Shown in pieces: positions 1-64,000 of a stretch of DNA of 64,000 nt (position 1 is the stretch's first letter; each line of letters begins with the position of its first letter). The notes beneath the pieces are model-generated. The model saw nothing but the letters and a program-made list of their open reading frames with translations. It was not told where the DNA came from and made no database searches. The stretch covers positions 1,116,001 through 1,180,000 of the forward strand of contig NZ_AUKG01000001.1 in assembly GCF_000424625.1 (NCBI RefSeq), read 5' to 3'. The DNA is from Conexibacter woesei Iso977N (lineage in GTDB: Bacteria; Actinomycetota; Thermoleophilia; Solirubrobacterales; Solirubrobacteraceae). The position numbers and the translations under genes were made by a program.

Positions 1-293
1 TCAACTTCGGCCCCGCCGAGACCGACGCGCGGCCCGTGCAGTGGATCGTCGACCGCATCGGCGAGCGCTGGCCGGACGCGCTGGACTTCCAGGTCGACCC
101 CGGCCCGCACCCGCACGAGGCGACGTGGCTGAAGCTCGACTCCGCGCGCGCCGCGGCGCGCCTGGGCTGGCGCCCGACGTGGGCGCTGGATCAGACGCTC
201 GACGCGATCGTCGACTGGTACGCGTCCTACCGCGCGGGCGAGGACGTCCGCGCGACGACGCTCGGGCAGATCCGCGGCTTCGCGGGCGCATGA
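1..293 (+). CDS. rfbG: CDP-glucose 4,6-dehydratase, C-terminal fragment
   Basis: Only the last ~96 residues lie in the window; the frame is open from base 3 and ends at TGA 291-293. The enzyme is an extended short-chain dehydrogenase (NAD-dependent epimerase/dehydratase family) that converts CDP-D-glucose to CDP-4-keto-6-deoxyglucose for deoxysugar synthesis in the cytoplasm. The fragment opens with NFGP followed by DARPVQW, the substrate-side motif typical of RfbG-type dehydratases, and has the late GWRPTW and DAIVDWY segments of the family. The stop overlaps the ATG of the HAD gene (ATGA), so the two are probably translationally coupled. A related sugar-nucleotide dehydratase is possible because the Rossmann half is missing. 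Confidence 0.75.
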   Translation, partial: NFGPAETDARPVQWIVDRIGERWPDALDFQVDPGPHPHEATWLKLDSARAAARLGWRPTWALDQTLDAIVDWYASYRAGEDVRATTLGQIRGFAGA

Positions 294-958
294 GCGCCGC
301 GGTCCTCTTCGACCTCGACGGCTGCCTCGTCGACTCGCGCCGCGGGATCACGACGTCGCTGCGCCACGCGCTGGCGGCGGCGGGCCTGCCCGACCGCGAC
401 CCCGCCGACCTGGAGCGCTTCATCGGGCCGCCGATGTCGCACACGATGCAGGAGCTGACCGGCGCCGTCGCCGGGACGGCGGAGAACGACGCGCTGGTCG
501 CCGGCTACCGCGCCCACTACGCGCAGACGCTGGTCGCCGGCACCGAGGTCTTCGCCGGGATCCCGGAGGCGCTCGCCGACCTGCGCGCGGCCGGCCACCC
601 GCTGGCCGTCGCGACGTCCAAGCCGCTGCCGTTCGCGCGGCAGCTGCTCGACGAGCTCGGGCTCGGCCCGGCGTTCGGGCACGTCGCCGCCGCGCCGCTG
701 TCCTCGCACGAGCCGTCCAAGGCCGAGCTGGTCGCCGAGGCGCTGGCGGCGCTGGGCACCGAGCGCGGCGTGATGGTCGGCGACCGGCGCTTCGACGTCG
801 AGGGCGGCCTCGCCAACGGGGCTGCGACGATCGGCGTGCTCTGGGGCTTCGGCTCGCGCGAGGAGCTGGAGGCGGCGGGCGCGAGCGCGCTGGCGGCCGC
901 GCCGGCCGAGCTTCCGGGGCTCGTCGCCGCGCTGCTGGACGACGCGCAAGCGGGATAG
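290..958 (+). CDS. HAD-family phosphatase (phosphoglycolate phosphatase-like)
   Basis: 222 residues. All four HAD motifs are visible: DLDGCLVDS with nucleophile Asp8 and Asp10, the Ser110-Lys111 turn in ATSKP, Lys144 in EPSKAEL, and GDRRFD with Asp165 and Asp169. The helical cap lies between motifs I and II, as in the Gph/PGP branch. It should be a cytoplasmic magnesium-dependent phosphomonoesterase. The true substrate cannot be read from sequence; position directly behind rfbG (4-base overlap) suggests a sugar or sugar-nucleotide phosphate, though housekeeping phosphoglycolate cleavage is an alternative. The start is the ATG inside the ATGA junction, which removes a long spurious upstream extension. 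Confidence 0.85.
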   Translation: MSAAVLFDLDGCLVDSRRGITTSLRHALAAAGLPDRDPADLERFIGPPMSHTMQELTGAVAGTAENDALVAGYRAHYAQTLVAGTEVFAGIPEALADLRAAGHPLAVATSKPLPFARQLLDELGLGPAFGHVAAAPLSSHEPSKAELVAEALAALGTERGVMVGDRRFDVEGGLANGAATIGVLWGFGSREELEAAGASALAAAPAELPGLVAALLDDAQAG

Positions 959-967
959 CCTGTCGGG

Positions 968-1732
968 ATGGCCAAGCCGACCAACGACCCGTTCCCCGAC
1001 ACCGCCCCGCCCGCGAGCACGCTGGCGCTGCAGGCCGTCGCGGCGCGCGCGTTCCGCGCGTCGGCGCTGCTGACCACCAAGGCGGTCAACGTGGGCCGCG
1101 TCGCCGACTACGTCGTCTGGCAGCAGCGGACCTGGAACCGCGTGCCGAAGCTCTTCAGCCGCCGCGAGAAGCTCTGGGCCGCGATGGCCGAGCGGCTCGA
1201 TCCGAAGCGCCCGCTGCTCGTCCTGGAGTTCGGCGTCGCCCACGGCTACGCCACCGCGCAGTGGCTGCAGCTGCTCGGCGCGCGCAGGGACGTCGTCTGG
1301 CACGGCTACGACCGCTTCACCGGCCTGCCGCGCGCGTGGGACGGCCACGAGGCCGGCGCGTTCGACAACGGCGGCGTCGCGCCGGCGATCGACGACCCGC
1401 GCGTGCAGTGGCACGTCGGCGACGTCGAGGACACGCTGCGGCCCGCCGACGTCACCGGCCACGCCGACCACCAGCGGCTGATCCTGTTCGACCTCGACAT
1501 CTACGAGCCGACGGCGTTCGCCTGGAACGTGCTCGGCCCGGCGCTGCAGCCGGGCGACCTCATGTACTTCGACGAGGCGATGGACGCCGACGAGCGCCGC
1601 GTCCTCGACGAGCTCGTGCTGCCGCAGATGACCGTCGAGGCGGTCGGCTCGACGTCGCTGGCGCTCGGGCTGCAGGTCGTCACGCCGGCGCGCGTCCCGG
1701 CCGCCGAGCCCGCGGTCACCGCGGGCGCCTAG
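968..1732 (+). CDS. class I SAM-dependent methyltransferase, TylF/macrocin-like
   Basis: 254 residues, 9 bp after the HAD gene and so probably in the same transcript. A Rossmann SAM-binding stretch is visible near residues 84-100 (LEFGVAHGYATAQWL, the acidic-rich motif I), followed by GYDRFTGLP, the form seen in TylF/macrocin O-methyltransferase-like enzymes. FDLDIYEPT and YFDEAMD later supply acidic metal or substrate residues. The gene sits in a deoxysugar/polysaccharide locus, so O-methylation of a surface sugar is a reasonable inference. The last codon shares the CTAG at 1729-1732 with the stop of the convergent membrane-protein gene. Confidence 0.75.
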   Translation: MAKPTNDPFPDTAPPASTLALQAVAARAFRASALLTTKAVNVGRVADYVVWQQRTWNRVPKLFSRREKLWAAMAERLDPKRPLLVLEFGVAHGYATAQWLQLLGARRDVVWHGYDRFTGLPRAWDGHEAGAFDNGGVAPAIDDPRVQWHVGDVEDTLRPADVTGHADHQRLILFDLDIYEPTAFAWNVLGPALQPGDLMYFDEAMDADERRVLDELVLPQMTVEAVGSTSLALGLQVVTPARVPAAEPAVTAGA

Positions 1733-3894
1733 CCGGCGGCGTCGTCCAGCGCGGCGAGCGCGCTGTCCTCGACCACCGGGTCCAGCAGCGTGACGGGCCT
1801 GACGCCCCTGGTCGTCAGGCCCAGCATGTGCTCGCCCGGCTGGACGGTGAACGCGATGTCGCCCGGGTCGCCGGCGGTCAGCGTCCCGAGCGCCTGGCCG
1901 TCGAGCGTCAGCGCGACGTCGGCGTCCGGCGTGACCGTGAGGCGCACGGTCCGCGCCTGCTGCTGCGGGTTGGTCAGCGTGATCGTCCCGGACCCCTGCA
2001 GCCTGCGCGTGACGCGGCCGTGCGCGTCGTGCGCGGGGCCGGTGATCTGAGCGCCGTAGTCGACGCCCAGCGGCTGCAGCAGCGCGGCCGTCACCGCGGC
2101 CTGTTCGGCCGGCGTGCGCGTCGCCATCAGGCGCCTGCGCAGCGGCCGCAGGTCGGCGAAGACGAGCGTCCCGGTGGCGCTGCGCTGCAGCGGCGCGCCG
2201 GTGATCTGCGCCAGCTCGCGGACCTCACGGGCGCCGGTGCCGGTGTAGCCGACGCGGTCCAGCCAGACGCCGTCGAAGCCGGCCAGCGCCGCGGCGCGCA
2301 GCTGGGTCGCCAGCGGCAGCAGGTCGGCCGCGACCTGGAAGTCGGCGGGCCGGCCCTTCATCGCGCCGTAGGACCAGCGCATCGACGCGGGCGCGTGCAG
2401 CGGCCCGCGGAACGGCTGGTAGTCGCCCATGCCGTTGACCGGCGCGGTCTCCGGGAACTCCATGTAGGGCAGCTGGTAGACCATGCCGCGGTCGCCGATC
2501 GTCTTGTTGATGTTCTTGACGAACGTCGCGTCGCCGTTCCAGGCCCGCTCGAGCTTCGCGTAGTCCGGGCGCGACGCGCTGCCGGTCTGGTCCCACGCGG
2601 CGAAGACGACGACCGCGACCAGCACCGCCGCGTAGGCGCCCGCGCGGTGGCGCAGCCGGCGGCCGATCGCCTCCAGGGCGATCGCCACCGCGACCAGCGC
2701 GCAGAAGACGATCACGACCGAGATCCGGTTCCACGCGCGCAGCGACGGGTTCAGCACGAACGACACGAACGCGCCGCCCGCGCCGGTCGCGCCCAGCAGC
2801 GTCGCGGTCAGCCCGACCAGCGCGGTCGCGCGCAGGCGGCGGTCGGTCAGGAAGCGCCCGGCGACGCCGCCGACCAGCGCGACGCACAGCGACGCGGCGA
2901 GCACGAGCAGGCCGAGCACCGACAGCGTGCCGCCCCACGGGTCGCCCTCGCTGTCGAGCGGGCGGACGCCCCAGTACTCGTCGGCCAGCCGCCGGAACGG
3001 CGCGAAGCGGTGCTCGGGCGCGGGCAGCACCTGCTCGATCAGCGACAGGCCGAACTTCAGCGACTCGTCGGCGTCGCGCTGGCCGGTCAGGTCGTTGGCG
3101 CCGTGCGCGCGGTGGTAGAGGACCGTCGGCAGCAGGTTCAGGATCAGGACGAAGACGATCGCCGCCAGCGCGCCCATCCCGTTGAGCAGCGTGGCGTTCC
3201 TGTCGTCGCGCTCCAGCCGCGTGGCCAGGACCGCGATCGCCAGCAGCACGACGACGAACGCCGCGTAGTAGATCCCGCTGGACGCGATCAGCACGCAGAT
3301 GACGAGCGTCCGCATCGTCGTCGCCGAGCGCCAGCCGCGCTCGAACAGCGGGCGGCGCAGGATCACGCAGACCGCGAGGAAGACGCCGAGCGGGATGACC
3401 GCGTAGTCCGCCAGCAGCAGGTGGCCGTTGAGCCCGCGGAAGAAGTGGAACGGGATGACCGCATAGGCGATCGCGACCGCGCAGGCCGCGCCGCGCTGCA
3501 CGTCCAGCCACCGCAGCGACAGGTACCCGGCGGCCGCCGTCAGCGGGAACGTGATCAGCAGGAACACGTTGTAGATCGCGCCCGGCTGGTCGGTGAAGCG
3601 CGAGACGATCCACGCGATCGCCCAGTGCAGGTTGTCCGGGCCGAGGCTGCCGAAGTCGTAGAGCTGCTGGCCGGCGGGCGCGCCGAGCGAGCCGTTGGTC
3701 CAGATCCAGCCGTGGTCGGCGATCCCCTTGAACCCCATCAGGAGCGACAGCGCGTCCTGGTCGTAGGCCCACGGGACGCTCAGCGACGGCGCGTCCCAGA
3801 GCTGCAGGCCGATCGCGGCGATGACCAGCGAGGCGGCGCACGCCGCGAGCAGCGCCGGTCCCTCACGCACCACCCAGGGCTTGACCGCCCGCAT
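1729..3894 (-). CDS. large polytopic membrane protein, GT-C/YfhO-like
   Basis: 721 residues. About 11-12 hydrophobic helices occupy the first ~440 residues, followed by a ~270-residue soluble C-terminal region. The long first loop with conserved aromatic and Asp residues (VPWAYDQDALS, then GQQLYDFG) is typical of GT-C-fold, lipid-linked-sugar-dependent glycosyltransferases or YfhO-like proteins. It is the last gene of a five-gene minus-strand operon with rfbC only 9 bp upstream. A role in transferring or modifying a sugar on the outer face of the membrane is inferred; no specific reaction can be assigned. Its stop codon overlaps the stop of the convergent methyltransferase in CTAG. Confidence 0.65.
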   Translation of the reverse strand: MRAVKPWVVREGPALLAACAASLVIAAIGLQLWDAPSLSVPWAYDQDALSLLMGFKGIADHGWIWTNGSLGAPAGQQLYDFGSLGPDNLHWAIAWIVSRFTDQPGAIYNVFLLITFPLTAAAGYLSLRWLDVQRGAACAVAIAYAVIPFHFFRGLNGHLLLADYAVIPLGVFLAVCVILRRPLFERGWRSATTMRTLVICVLIASSGIYYAAFVVVLLAIAVLATRLERDDRNATLLNGMGALAAIVFVLILNLLPTVLYHRAHGANDLTGQRDADESLKFGLSLIEQVLPAPEHRFAPFRRLADEYWGVRPLDSEGDPWGGTLSVLGLLVLAASLCVALVGGVAGRFLTDRRLRATALVGLTATLLGATGAGGAFVSFVLNPSLRAWNRISVVIVFCALVAVAIALEAIGRRLRHRAGAYAAVLVAVVVFAAWDQTGSASRPDYAKLERAWNGDATFVKNINKTIGDRGMVYQLPYMEFPETAPVNGMGDYQPFRGPLHAPASMRWSYGAMKGRPADFQVAADLLPLATQLRAAALAGFDGVWLDRVGYTGTGAREVRELAQITGAPLQRSATGTLVFADLRPLRRRLMATRTPAEQAAVTAALLQPLGVDYGAQITGPAHDAHGRVTRRLQGSGTITLTNPQQQARTVRLTVTPDADVALTLDGQALGTLTAGDPGDIAFTVQPGEHMLGLTTRGVRPVTLLDPVVEDSALAALDDAAG

Positions 3895-3903
3895 CGGGTG
3901 GGG

Positions 3904-4470
3904 CTAGGAGTTGCTGTCGTCGTCGAAGGCCAGGTCGCCTTCGACCTCGGCGAGCAGCGGCGCGGTCGCGTCGCGCTCGGAGACGAGGTGCTCGACCTCG
4001 GGCGGCCAGGGGATGGCGACGGCGGGGTCGTCCCACCGGAACCCGCGCTCGACGGCGGGGTCGTAGTAGTTGGAGACCTTGTACATCACGTCGGCGACCT
4101 CGCTGAGCACGCAGAAGCCGTGCGCGAAGCCGACGGGGACGAACAGCTGGTGGCCTTCGACGTCGTCGAGCGTGAACGCCTCGTGCTCGCCGTAGGTCGG
4201 CGAGCCCCTGCGCAGGTCGACGACGACGTCCCAGATCGTGCCGCGCCCGCAGCGGACGAGCTTGGCCTGGCCGGCGCCGAGGCTGAAGTGCATGCCGCGC
4301 ACGACGCCCTGGCCGGAGCGGCTGTGGTTGTCCTGGACGAACGTGGTCGTGACGCCGTTGGCGGCCCACACGTCCTCCCGGTAGCTCTCCACGAAGAACC
4401 CGCGCGCGTCGCCGTGGACGATCGGGGCCAGGTGCACGAGGCCGCTGAGCTTGGTGTCGAGGCGCTGCAT
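3904..4470 (-). CDS. rfbC: dTDP-4-dehydrorhamnose 3,5-epimerase family protein
   Basis: 188 residues, the full length of the RmlC cupin family. The signature FVQDNHSRS then GVVRGMHF gives the catalytic base His61; Lys70, His117 (FAHGF) and the catalytic Tyr130 (MYKVSNYYDP) are all in place, so the enzyme looks active. It should epimerise C3 and C5 of a nucleotide 4-keto-6-deoxyhexose, normally dTDP-4-keto-6-deoxyglucose on the way to dTDP-L-rhamnose. No rmlA, rmlB or rmlD lies in the window, so the substrate could come from elsewhere or from the CDP-sugar branch at the window start. ATG 4470-4468 overlaps the previous stop by one base (TGATG). Confidence 0.88.
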   Translation of the reverse strand: MQRLDTKLSGLVHLAPIVHGDARGFFVESYREDVWAANGVTTTFVQDNHSRSGQGVVRGMHFSLGAGQAKLVRCGRGTIWDVVVDLRRGSPTYGEHEAFTLDDVEGHQLFVPVGFAHGFCVLSEVADVMYKVSNYYDPAVERGFRWDDPAVAIPWPPEVEHLVSERDATAPLLAEVEGDLAFDDDSNS

Positions 4471-5771
4471 CAGGCGGGAGAGTAACCCGGCTCCGTCGCC
4501 GCAGCGGCAGCGGGCGCAGGCTCGGCCGTCTCCTCGCGGGTCCGGAACGCGCTGACGACGACCAGGACGACGAGCAGCGTCATCAGCAGCGGGTCGAGGA
4601 CGACGATGTCGCTGACCGAGCCGCCGAGCCGAAAGAAGAAGTAGGCCTTGGGGATCATCAGCAGCGCGAACAGCAACATGTAGACCCAGCGGAACGGGTC
4701 GCGCGAGCCGTCGCGCAGGAACAGGCCGATCGGGATGACCAGGTGCAGCAGCTTGTAGCCGCCGGAGACGGTCGGCAGCAGGTTCAGCAGGCACACCAGC
4801 AACGTCATCTGCTGCCAGAGCGCGAGCCTGCGCCGCCACAGCACCCAGACCGAGCCGGCGAGGATGACGACCGTCGCGGCCTCGTAGTACGGGATCGCCG
4901 ACCTCACGGTCGCCGCGTCGCCGCCGAGCACGTCGACGAGCAGGAGCTTCAACGGGCCGAAGAGGCTGCACCCGTAGGCCAGGCCCGCGTCGCCGATCAC
5001 GTAGGTGTCGTTGTAGAACGTCAGCCGCGCGTGCAGCAGGTTCCACGTGTGGACGACGTCGAAGTTGTAGTAGATGCTGCCCAGCACCGTGAGCAGGCCG
5101 GCGGAGACGATGCACAACGCCAGCGCCCGCCACTGGCGGCCGACCAGCAGCGGCGCCGCGAAGATGATCGGGTAGCCCTTCATCGCGGTCATCGCGCCGA
5201 TGGCGAGCGCCGCGACGACCCAGCGGTCGGTCTGCCAGGCCCATGCGAGCGCGACCAGCAGCACCGTGATCACGAGCTCGATGTTGCCGCGGTCCAGCGA
5301 GATCAGGAACGGGTAGGTCGCGAACGTCAGCGCGAACACCGCCGCGATCCGGTCGATCGGCGGGAGGAAGCTCAGCTGGCGCGCCAGGAACCCGCCGATG
5401 GCGACGGCGGCCAGGCCGACCCACAGCACGATCGAGCCCTGGTAGCCGGCCCACACGAACGGCTCCATCACGATGTAGCTGAACGGCGGGTAGACCGCGT
5501 ACGGGTAGTTCAGCGGGTCGTGGGCCTGGAGCGGCTTGAAGAAGTCGTAGAGGTCGCCGAAGTGCGAGCCAGGGACGAACAGGAACGTGTTCTTCGGGAA
5601 GGGCAGGCCCTGGTAGTAGGCCTCGCGGTACATCCAGGCGCCGGCGACGAAGAGGCCGATCAGCACGGCGTAGGTCATCGCCCGGGTCAGGGTGGCGGCG
5701 TTCTCGGCGTCGGCGACGGGGGCCAGGGTCCGGCGGCGCGGCTGCGGCTCGGCGGTGGATGCGGTGCTCAT
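4470..5771 (-). CDS. GT87-like (DUF2029) membrane glycosyltransferase
   Basis: 433 residues with roughly ten transmembrane helices. The first periplasmic loop carries HFGDLYDFF and the following PYAVYPPFSY segment; this Asp/Tyr-Pro pattern is characteristic of the GT87/DUF2029 polyprenyl-phosphate-mannose-dependent mannosyltransferases of actinobacteria. DRGNIE, in the middle, matches the NxN/DRGN loop of the same family. It probably adds a hexose to a surface glycan or lipoglycan outside the membrane, using lipid-linked sugar. It is tightly coupled to its neighbours: ATGA overlap with the upstream GT2 gene and TGATG overlap with rfbC. Confidence 0.75.
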   Translation of the reverse strand: MSTASTAEPQPRRRTLAPVADAENAATLTRAMTYAVLIGLFVAGAWMYREAYYQGLPFPKNTFLFVPGSHFGDLYDFFKPLQAHDPLNYPYAVYPPFSYIVMEPFVWAGYQGSIVLWVGLAAVAIGGFLARQLSFLPPIDRIAAVFALTFATYPFLISLDRGNIELVITVLLVALAWAWQTDRWVVAALAIGAMTAMKGYPIIFAAPLLVGRQWRALALCIVSAGLLTVLGSIYYNFDVVHTWNLLHARLTFYNDTYVIGDAGLAYGCSLFGPLKLLLVDVLGGDAATVRSAIPYYEAATVVILAGSVWVLWRRRLALWQQMTLLVCLLNLLPTVSGGYKLLHLVIPIGLFLRDGSRDPFRWVYMLLFALLMIPKAYFFFRLGGSVSDIVVLDPLLMTLLVVLVVVSAFRTREETAEPAPAAAAATEPGYSPA

Positions 5772-6748
5772 AGTGGAGTTCGGTCGGGGGCAGAGGACGG
5801 GTGGCGCGTCGAGCCATGGTCCTGGTGCTCGAGGTCGGAGAGCGACAGGCCGCGCGACTGCGAGTAGACAGCGAACAGGACGACGAAGTTGCCCAGCGCC
5901 AGCAGCGACGAGATGCCGAGGCCGAGCAGGGCCGTCGTGGCCCAGCCCGGCGTCGCGTACGACGTGAACAGCTTGTTGGCGACGACCGCGATGCCGAGGA
6001 CAGTGCACACGCCGATGACGACCGAGAACGCGATCATCGCGCGGATCGCGATCCGGTCCAAGTAGGGCATCAACATGCTCACGCCGTGGCGCACGAGCTT
6101 GGAGAAGCTCATCCGCGACTGCCCTGCGTAGCGCGTGGAGCGATCGCACTCGACCGCGCGGGTGTCGAGCTGGAGGCTGGTCAGCGTCGACGAGTAGCAG
6201 AGGTCGAAGTTCGGGTGGGCGAGCACGCGGCGTGCGAACCAGCCGTGGTAGGCGGCGAAGTTGCCGGAGCGGACGACCGTGCCGGTCGCGATCTTGAAGC
6301 CCGCGCGGAAGAGCCTGTAGAAGAGGCGGAAGGTGTGGGACTCCGACCGCTGCGAGCGCAGCGCGAGCACGAGCGTGCGGTCCGACTGCGCGGCGATGAG
6401 CTCGATCAGCAGGCGTGGCACGTCGGAGGGCGCGTCCTCGCCGTCGGCGTCCATCGTCACGACGAGGTCCTCGTCGTCCATGTCGCCCGCGACCGTGCGC
6501 AGCGCGTAGACGATCGCGCGCTGGTGTCCGAGGTTGAACGGCGGCTCGATGATCCGGACGTCGTCGAGCTGGTCGACCTGCTCCATCTCGGGATCCAGGC
6601 CGCCGGTGTCGTCGGCGACGACGAACTGCACGGTCAGCGGCGGCAGCGCCGGCTCTTCCTGGATCGCGCGCAGGACATGCTCGCGGAGCATCAGGAAGCT
6701 GGGCACGTCCAGGTAGACGGGCGTGACGATCCACAGGCGAAGGCTCAT
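5768..6748 (-). CDS. GT2 glycosyltransferase with C-terminal membrane helices
   Basis: 326 residues. The GT-A nucleotide-sugar domain covers about residues 1-220, with the opening LWIVTPVYLD, NLGHQRAIVYAL and the metal-binding TMDADGED. Two hydrophobic helices follow (about 235-300). This arrangement is that of DPM-synthase/GtrB-like enzymes, which charge polyprenyl phosphate with a sugar on the cytoplasmic face. The upstream neighbour gtrA (ATGA overlap) encodes the usual partner of such enzymes, and the downstream GT87-like protein would consume the lipid-linked sugar. The three-step logic is strong, but the sugar is unknown. Confidence 0.85.
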   Translation of the reverse strand: MSLRLWIVTPVYLDVPSFLMLREHVLRAIQEEPALPPLTVQFVVADDTGGLDPEMEQVDQLDDVRIIEPPFNLGHQRAIVYALRTVAGDMDDEDLVVTMDADGEDAPSDVPRLLIELIAAQSDRTLVLALRSQRSESHTFRLFYRLFRAGFKIATGTVVRSGNFAAYHGWFARRVLAHPNFDLCYSSTLTSLQLDTRAVECDRSTRYAGQSRMSFSKLVRHGVSMLMPYLDRIAIRAMIAFSVVIGVCTVLGIAVVANKLFTSYATPGWATTALLGLGISSLLALGNFVVLFAVYSQSRGLSLSDLEHQDHGSTRHPSSAPDRTPL

Positions 6749-7191
6749 GGGCGGTGAAGGCGGAACACGAACCTCCGTCCGGCGAGGTAGGTGACGACCG
6801 CGAGGCCGACCGTGAACACCACCTGTGCCGGGAACACCGGGAGGCCCGCGACTTCCACGAGCACCGGCAGGACCGCGAGGTTCGCGATGAGGCCCACAGA
6901 GTAGACGAGGTAGAAGCGCAACAGCTCGTGCACGATCCGCCCGCCGCGCGCGCGGAAGACGATCAGGCGCTGCGTGCAGAAGGCGAACTGCACGCCGAGG
7001 GCCTGAGCGATGACGACCGTCGCCAGGTAGGCGTAGTGGCCGGAGTCGCCGATCAGCGCGTTGAACAGCGCGAAGAAGCCGAGGCCAACGACCGTGTTGA
7101 GCGCACCGACGAGGACGAAGCGGACGCGCTCCGGGGCCATGCCGTGACCGAGCAGCCAGGTGTTGAGCAGGGACGGCCGTGCAGCGTCCAT
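6745..7191 (-). CDS. gtrA: GtrA-family membrane protein
   Basis: 148 residues with four predicted transmembrane helices. The family start RFVLVGALNTVVGLGFFALF and the closing AGRRFVF are hallmarks of GtrA/DPMS-associated small membrane proteins. GtrA proteins are thought to assist translocation of polyprenyl-phosphate sugars or to anchor the GT2 partner. It is the first gene of the five-gene minus-strand surface-polysaccharide operon and overlaps the GT2 gene by ATGA. An alternative ATG at 7221 would add ten residues; neither start has a clear Shine-Dalgarno sequence. The 58-bp gap to the divergent MOSC gene must contain both promoters. Confidence 0.85.
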   Translation of the reverse strand: MDAARPSLLNTWLLGHGMAPERVRFVLVGALNTVVGLGFFALFNALIGDSGHYAYLATVVIAQALGVQFAFCTQRLIVFRARGGRIVHELLRFYLVYSVGLIANLAVLPVLVEVAGLPVFPAQVVFTVGLAVVTYLAGRRFVFRLHRP

Positions 7192-7249
7192 GTGGCTCGG
7201 GGTTTCCACCGCAGGCAGCATAGGCCGTCGGGGTCGTAAGGTGCCTGTC

Positions 7250-8053
7250 GTGTCGTCCCGCCACACCCTGCGCTCGACGCTCGCCGCGTGCATCGCGCAG
7301 GTCGTCGCGGCGCCGGCGTTCGACGTGCCGCTGGACGAGGCGGAGCGGCTGGCGTGGCTGGGCGAGCGGGGGCTGGGGCTGGTGCCGGTGGACGATGTCG
7401 GCTCGTTCGCCTGGGCCGGGTCGTGGGTGGCGTTGCGGCCGTCGCTCGAGGACGGGGAGCCGCGCGCGGTCGTGATGTTCGGGGTCCCCAGCGGGGTGAT
7501 CTGGGATCCCGCGGGGACGCGCGACGAGCTGCTGTCCGGGTGGGTCGTGGCGCCGCTGGAGCTGGCGGCGTGGCCGCCGGTGGCGGTGGCGGAGATCGCT
7601 TCCGGGGTCGTGGAGGACATCGTGATCGCGCCTGCGAAGACCGCGCCGGTGTCGTCGATCTCCTCCGCCTACGCCGAACCCGGGCTCGGCCTGCGCGGCG
7701 ACCGGTACTTCGTGGGCGACGGGACGTTCGCCTCGGGCCGCCCGGGCTCCGCGCTGACGCTGGTCGAGGCGGAGGTGCTGGAGTCGCTCGCCGCTGCGCG
7801 CGGCGCCCCGGTCGACCACCGCCGCAACCTCGTCGTGCGCGGGACCGACCTCAACGCGCTCGTCGGCGTCGACTTCACGGTCGGGGCCGTCAGGTGCCGC
7901 GGCCGCCGGCTGTGCGAGCCCTGCGCGCATCTGGATCGCCTCAACGGCGGCGCGCTGCTGCGGCCCATGGTCCACCGCGGCGGGTTGCGCGCCGACATCC
8001 TCGAACCCGGCGAGATCCACGTCGGCGACCCCCTGATCCCATGCCCCGCCTGA
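7250..8053 (+). CDS. MOSC-domain protein with unassigned N-terminal domain
   Basis: 267 residues. The C-terminal ~150 residues are a MOSC domain (molybdenum cofactor sulfurase C-terminal-like): GLGLRGDRYF, an RRNLVVRG strand and the conserved Cys in LCEPCAHL that binds a persulfide or Mo ligand. The first ~115 residues (Trp-rich, LAWLGERGLGL) match no domain I recognise. GTG at 7250 is preferred because AAGGTG (7238-7243) sits at good Shine-Dalgarno distance. MOSC proteins handle sulfur or molybdenum cofactors; no Mo enzyme is nearby, so the target is open. The 3-prime end overlaps the next gene by 13 bases. Confidence 0.75.
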   Translation: MSSRHTLRSTLAACIAQVVAAPAFDVPLDEAERLAWLGERGLGLVPVDDVGSFAWAGSWVALRPSLEDGEPRAVVMFGVPSGVIWDPAGTRDELLSGWVVAPLELAAWPPVAVAEIASGVVEDIVIAPAKTAPVSSISSAYAEPGLGLRGDRYFVGDGTFASGRPGSALTLVEAEVLESLAAARGAPVDHRRNLVVRGTDLNALVGVDFTVGAVRCRGRRLCEPCAHLDRLNGGALLRPMVHRGGLRADILEPGEIHVGDPLIPCPA

Positions 8054-9048
8054 GACGCCGCGACGACGAGCCACCGCCACCGCCGCCCGCGGCCGAGCCG
8101 GTGCTCGCGGCGGTGCCGTGGCCGCTGGCCGATCTGCTCCAGTCGGGCCCGACGCCGCTGTCAGACCGCCAACGCCTCGGCTCCGCGGTGACGCTCGTCC
8201 TGCCCCCGGGTGCCGCGACGCCGCGCGCCGCGGGCGTGCCGCCCGAGCTCCTCGCGGCGCTCGAAGGCGAGGGCTTCGCGCTCACCACCCTCACCGCCGA
8301 CGAAGCCGAGCACGCGCTCGCCGCCGAGGTCGATCCTCCGGCGGGGTCGCTCGCCGACGCCGACGTCGTCCTCGCGGCCGGCTGGGCCGCGGCTCCGGCA
8401 GTCCTGATGGCGGAGGGCGTGCGCGCGCGGGCGGTGCTGCCGACGGCCGACGCTCCGCCGCTGGCCGACCTCGGCTGGGCGGACGGCGCGCTGCCGGTGC
8501 TCGGTCCGGCGTGGCTCGGCGGCGAGCTGCCGGCGGGGGCCGACGCGGCCTATGTCCCGAAGCCCGTCCACCGGCGCGAGGACCTCGTGCTGGTGCACGG
8601 GGAGGAGCCGTTCGGGCTGCTCGCGGCGGCGATCCTGGCCGAGCGGCGCGACGACCTGACGTTCGCGGTCACCGGCGTCCGGGAGGACCTCGCGCTGCCG
8701 TTCAGGTTCCTGGGCGTCGAGCCCGGCCCGGAGGCGCTGGCGCACGCGTTCGCGTCGGCGACGGTGGCGATCGCGCCGTCGGTCCGCGGCTGGCGCCCGG
8801 CGGCGGTCGCGATGCTCGCGTGCGGCCAGGCGGTCGTGGCGCCCGACGACGCGCCGACCTGCTCCGCGCTGGGCGACGCCGCGTCCTACGCGCGCGGCCC
8901 GCTCGAGGCCGCCGCGGCCGTCGAGGACTTCCTCCGCGACCCCGACTACGCGCTGCGCGCCGAGCGCGCGCGGGCCGGCTTCGCCCTCGTCCCGGGCGGT
9001 TGGGCGGACACCGCAGCCTCGCTCGCGGCGCACCTGCGCGCCCTCTGA
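8041..9048 (+). CDS. glycosyltransferase-like protein (GT-B C-terminal half)
   Basis: 335 residues starting at ATG 8041 inside the MOSC gene, so probably co-transcribed. After a Pro-rich N-terminus the protein alternates Rossmann-like strands and helices. The C-terminal half carries the pattern FRFLGVEPGPEALAHAFASA then a loop and PAAVAMLACGQAVVAPD, which resembles the nucleotide-sugar-binding end of GT4-type enzymes (x-E-x-x-x-G-x-P-V). The critical EPFG glutamate motif is degenerate (RPAAVAML), so catalytic activity is doubtful. It could be a degenerate or non-enzymatic member. Confidence 0.5.
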   Translation: MPRLRRRDDEPPPPPPAAEPVLAAVPWPLADLLQSGPTPLSDRQRLGSAVTLVLPPGAATPRAAGVPPELLAALEGEGFALTTLTADEAEHALAAEVDPPAGSLADADVVLAAGWAAAPAVLMAEGVRARAVLPTADAPPLADLGWADGALPVLGPAWLGGELPAGADAAYVPKPVHRREDLVLVHGEEPFGLLAAAILAERRDDLTFAVTGVREDLALPFRFLGVEPGPEALAHAFASATVAIAPSVRGWRPAAVAMLACGQAVVAPDDAPTCSALGDAASYARGPLEAAAAVEDFLRDPDYALRAERARAGFALVPGGWADTAASLAAHLRAL

Positions 9049-9097
9049 GGCGGCGGTCACTCACACGACGCGCCGGAGTTGGCATCCTGTGGGGCGC

Positions 9098-10072
9098 ATG
9101 TCCCGTCTCGATCGCCTGCGTGAGCGGTGGCCGGTCAGCCCGCGAGTGCACGCGTACGCCGCGTGGGCGGCGCTGATCCTCTTCACGCTCATCGTCATCT
9201 CGGGGGCCGCGGTGCGGCTCACGGGGTCCGGGCTCGGCTGCCCGGAGTGGCCGCGCTGCAACGGGACGTCGGTCACGCCGTCCAACGGCCACGCCTACAT
9301 CGAGTTCTCGAACCGGATGATCACGACGCCGGTCTCGATCGCCGCGGTGCTCTGCCTCGTCTTCGCGCTGCTGCGCCGGCCCTACCGGCGCGACTTCACG
9401 GTGCTCGGCGCGCTGCTGGCGGTCGGCGTCCTGGTCCAGGCGATCCTCGGCGGGATCACCGTGCTGACCGGGCTGAACCCCGTGACGGTCATGTCGCACT
9501 TCCTGCTGTCGATGGCGACGATCGTCTTCGCTGTGACGCTCGTGTGGCGCGTGGTGCGCGAGCGGCGCGCGCTTGCGGAGAGCCCGTCCCACGACGCGTT
9601 GTTGGTGTGGTTGACCCGCGCGCTGACCGTGCTCGGCGGCGTTGTTGTCGTCGTTGGCACCGCGGTGACCGCGTCCGGGCCGTACGCCGGGGGCGAGGGG
9701 ACCGACGACACCGTCTCGCGCTTGAGCATCTTCGGGACCGACACGTTCAGGACGGTGATCATGGTCCACGCCCGCGTGGCGGCCGTGTTCGGCGTCTGCG
9801 CGGTCGCGCTCTGGTTCTTCGCGCGCATGCGCGGAGCGAGGGACGTCTTCTGGCCCCTGACCGCGGTGTGCGTGGCGGTCGCGGTGACTGGCGCGATCGG
9901 GACCCTCCAGTACCACATCCTCAACTACCCGGCCTGGACCGTCTGGCTCCACGTCGCCTCCGTGACCCTGACCTGGAACGCCCTCGTCTGGTCCTGGCTG
10001 GCCGCCGGCCGCACCGCCCCCGCACCAGTACCCGCAGACCCCGAGCGCCCGCTCGCCGCGTCCGTCGCCTAG
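9098..10072 (+). CDS. ctaA: heme A synthase (COX15/CtaA family)
   Basis: About 324 residues with eight membrane helices in two four-helix halves. It oxidises the C8 methyl of heme O to the formyl group of heme A for aa3-type cytochrome oxidase. Family features are AVRLTGSGLGCPEWPRC near the first loop, SHFLLSMAT and VHARVAAVFG with axial His residues, and LHVASVTLTW near the end. The usual first ligand His in the E-x-x-H-R motif is Asn here (IEFSNRM), a form I associate with actinobacterial members. ATG 9098 is chosen over an in-frame GTG at 9089 by family length; both lack a strong ribosome site. Confidence 0.88.
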   Translation: MSRLDRLRERWPVSPRVHAYAAWAALILFTLIVISGAAVRLTGSGLGCPEWPRCNGTSVTPSNGHAYIEFSNRMITTPVSIAAVLCLVFALLRRPYRRDFTVLGALLAVGVLVQAILGGITVLTGLNPVTVMSHFLLSMATIVFAVTLVWRVVRERRALAESPSHDALLVWLTRALTVLGGVVVVVGTAVTASGPYAGGEGTDDTVSRLSIFGTDTFRTVIMVHARVAAVFGVCAVALWFFARMRGARDVFWPLTAVCVAVAVTGAIGTLQYHILNYPAWTVWLHVASVTLTWNALVWSWLAAGRTAPAPVPADPERPLAASVA

Positions 10073-10203
10073 TCCGGTCCCAGCGCGGACGAACGTCCGA
10101 GGATGTCTGGAATCTGACTCAACTGGTTCGAGCCATTTGAGTATGTTGCTGCGCGCCACGGATTAGGCCGAGGCAACGGTCCAAACAACTCAGGGGAAAC
10201 AGG

Positions 10204-13200
10204 ATGCTTCCTTCCGGGACGTCGCAGCTGCGACGCCTTCCGACGTTCTTGCTCGCGCTGGCGGCCACGCTGGCCGCCGCCTTCTCGCTCGGCGCCATCA
10301 CGGCGCAGGCCGACGTGGGTGGCGAGGTCTCGGTCACGACCGAGGGCGCGGGTCGCACCGACTACTGGACGGCGGGCTCCGACGGGCACGTCTACGAGCG
10401 CACGCTCACGGACAGGTGGTCGGACTGGGCCGACCTCGGCGCGCCCGATGGAGTGGGCCTTGCCTCGGCGCCGTTCGTCCTGCACATCCCGGACAACTCG
10501 CCCGCGACGCAGAGGGGCAAGTACTTCATCTTCGCGCTCGGCGGCGACCACGCCATGTGGCTGAAGACGTACACGCCCGGCAGCGGCTGGAGCGGCTGGG
10601 TGGATCAGCAGTACGGCCAGTTCTCGACCGGCTTCACCGCGTCCTACTCGTCGGGCGGCGACTGGATCAACGTCGTCGGGGCCGACATGAGCGGCAACCT
10701 CGTCTGGCGCGTCTACAACCAGGGCAGCCGGACGGGCCTCGGCGGTACGACGACCAACACACTCGGCAGGCTCGCCTACCCGCCGGCGTTCCTGGACTGG
10801 CACACCGCGGCGGGCGCTCAGCGCGCCGACGTCTTCGGCGTCAACACGAGCGGTCAGGTGTGGACGGCCACGAACTCCAACCTCGTCTGGAGCCCGGCGT
10901 CGGTGATGCTCCAGCCGCCCGGCCTGACGGGGCAGCTGGCGACCGCCACCAACGACGCCGGCAAGGCGCTGATCGCGGCCCGCGACCAGGACCGCGTCAC
11001 CGCGGTCGTCAACTGGAGCACCGACGGCACCTTCGGGGCGTGGCAGAGCCTCGGCGGCATGATGGGCACAGCGCCATCGGTCCACTACTCGCTCACGGCG
11101 GCCGGCCAAGCGCACTGGCAGCTCGTCGCCCGTGACGGCGGTGTCCCGCTCGGCACCGACCCCGGCACGGGCACGCCCACCGGCTGCCACGCCGACGTCT
11201 ACCTGCGGCCCGCCCAGATCGTCGTCCGCGACAGGTACGGCACGGATGGCTGGGGCGAGTGGCACGGCATCAGCCCGACACCTGGGGCTCCGTTCTACGG
11301 CACCAGCCACCACTTCGGCGGCGATGACAGCCAGCCCGGCGACCATGGCCTGTGCGGGGTCATCGACACGCCGGACGAGATCGCCAACGTCGTCGCCGCG
11401 ATCCGTGGCGGCTCGCCGCAGGACGCGCAGACGGCGATCGACGGCATCAACCCTGAGAATGGTGAGCGCGACCGCGTGCTCGCGGCCGTCAGGGAGGCCG
11501 ACACCAACGCCACCGTCTCGGTCACGCACAGCGACGCCGACCACCTCGACCTGTGGGTCGAGCGGGCCGGCTCGGTCTACGTGCGCTCCTGGGTGTCCGG
11601 CACCGGCTGGCACGACTGGGTCGACCTCGAGGCCCCGGTCGCCGCCGGCGTCTCGGCGGCGCCGGACGCGATCCGGACGCCGGACGGCCGCTTGCAGGTC
11701 TTCGTGACCGGTCGCGATGACAAGTTGTACATGAAGATGCTCTACCCGCCCGGGTTCTCGGGGCACGCCGAGGGGTGGACGGACTGGACCAAGATCGCCG
11801 ACGGCCCGTTCGCGCCGGGCGTCCAGGCGGCGTGGTCCAACGGCGGCGACTGGATCGACGTCGTCACGCGCACCAAGGCGGACAACAAGCTCGACTGGCT
11901 GCACTGGACCGCGGGTGGCAACGCCTGGATCGAGAACGTCCGCAACGACGACGGCAACACGAGGCTGAGCGTCACACCGTCGGTCGTCGACTGGACGCGT
12001 GACGGGTCGAACCTCCCCGAGGCCGACGTGTTCGCGAAGGACGCGAACGGCGACGCCATGTGGACCATCAACACCAACTTGGCCTGGAGCCCGTGGCAGT
12101 CGCTGACCCAGGGCGCGAGGTCCCCGATCGACGCGGCGGTCGGCGACAACCGCATCATCGTCGCGCAGCTCGGCAGCAACGGCGCATCGGCGATCGGCGA
12201 GAGCTACACGCCGGCCGGCAGCTGGGAGGGCTGGGACTACACGCTCGGCGGCAACCTCAGCAGCGCGCCGACCGTCAACTACTGGCCCGACGCGGCCGGC
12301 AACGGGCGCTGGGAGCTCTTCGGCCGCGACGGCGGCGCGCTCGCCGGCGGCCGTCCGGGCCAGATCGTCTACAACGAGAGGCCCGACGGCAGCAGCTGGA
12401 CCGGCTGGGTCGGCATCACCCACCTGCCGGGCCTGGCGTTCTACGGCACCAGCACCCAGTTCGGCAACGGCGACGGCATCAACACGCAGTCCGAGATCGA
12501 CGCCGCCGCCTCGGCGATCCGCGGGGCGTCCGCCATCGTCGCCGACTCGATGCTCGACGGCATCACGCCCGGCACCGAGCGCGACGACGTGTGGAGGGCG
12601 GCCTTCCCGACGTCCTGGGCCTGCGGCGACTCGACGACCCACTCGGCGACGACGGACACGCAGATCGCCTGCGTGCTTGGATCGTTCGACGGAGCGAGCT
12701 CCGACGCCGGAGCCCAGACCGTCCTCGACGGCCTCACGAAGGACAACGTCAAGCGCCTCGACGCAGCCTTGGCTGCTCGCGTCAGCAACGGCGAGCTCGT
12801 CCGGGACATCTCCGACGGCGCCGTCTACCAGTACGCCGGGGGGATCATCCGGCCTGTGGCCTCCAGCGCGATCGCTGAGGCGAACGGGCGTACGCTGGCA
12901 AGCGCGAAGCGGGTGACGCACGCGGTCATCTCCCGATGGACCCTCGGGCCGGCGCTCACGATGCCGGTCGTCGACGACGGCGACATCTGGGCGGAGGGGT
13001 GGTCGAGCTCGCAGTTCGCTCAAGACGGAGACGACACGCCGGATGGAGACACACGAGCGCTGCTGACAGGCTCGAATGACGTGGAGACGCGGGTGAAGAG
13101 CCTCGTCGACGGCTCCTCCACCACCACCGAGCTGACCACCACCACCGACGGTGACCCCGTTGCCGACACGCGCGCGGGCAGGGTCTCTCTTGGTGGCGAT

Positions 13201-13794
13201 CCGTGCTCGTTCTCCAATGCCCGTGCCAGGGGGTTGACCCTGGACGAGCCGACACAGCTGGATGACTCGAAGCCCGGGAAGTACACGTTGGCCACCACGT
13301 TCATGCACGCGAAGATGAACCGGGTGTATCAGGCGAAGGCGCCCAATGGTCAGATGGTCAACCACAAGTACTTCTTCGGTTGCGCCACGGGTGGCGCTCG
13401 CGCTGTGGACGTCGACCACATCGGGCTGAGCCTCTACGTGCAGAAGATGATCTTCGGGCGTCCGAACCGTGCGATCCGGACGGCGACGTGGAGTAGCTCG
13501 ACGTCAGGCGGCGGGAACATCGCGTTGAATGTCGGTGTGGCCGCTGGCCCCTTCTCGGTGTCCATGCCCGTCCCTCTCATCACCTCCGGCAGGCAGAAGG
13601 GGACGGAGGGCGAGTACTACACGCCGGCATGGCTGGTGCCGTATGCGAGCAACCAGGTCAGTGGAATCTGGGAGGCTGGCACCTTCGTCAGCAAGGACTG
13701 GCAGGGCCAGTCGTCGCTCGCGATCTGGGACGTGCAGCAGAGCGAGGCCAACTGGGCGATCGTCGACGACGAGATGGCTCACTGGAAGCACTGA
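10204..13794 (+). CDS. secreted 1,196-residue protein with duplicated propeller-like half
   Basis: Signal peptide at about residues 1-36 ending AQA. Two homologous halves (about 30-430 and 440-830) each carry spaced W-x-x-W-x-x-L/I motifs such as WSDWADLG, WGEWHGIS, WHDWVDLE, WTDWTKIA, WSPWQSLT and WTGWVGIT. These resemble the PLL/tectonin-type beta-propeller lectin repeats. Each half ends in FYGTS followed by an Asp/Asn/Gly-rich loop and an Ala-rich AIRG helix. The last ~350 residues are a distinct, unrecognised region with few Cys. A ribosome site (AGGGGAAACAGG) precedes ATG 10204. The stop overlaps the ATG of a lipoprotein gene (TGATG). An extracellular glycan-binding or structural role is inferred; no enzyme motif is seen. 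Confidence 0.85.
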   Translation: MLPSGTSQLRRLPTFLLALAATLAAAFSLGAITAQADVGGEVSVTTEGAGRTDYWTAGSDGHVYERTLTDRWSDWADLGAPDGVGLASAPFVLHIPDNSPATQRGKYFIFALGGDHAMWLKTYTPGSGWSGWVDQQYGQFSTGFTASYSSGGDWINVVGADMSGNLVWRVYNQGSRTGLGGTTTNTLGRLAYPPAFLDWHTAAGAQRADVFGVNTSGQVWTATNSNLVWSPASVMLQPPGLTGQLATATNDAGKALIAARDQDRVTAVVNWSTDGTFGAWQSLGGMMGTAPSVHYSLTAAGQAHWQLVARDGGVPLGTDPGTGTPTGCHADVYLRPAQIVVRDRYGTDGWGEWHGISPTPGAPFYGTSHHFGGDDSQPGDHGLCGVIDTPDEIANVVAAIRGGSPQDAQTAIDGINPENGERDRVLAAVREADTNATVSVTHSDADHLDLWVERAGSVYVRSWVSGTGWHDWVDLEAPVAAGVSAAPDAIRTPDGRLQVFVTGRDDKLYMKMLYPPGFSGHAEGWTDWTKIADGPFAPGVQAAWSNGGDWIDVVTRTKADNKLDWLHWTAGGNAWIENVRNDDGNTRLSVTPSVVDWTRDGSNLPEADVFAKDANGDAMWTINTNLAWSPWQSLTQGARSPIDAAVGDNRIIVAQLGSNGASAIGESYTPAGSWEGWDYTLGGNLSSAPTVNYWPDAAGNGRWELFGRDGGALAGGRPGQIVYNERPDGSSWTGWVGITHLPGLAFYGTSTQFGNGDGINTQSEIDAAASAIRGASAIVADSMLDGITPGTERDDVWRAAFPTSWACGDSTTHSATTDTQIACVLGSFDGASSDAGAQTVLDGLTKDNVKRLDAALAARVSNGELVRDISDGAVYQYAGGIIRPVASSAIAEANGRTLASAKRVTHAVISRWTLGPALTMPVVDDGDIWAEGWSSSQFAQDGDDTPDGDTRALLTGSNDVETRVKSLVDGSSTTTELTTTTDGDPVADTRAGRVSLGGDPCSFSNARARGLTLDEPTQLDDSKPGKYTLATTFMHAKMNRVYQAKAPNGQMVNHKYFFGCATGGARAVDVDHIGLSLYVQKMIFGRPNRAIRTATWSSSTSGGGNIALNVGVAAGPFSVSMPVPLITSGRQKGTEGEYYTPAWLVPYASNQVSGIWEAGTFVSKDWQGQSSLAIWDVQQSEANWAIVDDEMAHWKH

Positions 13795-14675
13795 TGTCGA
13801 AGCACCTCCTAGGCGTCGCGGTGATCGCTGTCCTCGTCGCTGGTTGCGGCGAGGACAGCCACCGGGCGGCCAGCCCGACCACTGCGAAGGCTGACATGGC
13901 GGCGCACGCCGCCGAACCGGTGACGTTCGTGATGTGCGGTGTCTCTGCGACGGATGGCGCGTCTGATCTCTACGCAACTCGTGACGGCGTCGTGATTCGA
14001 CACCTGATCTCACGCCAGCGGCTGGCGTCGATCTCTGCCCGCGAGGACACGGCGGTGGTGGTCACCGCGGGTCGGCTCGGCATCAACAGGTTGACTCGAG
14101 TGAGCGTGGCGGCTGACGGTGCCGTCGCGCGGAGGACGCTGCCGAGCGATCGAGACATGACTGGCGGCGTCCGCCTCTCGCGCGACGGCAGGTGGCTCGC
14201 GTACGTCACCGTCGTGAGCGGCAAAGATGGTGCGCTCCAGGACCAGGCCGTCACGGTCCGGGCGGATGGCGGCGGGCCGGCGCGGAAGTCCCGTCCCGTC
14301 CACGCGATCGCCGACCTGGACTTCGACGTCCATGATCGCCTGCACCTGCTGACCCAGGTCGCAGGGGCAGGGAGCCGAATCGTGACGGCCGGCGTGAAGG
14401 ACCAGCGTCTCCGCCAGCGGGCCTACGTGATCCGGTATGGAGATGGCGGTCGTCTCGCGATGAGCGGCCCCGGCTGGGCGGAGGTCCGTGACGCCAAGGG
14501 CCGGGTCCTCGCCAGGCGCAGGGGCATCGTCGTCAACGGCTGGGCGCGGTCCGGGTCGGACGTTCTCGTGCTGCGGCTGAGCGACGGCCGGTTCGGCTTC
14601 TGGAACTGGAAGACGAACGGCCTGAGGATGTGGCCTCGCCTGCCGTGCGCCGTCCCGTATTACGCCGAGCAGTAG
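13794..14675 (+). CDS. lipoprotein, coupled to the propeller protein
   Basis: 293 residues. The N-terminus MSKHLLGVAVIAVLVAGC is a clean type II signal peptide with lipobox LVAGC, so Cys18 should be lipidated and the protein anchored outside the membrane. The mature part has repeated strand-rich segments such as SRDGRWLAYVTV that recall TolB/WD-type propeller blades, but I cannot name a family. The ATG is formed within the stop of the preceding secreted protein (TGATG at 13792-13796), which implies coupled, near-stoichiometric synthesis and a shared function. Confidence 0.8.
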   Translation: MSKHLLGVAVIAVLVAGCGEDSHRAASPTTAKADMAAHAAEPVTFVMCGVSATDGASDLYATRDGVVIRHLISRQRLASISAREDTAVVVTAGRLGINRLTRVSVAADGAVARRTLPSDRDMTGGVRLSRDGRWLAYVTVVSGKDGALQDQAVTVRADGGGPARKSRPVHAIADLDFDVHDRLHLLTQVAGAGSRIVTAGVKDQRLRQRAYVIRYGDGGRLAMSGPGWAEVRDAKGRVLARRRGIVVNGWARSGSDVLVLRLSDGRFGFWNWKTNGLRMWPRLPCAVPYYAEQ

Positions 14676-14700
14676 TCAGCGCTACGGGCCGCCGGCGCCG

Positions 14701-14871
14701 CTAGCCCAGCGCGCGCTCGGCGGCGGTGGCGCCGAGGGCGATGAGGGCGATCAGCGTCGCCAGCAGGCCTGGGCGCAGGATGCGCAGCCAGCCGCGGCGA
14801 CGGCGGGACCAACCGCGGCCGCGGCCGCGGCGGGAGGCTGTGCTGGCGTAGATCGGCAGGGACCGGTCCAT
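14701..14871 (-). CDS. small single-helix membrane protein, hypothetical
   Basis: A 56-residue frame from ATG 14871 to TAG. It has an Arg/Gly-rich basic N-terminal half (RRGRGRGWSRRRRGW) and a hydrophobic C-terminal stretch (LLATLIALIALGATAA) that could span the membrane once with the basic part inside. Codon use matches neighbouring genes. It lies between the lipoprotein gene (convergent, 25 bp away) and the SpoIIE phosphatase gene. No family is recognised and no strong ribosome site is seen, so it may be a chance frame. Confidence 0.4.
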   Translation of the reverse strand: MDRSLPIYASTASRRGRGRGWSRRRRGWLRILRPGLLATLIALIALGATAAERALG

Positions 14872-14923
14872 GACGCTCGGGCGCGAGCATGGAGCATGGG
14901 CCGGACGACTCCGCTGTGCGGTC

Positions 14924-17383
14924 CTACGCGGCGGTCTCGCCGACCAGCGTCGCGGTGGCCGTACCGGCCTCGCCGCTGGCCGTCAGGACCAGTACCGCGA
15001 CGTCGTCGCGCTGCTCGCCGAACTCCTGGAGCGCGCGGTCGATGCCGCCGGCGATCTCATCGGGTTCGAGCGGGCCAAGGGACGTCAACAGCGACTCCAG
15101 CCGCTCCGCCCCGAACCGGCCCTCCGGCCCGCGGGTGTCGGTCACGCCGTCGGTGTAGAGCACCAGCGAGGAGCCGGGCGTCAAAGACACCTCGCTCACC
15201 GTCCAGCGCCCCTCCGGGAAGGCCCCCAACAACGTCCCCGGGCGCCCGACCGCCCGCACGACCCCGTCCGACCCCACCAACAACGGCGACGGGTGCCCCG
15301 CGCACACGACCTGCAGCGACACGGCGCCGGTCTCATCATCAACCCCAACAACGCCCACGCACACCGCCGTGCAGATCTGCCGCCGCTCCACATCCGCGCC
15401 GAGCGTCGCGTTCAACCGCCCCAACATCTCACGCGGGTCGTCCTCGTACTGGGCGACCGTGCGCATCGTGTACCGCGCCAGCGACGTGATCGCGGCAGCC
15501 CCCGGACCCTTCCCGGTCACGTCGCCCATCATCACCATCCACCTGCCCGCGCGCGCCTCGAACAGGTCATAGAAGTCGCCGCCGACCTCGGTCGCCGTCC
15601 CCGCCGCCCGGAACCGCGCCGCGATCGCCAGCCCCGGGATCACCGGCAGCCGCGGCGGCAGCAGCGACCGCTGCAACGTGGTGGCGATGTGCGTGCGCGC
15701 CGCGTGCACACGCGCGTGGTCGACCGCGATCGCCGCGCGCCGCGCCAGCTCCTCGGCGACCTCGAGGTCGGCGGCGCCGAGCGTCCGGCCGGACTCGGCC
15801 GTCGTCGCCAGCTCGATCGTCCCGATCACGCGCTCGCCCGAGACCATCGGGACGATCAGCACCGACCGCGTCCCGATCAACTCCATCAACTCGGCGTGCC
15901 GCTCGGACTGCGCATAGGCTCGGACATCGTCAGCGTTCACCGACGACCACACGATCGACCGCCCGGTCCGCAGGACCTCCCACGGCCCGCGGTCATCCTC
16001 GGGGTTGGCCGGGAAGTCACGCCGCCACTCGTTCAAGAGCTCGACCTTCTCGAAGTCCCGGTGCGCGGCCGCGACCTGCTCGAACCCGCCGCGCTCGTCG
16101 ACGAGGTCCACGCGCGCCCAGTCCGCCAGCTCCGGGACGACCGCCCACGCCGCCTTGTCCAGCGTCGCATCGACGTCCAGCGACGACCCCAACAACTTCG
16201 AGGCGTTGGACAACAGCCGCTCGCGCATCTCCTGGCGCTTGACCGCCGTCATGTCCTCGCCGACCCAGACGACGAAGTCGACCGCGCCGTCCACGTCCAG
16301 CACCGGCACCGCGCGCGTCAGCAGCCAGCGGTCGGTCCCAGCCGCGCGGTCGACCACGTGGTGCAGCCGCGGCGGCGGCTCCTCGCCGGCCAGCGCCCGC
16401 ACGATCAGCAGGTCCTCCTGGGCGATCGAGGACTCGCGCTCGTCGGTGACGTTCAGCCGCGCCAGCAGCGCCAGGCCGCCGTGGCGCATCAGCTCGTCGG
16501 GCGACTCCAGCCCCAGCAGCTCGGCGGCGGACTGGTTGGCGAACCGCACGTTCCCGTCCGGCGCGATCGCCAGGACCGCCTCGCCGAGGTTCTCGACGAT
16601 CGCCTCCAGCCGCCCCTCGGCGCGCCGCAGCTCGGTGTGCAGCCGCGCGTTGTCGAGCCCCAGCGCGGCCCGCCGCGCGAGGTCGTGCGCCAGCGCCACG
16701 TCGCCCGGGCCGAACGGCTCCAGCGACGTCATCCGCAGGAACGACAACGCGCCCAGCGTCCGGCCGCGCGCGACCAGCGGCAGGACCAGAGCGCTTCGGT
16801 ACGCCGACCTTCGCGTCAGCTCGAAGTGCTCGTCGGACGTCGTGTACTCGCGCAGTGCCTCCTCGCTCATCTCCGAGCGCAGCTGCGGCTCGCCGGTGCG
16901 GATCGCCATCGCGGTCGGGTGCGACGACGCGCGGTCCAGCGGGAAGCGCTCGCGCACCTCCTGCAGCGCCCGTGCCAGCTCCGGATCGGCGGCGGTGACG
17001 ACCGCGCCGCGCAGCGAGCCGTCGAGCTCCAGCAGGTCGATGATCGCCAGCTCGGCATGGTCCGGCACCGCCAGCTCGGCGATCCGCGACAACATGGTCT
17101 CGGGATCGAGCGACGACCCCAAGAGCTCCCCGGACCGCGCGAGCAGCTCGGTGCGGGCGCGCTCGGCGCGCTCGCTGTCGCGCTCGCGGGCCAGGACGGT
17201 CGCGGCGCGCACGAGCGCGAAGGCGACCGCGGCCAGCAGCGTCACCGCGATGATCGTCAGCACGCTGCCGCCGGTCAGCAGGTCGGCGACGACGACCGCC
17301 AGCAGCAGCGCGATCGCCAGCGGCAGCGCGCGCGAGACGGGCGTCAGGGATCCGGCGGCGGATGGGTCGTCGCGTGGGGCCAC
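14924..17383 (-). CDS. PP2C-type SpoIIE phosphatase with GAF-PAS-GAF sensors
   Basis: 819 residues. Two membrane helices (about 18-60) are followed by a short coiled linker, a GAF domain (about 95-235), a PAS domain (about 245-365, reading EAIVENLGEAVLAIAPDG), a second GAF (about 375-530) and a C-terminal PPM/SpoIIE phosphatase (about 560-805). Phosphatase metal residues are seen in GGDFYDLF, MGDVTGKG and YTDGVTDTRG. Such proteins dephosphorylate anti-sigma-factor antagonists in partner-switching stress pathways, here with signals sensed through GAF/PAS. No anti-sigma kinase or STAS gene is adjacent, so the target is encoded elsewhere. Confidence 0.9.
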   Translation of the reverse strand: MAPRDDPSAAGSLTPVSRALPLAIALLLAVVVADLLTGGSVLTIIAVTLLAAVAFALVRAATVLARERDSERAERARTELLARSGELLGSSLDPETMLSRIAELAVPDHAELAIIDLLELDGSLRGAVVTAADPELARALQEVRERFPLDRASSHPTAMAIRTGEPQLRSEMSEEALREYTTSDEHFELTRRSAYRSALVLPLVARGRTLGALSFLRMTSLEPFGPGDVALAHDLARRAALGLDNARLHTELRRAEGRLEAIVENLGEAVLAIAPDGNVRFANQSAAELLGLESPDELMRHGGLALLARLNVTDERESSIAQEDLLIVRALAGEEPPPRLHHVVDRAAGTDRWLLTRAVPVLDVDGAVDFVVWVGEDMTAVKRQEMRERLLSNASKLLGSSLDVDATLDKAAWAVVPELADWARVDLVDERGGFEQVAAAHRDFEKVELLNEWRRDFPANPEDDRGPWEVLRTGRSIVWSSVNADDVRAYAQSERHAELMELIGTRSVLIVPMVSGERVIGTIELATTAESGRTLGAADLEVAEELARRAAIAVDHARVHAARTHIATTLQRSLLPPRLPVIPGLAIAARFRAAGTATEVGGDFYDLFEARAGRWMVMMGDVTGKGPGAAAITSLARYTMRTVAQYEDDPREMLGRLNATLGADVERRQICTAVCVGVVGVDDETGAVSLQVVCAGHPSPLLVGSDGVVRAVGRPGTLLGAFPEGRWTVSEVSLTPGSSLVLYTDGVTDTRGPEGRFGAERLESLLTSLGPLEPDEIAGGIDRALQEFGEQRDDVAVLVLTASGEAGTATATLVGETAA

Positions 17384-17465
17384 GTGCGGGGCGCAAGCCT
17401 ACGCGGGGCCGGGCGGCGCCGCCACGCAGCGGCACCGCCCGGACCACGGAAGACGACCGCCGGCG

Positions 17466-19763
<2,298 letters not shown>

Positions 19764-19786
19764 TGAGATCCTTTGGTCCGCGAATC

Positions 19787-19800
19787 GTTGCTTCTGCAAC
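19787..19800. promoter_or_regulatory. inverted repeat upstream of lon
   Basis: GTTGC-TTCT-GCAAC, a perfect 5-bp-arm palindrome, lies 24 bp upstream of the lon start in the 184-bp gap to the DUF3253 gene. It could be an operator for a heat-shock or stress repressor. It is not the classical HAIR sequence bound by HspR (CTTGAGT-N7-ACTCAAG). Short palindromes occur by chance, so this is weak. Confidence 0.25.
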
Positions 19801-19947
19801 AGTCCCGATGATCTTAGCGCGCCCGACGCAGATCTCATGATGGTCGTCGCGCAGCCCTCAAAACACGCGCCGGAACGGCCGCGGCGCCGCGACCGCCCGC
19901 TCCGCGACGTCACTCCGCGCCGCCGCGGGGCGCCGGGGTTAGAGCTC

Positions 19948-20193
19948 CTACGTCCTCCGCAGCCGGATCGGTCCGCGGACCGACGCGCGCTTCACCGGCT
20001 CGCCGTGTTGCGTCACCTCGATCGCGCCCTCGTCCGCCAGCTCCCACGCCGCGTCGCGGACCAGGTCCATGTGGTCGCGGAACTGGTCGCCCGACAGCGC
20101 TCGCGCCGCTTCGGACGGGCAGATCGTCTTGCCCGGCGCGCGATGGTCGAGGAGCTCCAGGATCGCGCGGCGGGCTGCGGCACCGGTGGGCAT
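19948..20193 (-). CDS. DUF3253 winged-helix-like small protein
   Basis: 81 residues. The pattern AILELLDHRAPGKTICPSEAARAL, then RDAAWELADEGAIEVTQHGEPV and ending GPIRLRR, is the DUF3253 family, which is predicted to adopt a winged-helix fold and is often found near DNA-repair or metabolic genes. The function is unknown; nucleic-acid binding is a fold-based guess. ATG 20193 is chosen by family length, without a good ribosome site. It lies upstream of lon on the same strand, with a 184-bp gap that makes an operon unlikely. Confidence 0.7.
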   Translation of the reverse strand: MPTGAAARRAILELLDHRAPGKTICPSEAARALSGDQFRDHMDLVRDAAWELADEGAIEVTQHGEPVKRASVRGPIRLRRT

Positions 20194-20289
20194 GCGAGGA
20201 GACGTACCCGGAGGACGAGCCCGACCACTTCCCGGTTCACCCGCGCCGAGTGACCGGCCATCACCCGCCCGCGCGGGACCGTCTTGCCT

Positions 20290-22497
20290 ATGCGCAGGAC
20301 GGTCCAGTTGTTGCTCGGCGCGCTGATCCTCGCGGTCGTCCCCACGACCGCCGCCGCCCAAGAGCGCCTCATCACCTACGTCGCGCGGGCGTGCCCGAGC
20401 TACACCGACGTCTCGGCCAACCTCGCGCGCAACAACATCCAGGAGTCGCTCCGGGATCTCGGCCCGAACACCGACTACGTCAACGGTGAACCGATCTCAC
20501 CGAGCAAGGAGGGCCCCGGGCAGCCGAACTGCAGGCCGCTCGTCGGCTGGCACTTCCATCTCGGCGATGCCATCGCCGGCCAGGTCAAGGGGACCTGGGG
20601 CGCGCTGTCGGTCGTCGCCGACCCCTATGACACGTCGGTCGTCACCCAGGCCGCCACGCCGATGTTGAACGACAACGGCGACGAGACCGGCTACTCGCTC
20701 CCCGGTGCCGTCACGGTCCCGCTCACCGACGACGAGTACCAACGCTCGACGCAGGGCGCGGCCCTCTGGGTCCAGGGCGGCGACGTCGACGATCCCGTCA
20801 TGGACAGGCCCTACCCCCAGCGTTACGGGTTCGCCGCCCTGCGCTGCGCGATCGACAACTACAACGGTGACAACGTCGAGTCCATCAACTACCCGCAGGG
20901 CGCCCGCCACGTCTACTGCTACGCCTACTACGTCGAGCCGCCGCCGACCTCCGGCACGATCATCGTCCAGAAGAACGTGGATGACCCATCGGTCACGACC
21001 GCTCAGCCGTTCACCTTCCAAGGCAACATCTCCTACACCGTCGACCACACGTTCACCGACAACGCCGCCAGCGGCAGGCCCGGCTCGACGACCTTCTACC
21101 GCGGCGCGACCGGCCCCAACGACGAGCCGTGGACGTTCGCCGAGCAGGTCCCGCCCGGCTGGTCGCTGACGGGCCTCACCTGCGACTCGGTGACCAGGAC
21201 CAGCACGATCACCACCGACCTGGCGACCGCCGCGACCAGCGTCAGGCTCGGCGCCGGCGACACCGTCACCTGCATCTACACCGACCGGCCGATCCCACCC
21301 GCCGCCAACCTCCTGATCGGCAAGCGCACGATCGACGGCGTCGGGACGTTCCCCTTCACGATCACCGGCCCGGGCGGGATCGCGCGCCAGAGCATCACCA
21401 CCAGGTCGCCCGGCGTCGTCGCGACCGGCGCGCAGCTGACCGGCAGGGCCGGCACCTACGCGATCGCCGAGAGGCTCCCCGCCACGACCGCCGCCGGCCG
21501 CTGGACGCGCGTCGGTGCGGCCTGCGGCAGCAGGGTCTTCGGCCCGGACACGCCGGTCCGCGTCACGCTCGCCGCGGGCCAGGGCGCCGGCTGCGTGTTC
21601 ACCAACACCTTCATCCCGTCCGGCCGCCTGACGCTGCACAAGGCGGCGATCGGCAACACCGGCACCGCGAACTTCAGGATCGGCTCGCAGCTGAGAGCGG
21701 GGCTCCAGTACAACCAGCGGGCGAAGGTCGCGCGCCAGGGCGTGCCGTTCCCCGCGACCGGCGACGCCACCGACCACCTCCCGCTCGGCACCTACAACGT
21801 CACCGAGACCGACGCGGCCCCGAAGCCCGGCGGCCACTGGAACCTCGTCGCCGCGATCTGCGACGGCCGCCCGGTCGGCGCGTCGCAGGGCCGGATCCAG
21901 GTCAGGCTGACCGCGCGGGACCCGCGCAGGAGCTGCACGTTCATCGACCAGTTCGTCAGGCGCCCGGAGCCGCCGAACCCCAACCCGCCCAAGCCCGACC
22001 CGGACGACCCGACGCCGGCGCCCGCGCCCAACCCGCCCGGGACCGACCCGCCGGCCGCCGCGGTCGACGCCGCGTCGGGGCCGGACGCCGACCTCGCCAT
22101 CACCAAGCGCGTCGTCCCGTCGACCGCGCGCCCCGGCCAGCCGGTCACGTACACCGTGACGGTCACCAACCGCGGCCCGGACATCGCCTACGACGTGTTC
22201 GTCGCCGAGCTGCGCGCGCCCGGAACGCGGCGGCTGAGGCTGCACGTCACCCCGAACGGCTCCTGCGTGGGGGACCGCCCGGCGCGCTGCTCGATCGGGA
22301 CGCTCGCCGTCGGCGCGACGGCGACGATCACCGCGACCGTCACGGCGCAGGGGCCGGGCATCGCGGTCAACCGCGTCGGCGTCGCCTCGTCGGTCGGCGA
22401 TCCCAACATGGACAACAACACCGCGTCGGCGGCGCTGGTCGTCCGCGCGCCCGCGGCGGCGGGCGGCGGCGGGACGGCGCCGGCGGTGACCGGGTAG
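20290..22497 (+). CDS. secreted protein with C-terminal DUF11 domain
   Basis: 735 residues. Signal peptide at residues 1-22 ending AAA-Q. The first ~210 residues are a Cys-containing, Trp/Tyr-rich domain of unknown type. They are followed by three beta-rich repeats ending in CIYTD, CVFTN and CTFID (SpaA/Cna-B-like or prealbumin-like), a Pro/Asp-rich spacer (about 555-600), and a DUF11 domain (ADLAITKRV...YTVTVTNRGPD, about 610-715). DUF11 and these repeats form extended stalks on bacterial surfaces. There is no LPxTG motif or second membrane helix, so anchoring is unclear. Five bases downstream lies an L,D-transpeptidase gene, which could relate to wall attachment. Confidence 0.8.
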   Translation: MRRTVQLLLGALILAVVPTTAAAQERLITYVARACPSYTDVSANLARNNIQESLRDLGPNTDYVNGEPISPSKEGPGQPNCRPLVGWHFHLGDAIAGQVKGTWGALSVVADPYDTSVVTQAATPMLNDNGDETGYSLPGAVTVPLTDDEYQRSTQGAALWVQGGDVDDPVMDRPYPQRYGFAALRCAIDNYNGDNVESINYPQGARHVYCYAYYVEPPPTSGTIIVQKNVDDPSVTTAQPFTFQGNISYTVDHTFTDNAASGRPGSTTFYRGATGPNDEPWTFAEQVPPGWSLTGLTCDSVTRTSTITTDLATAATSVRLGAGDTVTCIYTDRPIPPAANLLIGKRTIDGVGTFPFTITGPGGIARQSITTRSPGVVATGAQLTGRAGTYAIAERLPATTAAGRWTRVGAACGSRVFGPDTPVRVTLAAGQGAGCVFTNTFIPSGRLTLHKAAIGNTGTANFRIGSQLRAGLQYNQRAKVARQGVPFPATGDATDHLPLGTYNVTETDAAPKPGGHWNLVAAICDGRPVGASQGRIQVRLTARDPRRSCTFIDQFVRRPEPPNPNPPKPDPDDPTPAPAPNPPGTDPPAAAVDAASGPDADLAITKRVVPSTARPGQPVTYTVTVTNRGPDIAYDVFVAELRAPGTRRLRLHVTPNGSCVGDRPARCSIGTLAVGATATITATVTAQGPGIAVNRVGVASSVGDPNMDNNTASAALVVRAPAAAGGGGTAPAVTG

Positions 22498-22502
22498 CGG
22501 CG

Positions 22503-23231
22503 ATGACCGCGCGGCGCGCCGCGACGGCAGCGGTCGTCGTCGCGGCGCTCGCCGCGGCCGCGGTCCCGGCGGGCGCGCCCGCAGCGCAAGCCGCGTGCTC
22601 ACAGGCGCGCGCGCCCACGCGCGCGCTCGCGTGGCGCGCCTACATCCCGGCGGCCACGCCGGTCCGGACCCGCGCCGCCGCGCACACCACCGTGCTCAGC
22701 GGCGCTCCCTCGTGGCGCCTCGTGACCGGCGTGACGCGCGGCCCCGGCGGCGCCTGCCTCCTCGACGTCCGCCTCGCCCGCCGCCCCAACGGCGCCCACG
22801 CGTGGGTCGCCGCGAGCCGCGTCACCACGCTGCGCGCCACGCGCTGGCGCGTCGAGGTCGACCGCGCCCACCGCCGCGCGACGCTCCTGCACGCCGGCCG
22901 CGCGGTCGCGCGCTGGCCGGTCGTCGTCGGCAAGCCGTCGACGCCCACGCCCGCCGGGCTGTTCGCGGTCCAGGCCAGCTACCGGACGCCGCCGTCGAGC
23001 TTCGAGGGTCGCTGGATCCTCGCGCTCACCGCCCACAGCGACGTCCTCGCCACCTTCGACGGCGGCGACGGCACGGTCGCCCTGCACGGCCGCGGCGGCG
23101 CGTCGCTCGCCGACCCGCTCGGCACCGCCGCCAGCCACGGCTGCATCCGCTTCGACGACCGCGCGATCGGCACGATCGTCCGGCGCGTCGGCCGCGCCCG
23201 CCTGCCGGGCGTCCCGGTCGCGATCCGCTAG
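22503..23231 (+). CDS. L,D-transpeptidase (YkuD), secreted
   Basis: 242 residues with a signal peptide (about 1-31). The YkuD catalytic signature is complete: HGRGG, then SHGCIRF with the nucleophilic Cys, in the last third of the protein. The N-terminal ~100 residues are likely an SH3-like or linker region. The enzyme makes 3-3 cross-links in peptidoglycan or attaches proteins to it. It starts 5 bp after the DUF11-protein gene and so is probably co-transcribed. Its stop shares CTAG (23228-23231) with the convergent desaturase gene. Confidence 0.9.
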   Translation: MTARRAATAAVVVAALAAAAVPAGAPAAQAACSQARAPTRALAWRAYIPAATPVRTRAAAHTTVLSGAPSWRLVTGVTRGPGGACLLDVRLARRPNGAHAWVAASRVTTLRATRWRVEVDRAHRRATLLHAGRAVARWPVVVGKPSTPTPAGLFAVQASYRTPPSSFEGRWILALTAHSDVLATFDGGDGTVALHGRGGASLADPLGTAASHGCIRFDDRAIGTIVRRVGRARLPGVPVAIR

Positions 23232-24163
23232 CGCGAGGCGCCGACGCGCTCGCGCGGCGGCTGCGCCGCGACGGCCAGCTTCTCCGCCTGGCGCTCCGGC
23301 GTGATCCGCACCACGTTCCACGCCAGCCCGAGCTTCTCCATCGCCCAGATGACCCCGGCGCTCGGATCCATGAAGCGCTCCCACCGCGCCAGCCCGTGCT
23401 GGGCCGAGCGCGGGAACGTGTGGTGGTTGTGGTGCCAGGCCTCGCCGAACGACGGCAGCGCGAGCCAGAAGACGTTGGTCGAGTGGTCCTCGACCGCGAA
23501 CCGCCGCCGGCCCACGAAGTGGCAGATCGAGTTGATCGACCACGTCACGTGGTGCAGCAGGAACACCCGGACGAGCCCGCCCCAGAGGAACCCCGTCGCC
23601 GCGCCCTTCCACGAGCCGCCCGTCAGGGCGAACCCAGCGACCGCCGGGATCAACAACCCCAACAACGCCAGCCAGTGGAAGTTGTCGCTGATCCGCTTCA
23701 TGCCGCGGTCCTCGACGAGGTCCTTGGCGTACTTCGCGCGCGCCGCGCCGCCCTCTTCGGTGAGGATCCACCCGACGTGGGCGTGGAACAGGCCGCGCAG
23801 CGTCCCCCGGACGCCCCCACCCGCGAACCCCGCGTGCGGCGAGTGCGGATCGCCCTCCTCGTCGGTGTGCGCGTGGTGCTTGCGGTGGTCGCTGACCCAC
23901 TGGATCACCGACCCCTGGATCGCCATCGACCCGAGCACGGCGAACGCGTGCTCCACCCACGGCCGCGCCTGGAACGAGCGGTGCGTGAGCATCCGGTGGA
24001 AGCCCACCGTGATCCCCAGCCCGGTCAACACGTACAACACGGCCAACAACCCCAAGTCGGTCCAGCCGACGACCTTGTTCCACAGCAGGACGATCGCCGC
24101 GAAGAACGCGACCAGCGGGATGATCACCGCCGCGAGGTTGACGTTGCGCTGGGCTCGGCTCAT
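23228..24163 (-). CDS. acyl-CoA/fatty-acid desaturase (delta-9 type)
   Basis: 311 residues with about four membrane helices and the three di-iron histidine boxes: HRMLTH (56-61), HRKHH (93-97) and HHNHH (about residue 250). This is the membrane-bound stearoyl-CoA-desaturase-like family, which introduces a cis double bond using oxygen and an electron-transfer partner. ATG 24163 gives the family N-terminus; CAGG upstream is a weak ribosome site. The gene is divergent from a PucR-type regulator with an 87-bp gap, so control by that regulator is plausible. Confidence 0.9.
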   Translation of the reverse strand: MSRAQRNVNLAAVIIPLVAFFAAIVLLWNKVVGWTDLGLLAVLYVLTGLGITVGFHRMLTHRSFQARPWVEHAFAVLGSMAIQGSVIQWVSDHRKHHAHTDEEGDPHSPHAGFAGGGVRGTLRGLFHAHVGWILTEEGGAARAKYAKDLVEDRGMKRISDNFHWLALLGLLIPAVAGFALTGGSWKGAATGFLWGGLVRVFLLHHVTWSINSICHFVGRRRFAVEDHSTNVFWLALPSFGEAWHHNHHTFPRSAQHGLARWERFMDPSAGVIWAMEKLGLAWNVVRITPERQAEKLAVAAQPPRERVGASR

Positions 24164-24250
24164 GACAACCTGAAGGCTAGTGCGCAACGCGCCCCGCTGC
24201 GCTGGAACTCGGCGCAGTCTTACCCCGCGGAATCTGTAGCCTCGGCACAA

Positions 24251-25414
24251 ATGGACGACGCCGAGGGCCTCCCCTCAGGACTCGCCGAGGCGCTCGCGCC
24301 CGGGCTGCCCGGCCTGGCCGACGAGATCATCGCCGCGATCGGCCGCGAGGTCCCGGAGTACCGCCGCCCGCTCGAGGGCGAGTTCGGCAAGGGCATCCGT
24401 CTCGGCGTCGAGCGCGCGCTGTCGCGCTTCGTCGAGGCGCTCGTCCACCCGCAGGCCGTCAACGACGACCGCACCCGCGCCGTCTACGTCGAGCTCGGCC
24501 GCGCCGAGCACCGCGCCGGCCGCTCGCTCGACGCGCTGCTCTCCGCCTACCGCCTCGGCGCCCGGATCGCCTGGGAGCGCTGCGTGCAGGCCGGCCAGCA
24601 GGCGGGCTTCGAGCCGACCACGCTCTACCGCCTCGCCTCCCAGATCTTCGACTACATCGACCGCATCTCGGCCGAGTCGGTCGAGGGCTACGCCGCCGAG
24701 CAGTCCGCCACGCTGGCCGAGCGCCAACGCCGCCGCCGCGCGCTGGTCCGGATGCTCGCCCAGCCCGACGCCCAGCCGGACGCCGTCCGCGACCTCGCCA
24801 CGCTCGCCGCCTGGACGCGCCCGCTGGCGGTCGCGGGCCTCGCGATCCGGACCGAGGACGCCGACCGCCTCGCGTCCAGGCTCGGCGGTGAGGCGATCGC
24901 CGCCGCCGAGGGCGAGCTGACCAACGCGTTCATCCCGGACCCCGAGGCGCCCGGCCGTCACGCCGAGCTGGCGCGCGCGCTCGACGGCCTGCCCGCCGCA
25001 CTCGGCCCGACCGTGCTCGTCGAGCAGGCCGCGCGCTCGCTCCAGCGCGCGCAGACCGCGCTGACGCTGATCGACGCCGGCGTCCTGCCCGCGGGCGCGC
25101 CGCTGCGCACCGACGAGCACCTCCCGGACCTCCTCCTGCACGCCGACCCCGCGCTGGCCGCCGACCTCGCCGCCCGCGCGCTCGCGCCGCTGGACGACAT
25201 CAGGGACACCACCCGCGCCCGCCTCGCCGAGACGTTGAAGGCGTGGCTCGACGAGCCCGGCCAGGTGACCCGCGTCGCTGAGCGCCTGCACGTGCACCCG
25301 CAGACGGTCCGCTACCGGATGGGTCAGCTGCGCGAGCTCTTCGGCGACCGGCTCGACGACGCCGACGCGCGCTTCGAGCTCGCCCTGGCGCTGCGCGCCA
25401 GCTCGACGACGTAG
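24251..25414 (+). CDS. PucR/CdaR-family transcriptional regulator
   Basis: 387 residues. The long helical N-terminal region (about 10-170) matches the RsbRD/GGDEF-like sensor part found in actinobacterial PucR regulators. The C-terminus has the family helix-turn-helix (ETLKAWLDEPGQVTRVAERLHVHPQTVRYRMGQL, about 335-369, quoted here in part as VAERLHVHPQTVRYRM). It is divergent from the desaturase gene, so it may regulate lipid desaturation. Its last 91 bases overlap, antisense, the coding region of a convergent CAP-domain gene, which is unusually deep. Confidence 0.85.
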   Translation: MDDAEGLPSGLAEALAPGLPGLADEIIAAIGREVPEYRRPLEGEFGKGIRLGVERALSRFVEALVHPQAVNDDRTRAVYVELGRAEHRAGRSLDALLSAYRLGARIAWERCVQAGQQAGFEPTTLYRLASQIFDYIDRISAESVEGYAAEQSATLAERQRRRRALVRMLAQPDAQPDAVRDLATLAAWTRPLAVAGLAIRTEDADRLASRLGGEAIAAAEGELTNAFIPDPEAPGRHAELARALDGLPAALGPTVLVEQAARSLQRAQTALTLIDAGVLPAGAPLRTDEHLPDLLLHADPALAADLAARALAPLDDIRDTTRARLAETLKAWLDEPGQVTRVAERLHVHPQTVRYRMGQLRELFGDRLDDADARFELALALRASSTT

Positions 25415-25944
25415 GTCGTCATCCCGCCGCGGACCGAGACGCCGACGCCGACATCGCGGTAGGTCTTGGACAGCAGGAGCTTCTTGATGGACTTGCTCTC
25501 CAGCCAGATCCGGACGCGGGCCGCGGGTGTCGCCAGCGCGCCCCTCGCGCGGCCTAGGGCCTCGGCGGCCGTGAACGTCCCGCCGCCGTAGCCGGCTGCG
25601 GCGATCCGGTCGATCGGCGTCGTCCCGCCCCTGCCCGTGTGGGTCAGCGGCTTGTTGATGTCCAACGCGGCGGCGAACCTGCCGGCGGCCGAGGCCAGCC
25701 TCGCGTCGCGGTGCAGCGCCGGGAGATCGCGCTCGGCGCGCGCGGCGTCGAGCAGGCACGCGATCGCGCTGCGCACGCGCGCGACCGACGCGGCCGACGC
25801 TGCGTCCGCCGGGACGCGGTCGGCGCCCGCGCAGGTGGGCGCGCCGGCGCTCGGCGCGGCGCCCGCGACGCCGGGAGCCCATGCGCCACAGGCGCTCACG
25901 ACCAGGGCAATCGCGATGACAACGCGTCCGTGCAAGAACCACAT
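25324..25944 (-). CDS. secreted CAP-domain (SCP/PR1-like) protein
   Basis: 206 residues with a signal peptide (about 1-29). The core LNxxR/RxxxGLPALxxD-like pattern of bacterial CAP proteins is seen as LDAARAERDLPALHRDARL, LTHTGRGGT replacing the HxSPxxR motif, AENIGxxx-like EALGRA, WLESKSIKKLLLSKTYRDVGVG, and the final TTYVVELA. CAP proteins are extracellular; their bacterial roles are poorly known. The Ser/Arg/Lys tail after VELARS is read from DNA that is antisense to the pucR-type gene and may have evolved from stop-codon loss. The overlap is 91 bp. Confidence 0.75.
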   Translation of the reverse strand: MWFLHGRVVIAIALVVSACGAWAPGVAGAAPSAGAPTCAGADRVPADAASAASVARVRSAIACLLDAARAERDLPALHRDARLASAAGRFAAALDINKPLTHTGRGGTTPIDRIAAAGYGGGTFTAAEALGRARGALATPAARVRIWLESKSIKKLLLSKTYRDVGVGVSVRGGMTTYVVELARSARASSKRASASSSRSPKSSRS

Positions 25945-26054
25945 TCTGGCATGTCAGGGCTGTGGGACCCCTCACCGTTCGAGGGGGCACGTCGGTCCGG
26001 CTCCTGACGCCGACAACTTCACGTGCGATCGCGCGCCGGCGCGCGGCCGCGTGT

Positions 26055-26270
26055 CTAGCCCTGCAGCGGGCCGTCGAGCCGCGCGCGGAGCATCGCGATC
26101 TCGGTGACGACCGCGCCCATGTAGGCCGAGCGGTACGTCGCGATCTCGTCGTCCAGGTCGGCCATGTACGCACGGTCGTGATCCAGCCCGGCCTCGTGGG
26201 CCAGGACGCGCTCCTCGCCGAGGAGCATGAGGTGCTGTCGGACTTCGGTGGCGTACATGGTCTGGGTCAT
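26055..26270 (-). CDS. small helical hypothetical protein
   Basis: 71 residues from ATG 26270. It is predicted all-helical and acidic-basic mixed (EVRQHLMLLGEERVLAHEAG, then AYMADLDDEIATYRSAY), with no signal or membrane segment. Codon bias fits a real gene. No family is recognised. The start could lie further upstream, but codon use changes there. The flanking intergenic stretches (25945-26054 and 26271-26384) are less G+C rich than the rest of the region. Confidence 0.6.
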   Translation of the reverse strand: MTQTMYATEVRQHLMLLGEERVLAHEAGLDHDRAYMADLDDEIATYRSAYMGAVVTEIAMLRARLDGPLQG

Positions 26271-26384
26271 TGGGTGCGGTGGGTTGGTGTACCCCTGTAA
26301 CGGGGATCTGCACTTCGGGTTACGCCAATACAACGTGAACGGATGTACGAGTTCGCGGGTGCGGGCACGTGTCCTGCGTTGCGG

Positions 26385-27779
26385 TTAGCCGTACACCCGT
26401 ACTGGGGGTCCTACGTAGGTGCTCCCACCGGGCGCCGTCCAGCGAACCCGGAATGTCCGTCCGGAACGCCACGGGAGCGTTGCCGTCCAGACGCCGGCGG
26501 CGTCGATGGTGCGTGTGGCGATCGTGGACGAGTGGGCGCTGGACCTGGCCTTCACGAGAACTTCGACGTGCGTTGCGCCGCGCATGCTCGCCGGTCGCAC
26601 GAGCCCCCACAAGTGCGTGGTGTTGCCAACGTGCCTAGCCGCGAGCGGGAGCCGGAACTCGGCGAGGCTCGCCTTGGCCTTCCCGGTCGCCGTCACGAGC
26701 CCCGACTGGAAGCCCGAGAGCGCCCGGTCGTCGACCAGCAGGTACTGCGCGGTGGCGGCGATCCGCGGGTCGGTGCGCAGGATGCGCTCGGAGATCGAGC
26801 GGTACTCGGCCTGCTGGGCCTGGGCGACGCCGAGGATCGTGTCGGGCGTCGACTGCACGCCGTACTCGGTGACCCACACCTTCGTGGAACGCCGACCGAT
26901 CGCGTTCAGCGCGCGCTCCAGGCGGGACATGACGCCGATCGTCACGTTGTCCCTGTCCGGCGGGACGTAGAACGGGCCGCGGCGGTTGGCGTAGGGGTGG
27001 TGGGCCCAGCCGTCGACCCTCAGCTTCGCGCAGCCCCTGCAGAAGACGCCGCGCAGGAACTGCAGCGGCGGGACCGAGCGGCGCCGGTCGCCGCCGGGCG
27101 CGGTCTCGCCGCCCAACATGATGTCCTTGGCCTGGCCGGCGGCCTCGAGGCCGCGGACGCCCGCGAGGTGCAGCGCGCGGTAGAGCGCGGGGGAGGCGGG
27201 CTTGCCCCTCACGTACTGCGGCAGCAGGAAGCGCGGGTGGTTGGGCTCGTTCCACATGCCCCACGTGTCGACCTCGGCGCCGAAGCGCCGTCCCGCGGCG
27301 CGGGCGAAGTCGTAGAAGTCGGTCGCGGACGGGCGCGTGACCTGGTCGCGGTGGGCGGCCGTCGCCCACGTCGGGACCGGGGCGGAGAACGTGACGAGCA
27401 CGCGCCACCCGCGCGCGTGCGCGGCGTCGATCAGGCGGCCGTAGCCGTTCCAGTCGTACTGGGACGGGTCGGTCGCGTCGAAGCCGGCCGGCTTGTTGAT
27501 GGCCTTGGGTTGAGGCGCGACGTTGGCCCAGACGAGCGTGACGCGCAGCGCGTCGACGCCGAGCGCGTCGAGCTGCTGAAGCGTCGCGTCGCGAGTCGTG
27601 TCGTCGATCGCCGCGTGACCGGCGTCGAAGAACATCGGCGCACGCTCGTCGGCCCGCGCGCCCTCGGCGACGGACCCCGCGACGAGGGCGAGCAGGAGCA
27701 GGCAGGCAGCGACGAGCGCCGCCCGCAGGGGCAGGTTGAGTCCAGGCATAGGAGAGGTCGACCGCCGGGGCGACTTCAT
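26385..27779 (-). CDS. secreted clan-A glycoside hydrolase-like protein
   Basis: 464 residues with an N-terminal hydrophobic signal segment (about 15-42). A TIM-barrel glycosidase is indicated by LDALGVDALRVTLVWANVAP, then DTWGMWNEPNHP with the acid/base Glu after Asn, and KVWVTEYGVQS with the nucleophile Glu. These are the paired Glu motifs of GH5/GH39-like clan-A enzymes. A beta-rich C-terminal module follows (about 375-464). The substrate is unknown. A second start (27749) would shorten the N-terminus by ten residues; neither has a clear ribosome site. A related but distinct protein is at 34814-35767. Confidence 0.75.
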   Translation of the reverse strand: MKSPRRSTSPMPGLNLPLRAALVAACLLLLALVAGSVAEGARADERAPMFFDAGHAAIDDTTRDATLQQLDALGVDALRVTLVWANVAPQPKAINKPAGFDATDPSQYDWNGYGRLIDAAHARGWRVLVTFSAPVPTWATAAHRDQVTRPSATDFYDFARAAGRRFGAEVDTWGMWNEPNHPRFLLPQYVRGKPASPALYRALHLAGVRGLEAAGQAKDIMLGGETAPGGDRRRSVPPLQFLRGVFCRGCAKLRVDGWAHHPYANRRGPFYVPPDRDNVTIGVMSRLERALNAIGRRSTKVWVTEYGVQSTPDTILGVAQAQQAEYRSISERILRTDPRIAATAQYLLVDDRALSGFQSGLVTATGKAKASLAEFRLPLAARHVGNTTHLWGLVRPASMRGATHVEVLVKARSSAHSSTIATRTIDAAGVWTATLPWRSGRTFRVRWTAPGGSTYVGPPVRVYG

Positions 27780-27868
27780 CGGGAGGACTGCATCGCGCCC
27801 CGGCGGCCGTCACCGATGAGAACGGCGCGGAGCGTCCGGAAGTTGCGCCGAACCGCGCGGCGCCCGCG

Positions 27869-27892
27869 CACCTCGCCCGCGCGGGCGAGGTG
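27869..27892 (-). terminator. GC-rich hairpin downstream of ftsH
   Basis: A perfect 24-base palindrome (CACCTCGCCCGC joined to its reverse complement) lies 12 bases past the ftsH stop codon. It would form a ten-pair stem with a tight loop. There is no T-run on the minus-strand side, so it is either a U-less actinobacterial-type terminator or an mRNA-stabilising 3-prime hairpin. The remaining gap up to 27904 holds nothing else recognisable. Confidence 0.5.
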
Positions 27893-27904
27893 TAGGACTA
27901 CTCG

Positions 27905-29956
<2,052 letters not shown>

Positions 29957-30094
29957 GCTCTTGGCCGGGCAGTGTACGAGCCCAGACGGCGCGCTTTGCC
30001 CTGCATGTCGCCGCGCCGATCACCTGAGTCGGGCCCGAACGATTATGGAGCCCTACATCCGGCGGTCGGATGTGCTTGTCTACCGGTCTGTACA

Positions 30095-30250
30095 CCAGCC
30101 GAGTCGCGGTGGCGCCATGCCACTGCGAGCGGGGGACCCAAGGGTCCGGACGCGAGTCCGGGCCGGGGGCGAATCGGAGCCATCGCGGCTCCGTAGCGCA
30201 GCTCTTCACAGCGCGAGCCCGACAGCTAACCCCGTAGGCGCGGAAGAGCA
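30095..30250 (+). ncRNA. c-di-AMP riboswitch (ydaO/yuaA class)
   Basis: The leader of the Rpf-like gene contains the class signature: AGCCGAGTCGCGGTGGC at the 5-prime side, GGGGGACCCAAGGGTCC in the middle, and the highly conserved 3-prime block gacagctaaccccgtaggcg at 30221-30240. In actinobacteria this riboswitch precedes rpf and other cell-wall hydrolase genes and shuts expression off when c-di-AMP is high. The aptamer ends about ten bases before the Shine-Dalgarno AAAGGA (30250-30255), so translation control or attenuation are both possible. Exact ends are estimated by eye. Confidence 0.85.
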
Positions 30251-30261
30251 AAGGAACCTTC

Positions 30262-31056
30262 GTGATCAACGACTTGGAACGCGCCTGCCAGGCGTCGCTG
30301 GAGCGCTCGCGCGAGCGCCGTGCGACCGTGGCGACGCGGTTGGCGGAACTGCGCCGCACGCGCAGGAGACGTGGGCGGCGTGGCGGCGTGTCCGTCGTCG
30401 CGCTGAGCGCGGCGCTCGCGCTCGGCGCCCCGCTGGCGCTGGCGCAGTCCAGCGCCCAGGCGCCCGCGCCGACGACGCTGAAGAGCGGGCAGACCGGCAG
30501 CGCCGTCAGCGCGCTGCAGGCGGCGCTCGGCGTCAGGCAGACCGGGACCTTCAACGCCGCCACCGCGCGCGCCGTGCGGTCCTTCCAGCGCAGGCACGGG
30601 CTGACGGTCGACGGGATCGTCGGGCCGCAGACCGCCGCGGCGCTGGGGCTGCCCTCGGGGATCGCGTCCTCGAGGGCGTCGACCGCCTCGACGGGTGACG
30701 CGTCGAGCGCGCTGGCGAAGATCGCCGCGTGCGAGTCCGGCGGCAACCCGGCGGCGATCAGCGCCGACGGCGTCTACCGCGGCAAGTACCAGTTCACGCG
30801 TTCGACGTGGGCGGAGATGGGCGGGTCGGGCGACCCGGCCGCCGCGCCCGAGAGCGAGCAGGACACGCGCGCCGCGCAGCTCTACGCGCAGCAGGGCACG
30901 GCCCCGTGGCCGGTCTGCGGCAAGGGCGTCGCGGCACCGTCGTCCTCGTCCTCGCCGAGCTCGTCGAACAGCACGCCGGCTCCGGCCGCGACCACCACGA
31001 CGCCCGCGGCGGCCCCGGTCGATGCGGACACGTCGGGCGGCGCGTCCGCCGGCTAG
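30262..31056 (+). CDS. Rpf-like muralytic protein with peptidoglycan-binding domain
   Basis: 264 residues. A long basic N-terminus precedes a membrane/signal helix (about 43-61). PG_binding_1 covers about 72-131 (LKSGQTGSAVSALQAALG, then DGIVGPQTAAALG). A transglycosylase-like/resuscitation-promoting-factor domain follows (about 150-228) with CESGGN, Glu158 being the likely catalytic residue, then GKYQFTRSTWAEMGG and the closing WPVCGKG. The tail is Ser/Thr/Pro/Ala-rich. It should cleave peptidoglycan glycan strands outside the cell. GTG 30262 has AAAGGA seven bases upstream and follows a c-di-AMP riboswitch. Confidence 0.9.
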   Translation: MINDLERACQASLERSRERRATVATRLAELRRTRRRRGRRGGVSVVALSAALALGAPLALAQSSAQAPAPTTLKSGQTGSAVSALQAALGVRQTGTFNAATARAVRSFQRRHGLTVDGIVGPQTAAALGLPSGIASSRASTASTGDASSALAKIAACESGGNPAAISADGVYRGKYQFTRSTWAEMGGSGDPAAAPESEQDTRAAQLYAQQGTAPWPVCGKGVAAPSSSSSPSSSNSTPAPAATTTTPAAAPVDADTSGGASAG

Positions 31057-31150
31057 GACCACCACACGGACACCCACGCGTGGCGCGCGGACGAGACGCG
31101 CGCCGCGCTGCGTGGCGGTGGCGTCGCGATCCTGCGACGCTTCCGCCACC

Positions 31151-31381
31151 GTGTCCGAGGCCGCCCAGCTCTTCCAGGTCGAGGTCGCCGATCGCTACAC
31201 GCCCGGGCTGAGCGGGCGCAGCGACCGCGACTACGTGTCGCCGCCGCAGGCGCGCGACGCCGCGCTGAAGCTCGCGGCGTTCCTGCTCGACTCCCCGACC
31301 ACCGCGCCGGACGGCGACGGCCCGTGGCAGCGCGCGCTGGCCGGCGGGCGCCGCACGGTCCGGCTGATCGTCACGGCGTGA
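31151..31381 (+). CDS. small hypothetical protein
   Basis: About 76 residues from a likely GTG at 31151. It is soluble, with SEAAQLFQVEVADRYTPG and RRTVRLIVTA at the ends and a central helix (ARDAALKLAAFLLD). No signal, no membrane segment and no family recognised. The start is uncertain because the frame stays open upstream and no ribosome site is clear. The 94-bp gap from the Rpf-like gene leaves co-transcription possible. Confidence 0.5.
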   Translation: MSEAAQLFQVEVADRYTPGLSGRSDRDYVSPPQARDAALKLAAFLLDSPTTAPDGDGPWQRALAGGRRTVRLIVTA

Positions 31382-31410
31382 CTGACCCTCCGTCCGGGTG
31401 GGTAGGAGTC

Positions 31411-31450
31411 GCTCAAGCCCGGCGGCGATCTGTCGATCACCGGGTTGAGC
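31411..31450 (+). other. imperfect inverted repeat with nested hairpin
   Basis: GCTCAAG-CCCGG (31411-31422) pairs with CCGGG-TTGAGC (31440-31450) around a loop that itself contains GATC-TGTC-GATC. It lies in the 147-bp gap between two convergent genes. It may be part of a terminator or a structured 3-prime end; no known RNA family is recognised. Confidence 0.4.
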
Positions 31451-31494
31451 GCATCACCTCCTCCTCGAATCGCTCGTGTTGTGACCTTCAGCCG

Positions 31495-31529
31495 GAGCTC
31501 CCTGTGCCAGCAGGGGGCTCTTGCTGTTT
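31495..31529 (+). terminator. rho-independent-like terminator
   Basis: GAGCTCCCTG and CAGGGGGCTC pair (one G-T) around TGCCAG, followed by TTGCTGTTT. This is a T-enriched tail, rare in such G+C-rich DNA. It points to a terminator for the plus-strand Rpf/small-protein transcription unit and lies right at the 3-prime end of the convergent permease gene. Confidence 0.6.
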
Positions 31530-32662
31530 CAGGAGCGCCCGAGCAGCGCGATCGTCGCGAGGCCCGCGACCATCGCGATGACCGCCAGCGGCGCGCCGAG
31601 GACCGAGAACCGCCGCGCGCTGGGGTGCGCGCCGGACGCGCGGGCGGCCTTGAACCACAGGTAGCTCGACAGCGAGCCGGTGACCGCGAGGTTCGGCCCG
31701 AGGTTGAGGCCGAGCAGCAGCGCGCGCGGGTGCGGCGGCGCGCTGGCCGAGAGCAGGACGGCGGCCGGGAGGTTGTTGACGAGGACCGAGGAGACCGCGC
31801 CGATCGCGGTCGTCTCCCACGCGCTCGCCTCGGCGAGCAGGTCCGCGGGCCCGGACCAGGCGCGCGCCAGGAGCCCGAGCAGAACCGAGAGCGCGAACAG
31901 CGCGGCGAGCGCGTCCGGGCCGACGGCCTCGATCGCGGCCTTGGGCTGAACGCGCCGCGCGAGCGCCGCCGCGAGGCCGACCGCCAGGACCGGGATCCCC
32001 GGGTGCGGCAGCGCGAGCACGAGGACGGCGGCGATCGCGCAGGCGACGACGCCGAGCATGCGCGGGCGCTGCGCCACGGCGCGTGCGGGCTCCGCGACGG
32101 CCACGCCTCCGCCGTCCCGCGCGGCGCCGCGCGCCTGCACGAGCACCAGCCCCACCGCCGTGACCGCCGCCACGACGAGCGCCGCGGGCAGGACGCGCGC
32201 GACGAACGTCGCGCCGCTGACCGGCTCGCCGGACAACACCAACAGGTTGGTCAGGTTCGCGCCCGGCAGCAGCAGCGACGACGCGTTGGCCATCAGGACC
32301 GACCCGTACAGGAACGCCTCCTCGCCCGAGCCCGACCCGCGTGCGGCGCCGATCAGGATCGGCGTCAGGAACACCACCGCGGTGTCGAGGTTCAGGACCG
32401 CCGTCACCAGCGCGACCAGCGCGAGCGCGAGCAGCAGCAGCCGCCGCGGGTGCGTCGTCACGCCGAGCAGGCGTGCGGAGGCGTACTCGAAGACCCCGTC
32501 GCGATCGGCGACCAACCCCAACAACAACAACCCCGCGACGAGCAGGAACGGCCCGGACGCCTGATCCGCCGCATCGCGCGCACGGCCATCCGCGACGCAG
32601 GCAACGACCGCGCCGAGGACCACCACCGCGCCGACCGGGCGCACCCAGACCTTCATGTCCAT
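31529..32662 (-). CDS. ArsB/SLC13-type ion permease
   Basis: About 377 residues with roughly ten helices in two repeats. The motifs NLDTAVVFLTPI in the first half and SSVLVNNLPAAVLLSA in the second are the re-entrant substrate loops of the ArsB/NhaD/IT superfamily. ArsB members export arsenite; others move dicarboxylates or act as Na+/H+ antiporters. No ars genes are adjacent, so arsenite export is only one option. The family is usually ~420-430 residues; this copy is somewhat short. The start may be ATG 32662, 32656 or 32698. Confidence 0.75.
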   Translation of the reverse strand: MDMKVWVRPVGAVVVLGAVVACVADGRARDAADQASGPFLLVAGLLLLGLVADRDGVFEYASARLLGVTTHPRRLLLLALALVALVTAVLNLDTAVVFLTPILIGAARGSGSGEEAFLYGSVLMANASSLLLPGANLTNLLVLSGEPVSGATFVARVLPAALVVAAVTAVGLVLVQARGAARDGGGVAVAEPARAVAQRPRMLGVVACAIAAVLVLALPHPGIPVLAVGLAAALARRVQPKAAIEAVGPDALAALFALSVLLGLLARAWSGPADLLAEASAWETTAIGAVSSVLVNNLPAAVLLSASAPPHPRALLLGLNLGPNLAVTGSLSSYLWFKAARASGAHPSARRFSVLGAPLAVIAMVAGLATIALLGRS

Positions 32663-32703
32663 CGCTGCCGCACTGTGCCCGACCACACCGACGTCCACGC
32701 GCC

Positions 32704-33279
32704 GTGTCGCATACTGAGGCGATCGTCCCGCGGATCCCCCTCATCGCCGGCGCGCTCGGCGCCGCCCTGCTCCTGGCCGGCTGCGGCGGCTCGTCGGCGC
32801 CCAGGACGGCCGGCTCCGTGCGCCTCTCGATCGCCGCGCCGCGCGACATGGCGAGCGTCCGCGACGGCTCGGTCGAGCTGAGCGGGACGGTGCATCCCGC
32901 GGGCGCGACCGTCACCGTCCGCGGCAGGCGCGCGTCGATCGCCGGCGGCGGCTCCTGGAGCGCCTCCGTGCCGCTGGAGCCCGGCGTCAACGTCGTCGAC
33001 GTGCTCGCCTCGTCCGGTTCCTCCAAGCCCGCGCTGACCGCGCTGCGCGTCCGCCGGATCGTCGACATCGACGTCCCCGACGTGTCGGGCCTCGGCGCCG
33101 ACGACGCCAAGCAGCAGATCGAAGATGCCCACCTCGTCGCCAAGACGCAGACCGACGACAGCGGCTTCTTCGACCAGATCCTCGGCGGCGACCCTCGGGT
33201 CTGCTCGACCGACCCGGAGCCCGGCACCTCCGTCGACCCGGGCTCCACGGTCACGATCCACCTGTCGCGCCGCTGCTAG
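32704..33279 (+). CDS. lipoprotein with PASTA-like C-terminal domain
   Basis: About 191 residues from GTG 32704. The signal peptide has the lipobox LLAGC, so the protein should be lipid-anchored on the outside. A beta-rich domain (about 38-125, SGTVHPAGATVTVRGR) is followed by a PASTA-like domain (about 125-190) reading DVPDVSGLGADDAKQQIE and ending EPGTSVDPGSTVTIHLS. PASTA modules bind peptidoglycan stem peptides or muropeptides. It is convergent with a membrane Ser/Thr kinase that itself lacks PASTA repeats, so it could be a separate sensor part; this is inference. Confidence 0.75.
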   Translation: MSHTEAIVPRIPLIAGALGAALLLAGCGGSSAPRTAGSVRLSIAAPRDMASVRDGSVELSGTVHPAGATVTVRGRRASIAGGGSWSASVPLEPGVNVVDVLASSGSSKPALTALRVRRIVDIDVPDVSGLGADDAKQQIEDAHLVAKTQTDDSGFFDQILGGDPRVCSTDPEPGTSVDPGSTVTIHLSRRC

Positions 33280-33290
33280 GCGCGCTGCGC

Positions 33291-34793
<1,503 letters not shown>

Positions 34794-34813
34794 GCACCCC
34801 TCATTGTGCCGCG

Positions 34814-35767
34814 TCAGCGTTCGTAGTTCGGAAGCTGGTTGCGCAGCGTCGTGTATCCGGCCCGCGTCTGGCCGTCCGGAGCGGTCAACCCGGCGTCGAA
34901 GCGCGCGTCGCAGCCGGCGCCGGTCCAGTTGTACACGTAGAGCCGCTGGACGCCCGCGCTGCGGTACCTCTTGGCGAGGGAGAACATGTTGTTGATCCGG
35001 TGCGCGGCGCGCGTCGTGTTGCACGGGAACGAGCTGCCGAACTTCACGATCCCGCCGGTCTCGGTGAACCAGAACCTGGTCTTCGAGTTGTAGTGGTGGG
35101 CTTCGTGGATGATGTTGTGGGTGAACGTCGTGCGCTGGCGGTTGACGTCGCCGTAGTTGTGGATGCCGACGAGCGTCACGCGCCTGCGGTAGGTCGAGCT
35201 CAAGTGCTGGAAGAACGTCTTCATGTACTGCTCGACGCCGGTCTGGTCCAGGACGTCGAGCGCGACGACGCCGCACGACGAGCACGGCTGCTTGACCATC
35301 CGGTACATCTCGCGGAAGTAGTCGGCGGCGCGCGTCGGCGAGCGGTAGGTCGGCTGCGACGCGTGGTTGGCCTCGTTCCAGACGCCGAACTCGGTGACCC
35401 CGAGGCTCCGGAACTGCCTCACCAGGCGGCCGACCTTCGACTTGTAGGCGTCGACCGACGGCAGCCTGGCCTTCTTGATGGTGTAGTTGTCGGTCGAGAC
35501 GTGCAGCAGCACCGAGAAGCCGTTGGCGCGCGCCTTCTGGACCCAGAGCGTGGCCGCGGTCAGCTGCCCCGGGTTGTCCATGATGTTCCACGGGACGATG
35601 TAGCGCACGCGCTTGAACTTCGCGCGCTGGAACGCGGGCTGGTCGAACATCGTCAGCGATTGGTCGCCGATCCCGACGCGGATCGGGATCCGGCCGGCGG
35701 GCGCGGCGCTGGGGAGCGCGGCGAGCAGGGCGACGACGAGGACGGCGAGCGAGACGGCGCGGCGCAT
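34814..35767 (-). CDS. secreted clan-A glycosidase-like protein
   Basis: 317 residues with a signal peptide (about 1-24). A compact TIM-barrel protein: VRYIVPWNIMDNPGQL, then EFGVWNEANHASQPTY with the acid/base Glu, and FWFTETGGIV with the nucleophile Glu. These motifs place it near GH39/GH5-like clan-A enzymes. Four Cys residues could form disulfides outside the cell. It lies 20 bp upstream of the kinase gene on the same strand and could be co-transcribed with it. AAGAGGGG abuts ATG 35767, so a slightly upstream start is possible. Confidence 0.7.
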   Translation of the reverse strand: MRRAVSLAVLVVALLAALPSAAPAGRIPIRVGIGDQSLTMFDQPAFQRAKFKRVRYIVPWNIMDNPGQLTAATLWVQKARANGFSVLLHVSTDNYTIKKARLPSVDAYKSKVGRLVRQFRSLGVTEFGVWNEANHASQPTYRSPTRAADYFREMYRMVKQPCSSCGVVALDVLDQTGVEQYMKTFFQHLSSTYRRRVTLVGIHNYGDVNRQRTTFTHNIIHEAHHYNSKTRFWFTETGGIVKFGSSFPCNTTRAAHRINNMFSLAKRYRSAGVQRLYVYNWTGAGCDARFDAGLTAPDGQTRAGYTTLRNQLPNYER

Positions 35768-35857
35768 CCCCTCTTGATGCCCGTGTGCAGCGCCGCTACT
35801 CGCCCCGATCACGAATCGGCGTCGAAACGGCGGCGCCGCGCGCCGAGACTGAAGGAC

Positions 35858-36193
35858 ATGAGCAACAACCTGACCCAAGTCACCGACGCGACCTTCCAGG
35901 CCGAGGTCCTCGAGTCCGACAAGCCCGTCCTCGTCGACTTCTGGGCGGCGTGGTGCCCGCCGTGCCGCGCGATGCACCCGATCCTCGACGAGCTCTCCGG
36001 CGAGCGCGACGACATCAAGGTCGTCTCGGTCGACGTCGACGCCAACCAGGGCGTCGCGGCGCAGATGCAGATCCTCTCGATGCCGACGTTCCTGCTGATC
36101 GACAACGGCGCCGAGGCGCTGCGCCTGATCGGCTCGCGCCCGAAGCGCAAGCTCGTCGCCGAGCTGGACGAGGCGCTGACCGCGCGCGTCTAG
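35858..36193 (+). CDS. trxA: thioredoxin with CPPC active site
   Basis: 111 residues, normal thioredoxin length. WAAWCPPCRAM carries the redox pair Cys33 and Cys36, with two prolines between them instead of the classical Gly-Pro. The cis-Pro loop SMPTFLL is present. It reduces disulfides in the cytoplasm; CPPC forms usually have a shifted redox potential compared with CGPC. AAGGA precedes the ATG. The stop shares CTAG (36190-36193) with the convergent LysR gene. Confidence 0.92.
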   Translation: MSNNLTQVTDATFQAEVLESDKPVLVDFWAAWCPPCRAMHPILDELSGERDDIKVVSVDVDANQGVAAQMQILSMPTFLLIDNGAEALRLIGSRPKRKLVAELDEALTARV

Positions 36194-37086
36194 CCCAGCG
36201 CTGCGCGCAGGTGCTCGGCCAGCAGCCGGGCGACGGGGCCGACGGCCCCGCCTGTGCGCGTCAGCAGCGTCAGCTCGTGGCGCGCGGCGGCCGCGGCCAC
36301 GCGCGCCACGCCGACCTCCGGGCCGTCCACGACCGCCCACGACTCCGGGACCAGCGCGACGCCGAGCCCGGCGCCGACGAGCATCCGGACCGCGGCGGGC
36401 TCGCCGACCTCGAACAGCGGGACCGGCCCGAAGCCCTCCTCCGCGCACGCGCGCAGGACCGACCCACGCAGCGCGCTGCCCGGCTCGGCCAGGACGAACG
36501 GCCGGTCGCGCACGTCCCACAGCTTCAGCCCCGACGCCCCCGCCAGCGGGTCGTCGGGGCCGACGAGCAGGACCAGCGGCTCCGCGCGCAGCGCGGTCGC
36601 GGTCACCGTGTCCTCCGGGACCGTCACGCCCTCCGGCAGCGCCGCGATCGCCAGCTCGTAGTCGCCCGAGACGATCAAGTCCACCACCTCGGTCCCCGTG
36701 CACTGGCGCAGCGCGATCCGGACGCCGGGGTGCTCGCGCCCGAAGCGCGCCAGCTCGGCCGCGACGCGCAGCGCGTCGCCCGCGGTCGCCGCCGCCCGGA
36801 CGCCGCCGCGCAGCGTCCCGGCGTGCTCGTCCATCGCGGCGCGCGCCTGCGCGACGTCGGCCAGGATCGCCTCGGCGCGCGCCAGGAGGTCCTCGCCCGC
36901 GGGCGTCACCTCGACCGGCGGCTGCGCGCCCGGGCGCCGGCGCAGCAGCTCCAGCCCCAGCTCGGCCTCCAGCCGCCGCACGGCCTGGGAGACCGCCGAC
37001 TGCGTCACGTACAGCGACTCCGCGGCGCGGCGGAAGTGCCGGTGGCGCGCGACCGCGGCGAAGTACTCCAGCTGGCGGAGGTCCAT
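36190..37086 (-). CDS. LysR-family transcriptional regulator
   Basis: 298 residues, standard LTTR length. The N-terminal winged HTH MDLRQLEYFAAVARHRHFRR and SQAVRRLEAELG is typical, followed by a two-lobe periplasmic-binding-like effector domain (about 90-290). The gene is divergent from PEP carboxylase with a 63-bp gap and convergent on thioredoxin; LTTRs often control the divergent neighbour, so ppc is the first candidate target. The effector is unknown. Confidence 0.9.
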   Translation of the reverse strand: MDLRQLEYFAAVARHRHFRRAAESLYVTQSAVSQAVRRLEAELGLELLRRRPGAQPPVEVTPAGEDLLARAEAILADVAQARAAMDEHAGTLRGGVRAAATAGDALRVAAELARFGREHPGVRIALRQCTGTEVVDLIVSGDYELAIAALPEGVTVPEDTVTATALRAEPLVLLVGPDDPLAGASGLKLWDVRDRPFVLAEPGSALRGSVLRACAEEGFGPVPLFEVGEPAAVRMLVGAGLGVALVPESWAVVDGPEVGVARVAAAAARHELTLLTRTGGAVGPVARLLAEHLRAALG

Positions 37087-37149
37087 TGCGGTGCATTCTG
37101 ACGTCCGGACCCTTCGCGGCGCGGCGGCGGCGGGCTACCGTCGAGGGCC

Positions 37150-39759
37150 ATGGACGCCACCGACGTCGAGCTCCTCGAAGGCCTCGTCCACGACGTGCTC
37201 TCCGAGCAGGAGGGTGCGGCCTTCGCCGACACCGTCTCCTGGCTGCACGCGACCGCCGCGCGCGTGCGCCAGGGCGACCACGCGTCGGCCGACGCGCTGC
37301 TGCAGCGACTCCATCAACTTGCCGAGGGCGACCTGGAGCCGATCATCCGCGCGTGCTCGCTGCAGCTCCAGCTCGCGAACATCGCCGAGGAGCGCGAGCG
37401 CCTGCGGCGCCGCCGCGCCTACGACGCGGAGGGGGAGACGCAGCGCGAGTCGCTGGCGGAGACCGCCTCGCTCCTCTCGCAACATGATGTCGTTGCCGCC
37501 GACGCGCTGCGCGCGCTGCACGTCGAGCTGGTCCTGACCGCGCACCCGACCGAGGCGGCGCGCCGCTCGGTCCTGGACCACGTGTGGGAGATCGACCTGC
37601 TCCTGGACCGCGTCGAGGACCCGCGCACCGGCCGCTCGCGCCGCGACGCGCTGCTGCGCGAGCTGCGCGAGGTGCTGACGATCTGGTGGCAGACCGACGA
37701 GGTCCGCCGTGCGCGGCCGCACGTCGAGGACGAGGTCCGGCGCACGTTGTACGTCTTCGAGAGCGTGCTCTACGACGCGGTCCCGCGGACGCTCGACGAG
37801 CTGGAGCGCGCGCTCGGCGTCTCCCTCGAGCGCGACGGCGGCGGCGAGCCGGTCCTGGAGTTCGCCTCCTGGCCGGGCGGCGACATGGACGGCCACCCGG
37901 AGGTCGGCGCCGACACGGTGACCGCGACGATCGAGCTGCACCGCCGCGCGGCGCTGCGGCTGCTGCGCGACCGGATCGGCGCGCTGGCCCGGCGCTTCAG
38001 CCACTCGGAACGACATGTACGCGTCTCTCCCGAGCTGGAGGAGTCGCTGCGGATGGACGCGCTGGACCTCCCGAGCGCGCGCGTCCTGCGGCGCCCGCAC
38101 CATGCGTGGGAGCCGCTGCGGACCAAGTTGGGGTTCATGGAGCGCCGGATCATCAACATGCTCGACGGGCGCGGCGAGGCGGGCTACGACTCCCCGGCCG
38201 GGCTGCGCGCGGACCTGGAGCTGGTCGCGGGCTCGCTGGGCTCCGAGCACGTCGCGCACGGCGCGCTGCAGCGGCTGCTGCGTCAGGTCGACACCTTCGG
38301 CTTCCACCTCGCGGGGCTGGACCTGCGCCAGAACGCGAACGTCGTCGACGCCGCGGTGAGCGCGCTGCTGCCGGGCTTCGCGGCCGCCGGCGAGGAGGAG
38401 CGCCAGGCGCTGCTGGCCGACGCGATCGCGGTCGGGCGACCCGGGCTGGGGCGCCGCCCGGAGGGCACCGCGGGCGAGCTCGTCGCCGCGCTCGACGCGG
38501 CGGCGCTGGCGAGCGCGGCCTACGGGCCGGAGGTCGTGCGCTGCCTGATCGTGTCGATGACCGAGCAGCCGTCGCACGTCCTCGGCGCGCGCTGGCTGGC
38601 CCAGCGCGCGGGCGCCGCGCTGGACCTGCGCTTCGTCCCGCTGTTCGAGACGCTCGACGACCTCGAGCGCGCGCCGGAGACGATGGCCAAGTTGTACGCC
38701 TCGCCCGCCTATCGACAGCTGGTCCGGGACCAGGGCGACCGGCAGATCATCATGTTGGGGTACTCGGACTCCGGCAAGGACGGGTCGTTCATCGCGTCGC
38801 AGTGGGCACTGCGCGGCGCGCAGATCGAGCTGGCGCGCCAGGCGGCGGAGGAGGGCGTGGAGCTGGAGCTGTTCCATGGCCGCGGCGGGTCGACGTCGCG
38901 CGGCGGCGGACCGATGTACCGCGCGATCGTCGCGCAGCCGACTGGGTCGCTGCGCGGGCGGATCCGGATCACCGAGCAGGGCGAGACGATCAGTGCGCGC
39001 TACGGCCACCCGGAGCTGGCGGAGCGCTCGCTGGAGCAGACGCTGAGCGCGGTCCTGCTGGCGTCCAACGTGGCGCGGCCGGCGGCGAGCGAGGACTGGC
39101 GCGCCGACGTCGACCGCCTGGCGCGGCGCTCGCGCGAGGTCTACCGCGCGCTGGTCTACGAGGACCCGGACTTCGCGCGCTTCTTCTTCCAGATCACGCC
39201 GATCGATGCGCTCGCCGACCTCAACATCGGCTCGCGGCCGCCGGCGCGCGGCGGCGGGGACGGCACGATCGAGTCGCTGCGCGCGATCCCGTGGGTCTTC
39301 TCGTGGACGCAGAACCGGATCCTGCTGACGTCCTGGTACGGCGCGGGCACGGCGCTCGCCGAGGGCGACCTGGCGCGCTACCGCGCGATGAACGAGCGCT
39401 GGCCGTTCTTCGCGTCGCTGATCTCGACGCTGGAGATGGCGCTGTTCAAGACCGACCTGGGCGTCGCCGAGCGCTACCTGCGGCTGGTCGAGCCGGGGCT
39501 GCGCGAGAAGTTCTGGCCGCAGGTGGTCGCCGAGCACGACAAGGTCAAGGACGCGGTCCTGGCGATCACCGGCCGGGCGAAGCTGCTGGAGGGCACGCGG
39601 CTGCGCGAGCGCCTCGGCCACCGCGATCCGTGGGTCGACCCGCTGTCGCACCTGCAGATCGAGCTGCTGGAGCGCGTGCGCGCAGGCGCCGACGAGGACC
39701 GCCAGGCGCTGCTGGGCACCGTGACGGGGATCGCCTTCGGCCTGCGCAACACGGGCTGA
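37150..39759 (+). CDS. ppc: phosphoenolpyruvate carboxylase
   Basis: 869 residues, typical bacterial length. It catalyses bicarbonate + PEP to oxaloacetate, replenishing the TCA cycle. All signatures are visible: LVLTAHPTEA with the catalytic His132, GYSDSGKDGS, FHGRGGSTSRGGGP (mobile catalytic loop), QNRILL and the C-terminal RNTG that closes the inhibitor site. ATG 37150 is preceded by GAGGGCC. Codon use and completeness suggest an active housekeeping enzyme. Confidence 0.96.
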   Translation: MDATDVELLEGLVHDVLSEQEGAAFADTVSWLHATAARVRQGDHASADALLQRLHQLAEGDLEPIIRACSLQLQLANIAEERERLRRRRAYDAEGETQRESLAETASLLSQHDVVAADALRALHVELVLTAHPTEAARRSVLDHVWEIDLLLDRVEDPRTGRSRRDALLRELREVLTIWWQTDEVRRARPHVEDEVRRTLYVFESVLYDAVPRTLDELERALGVSLERDGGGEPVLEFASWPGGDMDGHPEVGADTVTATIELHRRAALRLLRDRIGALARRFSHSERHVRVSPELEESLRMDALDLPSARVLRRPHHAWEPLRTKLGFMERRIINMLDGRGEAGYDSPAGLRADLELVAGSLGSEHVAHGALQRLLRQVDTFGFHLAGLDLRQNANVVDAAVSALLPGFAAAGEEERQALLADAIAVGRPGLGRRPEGTAGELVAALDAAALASAAYGPEVVRCLIVSMTEQPSHVLGARWLAQRAGAALDLRFVPLFETLDDLERAPETMAKLYASPAYRQLVRDQGDRQIIMLGYSDSGKDGSFIASQWALRGAQIELARQAAEEGVELELFHGRGGSTSRGGGPMYRAIVAQPTGSLRGRIRITEQGETISARYGHPELAERSLEQTLSAVLLASNVARPAASEDWRADVDRLARRSREVYRALVYEDPDFARFFFQITPIDALADLNIGSRPPARGGGDGTIESLRAIPWVFSWTQNRILLTSWYGAGTALAEGDLARYRAMNERWPFFASLISTLEMALFKTDLGVAERYLRLVEPGLREKFWPQVVAEHDKVKDAVLAITGRAKLLEGTRLRERLGHRDPWVDPLSHLQIELLERVRAGADEDRQALLGTVTGIAFGLRNTG

Positions 39760-39783
39760 GGGTCCTGCGGGCGGGCGCGGCCG

Positions 39784-39984
39784 TTACGCCAGTGCGGCGG
39801 GCACCTCCGTCCTCATCGCCTCGCGGATGCCGGCGCGCAGCTCGGCGTTGTCCTCGTGGCCGTGCTTGGTGACCGCGTGGGTCACGGCGGCCTCGAGCAG
39901 GTGCTCCTCGCTGCCGGACATCGCGAGGTCGCAGCCGGACTCGCTCGGGAAGTCCCGGCAATCGATGTACATGCGGCCCGTCAT
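39784..39984 (-). CDS. DUF1059 small protein
   Basis: 66 residues. MYIDCRDFPSESGCDLAM, then ATHAV-like VTHAVTKHGHED and the closing IREAMR form the DUF1059 family, a widespread small protein with conserved Cys and His residues that might bind a metal. The function is unknown. ATG 39984 is fixed by a strong Shine-Dalgarno GGAAGGAGG six bases upstream, one of the best in the window. Confidence 0.85.
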   Translation of the reverse strand: MTGRMYIDCRDFPSESGCDLAMSGSEEHLLEAAVTHAVTKHGHEDNAELRAGIREAMRTEVPAALA

Positions 39985-40080
39985 CGGGCCTCCTTCCGGT
40001 TGGGAAGGCGTCTCCCGCGTCTTCGTGACGACGCTACGCCCGCGCCGCGCGCGGGGCAAGGGCGCGCCTAGGCGCGCGGG

Positions 40081-40548
40081 CTACCAGCCGTGCTCGGCGT
40101 GGTGCTCGTCGTCGGCGGAGCCGTCGGCCCCGCCGTCGCCGAGGACGGCGTGCAGCGCGTCGGCGCGCAGCGAGGCCATCGGGTCGATCATCGCCGCGAC
40201 GTACGGGTAGGCCTCGGCGTCCTCTTCGCGCATCCAGCCGCGGTCGTCGGCGGCGTGGACCCACTCGACGAGCGCGTCGTGCAGGGCGGTGAAGCGGGCG
40301 AGCGGCAGGACGAGCGTCGCATTCGCGCCGTGGTCGGCGAGCGTGTACAGCTCGTCGGAGATCGACGTCAGCTCGCGCAGGGCGAGGACGTCGTCGGTGC
40401 TCAGCTCCAGGTGCCGATGGCGTTCCAGCCGGATCGACTCGGCCGCCCTCGCCGCCGCCTTCAGCTGCTCGGCGGACAGGTCGAACGACACGTTGCAGAC
40501 GGGGGTCCCGTCTGCGGCGTGGAGCGTACGGAGCTCGGCGTTGACCAT
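40081..40548 (-). CDS. hypothetical protein
   Basis: 155 residues from ATG 40548 (an in-frame ATG at 40620 would add 24). Soluble, helix-rich, with FDLSAEQLKAAARAAESIRLE, DDVLALRELTSI and an acidic, His-containing tail (DDEHHAEHGW). No signal or membrane segment. No family is recognised. It is divergent from the Nudix gene; the 127-bp gap (40549-40675) is less G+C-rich and probably holds both promoters. Confidence 0.6.
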   Translation of the reverse strand: MVNAELRTLHAADGTPVCNVSFDLSAEQLKAAARAAESIRLERHRHLELSTDDVLALRELTSISDELYTLADHGANATLVLPLARFTALHDALVEWVHAADDRGWMREEDAEAYPYVAAMIDPMASLRADALHAVLGDGGADGSADDEHHAEHGW

Positions 40549-40675
40549 GACGTTGAAGACGCTAGCGGGTTGGAAGGACGACCGTGTGTCGTTTCCCGTT
40601 GTGCCCCGGTTATCGGCCATTGACGCGTGGCCCATGAGCCAACCGGGCGCGCCCGCGGTTCGTGCAGTAACGTGC

Positions 40676-41275
40676 ATGAACATGCAAGAAAGCGCAAATC
40701 CGCGCGTCCGGCCCGTGGCGGTCGAGGTGCTCGCCGACGACTGGTTCGTCCTGCGCAAGGCGACGTTCGACTGGCGCGGGCGCGACGGGCGCTGGTCGCG
40801 GATCAGCCGTGAGGCCTACGACCGCGGCAACGGCGCGGTGATCCTGCTCGGCGACCGCGCGGCGGGGACCGTCCTGCTGACGCGGCAATTCCGCTGGCCG
40901 GCGTATGCGAACGGCCATCCCGACGGGATGCTGATCGAGGCGCCCGCGGGGCTGCTCGACGGCGACGCGCCGGCGGACGCGATCCGGCGCGAGGTCGCCG
41001 AGGAGACCGGTGTGGAGATCGGCGCGGTCGTCCCGCTGTTCGAGGTGTACATGTCGCCCGGGTCGGTGACCGAGCGCCTGCACTTCTTCGCCGCGCCGTA
41101 CGACAGCGCGCGCGGTGTGCCCGCGGCGGCGGGGGTCGCCGGCGAGGGCGAGGACATCGAGGTGCTGGAGCTGGCGCTGGATGACGCGCTGGCGATGGTC
41201 GCGCGGGGCGCGATCGCCGACGCCAAGACCATCATGTTGCTGCAGTGGGCCGAGCGGCACGGGCTGCCGTGCTGA
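40676..41275 (+). CDS. Nudix hydrolase (ADP-ribose/GDP-mannose pyrophosphatase-like)
   Basis: 199 residues. The Nudix box ends with the intact core REVAEETGVEIG; its first half (GLLDGDAPADAIR) is one residue shorter than the usual G-x5-E spacing and has Asp where Glu is expected. The rest (RQFRWPAY, then EVYMSPGSVTERLHFFAA) matches the ADPRase/NudK branch, which hydrolyses NDP-sugars or ADP-ribose. ATG 40676 or 40682 may start the protein. It overlaps the DeoR gene by seven bases. Confidence 0.85.
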   Translation: MNMQESANPRVRPVAVEVLADDWFVLRKATFDWRGRDGRWSRISREAYDRGNGAVILLGDRAAGTVLLTRQFRWPAYANGHPDGMLIEAPAGLLDGDAPADAIRREVAEETGVEIGAVVPLFEVYMSPGSVTERLHFFAAPYDSARGVPAAAGVAGEGEDIEVLELALDDALAMVARGAIADAKTIMLLQWAERHGLPC

Positions 41276-42027
41276 AGGGCGAGCGCCAGCAGGCGATCCT
41301 CGCGACGCTCGGCGCGTCCGGACGGGTCGTGGCGACCGAGCTGCAGCAGGAGCTGGGGGTCAGCGCGTACACGATCCGGCGGGACCTCGACGAGCTGGCG
41401 GAGTCGGGCGCGCTGCAGCGCGTGCACGGCGGCGCGCTGGCGGTCGCGCGGTCCGGCGTGGCGACGACGTTCGCGGGGCGGGGGCGGCAGTCGGTCGCGG
41501 GCAAGCGCGCGGTGGGGCGGGCCGCGGCGGCGCTGCTGACCCCGGGCGCGGTGACGATCCTGGACGGCGGCTCGACCGCGGTGGCGGTCGCCGAGGCGAT
41601 CGCGCCGGGATACACCGGGACGATCGTCACGCACTCGGTCCCGGCGGCGGCGGTGCTCGCCGTTCATGAAGGGGTCGAGGTCGTCCTCGTCGGCGGGACG
41701 CTGGAGCGGCGCGCGATGGTCGCCGTCGGCGCGGACTGCATCAACACCTACAGGTCGATCCGGGCCGACATGGTGTTCTTGGGCGTCTGGGCGCTGCACG
41801 CCGAGCACGGGCTGAGCGAGGGCTACCGCGAGGAGGCCGAGGTCCGGCGCGTCCTGCTGGGCTGCGGCGACCGCGTCGTCGGGCTGACGACGGCCGACAA
41901 GCTTGGGACGGTCGCGCCGTTCGGCTTCGGGCCGGCCGACGCGCTGACGCACCTCGTCACCGAGCGGAGCGTGGGCGACGAGGTGCTCGACCCCCTGCGC
42001 GCGCTGGGCGTGCAGGTCGTGCGCTAG
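41269..42027 (+). CDS. DeoR-family transcriptional regulator
   Basis: 252 residues starting at GTG 41269 inside the end of the Nudix gene. The N-terminal DeoR HTH (RQQAILATLGASGRVVATEL, then SAYTIRRDLDELAESGAL) and DeoRC sensor domain with GGSTAVAVAEAI, THSVPAAAVL and ADMVFLGV are clear. DeoR proteins normally respond to phosphorylated sugars. Coupling to a sugar-nucleotide Nudix enzyme suggests shared sugar-phosphate metabolism. The convergent neighbour has a phosphorylase-like region. Confidence 0.9.
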   Translation: MLKGERQQAILATLGASGRVVATELQQELGVSAYTIRRDLDELAESGALQRVHGGALAVARSGVATTFAGRGRQSVAGKRAVGRAAAALLTPGAVTILDGGSTAVAVAEAIAPGYTGTIVTHSVPAAAVLAVHEGVEVVLVGGTLERRAMVAVGADCINTYRSIRADMVFLGVWALHAEHGLSEGYREEAEVRRVLLGCGDRVVGLTTADKLGTVAPFGFGPADALTHLVTERSVGDEVLDPLRALGVQVVR

Positions 42028-42032
42028 CCGTC

Positions 42033-43694
42033 CTACTGCTTCAGCGCACCCTCGAGTTCGAAGATGCGTCTGAGGATCGCGATCGACGTCGCGTAGGTGG
42101 AGTCCATGCCGTAGTAGGACATGCCGCGGGCGCCGAGCGTGCGGGCCTGCGTGAAGGGCGTGTCCGAGGCGTAGTGGACGATCCCGAAGTCGATCGGGAG
42201 CTTGGCGAAGTTGACCTGCGCGTCGTGCGGGTAGCGGTCCGGCTCGGCCATCTCGTAGACGGCGTCGCAGTAGGGGCCGGCCTCCATCTCGACCACGGTG
42301 TAGGCCTCGCGGTAGTAGCGGTCGAGGTAGCTGCGGTTCTGGAGGAACGTGGAGCGGACCGTGACCGCGCGCTGGTTGTCGAGGCCGGAGCCGAAGCGCA
42401 GGTACGGCGCGATGTCGTCGAAGTCGAAGGCGTTGTCGAGCCAGTAGGTCGTGCCCGAGTGCTCGTCGAAGATCGTGTTGGAGATCATCACGTCGCCGAC
42501 GTCGGCGTTGAGCGTGGCGGCCTTGCCGAGGACGTAGACGCCACGGAGCGTGTCGCGGTCCGCGGAGATCTCGGCGAGGATGTTGTAGGCCGCGAGGCCG
42601 AGCGGGTAGTCGATGTTGATGATGACGGCGCCGGAGTTGTTGATGGCCTCGGCGTCGAGGTCGCCGAGGCGGTCGTCCAGCGCGGTCACGTCGAGCTTGG
42701 CGAGCGGCATGACCTGGGCGGCGACGCGCAGGCCGGAGGTCGCGTTGAGGTGCAGGATGCCGCGGGCCTCCTCGGCGTAGCGGCGTTGTTGCTTGCCACG
42801 CTCGGCCTGGGCCTGCTCGCGGGCGAGGAAGTACAGGAAGTTGTTCCAGGAGCCGGGCGTGCGCTCCTCGCGGAAGCGCAGGAGCTCCTCCCTGAGGTCG
42901 TGCGGGCCGGCGCGCTCGACCCACTCGACGAGCTGGGACTCGCGGGCGCGGGCGTCGCCGGAGAGGAGGTTGACCAGGGAGTGGGTGTTGGAGCTGACGA
43001 AGTAGATCGGCGCCTCGCGGCCGATGCCGGCCTGCTCGAGGGCATGGCGGACGGGGGTCCACCAGCGGCGGGTCAGGCGGGCGTAGCTGGTCTGCGAGCC
43101 GCCGAGCATCCGGACGCGGAGGGACAGGTTGGTCGCGGCGACCTCGCCGAGACGGCGCGCGAACGCGGTGCCCCACGCCTCCTGGAGGCGCTCCCAGTCC
43201 TCGGTCGAGCCGCCGAGGACGCGTGAGCACTCCGCCGCGCCCGGGAGCCCCTGCGGCTTCGGCCACCCGATCGCGTTGAGCTTGCGCCGCAGCTTGTTCC
43301 ACTCGATCTGGTAGGCGACCAGCGTCGGGATCAGGTCGTCGACGTCGGAGGTCGAGGACAGCAGCACGCCCCACGTGCCGTCCGGTCCTTCGTGCCACTG
43401 CCGCCGCCGCGCGGGCCCCTCCTGGGTCGGCCAGTCGTTGAGGTCCAGGCCGACGCTGGCGAACTGCTCGGCCTCCTGCCCCATGACGACGAGGCGCCCC
43501 TGGTAGATCGTCGCCGGGAGCCGCTGGGTCGCGTAGAGGAAGGCGCCCAGATCCAGGTCCTCAGCGCCCGCCAACGGATGCAACGACGACTCGATCGCCA
43601 CATGCGACGACTCGAGGATCCGCAACTTCGTCTCACCCCGCGACCGCAGAAGGGTGGAGTACGTCCGCTGATACAGCTCAACATCCGAGGGCAT
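42033..43694 (-). CDS. unrecognised 553-residue protein with phosphorylase-like C-terminus
   Basis: 553 residues, soluble, no signal. The N-terminal ~270 residues include long helices (EQAQAERGKQQRRYAEEARG) and are of unknown type. The C-terminal part (about 340-530) recalls purine-nucleoside/uridine phosphorylases: GVYVLGKAATLNADVGDVMI, then an acidic loop, and VVEMEAGPYCDAVYEM, where VEMEA is the typical phosphorylase motif. A nucleoside- or nucleotide-binding role is inferred only from this resemblance. ATG 43694 is the best start; no ribosome site is clear. It faces the DeoR gene across five bases. Confidence 0.6.
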   Translation of the reverse strand: MPSDVELYQRTYSTLLRSRGETKLRILESSHVAIESSLHPLAGAEDLDLGAFLYATQRLPATIYQGRLVVMGQEAEQFASVGLDLNDWPTQEGPARRRQWHEGPDGTWGVLLSSTSDVDDLIPTLVAYQIEWNKLRRKLNAIGWPKPQGLPGAAECSRVLGGSTEDWERLQEAWGTAFARRLGEVAATNLSLRVRMLGGSQTSYARLTRRWWTPVRHALEQAGIGREAPIYFVSSNTHSLVNLLSGDARARESQLVEWVERAGPHDLREELLRFREERTPGSWNNFLYFLAREQAQAERGKQQRRYAEEARGILHLNATSGLRVAAQVMPLAKLDVTALDDRLGDLDAEAINNSGAVIINIDYPLGLAAYNILAEISADRDTLRGVYVLGKAATLNADVGDVMISNTIFDEHSGTTYWLDNAFDFDDIAPYLRFGSGLDNQRAVTVRSTFLQNRSYLDRYYREAYTVVEMEAGPYCDAVYEMAEPDRYPHDAQVNFAKLPIDFGIVHYASDTPFTQARTLGARGMSYYGMDSTYATSIAILRRIFELEGALKQ

Positions 43695-43753
43695 TGGCGT
43701 GCGGGTATACCAGGCCGACCACCCATCCAGGCGAACAACCGTCTCACCGCCAC

Positions 43754-44036
43754 CGCGCACCCTCGCCCCGGCGCCGCGACCCTCCCGACCGCGCCATCAC
43801 TTCGCACCGCTTCCGGTGTCGTGGTCGAAGGCGCTTCGCTTGATCGCCGCCACTCCCGGCCCCGCGCGGCGGTCGCGGTCTTCGACGTCACCCGTCCGGC
43901 ATCACTCCACGCGCACCCTCGCCCCGGCGCCGCGACCCTCCTGACCGCGCCATCACTTCGCACCGCTTCCGGTGTCGTGGTCGAAGGCGCTTCGCTTGAT
44001 CGCCACCGCTCCCGGCGGCGCGCGGCGGTCGCGGTC
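43754..44036. repeat. 127-bp direct repeat pair in a non-coding gap
   Basis: Copies at 43754-43880 and 43910-44036 are offset by 156 bases and differ at about five positions. Each holds a small hairpin (CACCG-CTTC-CGGTG). They fill most of the 394-bp gap between the start of the 553-residue protein gene and the end of the FGE-like gene. Frames across them have poor codon use and no family match. Function unknown; could be a genome-wide repeat or a tandem duplication of regulatory DNA. Confidence 0.75.
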
Positions 44037-44088
44037 GTCGCCGCGGACCGACCCCTTCAACAACGCCGCTCGCCCCGCCGCGCCCCGT

Positions 44089-45000
44089 CTACGCGTCCGT
44101 CGCCACGCGGAAGCCGAGGTGGCCCGAGGAGGCGTCCGGGGTGTTCGCGGTGCGGGCGGCGACGCGGTAGCGGTCGCAGTAGGAGGCGTGGCAGAGGTGG
44201 GAGCCGCCGCGCATGGGGACGAGGCCGTCGAGGCCGCCGGGGGAGAAGGCGCCGGACGTCCACTCCCAGACGTTGCCGGCCATGTTGTACAACCCGAACC
44301 CGTTGGGGGCGTAGGTGTCGACGGGGCAGGTCCCGGTCCAGCCGTCGTCGCCGGTGTTGTTGGTGGGGAACGTGCCCTGCCAGATGTTGGCGCGGTGCTC
44401 GCCGCCGGGCGTGAGGTCGTCGCCCCAGGCGTAGCGGGCGTGCTCCAGGCCGCCGCGGGCGGCGCGCTCCCATTCGGCCTCGCTCGGGAGCCGGACGCCC
44501 GCCCACGCGCAGTACGCCTGCGCGTCGAGGCGCGAGACGTGCACGACGGGGTGGTCCGCACGGGTCGCGACATCCGACTGCGGCCCCTCCGGATGCGCCC
44601 AGTCGGCGCCGTGGACCTGGCGCCACCACGGCGCGGCCGCGACGCCGCGCGTCGGCGGGAAGTCGTCCGGCAGGAAGCCGCCGAAGACGAACGACCAGCC
44701 CTCGGTCTCGGCCGTCGTCCGGTAGTTGGTGTCCTTGACGAACGCGGCGAACCGCTCGTTGCTCACCGCATGCGCATCGATCATGTAGGCCTCGGTCGCG
44801 ACCTTCCGCACCGGACCCTCCCGATCGCCCGGGATCGCGGTCGCGTCCTCGTTGCCCATCAGGAACGTGCCCTCGGGGATCAACACCATCGTGTCGGGCA
44901 ACCCCGCGCCGCGCCGCGTCGCCGGCACGACCGCCGCCGCAACCGCTCCCCGCCCCCGGGGCCCGCAGCACCCACCGCCGTGCCGGCCATGCTCGCTCAC
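44089..45000 (-). CDS. formylglycine-generating-enzyme-like (SUMF1) protein
   Basis: 303 residues from GTG 45000. Family marks: MVLIPEGTFLMGNED, VSNERFAAFVKDTNYRTTAE, then RLPSEAEWERAARGG, GNVWEWTSG and the closing GGSHLCHASYCDRYR with two Cys four residues apart, the copper-binding pair of aerobic FGE. FGE oxidises a sulfatase Cys to formylglycine. No sulfatase gene is in the window, so the substrate is elsewhere or the protein belongs to the wider FGE-sulfatase fold. Four extra Cys at the N-terminus (GGCCGP) are unusual. Confidence 0.85.
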   Translation of the reverse strand: MSEHGRHGGGCCGPRGRGAVAAAVVPATRRGAGLPDTMVLIPEGTFLMGNEDATAIPGDREGPVRKVATEAYMIDAHAVSNERFAAFVKDTNYRTTAETEGWSFVFGGFLPDDFPPTRGVAAAPWWRQVHGADWAHPEGPQSDVATRADHPVVHVSRLDAQAYCAWAGVRLPSEAEWERAARGGLEHARYAWGDDLTPGGEHRANIWQGTFPTNNTGDDGWTGTCPVDTYAPNGFGLYNMAGNVWEWTSGAFSPGGLDGLVPMRGGSHLCHASYCDRYRVAARTANTPDASSGHLGFRVATDA

Positions 45001-45057
45001 GCCGCGATGCTAGGTGCGGGCTCCCGGCGGCACACCACCCTCGGCGGGTGATCCGCC

Positions 45058-45342
45058 TCAGCGCGCGATGCGCGCCGGGCGCAGCGCGCGCCGCCGGATG
45101 ACGCCCTCGCGCGCCGTCTCCGGGATCGCACCCGCGAGGATCGCCGCATCACGGCCGACGCGGTTCAAGTCGTAGTGGTCGCGATCCGGCCGGCCGGGCC
45201 GCGTCTGGAACCACTCCCTCCGCAACCCAAGCGCCTCCGCGAACGCATGCAGCTCCTCGGCGCTGTCCGCCTGCAGATGCCCGCCACCGGTCCACCGGCC
45301 CCAGTCGGCGTGCACGAACGCGTCGTCGACGTAGACGGCCAT
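45058..45342 (-). CDS. DUF4031 protein
   Basis: 94 residues. The family pattern is complete: MAVYVDDAFVHADWGRWTGG, GHLQADSAEELHAFAEALGL, and FQTRPGRPDRDHYDLNR. DUF4031 proteins are small, widespread in actinobacteria and of unknown function; conserved Asp/His/Trp residues suggest ligand or metal binding. It lies 57 bp upstream of the FGE-like gene on the same strand. Confidence 0.85.
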   Translation of the reverse strand: MAVYVDDAFVHADWGRWTGGGHLQADSAEELHAFAEALGLRREWFQTRPGRPDRDHYDLNRVGRDAAILAGAIPETAREGVIRRRALRPARIAR

Positions 45343-45498
45343 CTAGCGGGCGGGCTCCTGCATCCCCTTGTTGTAGCGCGCAGTTACGCGTCGTCGCCGG
45401 CCCGCCTCGGCGCCGGGCACGCCGGCGGCAGCGCGCCGAGCCGCGCGCGCTCGAGGTCTGGCTCGTCCGCGCGATCGGCCCCTGCCTATGACCGGTCG

Positions 45499-46125
45499 CT
45501 ACCGGCGCACCCCGCAGCCGAGGGTGCGGAGCTTGACGTAGTGCGGCGAGCGCAGCGTGACGGTGCGGACGATCCGCGGGTGACCCGCGATCTCCACCGT
45601 CAGCCGCACCTTCGACCCGGGCCTGGCGTGCGCGAGCGCGGGGTCCGGGACGTCGTTGCCGACCGCGGACACGTAGCAGTGCCGCGACCGTATCCCGAAC
45701 GGCGAGGGCGCGTCGTCGGAGCCCGACCGGCCGACGAGGAAGTTCGCCCGGACGCCCTGGCGGCCGACGGGCAGCGCGCGGTTCATCCGCACGCGGACCT
45801 GGAAGTACGGATCGCCGCTGTCGCCGGTGCTCTGTACGAGGACCACCGGCGCGCCGACCAGCCGGAAGCCGGCCGCCGTCGAGGGCCGGCGCGGGGATGG
45901 GCGCACCGGTCCGGCAGCCAGCCGGTAGTCGCCCGCCGTCGCGGAGCGTGTTGGTCCGGCGGCCAGCCGCGTCGAGGCGCGTGCCGGCGCGTTCCCGGGG
46001 CTGGCGACCAGTCGAGCGCTGGCTGTTGTTGAGGCGCGCGCGGCGGATGGGTCCGCCGGACCAGCGATCGAGCTCCATGCTGGGCCGGCGACGATCACGA
46101 CGGCGGCTGCGGTGAGGCGGTGCAT
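45499..46125 (-). CDS. secreted hypothetical protein with Ala/Gly repeats
   Basis: 208 residues with a short signal peptide (about 1-23). The middle part (about 30-85) contains imperfect repeats built on RLAAGP/RLVGAP-type units. The C-terminal ~110 residues are beta-rich (VVLVQSTGDSGDPYFQVRVRMN, then KVRLTVEIAGHPRIVRTVTL) with two Cys. No family recognised. It is divergent from a small membrane protein gene across 79 bp. The 156-bp gap on its 3-prime side (45343-45498) shows nothing recognisable. Confidence 0.65.
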   Translation of the reverse strand: MHRLTAAAVVIVAGPAWSSIAGPADPSAARASTTASARLVASPGNAPARASTRLAAGPTRSATAGDYRLAAGPVRPSPRRPSTAAGFRLVGAPVVLVQSTGDSGDPYFQVRVRMNRALPVGRQGVRANFLVGRSGSDDAPSPFGIRSRHCYVSAVGNDVPDPALAHARPGSKVRLTVEIAGHPRIVRTVTLRSPHYVKLRTLGCGVRR

Positions 46126-46204
46126 CTCGCTGTAACGCGACCGGGCGAACAAGGACACGTTCTTCCTTCGGTGTCGGACGTCGTCCGGTGGGTACGGCTG
46201 GGGC

Positions 46205-46567
46205 ATGCAGGCCCGTCGAGCGCCGGGGATCTCAGTGGCCGTGGTCGTGCTTGCGGTGGCGGTCGGGGTGCTCTGCGTCGTGGCCTGCGTCAGCGCGTTC
46301 GGAACGCCGTACGACCAGTGCGACAACATGGCCGGGACGTGCATCCGCGAGCGTCAGCAGTTCGCGATTGTCGGCCTGCGGACGCTGTGCGTCGCCGGGG
46401 TGGTGGTGTCGGTCGGCGTCGCGCTCAGTTGGTGGCGCTGGCCGCGGCTCGGGAGGTGGGTGGCGGCGGGTGCGCTCGTGCTCGCCGCCGCGATCGCGGT
46501 GTTCGTTCTTGCGGCCGACCCGATCGACCACCTCAACAACCGCTGGTCCGGCTGGCTCGGCGTCTAG
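46205..46567 (+). CDS. small three-helix membrane protein
   Basis: 120 residues with three hydrophobic segments (about 9-31, 54-75, 86-104). The loop between helices 1 and 2 has Cys39 and Cys46 (QCDNMAGTC), possibly a disulfide outside the membrane. No family recognised. The gene is followed by strong hairpins that probably end its transcript. Confidence 0.7.
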   Translation: MQARRAPGISVAVVVLAVAVGVLCVVACVSAFGTPYDQCDNMAGTCIRERQQFAIVGLRTLCVAGVVVSVGVALSWWRWPRLGRWVAAGALVLAAAIAVFVLAADPIDHLNNRWSGWLGV

Positions 46568-46610
46568 CAACGTCCCAAGCCGGCTGGTGCACCAACCACC
46601 CCAACAACGA

Positions 46611-46642
46611 CGAAGGGGCGCCGCGAATGCGGCGCCCCTTCG
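46611..46642. terminator. strong bidirectional hairpin
   Basis: CGAAGGGGCGCCGC and its exact reverse complement flank a GAAT loop, giving a 14-bp perfect stem. It lies between the plus-strand small membrane protein gene and the minus-strand nrdJ gene, so it likely terminates both. No long T-run, as often in high-G+C genomes. Confidence 0.75.
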
Positions 46643-46647
46643 AAGTG

Positions 46648-46673
46648 CCTACGGCGCGGGCCGGCGCCGTAGG
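46648..46673. terminator. second hairpin, tandem terminator
   Basis: CCTACGGCGC and GCGCCGTAGG pair perfectly around GGGCCG, five bases after the first hairpin and 38 bases from the nrdJ stop. Together they form a tandem pair closing two convergent transcripts. Confidence 0.65.
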
Positions 46674-46711
46674 TCGAGTCGGGTGCAGGTGACCCGCCCC
46701 ACAGGCGCGGC

Positions 46712-49585
46712 TCAGCCGCAGCCAGTGTTGTTGCCGCAGGACGAGCAGGTGTAGCAGGAGCCCGTCCGCTGCATCATGCCTCCGCAGTTGCTGCACGCGG
46801 GGCCGAGGTCGAGGCCGACGAGGCGCGCCGGGCGCACCGGCGGCGTGTCGGTGAGGGCCGAGGTCGGCGGCTTCGGCGTGGACGCCGCGGGCGTCCCGTT
46901 GCCGTTGCCCTTCGACGGCGTCGCCTGCGGGGCCGGCGTCGCCGGGCCCGCCGTGTCGCCGGCGATCGACATGCCGGTCTCCTCGGCGATCTTCTTGGCC
47001 CGGACCTCCTGGGTCAGGATGCCCAGCTCCTCCTGGATCTCGGCGTCCAGGAAGCGCGAGGCCAGCCAGCGCATCATGTAGTCCGGCATCGACTTCGCGA
47101 ACGGGATCTCCGGGTTCTGGGTGATCCCTTCCGGCTCGAAGCGCATGTAGGCGAACTTCGAGACGAGCGTCTCGAGCGGCACGCCGTACTGCAGCGCGAT
47201 CGAGACCGCCGTCGCGAACGAGTTCATCATGCCGCGGAGGGTCGAGCCCTCCTTGCCGACGTCGGTGATGAAGATCTCGCCGACCGTGCCGTCCTCGTAC
47301 ATGCCCGCCGTGATGTAGCCCTCGTGGCCACCCAGGGAGAACTTGTGCGTGAGCGAGTTCCGCTCGCGCGGCATCTTGTTACGACGCGGGCCGGTCTGCC
47401 CGAGCGCGCCGATCTGCTTGGCGACCTCGGCCTTCACGGCCTCCTCGAACTCCGGCGTCTCGGTGACCGGCACGCCGGCGGTCGCGCCGCCGCCCGCGTC
47501 GGTGCGCAGCGCCTGCGCCGTCTTGGAGCCGTCGCGGTAGATCGCCAGCGCCTTGACGCCGAGCTTCCACGCCTCGGTGTAGGCCTCGACGATGTCCTCG
47601 ACCGTGGCCGAGTTGGGCATGTTCACCGTCTTGGAGATCGCGCCCGAGATGAACGGCTGCACCGCGCCCATCATCTTGATGTGGCCCATGTGCGAGATCG
47701 CGCGGGAGCCGACGGCGACGTCGAACACCTCGAGGTGCTCGTCCTTGATGCCCGGCGCCTCGACGATCGTGCCGTACTCGTTGACGTGCGCGACGATCTG
47801 GTCGATCTCGGTCTTCGTGTAGCCGAGGGTCTCCAGCGCCAGGCCGACCGTCTGGTTGACGATGACCATGGAGCCGCCGCCGACCAGCTCCTTGTGCTTG
47901 ACCAGCGAGAAGTCCGGCTCGACGCCGGTCGTGTCGCAGTCCATCAGGAACGAGATCGTGCCGGTCGGCGCGAGCACCGTCGCCTGCGCGTTGCGGTAGC
48001 CGTGCGCCTCGCCGACCTCGACCGCCTCGTCCCAGACCTCGCGGGCGGCGGACAGCAGCGCGTCGTCGCGGCCGATCCCGACCGGGACGTGCGCCGTGGC
48101 GTCGCGGTGCATGCGCATGACCGCGTTGTGGGCCTCGCGGTTCTCCGCGTAGCGCTCGTACGGGCCGATCGCCGCGGCGACCTTCGCCGACTGCAGGTAC
48201 GCGCGGCCGGTCATCAGCGCCGTGATCGCGGCGGCCGTCGCGCGGCCGGACTCGCTGTCGTACGGCATGCCGTTGGCCATCAGGTACGCGCCGAGGTTCG
48301 CGTAGCCCATGCCGAGCTGGCGGAACGCGCGGGCGTTGACGCCGATCTCCTCGGTCGGGTACGACGACGGGCCGACGACGATCTCCTGCGCGAGGAACAC
48401 GACGTCCACCGCGCGCTCGAACTTCTCGACCTCGAAGGTGCCATCGGGACGGCGGAACTTCATGAGGTTCAGCGACGCCAGGTTGCACGCGGAGTCGTCG
48501 ACGTGCATGTACTCCGAGCACGGGTTCGACGCGTTGATGCGGCCCGACACCGGGCACGTGTGCCACTCGTTGATGATGGTGTCGTACTGGACGCCCGGGT
48601 CGGCGCAGCGCCACGCGGCCTCGCCGATCTTGCGCATGAGCTCACGCGCGAGCATCGGCTCTCCGACCGGCTTGCCGGTCGCGCGGGCGATGGTGCGCCA
48701 CTCGCTGCCGGCCTCGACGGCGTTCATGAAGTCGTCGGAGACGCGGACCGAGTTGTTGGCGTTCTGGTACTGGATCGACTTGAAGCCGTCGCCGTCGATG
48801 GACATGTCGAAGCCCGCGTTGCGCAGCGCCTCGGCCTTGTCCTCCTCCTTGGCCTTGCACTCGATGAACTCGACGATGTCCGGGTGGTCGACGTCCAGGA
48901 CGACCATCTTGGCCGCGCGGCGGGTCTTGCCACCGGACTTGATGGTGCCGGCCCACGAGTCGGCGCCGCGCATGAACGACACCGGGCCCGACGCGGTCCC
49001 GCCCTTGGACAGCGGCTCCATCGACCCGCGGATGTTGGACAGGTTGATCCCGGAGCCCGAGCCGCCGCGGAAGATCCGGCCCTCGCGCGTGTTCCAGTCG
49101 AGGATCGAGTCCATCGTGTCCTCGACGGACAGGATGAAGCAGGCCGAGCACTGCGGCTGCTCCTCGAAGCCCACGTTGAACCAGACCGGCGAGTTGAACG
49201 CCGCCAGCTGGTGGAGCAAGATGTAGGTGAGCTCGTCCTGGAAGGCGTCGCCGTCTTCCGCGGTCGCGAAGTAGCCGCGCTGGCGGCCCCAGTCGGAGAT
49301 CGTGCCGGCGACGCGGCCGATCATCTGCTTGACGGAGCGCTCACGCGCGGGCGAGTCGAGCTGGCCACGGAAGTACTTCTGCGTGACGATGTTCGTGGCG
49401 TTCTGCGACCACGTCTTCGGGAACTCGACGTTCTCCTGCTTGAACGAGCCGACCGCGGCGGTGCGCAGCTCCCATTCGACGGTGTCGAACGGAGCGACAC
49501 CCGGGGTCGTGAAATAGCGCTCGATCGTGAGCGCTCGACCGGGCTGGATGTCCGTCGCCAAAGCTGTCTGCGGTGCTGTTTCCAT
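46712..49585 (-). CDS. nrdJ: adenosylcobalamin-dependent ribonucleotide reductase (class II)
   Basis: 957 residues, full length. It converts ribonucleoside diphosphates to deoxy forms using B12 and needs no oxygen. Motifs include the CSACFILSVEDTMDSIL region, GGSGSGINLSNIRGS, NPCSEYMHVDDSACNLASLN with the thiyl-radical Cys, and the C-terminal CSNCGGMM and CYTCSSCGNNTGC cysteine cluster that re-reduces the active site through thioredoxin. A thioredoxin gene is 11 kb away. I looked for a cobalamin riboswitch in the 181-bp leader and saw none. GAGGAAGG lies upstream of ATG 49585 at longer than usual spacing. Confidence 0.96.
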   Translation of the reverse strand: METAPQTALATDIQPGRALTIERYFTTPGVAPFDTVEWELRTAAVGSFKQENVEFPKTWSQNATNIVTQKYFRGQLDSPARERSVKQMIGRVAGTISDWGRQRGYFATAEDGDAFQDELTYILLHQLAAFNSPVWFNVGFEEQPQCSACFILSVEDTMDSILDWNTREGRIFRGGSGSGINLSNIRGSMEPLSKGGTASGPVSFMRGADSWAGTIKSGGKTRRAAKMVVLDVDHPDIVEFIECKAKEEDKAEALRNAGFDMSIDGDGFKSIQYQNANNSVRVSDDFMNAVEAGSEWRTIARATGKPVGEPMLARELMRKIGEAAWRCADPGVQYDTIINEWHTCPVSGRINASNPCSEYMHVDDSACNLASLNLMKFRRPDGTFEVEKFERAVDVVFLAQEIVVGPSSYPTEEIGVNARAFRQLGMGYANLGAYLMANGMPYDSESGRATAAAITALMTGRAYLQSAKVAAAIGPYERYAENREAHNAVMRMHRDATAHVPVGIGRDDALLSAAREVWDEAVEVGEAHGYRNAQATVLAPTGTISFLMDCDTTGVEPDFSLVKHKELVGGGSMVIVNQTVGLALETLGYTKTEIDQIVAHVNEYGTIVEAPGIKDEHLEVFDVAVGSRAISHMGHIKMMGAVQPFISGAISKTVNMPNSATVEDIVEAYTEAWKLGVKALAIYRDGSKTAQALRTDAGGGATAGVPVTETPEFEEAVKAEVAKQIGALGQTGPRRNKMPRERNSLTHKFSLGGHEGYITAGMYEDGTVGEIFITDVGKEGSTLRGMMNSFATAVSIALQYGVPLETLVSKFAYMRFEPEGITQNPEIPFAKSMPDYMMRWLASRFLDAEIQEELGILTQEVRAKKIAEETGMSIAGDTAGPATPAPQATPSKGNGNGTPAASTPKPPTSALTDTPPVRPARLVGLDLGPACSNCGGMMQRTGSCYTCSSCGNNTGCG

Positions 49586-49766
49586 GCGCCTGTTGATCCT
49601 TCCTCGCCGCCGGCCCGCGGCACTCGAAACCTGTGATGTGGGGTCGAGCAGGGTGGCGCGTGGGCCGGACGGAAAAACGGGTCCGGGAGGGTGGGTCCCC
49701 GCATATTGCGAGGAAGTTCCAGTGTAGGCCCGCGATGCGAGTGGACTTGGCGCGCGGACAGCCGGT

Positions 49767-50234
49767 CTAGCGGCCGATGCGCAGCCAGTCCCGGAACTCG
49801 GCCCAGGCGGCGCTCGTGCGCCATCCGGCCTCGGCCGTGGCGTGGCGGGTCCGGACCAGCCAGGGCGGGTCGTAGGCCCACCAGCGGGCGGCGACGATCG
49901 CCAGGGCGGCGGCGAGGAGGATCGCGCCGAGGACGGCCAGGAGGAGGACCGGGAGCTTGCTGTCGTTCGTGCTGCCGGGGCCGTCGGAGGCGGGGGTGGC
50001 GGTCGACGTGCCGGCCTGCCCGGTCTGGGGGGTGGCCGTCGTCTGGATGGTGGCCGTGGAGGGCGGGGGCGCGGCGGTCGTCGGCGGGACGACGGTGGTG
50101 GTGGCCACGCTCCCGGGGAGCGTCCCGCTGGTGCCGGGGAGGACCGAGGTGGTCTGGGCGCGCGCGAGCGGCGCGAGGGCGAGCGTGGCCAGGAGCGCGA
50201 GGAGCGCGACCGTGACGGGGCGGCAGCGGCGCAT
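49767..50234 (-). CDS. type I single-pass membrane protein with Thr/Pro stalk
   Basis: 155 residues from ATG 50234. Signal peptide (about 1-27, ending ARA), a Thr/Pro/Ser-rich external stalk (about 28-92), a transmembrane helix (about 95-118) and a short Trp-rich cytoplasmic tail (YDPPWLVRTRH, then WRTSAAWAEFRDWL). No family recognised. It lies 32 bp downstream of the giant coiled-coil gene on the same strand and may be its membrane partner. Confidence 0.7.
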   Translation of the reverse strand: MRRCRPVTVALLALLATLALAPLARAQTTSVLPGTSGTLPGSVATTTVVPPTTAAPPPSTATIQTTATPQTGQAGTSTATPASDGPGSTNDSKLPVLLLAVLGAILLAAALAIVAARWWAYDPPWLVRTRHATAEAGWRTSAAWAEFRDWLRIGR

Positions 50235-50266
50235 TCGGGGCGACAGGCTAGCCAAGCGGCGTTCGG

Positions 50267-53200
50267 TCAGCGCAGCACGTCGGCCAGGCCGCCGACGCCG
50301 ATCGCGACGCCGGTGGCGATCGCGGCGAACAGGAGGGCGAGCATGACCAGCCGCTCGCGGCGGGCGGAGGCGGCGAAGAGGGGGTGGTCGGGGTCGAGGT
50401 CGTCGTCTTCGTCGGCGTAGTCGTCGTGGGCGTCGTCGTGCGTCGGGGCGGGCGGTGCGCCGGTGCGCGTCCTGGCCCGGAGGTGCTCGAGCTCCTCCTG
50501 CAGCTCGACGACGCGCCGCTCGGCGTCGAGGCCGGCGGCGTTGGCGGCGGCCAGGGAGCGCTGGAGGTCCTGATCGTTCTGGGATGCCTCGAGGTCGGCC
50601 AGCTGCGCGCGGAGCGCCGCGAGCTGCTCGTCGGCATCGCGGTCGGCGGCTTGGAGGGCGGTGACCTGCTGTTGGGCGGCGGCGAGGGCGGCCTGGAGGT
50701 CGGCGACGCGCTCGTCGTCATCGCGGCGCGCGGAGTCGCGCTCGTCGGCGAGCGTGGCTTCGAGTGCGGTGACCTGCTGTTCGGCGGCGGTGAGCGCGGC
50801 CTGGAGGGCCGAGACCCGTTCGTCGGCGTCGTGGCGGGCGGCGTTGCGCTCGTTCGCGAGTGTCGTTTCGAGTGCGGTGACTTGCCGTTCGGCGGCGGTG
50901 AGCGCTGTTTGGAGGGTCGAGACCCTCGCGTCGGCGTCGAGACGGGCGGCATCGCGCTCTTCGGCGAGCGTCGACTCAAGTGCGGTGACTTGCCGCTCGG
51001 CGGCGGTGAGCGCGGTCTGGAGGGCCGAGACCCTCTCGCCGGCGTCGAGACGGGCGGCGTCGCGCTCTTCGGCGAGCGTCGACTCAAGTGCGGTGACTTG
51101 CCGCTCGGCGGCGGTGAGCGCGGCTTGGAGGGCCGAGACCCTCTCGCTGGCGTCGAGACGGGCGGCGTCGCGCTCTTCGGCGAGCGTGACTTCGACTGCG
51201 GTGACTTGCTGCTCTGCGGCGGTGAGCGCGGTCTGGAGGGTCGAGACCCTCTCGCCGGCGTCGAGGCGCGCGGCGTCGCGCTCTTCAGCGAGGGCGGAGA
51301 CCTTCTCCTCGGCGGCGTCGCGCTCTTCGGCGAGGGTGGTGACTTGCTGCTCTGCGGCGGCGAAGGCGGTCTGGAGAGTCGAGACCCTCTCGTCGGCGTC
51401 GAGACGGGCTTCGGCGAGGGCGGCTTGGAGTGCGGTGACTTGCTGCTCTGCGGTGGCGAGGGCGGTTTGGAGGGTCGTGACCCTCGCGTCGGTGTCGAGG
51501 CGCGCTGTGTCGCGCTCGTCGGCGAGGATGGCGACTTGCTGTTCGGCAGCACTGAGCGCGGCTTGGAGTGCGGAGACCCTCGCGTCGGCGTCGAGACGGG
51601 CGGCGTCGCGTTCTTCGGCGAGGGTGGCTTCGACTGCGGTGAGCGTGGCTTGGAGGGCTGTCACGCGCTCGTCGGCGTCGGCGCGGGCGGCCTGGAGTGC
51701 CGCGACCCTCTCGCGGGCGGAGGCGCGCTCTTCGGCGAGCGTCGTTTCAAGTGCGGTGACTTGGTGCTCGGCGGCGGCTGCGCGCTCGTCGGCTTCGGCG
51801 CGGGCGGTCTCGGCGGCGAGGCGGGCAGCGTCGCGCTCTTCGGCGAGGGCGGCGAGCTCGGCGTCGGCCGCCCGGATGGCGGTGGTGTGCTTCTCGGCGT
51901 GGTCGGCGAGGGTGGTTTGAAGTGCGGTGACTTGGTGCTCGGCGTCGGTCAGCGCGGCTTGGAGTGCTGAGGTGTGCTCTCCGGCGTCGAGACGCTCCGC
52001 CTGGAGGGCGGTGAGGCGGGCTTCGGCCTCGGTCAGCTCGACGGTGAGGGCGTGGAGGCGGCCTTCGGCGAGGCGGGTGCGTTCCTCGGCGGCGTGCTGG
52101 GCCTCGGCGGTCCGGCGGTCGGCGGCCGCGAGTTGTTCATCGAGTTGGTCTTCGAGAGCCGCGATGCGGGACTCGGCCTCGGCGCGGGCGGCGGTGATGC
52201 GCTCGTCGGCGTCGAGGCGGGACTCCGTCCGGATCCGCTCGATCTCGACGCCCGCGGATTCGGCCTCCGCCGTCGCCTCCGCGCGGGCGAGGCGCGCGGT
52301 CTCCTCGGCGTCGGCGAGTCGTGCGCGGAGGGACTCGGCGTCGCGCTGGGCGCCGGCTGCGGACTCCGCGCCGGTGCGCTCGGCGTCGGCGAGCTGGGCG
52401 CGCAGCGTGTCGGCTTCGGCTGCGGCCTCGGTGAGTTGGGCGTGGAGGGAGTCGGTCTCGCCGGTGGCGTCGGCGAGGCGGGCGCGGAGGGTGTCGGTGT
52501 CGCGCTGGGCGTCGGCGAGCTGGGCACGCAGGGTGTCGGTCTCGCGCTCGGCGTCGGCGGTGGCGTCGGCGAGGCGAGCACGGAGGGACTCGGTGTCGCG
52601 CTGACCTTCGGCGGTGGCGTTGGCGAGTTGGGCGCGGAGCGACTCGGTCTCGCGCTGGGCGTCGGCGAGTTGGGCGCGGAGCGTCTCCGCCTCGCGCTGG
52701 GCCTCGGTTTCGGTGTCGGCGAGGTGGGTGCGGAGTGTGTCGGTGTCGCGCTGGGCTTCGGCGAGTTGGGCGCGGAGCGACTCGGCGTCGCGGTGGGCTT
52801 CGTCCTGGAGGCGGGTGCGGAGGGATTCGAGCGCGGTGGTGTGCTCGGCCCGGAGGGTGGTGGCTTCGTGGGTTGCGGCTTCGAGCGCGGAGGCGTGGGC
52901 GGTGCGGAGGGATTCGAGGGCGGTGTCGGCCTCGTGGGCTGCCGCTTCGAGCGCGGTGGCGTGCTCGGCGTGGAGGGCGTCCACCTCGGCGGAGTGCTGC
53001 GCGCGGAGTGCGTCGCGCTGGGCGAGCGCGTCGGTGCGGTCGGCGCGGAGGGACTCCAGCTCCGAGGTGTGCTCCGCCCGGAGCGCATCGAGCGCCGCGG
53101 CCTGGTCGGCGCGGAGCCACTCCAGCGCGGAGGTGTGCTCGGCCTGGACGGTGTCGAGCTGCTCGCGTGCGGCGGACTGCTCGGCGCGGAGCGACTCCAG

Positions 53201-55477
53201 CTCCGAGGCGTGCTCGGCGCGCAGGGACTCGAGCTCGGATTCCCTCGTCGCCCGGAGCGTCGCGGCCTCGGCTTCGAGCTCTCCGACGACGGTCTGCGCG
53301 GTCGCCTCGGCGTCTTCGAGGCGCTTGCGGAGGGTGGAGGACTCGGCGTCGCGCTGGGCGTCGGCCTCGGCGAGCTGGGCGCGGAGGGCGTCGACCTCGG
53401 TCGCGGCGGCCGCCGCGGCTTCCGTGAGGCGCGTCTCAAGCGCCTGGAGCTCGTCGCGCGCCTGCAGCTCGGTGGCGTGAAGCTCGCGGGTCAGGCGCGT
53501 GATCTCGGACGCCGACGCCGACTCGGCGGCAACGAGCGCGGACTCCGCCTCGGCGACCCGCGCCGCCGCGGCCTGCTCGACCTCGACCAGCTGCTCGCGC
53601 AGCTCCGCCGCCCGCGCCGCGCCCGCCGCCTCGACGGCCGACGTGCGCTCGCGCAGCGTCTCCGCCTCCGCGGCCGCCGCGCGCTCGGCGGCCACCAACC
53701 TGGACTCCAGCTCCGACGCGTGCGCCGCGGCCGTCGACTCCGCGTCCGCCAGCCGCTCCCGCAGCGACGCCGCGTCCGCCGCCGCCTGACCCGCGCGCTG
53801 CTCGGCGTCGGCCAGCCAGTTGCGCAGGTCGTCCGTGTCGGCCTTCAGCGCCTGCTCGGCCCCCGCCGCCGCGGCTTCCGCCGACGTGACCGCCTCGCGC
53901 AGCGACCGCGCCTCCAAGGAGGACTCCGAAAGCCGGTCCCGCAGCCGGTCCGCATCCGCCGCGCGCGCCGCGCGTTCTTCTTCAACAACCCGGATGCGCT
54001 CCTCCAGCGCGTCCGCCTCCGACGCCCGCGCCCGCGCGGCCGCCAGCTGCGCCTCGAGCCGCGCCAGCCCCGCCGTCGCCTGCTCGGCCAACCCCGCGCG
54101 CTCGGCGGCCTCGACCGCAACGACCCGGAGCGCTTCCAACTCCTCAGCGGCCGCCGCCGCGCGCGTCTCCGCGTCGCGCCGGGCGACCCCTTCGACATCC
54201 AGCCGCCGCTGCGCATCGCGCAGCTCCGACGACAGCAGCGCGGCCCGCGACGACGCCTCGTTCGCGCTCTCCCTCAGCGCCCGCTGCGCGTCGGCCTCCG
54301 CCTCACGCCGCGCGGCCCGCTCCTCGCGCACGCGCGTGGTCAGGTCGTCCGCACGCCGCGCCGCCGCCTCGGCCCGCCGCGCCAGCGCCTCGGTCTCGGC
54401 CAGCTTCTGCTCCAGCCCCCGGACACGCTGCTCGGCCTGCTCGGCGCGCCGCTGGGCCGCGCCGCCGGACAGCAGCGCGTGCTCGCGCTCGCCCTCCAGC
54501 GCCTCGAACCGCTCCCGCAGCGCCGCCAGCTCGCGCGCCCGCGTCTCGGCCACCGAGCGCGCCTCTTCGACCGCCGCGACCCGCGCCTCGGCACCCCGCG
54601 CGGCCCTCGACGCCCGGTCGGCGGCGTCGCGCAGCGCGACGATCTCCCGCTCCCGCTCCTCCAGCGCCCGCCGCGCCTCGCGCGCCACCTCGACCGCCGC
54701 GCGCGCCTGCTCGGCCGCCCGCGCGGCGCGGTCGTGGTCGCCGCGCGCGCGGTCGTCGCCCGCCGTCGCGCGCTCCGACGCCCGGACGCGCTCCTCGGTC
54801 AGCGCCTCGATCGCGCCGACCCGCCCCGCCTCCGCGCGCGCCGCCAGCTCCGCCGCTCGCGCGGCCTCGGCCGCGGCCTGCTGAGCGATCTGGTGCGCCT
54901 CGGCCGCGCGCCGGTCCGCCGCCTCGCGCGCCGCCTGCTCCTCGGCGAGCCGCTCGTGGAGCGCGGTGACGTCCGACGCGCGCGCGAGCGCGCCGACGTC
55001 CAGCACCGACGGCGGCTCCTCGCGCCCGCGCCCCCGGAACCCGCCCCGCGCGCGGCGCGGCTCCGGAGGGGCTACGGGCTCGGGCGGCGCAGGAGCGACG
55101 GCCGCGGGCGCGGGAGACGGCGCAACGGGAGCAGCAGCAGCCGCCGCACGCCGCCGCCCCGCCGGCCGCGGCAGGTCCGTGATCTGCCCCCGCCCCGTCT
55201 GCAGCGCGTACGCCACCCGCGCGGCCCCGACGACCTCCGCCTCCGCGCTGAACGCGGCCCGCCACTCGAACCCCTCGGGCCCGACCATCGGCGCCGTCTC
55301 GTCCGGCCCGGGCAGCGGCGACAGCCGGTGGATCCGGCGCCCGTCGTCCAGCAACAGCAGCGGCGCGCCGAGCCGCTCGCGGGTCGGCGCGACCCAGCGA
55401 CCAGCGATCCGCAGCAGCACCGTGCCGGGACCAGCGGGAACCTGCTCGAAGGAGTGAACCTCGAAGCGCGCGGGCAA
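50267..55477 (-). CDS. giant tail-anchored coiled-coil protein
   Basis: 1,736 residues from a TTG start at 55477 (no ATG or GTG fits). Layout: a compact beta-rich N-terminal domain (about 1-110, RIAGRWVAPTRERLG, then LDDGRRIHRLSPLPGP) of unknown family; an Ala/Pro/Arg linker (about 111-165); an almost uninterrupted coiled coil of about 1,480 residues rich in Ala, Glu, Arg and Leu; an acidic patch (DYADEDDDLDPDHP); and one C-terminal transmembrane helix preceded by ARRERL. Positive charges before the helix suggest the coil is cytoplasmic and tail-anchored. It follows tmk by 27 bp. Chromosome organisation, division or polarity scaffolding are possible, but nothing in the sequence decides. Confidence 0.8.
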   Translation of the reverse strand: MPARFEVHSFEQVPAGPGTVLLRIAGRWVAPTRERLGAPLLLLDDGRRIHRLSPLPGPDETAPMVGPEGFEWRAAFSAEAEVVGAARVAYALQTGRGQITDLPRPAGRRRAAAAAAPVAPSPAPAAVAPAPPEPVAPPEPRRARGGFRGRGREEPPSVLDVGALARASDVTALHERLAEEQAAREAADRRAAEAHQIAQQAAAEAARAAELAARAEAGRVGAIEALTEERVRASERATAGDDRARGDHDRAARAAEQARAAVEVAREARRALEEREREIVALRDAADRASRAARGAEARVAAVEEARSVAETRARELAALRERFEALEGEREHALLSGGAAQRRAEQAEQRVRGLEQKLAETEALARRAEAAARRADDLTTRVREERAARREAEADAQRALRESANEASSRAALLSSELRDAQRRLDVEGVARRDAETRAAAAAEELEALRVVAVEAAERAGLAEQATAGLARLEAQLAAARARASEADALEERIRVVEEERAARAADADRLRDRLSESSLEARSLREAVTSAEAAAAGAEQALKADTDDLRNWLADAEQRAGQAAADAASLRERLADAESTAAAHASELESRLVAAERAAAAEAETLRERTSAVEAAGAARAAELREQLVEVEQAAAARVAEAESALVAAESASASEITRLTRELHATELQARDELQALETRLTEAAAAAATEVDALRAQLAEADAQRDAESSTLRKRLEDAEATAQTVVGELEAEAATLRATRESELESLRAEHASELESLRAEQSAAREQLDTVQAEHTSALEWLRADQAAALDALRAEHTSELESLRADRTDALAQRDALRAQHSAEVDALHAEHATALEAAAHEADTALESLRTAHASALEAATHEATTLRAEHTTALESLRTRLQDEAHRDAESLRAQLAEAQRDTDTLRTHLADTETEAQREAETLRAQLADAQRETESLRAQLANATAEGQRDTESLRARLADATADAERETDTLRAQLADAQRDTDTLRARLADATGETDSLHAQLTEAAAEADTLRAQLADAERTGAESAAGAQRDAESLRARLADAEETARLARAEATAEAESAGVEIERIRTESRLDADERITAARAEAESRIAALEDQLDEQLAAADRRTAEAQHAAEERTRLAEGRLHALTVELTEAEARLTALQAERLDAGEHTSALQAALTDAEHQVTALQTTLADHAEKHTTAIRAADAELAALAEERDAARLAAETARAEADERAAAAEHQVTALETTLAEERASARERVAALQAARADADERVTALQATLTAVEATLAEERDAARLDADARVSALQAALSAAEQQVAILADERDTARLDTDARVTTLQTALATAEQQVTALQAALAEARLDADERVSTLQTAFAAAEQQVTTLAEERDAAEEKVSALAEERDAARLDAGERVSTLQTALTAAEQQVTAVEVTLAEERDAARLDASERVSALQAALTAAERQVTALESTLAEERDAARLDAGERVSALQTALTAAERQVTALESTLAEERDAARLDADARVSTLQTALTAAERQVTALETTLANERNAARHDADERVSALQAALTAAEQQVTALEATLADERDSARRDDDERVADLQAALAAAQQQVTALQAADRDADEQLAALRAQLADLEASQNDQDLQRSLAAANAAGLDAERRVVELQEELEHLRARTRTGAPPAPTHDDAHDDYADEDDDLDPDHPLFAASARRERLVMLALLFAAIATGVAIGVGGLADVLR
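50700..51650. repeat. 108-bp minisatellite inside the coiled-coil gene
   Basis: Units repeat with an exact 108-bp period (anchors at 50725, 50833, 50941, 51049, 51157, 51265), then become irregular. The units starting at 50941 and 51049 differ at only four positions, so recent unequal recombination is likely. Each encodes 36 residues of the form ERVSALQTALTAAERQV and onwards, i.e. five heptads plus one skip residue. Copy number may vary between strains. Confidence 0.85.
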
Positions 55478-55504
55478 ACAGGCCGATCGTAGCCTGATGC
55501 CCGG

Positions 55505-56110
55505 CTATTGCAGGGTCTTCAGCGCCGCGAGCGCGCGCGAAACGACGGTTTCCGGCGCATCCGACCCGTCCAGGACGACGTACCGCTCCGGCGCCGCGGC
55601 GGCCAGCGCGTCGTAGGCGTCGACCACGCGCGCGAAGAACTCCGGGCCCGCGGCCTCGATGCGATCGAGAGAACCCGCCGCGGCCACCCGCGCAGCGGCA
55701 ACCTCCGGAGAGACCCGGACGTACAGCGTCAGATCGGCGCGCACGTCCCCGCACGCGAAGGCGTTGATCGCCGCGACCGCCTCGACGCCCAGCCCGCGCC
55801 CCGCGCCCTGGTAGGCCAGCGACGAGTCCACGAAGCGATCCAGGACCACCCACCGCCCGTCGCGCAACAGCGGGACGACCACCTCGGAGACCAGCTGCGC
55901 CCGCGCCGCCGCGAAGAGCAGCGCCTCGGCGCGCGCATCCACGCGCAGCGACGGATCCGCCACGAGCGCGCGCACACGCTCCGACACCGCAGCCCCGCCC
56001 GGCTCGCGCAACACCACCAACTCGGGCAACGCCATCAACAACCCGCGGGCGAGCGTGGTCTTGCCCGCACCGTCGATGCCTTCGATCGCGATCAGCCGTC
56101 CGCCCGACAC
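55505..56110 (-). CDS. tmk: thymidylate kinase
   Basis: About 201 residues from GTG 56110. P-loop GIDGAGKTT at the N-terminus, REPGG (dTMP-binding), DRFVDSSLAYQG (the DR motif) and a LID region. It phosphorylates dTMP to dTDP in DNA precursor synthesis. An ATG at 56140 is possible but would overlap the start of the divergent holB. The tmk-holB pairing is common in bacteria, normally in tandem; here they diverge. Confidence 0.92.
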   Translation of the reverse strand: MSGGRLIAIEGIDGAGKTTLARGLLMALPELVVLREPGGAAVSERVRALVADPSLRVDARAEALLFAAARAQLVSEVVVPLLRDGRWVVLDRFVDSSLAYQGAGRGLGVEAVAAINAFACGDVRADLTLYVRVSPEVAAARVAAAGSLDRIEAAGPEFFARVVDAYDALAAAAPERYVVLDGSDAPETVVSRALAALKTLQ

Positions 56111-56138
56111 GAGGGCGCCACAGTACCCTGGCGCGGGC

Positions 56139-57257
56139 ATGCTCGAGGTCGTCGCCCGCCACCCGCACGCCCACTCGATCCTCTCGGCGGCGCTCCGGCC
56201 GCAGGGCGCGCCCTCGCACGCCTACCTCTTCCACGGCCCCGCCGGCGCCGGCAAGCAGGACGCCGCGCGCGCGTTCGCCGCCGAGCTGCTCGCCGAGGGC
56301 GCGACCGACCCGGCCAACGCGCGCAGGCGCGCGCTCGACGGCGTCCACCCCGACCTCACGTGGGTCCGGCCGTCAGGCGCCGCCGAGATGCTCGTCGCCG
56401 ACATCGAGGAGCCCGTGATCGGCGCCGCCACGCGCACGCCGTTCGAGGCCAGGCGCCGCGTCTTCGTCATCGAGGGCGCCGACACGATGAACGACCAGGC
56501 CGCCAACAAGCTCCTCAAGACGCTCGAGGAGCCGCCGCCGTTCGCGCACCTGGTGCTGCTCACCAACCGCCTCGGCAACATCCTGCCGACGATCCGCTCG
56601 CGCACCCAGCTGGTCCGGTTCGAGGCCGCCACCCCGGACGAGCTGAGCAACCGCCTGCAGACCAGGCACGGCGTCCCGCCGCTGACCGCCGACGCCGCCG
56701 CGCGCCTGGCGCTGGGCGACGCCGAGCGCGCGCTCGCCCTCGCGCTCGCCGAGGGTCCGTCGCTCCGGGACACCGCAGAGCGCTACGCGCGCGCCGCGCT
56801 GCACGCCCAGCTGTCCGAGCGCCCGCACGTCAGGCTGCTCGACCTCGCCAAGGCGCGCGGGGACATCGCCGCGACCGCGGTCGCCGAGCAGATCGCCGCC
56901 AACGCCGAGCTGCTGCCCGACCGCGAGGCGCGCAGGGCCAAGAGGGAGGGCGAGACGGCCGGCAAGCGCGCGCACCGCCGCGCCCACGCGGCGACGATCG
57001 ACCACGGCCTGCAGCTGGTCGGGCTGTGGCTGCGCGACGTCGCGGTCACCAAGGACGGCGCGCCGGAGCTGATCCACCACGTCGACCGCGCCGAGCAGGT
57101 CGCCGCCGACGCGCAGGAGACGCCGGCGTCCACCAACAAGCTGCGCGACGCCGTCGGCCTGGTCGAGGAGGCGCGCACGATGCAGATCCTCAACCCGTCC
57201 GAGGAGCTGGCGCTGGAGGCGCTGGCCTCCAAGCTGGAGCGGACGCTCCGGGGCTGA
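56139..57257 (+). CDS. holB: DNA polymerase III delta-prime subunit
   Basis: 372 residues. AAA+ clamp-loader features: LFHGPAGAGKQDAARAFAAEL (Walker A in part), HPDLTWV, NKLLKTLEEPP and TIRSRTQLVRF (sensor region). The zinc-binding Cys module of many bacterial delta-prime proteins is absent. The C-terminal ~130 residues are helical and Arg-rich (the collar region). It should load the beta clamp together with tau/gamma and delta. It starts 28 bp from the tmk GTG on the other strand. Confidence 0.9.
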   Translation: MLEVVARHPHAHSILSAALRPQGAPSHAYLFHGPAGAGKQDAARAFAAELLAEGATDPANARRRALDGVHPDLTWVRPSGAAEMLVADIEEPVIGAATRTPFEARRRVFVIEGADTMNDQAANKLLKTLEEPPPFAHLVLLTNRLGNILPTIRSRTQLVRFEAATPDELSNRLQTRHGVPPLTADAAARLALGDAERALALALAEGPSLRDTAERYARAALHAQLSERPHVRLLDLAKARGDIAATAVAEQIAANAELLPDREARRAKREGETAGKRAHRRAHAATIDHGLQLVGLWLRDVAVTKDGAPELIHHVDRAEQVAADAQETPASTNKLRDAVGLVEEARTMQILNPSEELALEALASKLERTLRG

Positions 57258-57263
57258 CCGCCG

Positions 57264-58082
57264 TCAGTTCGTGACCGCGCCGGTCGCGACCAGCGTCAGG
57301 ATCACGACGCCGAGCACGACGCGGTAGACGACGAACAGCGTCACCGGGTGCTTGGTCAAGTACTTCAGGAACCACGCGATCGACGCGTAGCCGACGACGA
57401 ACGCGAAGAACACGGCGATCAGCGTCGGGACCGCGCCCGCGCCGCCACCTTTGCCGACGTCCTTGAGCTCGAACAGCCCGGACAGGACGACCGCGGGGAC
57501 CGACAGCAGGAACGAGTAGCGCGCGGCCGCGCCGCGCTCCAGGCCGAGGAACAGGCCCGCGGAGATCGTCGAGCCGGACCGCGACACGCCCGGCACCAGC
57601 GCGGCCGCCTGGGCGAGCCCGATCAGCGACGCGTCCCTGTAGCTCAGCGACTCGATCTCGCGGTCCTTGCGGCCGACGCGCTCGGCGATCTCCAGCACGA
57701 TGCCGAGCACGATCATCACGATGCCGATCAGGACCAGCTGGCGCGCGTCGGTCTCGATCTTGTCCTTGAAGAGCAGGCCGAGGACGGCGACCGGGATCGT
57801 GCCGATGATCAGGTACCAGCCGAGCTTGGCCTCGAGCGTGCCGCGTTCGGCCGGGTCGCGCAGCGAGCGCAACCACGCACGCGCGATGTTCCAGAGGTCG
57901 TTGCGGAAGTAGATGAGCACCGCCGCGACCGTGCCGAGCTGGACGACCGCGGTAAACGCGGTGCCCGGGTCGTCCCAGCCGGCGAAGGCGGGAACGAGGC
58001 GCAGGTGCGCGGTGGAGGAGATCGGCAGGAACTCGGTGAGCCCCTGGACGATGCCGAGGATGATCGCCTGGAATGCGTCCAT
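57264..58082 (-). CDS. uppP: undecaprenyl-diphosphatase UppP/BacA
   Basis: 272 residues with about eight helices. EFLPISSTAHL in the first half and PGVSRSGSTIS in the second are the paired catalytic motifs. It recycles undecaprenyl pyrophosphate to the monophosphate carrier for peptidoglycan and surface-polysaccharide synthesis and confers bacitracin tolerance. It probably forms an operon with the upstream PHP gene (57-bp gap). It converges with holB six bases away. Confidence 0.95.
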   Translation of the reverse strand: MDAFQAIILGIVQGLTEFLPISSTAHLRLVPAFAGWDDPGTAFTAVVQLGTVAAVLIYFRNDLWNIARAWLRSLRDPAERGTLEAKLGWYLIIGTIPVAVLGLLFKDKIETDARQLVLIGIVMIVLGIVLEIAERVGRKDREIESLSYRDASLIGLAQAAALVPGVSRSGSTISAGLFLGLERGAAARYSFLLSVPAVVLSGLFELKDVGKGGGAGAVPTLIAVFFAFVVGYASIAWFLKYLTKHPVTLFVVYRVVLGVVILTLVATGAVTN

Positions 58083-58139
58083 GTGCGCGGGCCACAGTAG
58101 CCGCCGACCCGGCCGGGATGTAGTGCGATGGTGACCTGT

Positions 58140-59024
58140 TCAGGTTGTCGTCAGGTCCGTTGGCAGACGTGGCGGCAGGTTGTAGGTCTTGAAGTTCCGG
58201 AAGCTGCTGAAGCGCGGGTGGTCGGGGCCGTGGAAGTCGGCGGAGCCGGTGGTGAGGAGGCCGCGGGCGGTCGCGGCGTCGTAGGCGGTCTGCGTTTGCG
58301 CGCGCGTGTGCGTGGTGTAGAAGGCCTCGACGCCGTCGAGGCCCTGCGCGTCGAAGCGCGCGATCGCGCCGACGACGTCCTCGGGCGCGTCGACGTCCCA
58401 GAACGGGTGCGCCCAGACCGCGGCGCCGCCGGCCAGGTGGATCGCGTCGATCGCCTCCGCGACCGTGGGCGTGGTGCGGCGGCGGTAGGCGGGGGCGCCG
58501 GGGATCAGGTAGGCCTCGAGCAGCGTGCCGAAGTCCTGGAGGTGCTCCTCGGCGATGCGCGCCACGTTGTGCGGGTGGTTGAACGCGGCCTGCGCGAGGT
58601 GGGGGCGGCCGATCGGGAGGCCGGCGGCGCGGCGCTCGTCGAGGACCGTGCGGTCCAGGGCCCAGCCGTGCTCCTCCAGCGCGTCGGCCATCCGGTCGGC
58701 GCGCGCCGCGCGGTCGGCGCGGAAGGCAGCCAAGGTGTCGCGGAACGCGTTGTTGGTGTGGTCGATCCCGTAGCCGACGACGTGGAGGTCCTCGTACTCG
58801 CCGTCGATCGTCGACAGCTCGGTCGCGGGGAGCAGGCGGATGCCGGCGCGCCTGGCGGCGTCCTGCGCCTCGGCGACGCCGTCGACCGTGTCGTGGTCGG
58901 TCAGCGCGAGCAGCTCGACGCCCGCGGCCGCGGCGCGCTGCACCACCGCGGCGGGCGGGAGCGTGCCGTCGCTGTAGGTCGAGTGCGACTGGAGGTCGAA
59001 GGTGGGGCGCTCGTCGTCGTTCAC
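58140..59024 (-). CDS. PHP-domain phosphoesterase (YciV/RNase AM-like)
   Basis: 294 residues. Metal ligands typical of the PHP family are visible: DLQSHSTYSDGT (HxH-type), LALTDHDTVDG, the Glu in ATELST, a central His (HPHNVARI), VWAHPFWD and the last GSADFHG. Members cleave phosphoesters such as 3-prime,5-prime-bisphosphonucleotides or short RNAs. The start ATG 59024 lies 27 bp from the first MarR-type operator, so transcription of this gene may also respond to that repressor. Confidence 0.85.
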   Translation of the reverse strand: MNDDERPTFDLQSHSTYSDGTLPPAAVVQRAAAAGVELLALTDHDTVDGVAEAQDAARRAGIRLLPATELSTIDGEYEDLHVVGYGIDHTNNAFRDTLAAFRADRAARADRMADALEEHGWALDRTVLDERRAAGLPIGRPHLAQAAFNHPHNVARIAEEHLQDFGTLLEAYLIPGAPAYRRRTTPTVAEAIDAIHLAGGAAVWAHPFWDVDAPEDVVGAIARFDAQGLDGVEAFYTTHTRAQTQTAYDAATARGLLTTGSADFHGPDHPRFSSFRNFKTYNLPPRLPTDLTTT

Positions 59025-59050
59025 CAGGAGCCGACCGTATCCGCGCCACG

Positions 59051-59090
59051 ATCGTTAGGGCGCTAACGATGTTCTGTTAGCCTGCTAACG
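59051..59090. promoter_or_regulatory. two palindromic MarR-type operators
   Basis: Site 1 (59051-59070) is a perfect 20-bp palindrome, ATCGTTAG-GGCG-CTAACGAT. Site 2 (59076-59089) is GTTAG-CCTG-CTAAC. They share GTTAG-N4-CTAAC, and their centres are 22 bp apart, two helical turns. Site 2 ends two bases before the marR ATG, so transcription probably starts inside the operators and the mRNA is leaderless or nearly so. Repression of both marR-MFS and the divergent PHP gene is plausible. Confidence 0.8.
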
Positions 59091-59091
59091 A

Positions 59092-59556
59092 ATGGCACCG
59101 GCCGCTGCTCCGACCAACGACGTGCACACGGACGACCTCGTGGTCGCCTTCGACGCGTTCGTCAAGGCGGCCAAGCGCTCGCGCGCCCGCGCCGAGGGCG
59201 CCGACGGCGGCACGCTGACCAGCTCGCAGGCCGACCTGCTCGCGCCGCTGCTGGAGTGCGAGCCCGCGGGCCTGGGGCTGCGCGCGCTGGCGCGGCTGGC
59301 CGGGATCGCGGCGCCGACCGCGACGCGGATGGTCGACGGGCTGCAGGAGCGCGGGCTGGTCACGCGGCGCCGCGACCCGGACGACGGCCGCGCGGTCCTG
59401 ATCGCGCTGACCGCCGACGGCGAGGACGCGCTGCGGGAGCGCCGCGCGCAGCTGCTCGCCCGGCGCCGGGCCATGTTCGAACTGCTGACGCCGAGCGAGC
59501 GCCGCGCCGCCGCGCGCGTGCTGTCGCGCCTGACCTCGGCCTTCGAAGGGAGTTGA
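59092..59556 (+). CDS. MarR-family transcriptional repressor
   Basis: 154 residues. Winged HTH with LRALARLAGIAAPTATRMVD, then ERGLVTRRRDPDDGRAVLIA (the wing), and terminal helices for dimerisation. It probably represses its own operon through the two upstream palindromes and is released by a small-molecule ligand that the neighbouring pump exports. No upstream ribosome site, in keeping with a leaderless message. The stop overlaps the MFS start (TGATG). Confidence 0.92.
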   Translation: MAPAAAPTNDVHTDDLVVAFDAFVKAAKRSRARAEGADGGTLTSSQADLLAPLLECEPAGLGLRALARLAGIAAPTATRMVDGLQERGLVTRRRDPDDGRAVLIALTADGEDALRERRAQLLARRRAMFELLTPSERRAAARVLSRLTSAFEGS

Positions 59557-61127
59557 TGATGGGGTCGAGTCTGCCCAAGGACCTGCGTCCGATCGCGATC
59601 GTCGTCGTGATCGGGGCGATCATGTCGATCCTGGACGCGACGATCGTCAACGTCGCGCTGCAGACGCTGCGCTCCGACCTGGACGTGTCGCTGGCGACGA
59701 TCCAGTGGGTGTCGACGGGGTACCTGCTGGCGCTGTCGGCGGTGATCCCGCTGACGGGGTGGATGGCCGAGCGCTTCGGGCCGCGGCGCGTGTGGATGGG
59801 CGCGGTCGGGTCGTTCGTCCTGACCAGCGCGCTGTGCGGGGCGGCGTGGAGCGCCGACTCGCTGATCGCGTTCCGGGTCCTGCAGGGGCTGGCCGGCGGG
59901 ATGATCATGCCGATCGGGATGATCACGCTGGCGCAGGCCGCGGGGCCGAAGCGGATGGGGCGCGTGATGAGCGTCGTCGGCGTGCCGATGCTGCTGGGGC
60001 CGGTCGTCGGGCCGGTGCTCGGCGGGTTGTTGATCGACAACCTGTCGTGGCGGTGGATCTTCTACGTCAACGTGCCGGTCGGCTTCGTCGGCCTGATCTT
60101 GGCCTACAAGTTGCTTCCGGTGGGTCGCGCGGTCGGGCGCGACCTGGGTGAGGGCGTGACGACGCCGCCGCTGGACAAGCTGGGGTTGTTGCTCTTGTCG
60201 CCGGGCGTGGCGGCGGTGGTGTTCGGGCTGAGCGAGGTCGGGACGCACCGGACGCTGACGGCGACATCGGCCTGGGTCCCGATCGTGGTCGGGGTCGCGA
60301 TGGTGACGACGTTCGTCGTGCGCGCGCTGCGGATCGAGCACCCGCTGGTGCAGGTCCGGCTGTTCCGCGGGCGCGGGTTCAGCGCCGCGGCCGCGACGAC
60401 GACGCTGATCGGTGGCGCGCTGTTCGGCTCGATGATCCTGCTGCCCTTGTACTACCAGGTGGTCCGAGGGCAGTCGCCGCTGCACGCCGGGTTGTTGATG
60501 GCGCCGCAGGGGCTGGGCGCGGCGCTGGGGATGAACGTCGCGGGGCGGCTGACCGACAGGATCGGCGCGGGGCGTGTGGTCCCGGTCGGGCTGTTGTTGT
60601 TGGCCTTGGGCACGTTGCCGTATGCCTTCATCGGTGGCGACACGGCGTACGGGGTGTTGTTGGTGGGGTTGTTCATCCGCGGGCTGGGGTTGGGCGGCAC
60701 GATGATGCCGGCGATGGCCGCGGCGTATGCCACATTGGACGGTCCGGCCGACGTGCCGCGGGCGACGCCGATGTTGAACGTGTTGCAGCGGGTGGGCGGT
60801 TCGCTGGGTGTGGCAGTGCTGACGGTGGTGCTGGAGAACTCGCTGCAGTCCCACGTCGCCGCGGCGACCGGCGGGCGGCCGTTGCCGGGCGGGTCGGACG
60901 GCGCGGTCGGCGGGACGCTTCCGGACGCGGTCCGCGAGCGCCTGGTCGACCCGCTGGGCGCGGCGTTCGCCAACGCCTACGTGTGGTCGCTCGTGGGGAT
61001 CCTGGTCGCCTTGATCCCGGCGCTGGTGCTGATGCGCGAGGAGCGGCGGGCGAAGCGCGCCGAGGCCGAGGCCGAGGCGGGGTCCGACGCTCCGCCGCCG
61101 CCCGCGCGGGTGCCGGCCGCGGCCTAG
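59556..61127 (+). CDS. MFS multidrug transporter, DHA2 (EmrB/QacA) family
   Basis: 523 residues with 14 predicted helices. MSILDATIVNVALQTL at helix 1, the motif RFGPRRVWMGAVG in loop 2-3, and the antiporter motif C region GPVVGPVLGGLL all fit drug:H+ antiporters of the DHA2 group. It exports hydrophobic toxic compounds using the proton gradient. It is co-transcribed with marR. ATG 59556 or 59559 follows GAAGGGAG. The stop shares CTAG (61124-61127) with the convergent HD-GYP gene. Confidence 0.93.
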   Translation: MMGSSLPKDLRPIAIVVVIGAIMSILDATIVNVALQTLRSDLDVSLATIQWVSTGYLLALSAVIPLTGWMAERFGPRRVWMGAVGSFVLTSALCGAAWSADSLIAFRVLQGLAGGMIMPIGMITLAQAAGPKRMGRVMSVVGVPMLLGPVVGPVLGGLLIDNLSWRWIFYVNVPVGFVGLILAYKLLPVGRAVGRDLGEGVTTPPLDKLGLLLLSPGVAAVVFGLSEVGTHRTLTATSAWVPIVVGVAMVTTFVVRALRIEHPLVQVRLFRGRGFSAAAATTTLIGGALFGSMILLPLYYQVVRGQSPLHAGLLMAPQGLGAALGMNVAGRLTDRIGAGRVVPVGLLLLALGTLPYAFIGGDTAYGVLLVGLFIRGLGLGGTMMPAMAAAYATLDGPADVPRATPMLNVLQRVGGSLGVAVLTVVLENSLQSHVAAATGGRPLPGGSDGAVGGTLPDAVRERLVDPLGAAFANAYVWSLVGILVALIPALVLMREERRAKRAEAEAEAGSDAPPPPARVPAAA

Positions 61128-62218
61128 GCGGCTGCCGCGTACGGGACTTCGTGGGCGGCGACGACCGCCGCGACGACGCGCGGGTCGAACTGCGTGCCCG
61201 CGCAGCGGTCCAGCTCGGCGAGGGCGACGCTCAGCGGGCGCGCCCTGCGGTACGGGCGGTCGGAGGTCATGGCGTGAAGGGCGTCGCAGACGGCGACGAT
61301 CCGGGCGGCGAGCGGGATCGCGTCGCCGCTGAGGCGGTCCGGGTAGCCGGCGCCGTCGTGGCGCTCGTGGACGGCGCGGACGAGCGGGGCGATGTCGTGC
61401 AGCAGCGGGATCCGCTGGAGGATCGCGGCGCCGATCGCGGAGTGCTCCTTGATCTCCTCGAACTCCGCGGGCGTGAGGCGTCCCGGTTTGGTCAAAATTT
61501 CGGAACGAACTCCGATCTTGCCGATGTCGTGGAGGAGCGCGGTGTAGCGCAGCGCGCGCAGCTCGGTGCCGGTGAGGCCGAGCGCGCGGCCGGCGTCGAG
61601 CGCGAGGTCGGCGACGACGTCGGCGTGGTCGGCCGTGTAGGCGTCTTTCGTCTCCAGGACGTCGGCGAGGATCCCGAGTGTGCTCGCGAACGAGTCCTGC
61701 AGCTCCTGGGTCAGGCGCGCGCGGTGCAGGGCGGCGCCGACTTGGGCGGCGACGGCGTCAGCGAGGAGGAGGTCGTCGTCGCCGAAGGCGTGGGTGGCGA
61801 TCTGCTCCAGGTTCAGGACGCCCCAGATCGCGCCGTCGACGTGGATGGGGAGGCTGAGCTCGGAGCCCGGGTCGTGGCGCGGGTCGCGGCGGAGGTAGTC
61901 CGGGTCGCGAGCGGTGTCCGGGATCACCGCGGGCTCGCCGGTCCGGGCGACGCGCCCGTTGATCCCTTCATGTACAGGTTGCTCGTAGGCCAGGAAGTCC
62001 GGCTCGTCGGCGAGCGGCCCGGCGGCGGCGACGACCCGCAGCGTGGCGTCGTGGGCGTCCAGGCGTTGGACGACCGCGAGGAAGAACCCGAACGCGCTGT
62101 GCAGCTCGTCGACCGCGGTCTGCGCGATCGCGCCCGCGTCATCGAGCGGCGCCAACTTGGTCGCCAGCCGAGCCGCGACCGCCAGCCGCGACCGCTCCTT
62201 CACCATCGAGATCCCCAT
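61124..62218 (-). CDS. GAF and HD-GYP domain protein (c-di-GMP phosphodiesterase-like)
   Basis: About 364 residues. A GAF sensor domain (about 15-160) is followed by an HD-GYP domain (about 175-350): LLHDIGKIGV, then HERHDGAGYPDRLSG, with the GYP triad, and AVCDALHAMTSDRPYR. HD-GYP enzymes hydrolyse c-di-GMP to pGpG or GMP; cytoplasmic since no membrane segment is seen. Possible starts are ATG 62218 or 62206; GGGGATC precedes the latter at good distance. Confidence 0.88.
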   Translation of the reverse strand: MGISMVKERSRLAVAARLATKLAPLDDAGAIAQTAVDELHSAFGFFLAVVQRLDAHDATLRVVAAAGPLADEPDFLAYEQPVHEGINGRVARTGEPAVIPDTARDPDYLRRDPRHDPGSELSLPIHVDGAIWGVLNLEQIATHAFGDDDLLLADAVAAQVGAALHRARLTQELQDSFASTLGILADVLETKDAYTADHADVVADLALDAGRALGLTGTELRALRYTALLHDIGKIGVRSEILTKPGRLTPAEFEEIKEHSAIGAAILQRIPLLHDIAPLVRAVHERHDGAGYPDRLSGDAIPLAARIVAVCDALHAMTSDRPYRRARPLSVALAELDRCAGTQFDPRVVAAVVAAHEVPYAAAA

Positions 62219-62326
62219 GCCATCCCGGAACTTCGGCACTCCGCCGCGCCACCTGTTGGGCCCAACGGTCCAAATCGACCTGCCACGTTGTCGAGCCTCC
62301 ACCACGCACACATCGCCCACCTCACC

Positions 62327-62332
62327 TACAAT
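62327..62332 (+). promoter_or_regulatory. candidate -10 box of tRNA-Thr
   Basis: TACAAT lies 13 bases before the mature tRNA 5-prime end, so initiation would fall about seven bases upstream of it. No clear -35 hexamer is seen 17 bases further up. The 127-bp gap between the HD-GYP gene and the tRNA has nothing else evident. Confidence 0.5.
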
Positions 62333-62345
62333 CCGCCTCCACCTC

Positions 62346-62418
62346 GCCGACGTAGCTCAGCTGGTAGAGCACTTCACTCGTAATGAAGGGGTCCCCGGTT
62401 CGAATCCGGGCGTCGGCT
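62346..62418 (+). tRNA. tRNA-Thr (anticodon CGU)
   Basis: A complete cloverleaf of 73 bases: seven-bp acceptor stem GCCGACG/CGTCGGC, D arm GCTC-AGCTGGTA-GAGC, anticodon arm CTTCA-CTCGTAA-TGAAG with CGT at positions 34-36, and T arm CCCGG-TTCGAAT-CCGGG. CCA is not encoded. It reads ACG codons. An excisionase-like gene and a degraded tyrosine integrase lie just downstream, so the tRNA is the probable attachment site. Confidence 0.97.
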
Positions 62419-62598
62419 TGCCAGGGAGTCGCTGCAAATGCGCTGAATTCGCACCCGCAGGATGGTGCCGCGCAACCCGCTGACTCCAGGTTGTTGGGGC
62501 AGAATGGGGTCCCAGAGAGTCCCTTCGAGGTGTGTCTTGGCTGCTCGCGTCTGCGATTGGCCGAGGGTGTTCCGCTTGCTTGCGCGACTGAAGAGGCG

Positions 62599-62847
62599 AT
62601 GACACAGCTCGAACTGCCCTTCGACGATGAGCCGTCGCCAGAGGCCTCATCGCCGGGATACCTCACGATCGCCGAGGCCGCCGAGCGGGTCCGCTGCCAT
62701 GAGCGGACGATCCGCCGGGCGATCGACCGCGGCGCGTTGCGCGCCGGACGCGTCCGCGGGGCGAATGCCGCCCGCGGCGCGTTCCGGATACGGCCGGCGG
62801 ACCTGGACCGCTGGCTGTTCTCGGACGATGATGAGGAGGCGCCATGA
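62599..62847 (+). CDS. excisionase-like HTH protein
   Basis: 82 residues. YLTIAEAAERVRCHERTIRR and GALRAGRVRG, then FRIRPADLDRWL, form the MerR/Xis-type helix-turn-helix (HTH_17) found in excisionases of integrative elements. AAGAGG precedes ATG 62599. Four bases of overlap (ATGA) with the integrase reading frame suggest an old xis-int operon. The 180-bp stretch between the tRNA and this gene (62419-62598) is visibly less G+C-rich than the chromosome, as expected of transferred DNA. Confidence 0.75.
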   Translation: MTQLELPFDDEPSPEASSPGYLTIAEAAERVRCHERTIRRAIDRGALRAGRVRGANAARGAFRIRPADLDRWLFSDDDEEAP

Positions 62848-63989
62848 CCCTTCGCCTCCGACTCGCGCAAGCCGCGCGTCGAGTTGCGCCGTCGGCGTCG
62901 GACCGACGGCAGCATCTCGACGACGCCGACCGTGCGCTGGACGGAACAGGACGGCGCCCGCCGTCGGTTGAGCTTCGACACGTTCGAGGAAGCGGACCTG
63001 GAGCGAGCGCGCCTGGCGCTGGAACTGGCGCAGCACGGGACGATCGGCGGCGTGGTCAAGGACAACACCTTGGCCGCGCTGTGGCCGACCTACCGCGCCG
63101 ACGCCGTCGCGCGCTTAGCTCGGGGACGATCGTCAGCTACGACCGTTGCTGGGCTCGCCACCTCGCGCCGCGCTTCGGCGACATGGCGCTGGACGAGATC
63201 ACGCCGCGCTCGGTCGCGCAGTGGCGCGCCGACATGTTGGACAACGGGATCGGTTGCGAGACGGTACGCCGCGCGATGGTGTTGTTACAGGCCATGTTCA
63301 CGCTCGGTGTCGAGTGGGGTGAGGCCGAGCGCAATCCGGTCTCGGTCGTGCGCAAGCCTCGTCAAGGTCGTACGCGCGCGATCGAGGTCCTGGACCCGGC
63401 AACTGTCGAGCGGCTGCGCCGCGCGCTGCTCGCGGACGGCGACCACTTCTCCGCAACGCTGGTGAGCGTGCTGGCCTACGCCGGCGTCCGTCCAGGCGAA
63501 GGCATAGCACTTGAACGACGCCACATCCGCGAGGACACCATCTTGGTCGAGCAGGCGGTGTCCTACGGGTCTCTGAAGTTGCAGAAGACCGGCCGCGTCC
63601 ACCGGACCGTCGACTCCTCCCAGAGCTTCGCGAGGACATCTTGGGCTGGTGCGACATGAAGGACATCACCCGACGCGACGCACCTCTGTTCGGCCGAAGC
63701 GACGGCGATTGGATGCGACCCGACGACTGGAAGAACTGGCGCCGCCGCCGTCGTCAACGCGACAACCGAGGCCATCAACCTCGGCCGCCCACGCCCTTAC
63801 GACCTCCGCCACTCCTTCGCCTCGCTGATGATCCGCGACGGCAACACCTCGATCGTCGAGCTCGCCGAGCAACTCGGCCACTCACCGACCGAGACGCTGA
63901 AGACCTACGCTCACGTCTTCGCCGAGCACCGGCGACAGCCTCGCGTGCCGGCGAGCGACCTCATCCGAGCGGCTCGGTCGGCGTCCTGA
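62844..63989 (+). pseudogene. tyrosine integrase, frameshifted remnant
   Basis: A phage/ICE-type tyrosine recombinase split over several frames. Family-like residues run in one frame (KPRVELRRRRRTDGS to YRADAVARL), shift near 63116 (SSGTIVSYDRCWARHL), continue through the first catalytic Arg (AYAGVRPGEGI), shift again near 63612 (LLPELREDILGW) and once more near 63743 (NATTEAINLGRPRPYDLRHS). LRHSFASL, LGHSPTET and the nucleophile Tyr in KTYAHVF are all preserved. Another break near the ATG (62844-62880) is likely. The final frame ends at TGA 63987-63989. Either true decay or local sequence errors could explain this; other genes in the window are intact. Confidence 0.85.
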
Positions 63990-64000
63990 GATGTGGTCCG

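What the first reader, a model, noticed from the sequence alone, without database searches (positions are those of the whole stretch)
50267..55477. Giant tail-anchored coiled-coil protein downstream of tmk
A 1,736-residue protein has a small unknown N-terminal domain, about 1,480 residues of coiled coil, an acidic patch and a single C-terminal membrane helix. It sits between tmk and a type I membrane protein with a Thr/Pro stalk. If fully extended, the coil would be roughly 200 nm (at about 0.15 nm per residue), a large part of a cell width. Such a membrane-tethered cytoplasmic rod could organise the envelope, nucleoid or division site. I know of no described system with this layout.
Basis: partly seen in the sequence, partly recalled or inferred. 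Interest (0 to 1): 0.78.

Follow-up and report, generated by a model that had tools for sequence, protein, structure and literature searches.

The report
Giant membrane-tethered rod with envelope-linked head
A soil bacterium and its relatives make a giant rod-like protein held in the membrane by its tail, whose head belongs to an unnamed protein module that also sits on enzymes building the cell surface, so it may be a scaffold for making the cell envelope.

Summary
Window 50267-55477, minus strand, encodes 1,736 residues: a 108-residue head, a linker, 1,518 proline-free residues with coiled-coil periodicity, and one C-terminal membrane helix. The head matches no Pfam or NCBIfam family and folds confidently as a beta sandwich (pLDDT 91.6). 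It was seen only in this order in our samples: 59 of 101 genomes of the family; 6 of 396 in a phylum sample, all six in that family. Of 89 collected head proteins, 40 are tail-anchored; 12 of these are giants of 1,697-2,448 residues, and all 12 lie downstream of tmk. Eight carry the head before internal membrane helices: two sortases, three SLT/M23 wall hydrolases, a YkuD transpeptidase, an O-antigen ligase and, on weaker evidence, a Wzz-like protein. Best reading: a tail-anchored scaffold for envelope assembly. Anatomy and gene linkage are shown; the function is inferred from fusions and untested. The acidic patch and exact length are not conserved, and 4 of 16 head proteins over 1,400 residues lack the helix. 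The layout resembles eukaryotic tail-anchored golgins; homology is not claimed.

The parts
50267..55477 (-). CDS of the giant tail-anchored protein, 1,736 aa, TTG start
   Evidence: orthologues at same place
55154..55477 (-). head: N-terminal beta-sandwich domain, residues 1-108
   Evidence: AF2 pLDDT 91.6, pTM 0.84; nearly the same strand order in a 40%-identical relative, predicted from the same seven sequences; no Pfam/NCBIfam match
55010..55153 (-). Ala/Pro/Arg-rich linker, residues 109-156
   Evidence: sequence; Pro positions
50456..55009 (-). Pro-free helical coil, residues 157-1674
50649..51292 (-). six tandem copies of a 108-base (36-residue) unit within the coil, 87% matches
50384..50443 (-). 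acidic stretch, residues 1679-1698; shared with G001 and G002 only among nine giants compared
50294..50350 (-). C-terminal membrane helix, residues 1710-1728 (best 19-mer)
   Evidence: hydropathy; kept in 12 of 16 long head proteins; flanking charges
55505..56140 (-). tmk, thymidylate kinase, directly upstream
   Evidence: Pfam PF02223 E 5.4e-40
49767..50255 (-). downstream small membrane protein with Thr/Pro stalk, 162 aa, conserved C-terminal tail

Best explanation
It is the giant member of an undescribed, apparently order-restricted family of proteins that share a small cytoplasmic beta-sandwich head. Shown by sequence: head, long coil and single C-terminal membrane helix, so the protein should sit as a tail-anchored cytoplasmic rod; the gene is fixed behind tmk in many genera; the same head is fused in-frame to sortases, peptidoglycan hydrolases, an L,D-transpeptidase, an O-antigen ligase and a Wzz-like/P-loop protein. 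Inferred: the head is a docking module of the envelope-building machinery on the cytoplasmic face of the membrane (head to head, or through a common partner), and the giant is a tether that holds head-bearing or head-binding envelope components together over distances up to about 200 nm, or along the membrane. Partner, oligomeric state and phenotype are unknown.
For: Eight of 89 collected head proteins have internal membrane helices. Seven of them carry an envelope domain above Pfam's cut-off: PF04203 sortase (L111, L172), SLT + M23 (L117, L049; L054 is counted by its likeness to L049 and was not scanned), PF03734 YkuD (L191), PF04932 Wzy_C (L193). The eighth (L199) has CbiA just above cut-off (26.1 against 25.4 bits) and Wzz below it (19.6 against 25.5); I read it as a polysaccharide chain-length protein. 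That the heads are homologous rests on profiles that lacked the protein in question for L193 (1.3e-31), L191 (2.7e-16), L199 (1.6e-13), L111 (2.2e-5) and L117 (1.2e-6), on the window head alone for L049 (5.4e-17) and L054 (3.6e-13), and on a reciprocal search in which the sortase head found tmk-linked heads in four genomes at 3.9e-4 to 8.7e-4. The head of L172 is 80% identical to that of L111. A sortase fusion is in the window's own genome (L111). In 40 of 89 the head is on a tail-anchored protein. All 12 tail-anchored giants are downstream of tmk, 11 directly. In several genera a multi-membrane gene, O-antigen ligase in the one scanned, lies beside the giant on the other strand. The coil gives tethering distance.
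Against: No interaction, localisation or phenotype is known. Fusion shows association in evolution, not binding. 33 of 89 head proteins have no membrane helix after the head, including the longest coils of all (3,856 and 4,103 residues), so tethering to membrane is not universal; a few of the 33 look frameshifted (L116, L178 by eye). The giant is dispensable in evolution: 8 of 20 fetched tmk loci chosen because no head had been seen behind tmk show the ribonucleotide reductase gene, recognised by reading, within about 1 kb instead. Length varies (1,697-2,448 aa, SD 282) and the coil is weakly constrained (dN/dS 0.66). Identity to the window head is 27-41% for the three fusions aligned (L111, L117, L049). 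Membrane proteins with an extracellular domain are often envelope enzymes anyway, so the fusion pattern is suggestive, not conclusive; no base rate was computed.
Confidence: 0.45

Rival explanations
1. A polarity or division scaffold in the manner of Streptomyces Scy/FilP: long Ala-rich coiled coils that mark poles or growth sites through DivIVA; envelope effects are indirect.
For: Actinobacterial, very long, Ala-rich coil (28% Ala) with periods mostly between 3.46 and 3.64; Scy and FilP are described as Ala-rich with extended hendecad stretches (PMC9858780, passages). The genome holds one DivIVA family protein over the cut-off.
Against: The DivIVA-like motif that defines DivIVA, GpsB, FilP and Scy is absent from 41 of 41 proteins tested; the protein has no PF05103 match at E up to 1; Scy and FilP are not described as tail-anchored in the passages read.
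Confidence: 0.2
2. The head is a ligand-binding module (for a sugar, lipid-linked precursor or cytoplasmic glycan) that reports precursor supply to envelope enzymes; the giant is a sensor or sink at the membrane.
For: Beta-sandwich fold; fusions to envelope polysaccharide and wall enzymes; some weak structural neighbours are domains of glycosidases or a CBM21.
Against: No structural match is significant (Foldseek best E 3.9e-3; VIA best Z 8.1 with rmsd 2.8 over 91 residues, in the range that models without a clear match give). Conserved columns are mostly hydrophobic, Gly or Pro, with R23, R73 and E11 among the exceptions; no pocket was examined.
Confidence: 0.13
3. A fast-evolving filler: long coil grown by tandem duplication, tolerated at the membrane, with no specific partner.
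For: Six alike 36-residue repeats; coil identity 56% and dN/dS 0.66 for the genus pair in which the head is 90% identical; gene absent from many relatives.
Against: Head under purifying selection (dN/dS 0.18 against G001); linkage to tmk and C-terminal helix kept across many genera; among 40 tail-anchored head proteins none has a length between 717 and 1,697, so the giants form a class of their own.
Confidence: 0.15
4. A nucleoid tether: membrane anchor at one end, chromosome-binding head at the other.
For: Length would reach the nucleoid; weak SMC profile hits.
Against: SMC hits are to coil only and far below the cut-off (30.9 against 567 bits); the head is fused to sortase, hydrolase and polysaccharide enzymes, which has no evident reason in a DNA-binding domain. 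DNA binding was not tested.
Confidence: 0.05

Closest known systems
Tail-anchored golgins (giantin, golgin-84, CASP) of eukaryotes
   Same: Long cytoplasmic coiled coil, C-terminal membrane anchor, predicted reach of golgins 100-600 nm (PMC4707255, abstract and passages).
   Different: Bacterial; a beta-sandwich head shared with envelope enzymes; no vesicle traffic or Rab GTPases expected; sequence relation neither claimed nor tested.
Scy and FilP of Streptomyces (DivIVA-like coiled-coil proteins)
   Same: Actinobacterial, long Ala-rich coils with non-heptad periods (PMC9858780, abstract and passages).
   Different: The DivIVA-like motif is absent (0 of 41); has a membrane helix and a beta-sandwich head.
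Bacterial tail-anchored membrane proteins, and SteA/SteB of Corynebacterium
   Same: Single C-terminal helix without signal sequence (PMC3087755, start of abstract); SteA, with a cytoplasmic part anchored by a transmembrane domain, forms a complex with SteB that interacts with the wall protein RipC (PMC6705760, passages and section headings).
   Different: Not reported as giant coils in what I saw; no sequence comparison of the heads was made.
EzrA (spectrin-like regulator of cytokinesis)
   Same: Helical cytoplasmic rod of a division protein (PMC4243239, start of abstract).
   Different: Recalled: its anchor is N-terminal and it is far shorter; triple-helical repeats rather than one continuous coil (abstract).

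Membership tests
Bacterial tail-anchored membrane protein | single hydrophobic helix at the extreme C-terminus, few residues after it | tested here: met
   8 residues after the best 19-mer in the window protein; 12 of 16 head proteins over 1,400 residues
Bacterial tail-anchored membrane protein | no N-terminal signal sequence, N-terminus cytoplasmic | tested here: met
   no hydrophobic window near the N-terminus of the window protein; K+R bias on the N-side of the helix in 11 of 12, one tie; orientation itself is inferred
Bacterial tail-anchored membrane protein | post-translational, signal-sequence-independent insertion | not testable with these tools
   needs an insertion assay
DivIVA-like proteins (DivIVA, GpsB, FilP, Scy) | N-terminal motif GY[DN]xx[QE]V[DN] | tested here: not met
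   0 of 41 proteins, pattern from PMC9858780
DivIVA-like proteins (DivIVA, GpsB, FilP, Scy) | long coil with hendecad periods and Ala-rich core | tested here: inconclusive
   Ala 28%; peak periods 3.46-3.64 in most windows, two at 3.22 and 3.28; a hendecad would give 3.67, which was not the peak
SMC / MukB ATPases | split ABC ATPase head | tested here: not met
   no ATPase match in Pfam; NCBIfam SMC hits in coil only, 30.9 vs 567 bits
Tail-anchored golgins | coil plus C-terminal membrane anchor | tested here: met
   layout only
Tail-anchored golgins | tethering of membranes or cytoskeleton, binding of small GTPases | not testable with these tools
   no binding data; common descent not tested

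The most novel reading that the evidence does not exclude
Solirubrobacterales use one small cytoplasmic beta-sandwich module as a plug that gathers sortases, wall hydrolases, transpeptidases and polysaccharide polymerases onto tail-anchored coiled-coil rods: a bacterial, golgin-like tethering system that lays out envelope assembly from the cytoplasmic side, with the tmk-linked giant as its longest membrane tether.
Probability: 0.27. Interest if true: 0.82.

Novelty: new variant of a known kind. Interest (0 to 1): 0.62.

Why it matters
How bacteria outside the model lineages organise surface assembly from inside the cell is open. A single head module shared by tail-anchored rods and four or five kinds of envelope enzyme gives a concrete, testable set of partners. 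It also turns one odd giant protein into a family with a defined domain that neither Pfam nor NCBIfam, as searched here, names.

Tried and rejected
Rejected: SMC relationship (coil-only hits). Rejected: allophanate hydrolase, sliding-clamp and chlorophyll-binding hits of the head profile in the PDB (E 0.36 to 1.8), chance level. Rejected: the acidic patch as a functional landmark (3 of 9 giants). Rejected: exact rod length as a ruler (1,697-2,448 aa). Rejected: an essential role across the family, since many relatives lack the gene. Behind tmk, genomes of one genus (g8: G035, G041, G077) have a coil-like frame without head; in G041 it is cut by the contig end, in G035 the coil seems split between two frames, and in G077 the 558-residue frame ends without a hydrophobic helix; G743 of the same genus does have the head.

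Inconclusive: structural comparison. VIA rows at Z 7-8 include archaellum stator proteins FlaF/FlaG, GH2 mannosidase domains and copper chaperones; at that level many sandwiches are found. A family absent from that list is not excluded. The viral structure library was not searched. Translations around three other head genes of this genome (L073, L170, L111) showed me no common theme; no profile search was run on those neighbours.

Selection of the 89 proteins: they come from matches that I fetched, best matches and complete chromosomes first, not a random draw; further matches and the match in G006 were left out. Seven cut by contig ends and one with an N run are counted apart; L065 has a short N run and was left in. 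One named locus (L079) looks frameshifted and was left out of the folding alignment. 'TM' everywhere means a 19-residue Kyte-Doolittle mean above 1.6. Distances to tmk are from the end of the BLAST match, not from the stop codon. The class and phylum searches scored only 15 and 11 candidates per genome, so misses there are possible; one match (G009) is weak and has an internal stop.

Papers: PMC9858780 abstract and passages; PMC4707255 abstract and passages; PMC6705760 passages; PMC3087755 start of abstract, and a search of its text for four terms that found nothing; PMC4243239 start of abstract in a listing. What I say of absence in print rests.

Full report
WHAT IS THERE. The reading frame lies on the minus strand, 50267-55477, 1,736 residues, TTG start 27 bases behind tmk. 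It has a head of about 108 residues, an Ala/Pro/Arg-rich linker to residue 156, a stretch of 1,518 residues without a proline, an acidic stretch and one hydrophobic segment at 1710-1728 with 8 residues behind it. Hydrophobic periodicity exceeds the 95% point of shuffled windows in 22 of 29 windows; peak periods are mostly between 3.46 and 3.64, with two windows at 3.22 and 3.28. Several windows of the middle and late coil lie near 3.6, so parts of the rod may be nearly straight rather than tightly left-handed (inference). Pfam and NCBIfam give only weak coil hits below their cut-offs.

THE HEAD. AlphaFold2 with seven sequences gives a confident beta sandwich (pLDDT 91.6, pTM 0.84). A run on a 40%-identical relative, with the same seven sequences and so not independent, gives nearly the same order of strands and short helix (pLDDT 86.0, pTM 0.76). 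Foldseek has no match at E 0.001 or better (best 3.9e-3) and the VIA second look has a best Z of 8.1 (rmsd 2.8, 91 residues), within what models without a clear match give. The head is under purifying selection (dN/dS 0.18 against G001, 0.50 against G002 and 0.40 against G004; the coil 0.66 and the last 32 residues 0.54 against G001, a simple Nei-Gojobori count without correction for the extreme GC content).

DISTRIBUTION. With the window head alone, 35 of 151 genomes of the order match; with a profile, 32 of 299 genomes of the class, all of them in families of the order, 6 of 396 in a phylum sample, all six in the same family, and 59 of 101 in the family. The seven named relatives are five Solirubrobacteraceae, one Thermoleophilaceae and one 'Actinobacteria bacterium' metagenome assembly; so the window very probably comes from a Solirubrobacteraceae genome (inference). 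The window's own genome has four head matches: the giant, a 466-residue and a 377-residue tail-anchored protein, and a 396-residue sortase.

ARCHITECTURES. Of 89 collected proteins (selection told under Tried and rejected), 40 are tail-anchored, 8 have internal membrane helices, 33 have none after the head, 7 are cut by contig ends and 1 has an N run. The 40 fall into two length classes: 12 of 1,697-2,448 residues and 28 of 297-717. Of 16 head proteins over 1,400 residues, window included, 12 end in a membrane helix and 4 do not: G125 (3,856), G717 (4,103), G022b (1,488) and G713d (1,429). Of the 8 with internal helices, 7 are envelope enzymes: sortase twice, SLT plus M23 three times (one of them, L054, by likeness), YkuD once, Wzy_C once; the eighth, L199, has CbiA just above and Wzz below Pfam's cut-off. 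K+R counts are higher on the head side of the first helix in 7 of 8 (tie in L191) and in 11 of the 12 giants (tie in G022), which puts the head in the cytoplasm. Because profile A4 contained L111, L117 and L049, the independent evidence for these is (L111 2.2e-5, L117 1.2e-6; L049 5.4e-17); L193, L191 and L199 were not in the profile. E-values are for one genome, so the sortase heads are the weakest link; the reciprocal search from the sortase head reached tmk-linked heads at 3.9e-4 to 8.7e-4.

GENE ORDER. Among 77 head genes checked with their loci, 25 have tmk upstream on the same strand: 16 within 12-188 bases of the end of the tmk match and 9 with 1.0-1.7 kb between; the window makes 17 and 9. 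All 12 tail-anchored giants are in this set, 11 directly behind tmk. None of the 24 short tail-anchored genes in that call has tmk in its locus, although 8 of these loci hold under 1.5 kb upstream. So tmk linkage marks the orthologous giant. It is not universal: of 20 tmk loci of the family fetched because no head had been seen behind tmk, 8 show the ribonucleotide reductase gene next, within about 1 kb (G014, G053, G059, G065, G086, G104, G110, G116, recognised by reading); the others have other genes, unclear stretches, a coil without head (genus g8), or contig ends. In genera g2, g7, g16, g4 and g19 and in G004 of the window's genus, a long gene that by reading is multi-membrane lies on the other strand between the giant (or, in g19, the short head protein) and the small membrane protein or reductase; Pfam names the one scanned (L042) O-antigen ligase.

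HOW IT MOST LIKELY WORKS. Shown by sequence: a tail-anchored cytoplasmic rod whose free end carries a module used elsewhere on membrane enzymes of peptidoglycan, sortase and polysaccharide assembly. Inferred: the module docks these enzymes, directly or through a shared partner, and the rod gathers or spaces them. Confidence 0.45. Rivals are a DivIVA-type polarity scaffold (0.20), a drifting filler (0.15), a ligand sensor (0.13) and a nucleoid tether (0.05). Against the favoured reading: 33 proteins without a helix after the head, among them the longest coils (genus g17), dispensability in many relatives, weak constraint on the coil, and no interaction data.

COMPARISON. By layout the nearest known things are the tail-anchored golgins of eukaryotes (PMC4707255, passages). 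In bacteria, tail-anchored proteins are known (PMC3087755, start of abstract), and so are long Ala-rich actinobacterial coils (Scy, FilP; PMC9858780), but the DivIVA-like motif that defines the latter group is absent here (0 of 41). I therefore call it a new variant of known kinds, built on a domain family that the libraries searched here do not name.

Noticed in passing
window 49767-50255 (-): Small membrane protein family with a conserved C-terminal tail (77% and 80% identity over 35 residues to two genus relatives). In other genera it also has a small N-terminal ectodomain that the window copy lacks; by reading, the tail also occurs in genomes without a head gene behind tmk.
   Followed up: partly
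L117, L049, L054: In the SLT/M23 hydrolase fusions the hydrophobic stretch after the head ends in AxA-like residues, so the head could be an unusually long cytoplasmic extension in front of a cleavable signal peptide.
   Followed up: no
L050 and L192 (genus g17): Head proteins of 3,856 residues (behind tmk) and 4,103 residues (at a contig start), nearly all coil, without a membrane helix but with a basic C-terminal tail.
   Followed up: partly
L112, L114, L066, L183, L189, L195, L201: Head plus coil proteins ending in a similar small C-terminal domain that looked SCP2-like to me (recalled label); Pfam reported nothing for that region in the six scanned (all but L195).
   Followed up: partly
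L073:10063-11463 (+): Short tail-anchored paralogue in the window's genome with several repeats of an acidic-Thr-Arg-Val motif before the membrane helix, possibly phospho-threonine sites for FHA domains (recalled resemblance; sequence).
   Followed up: no
window 50649-51292: Six tandem 108-base units in the coil, 87% matches, with 42-, 54- and 96-base periods elsewhere in the coil: growth by tandem duplication.
   Followed up: no
L125, L126, L132 (genus g8): Behind tmk a coiled-coil-like frame without the head is present, a possible decayed or head-less version of the giant.
   Followed up: partly
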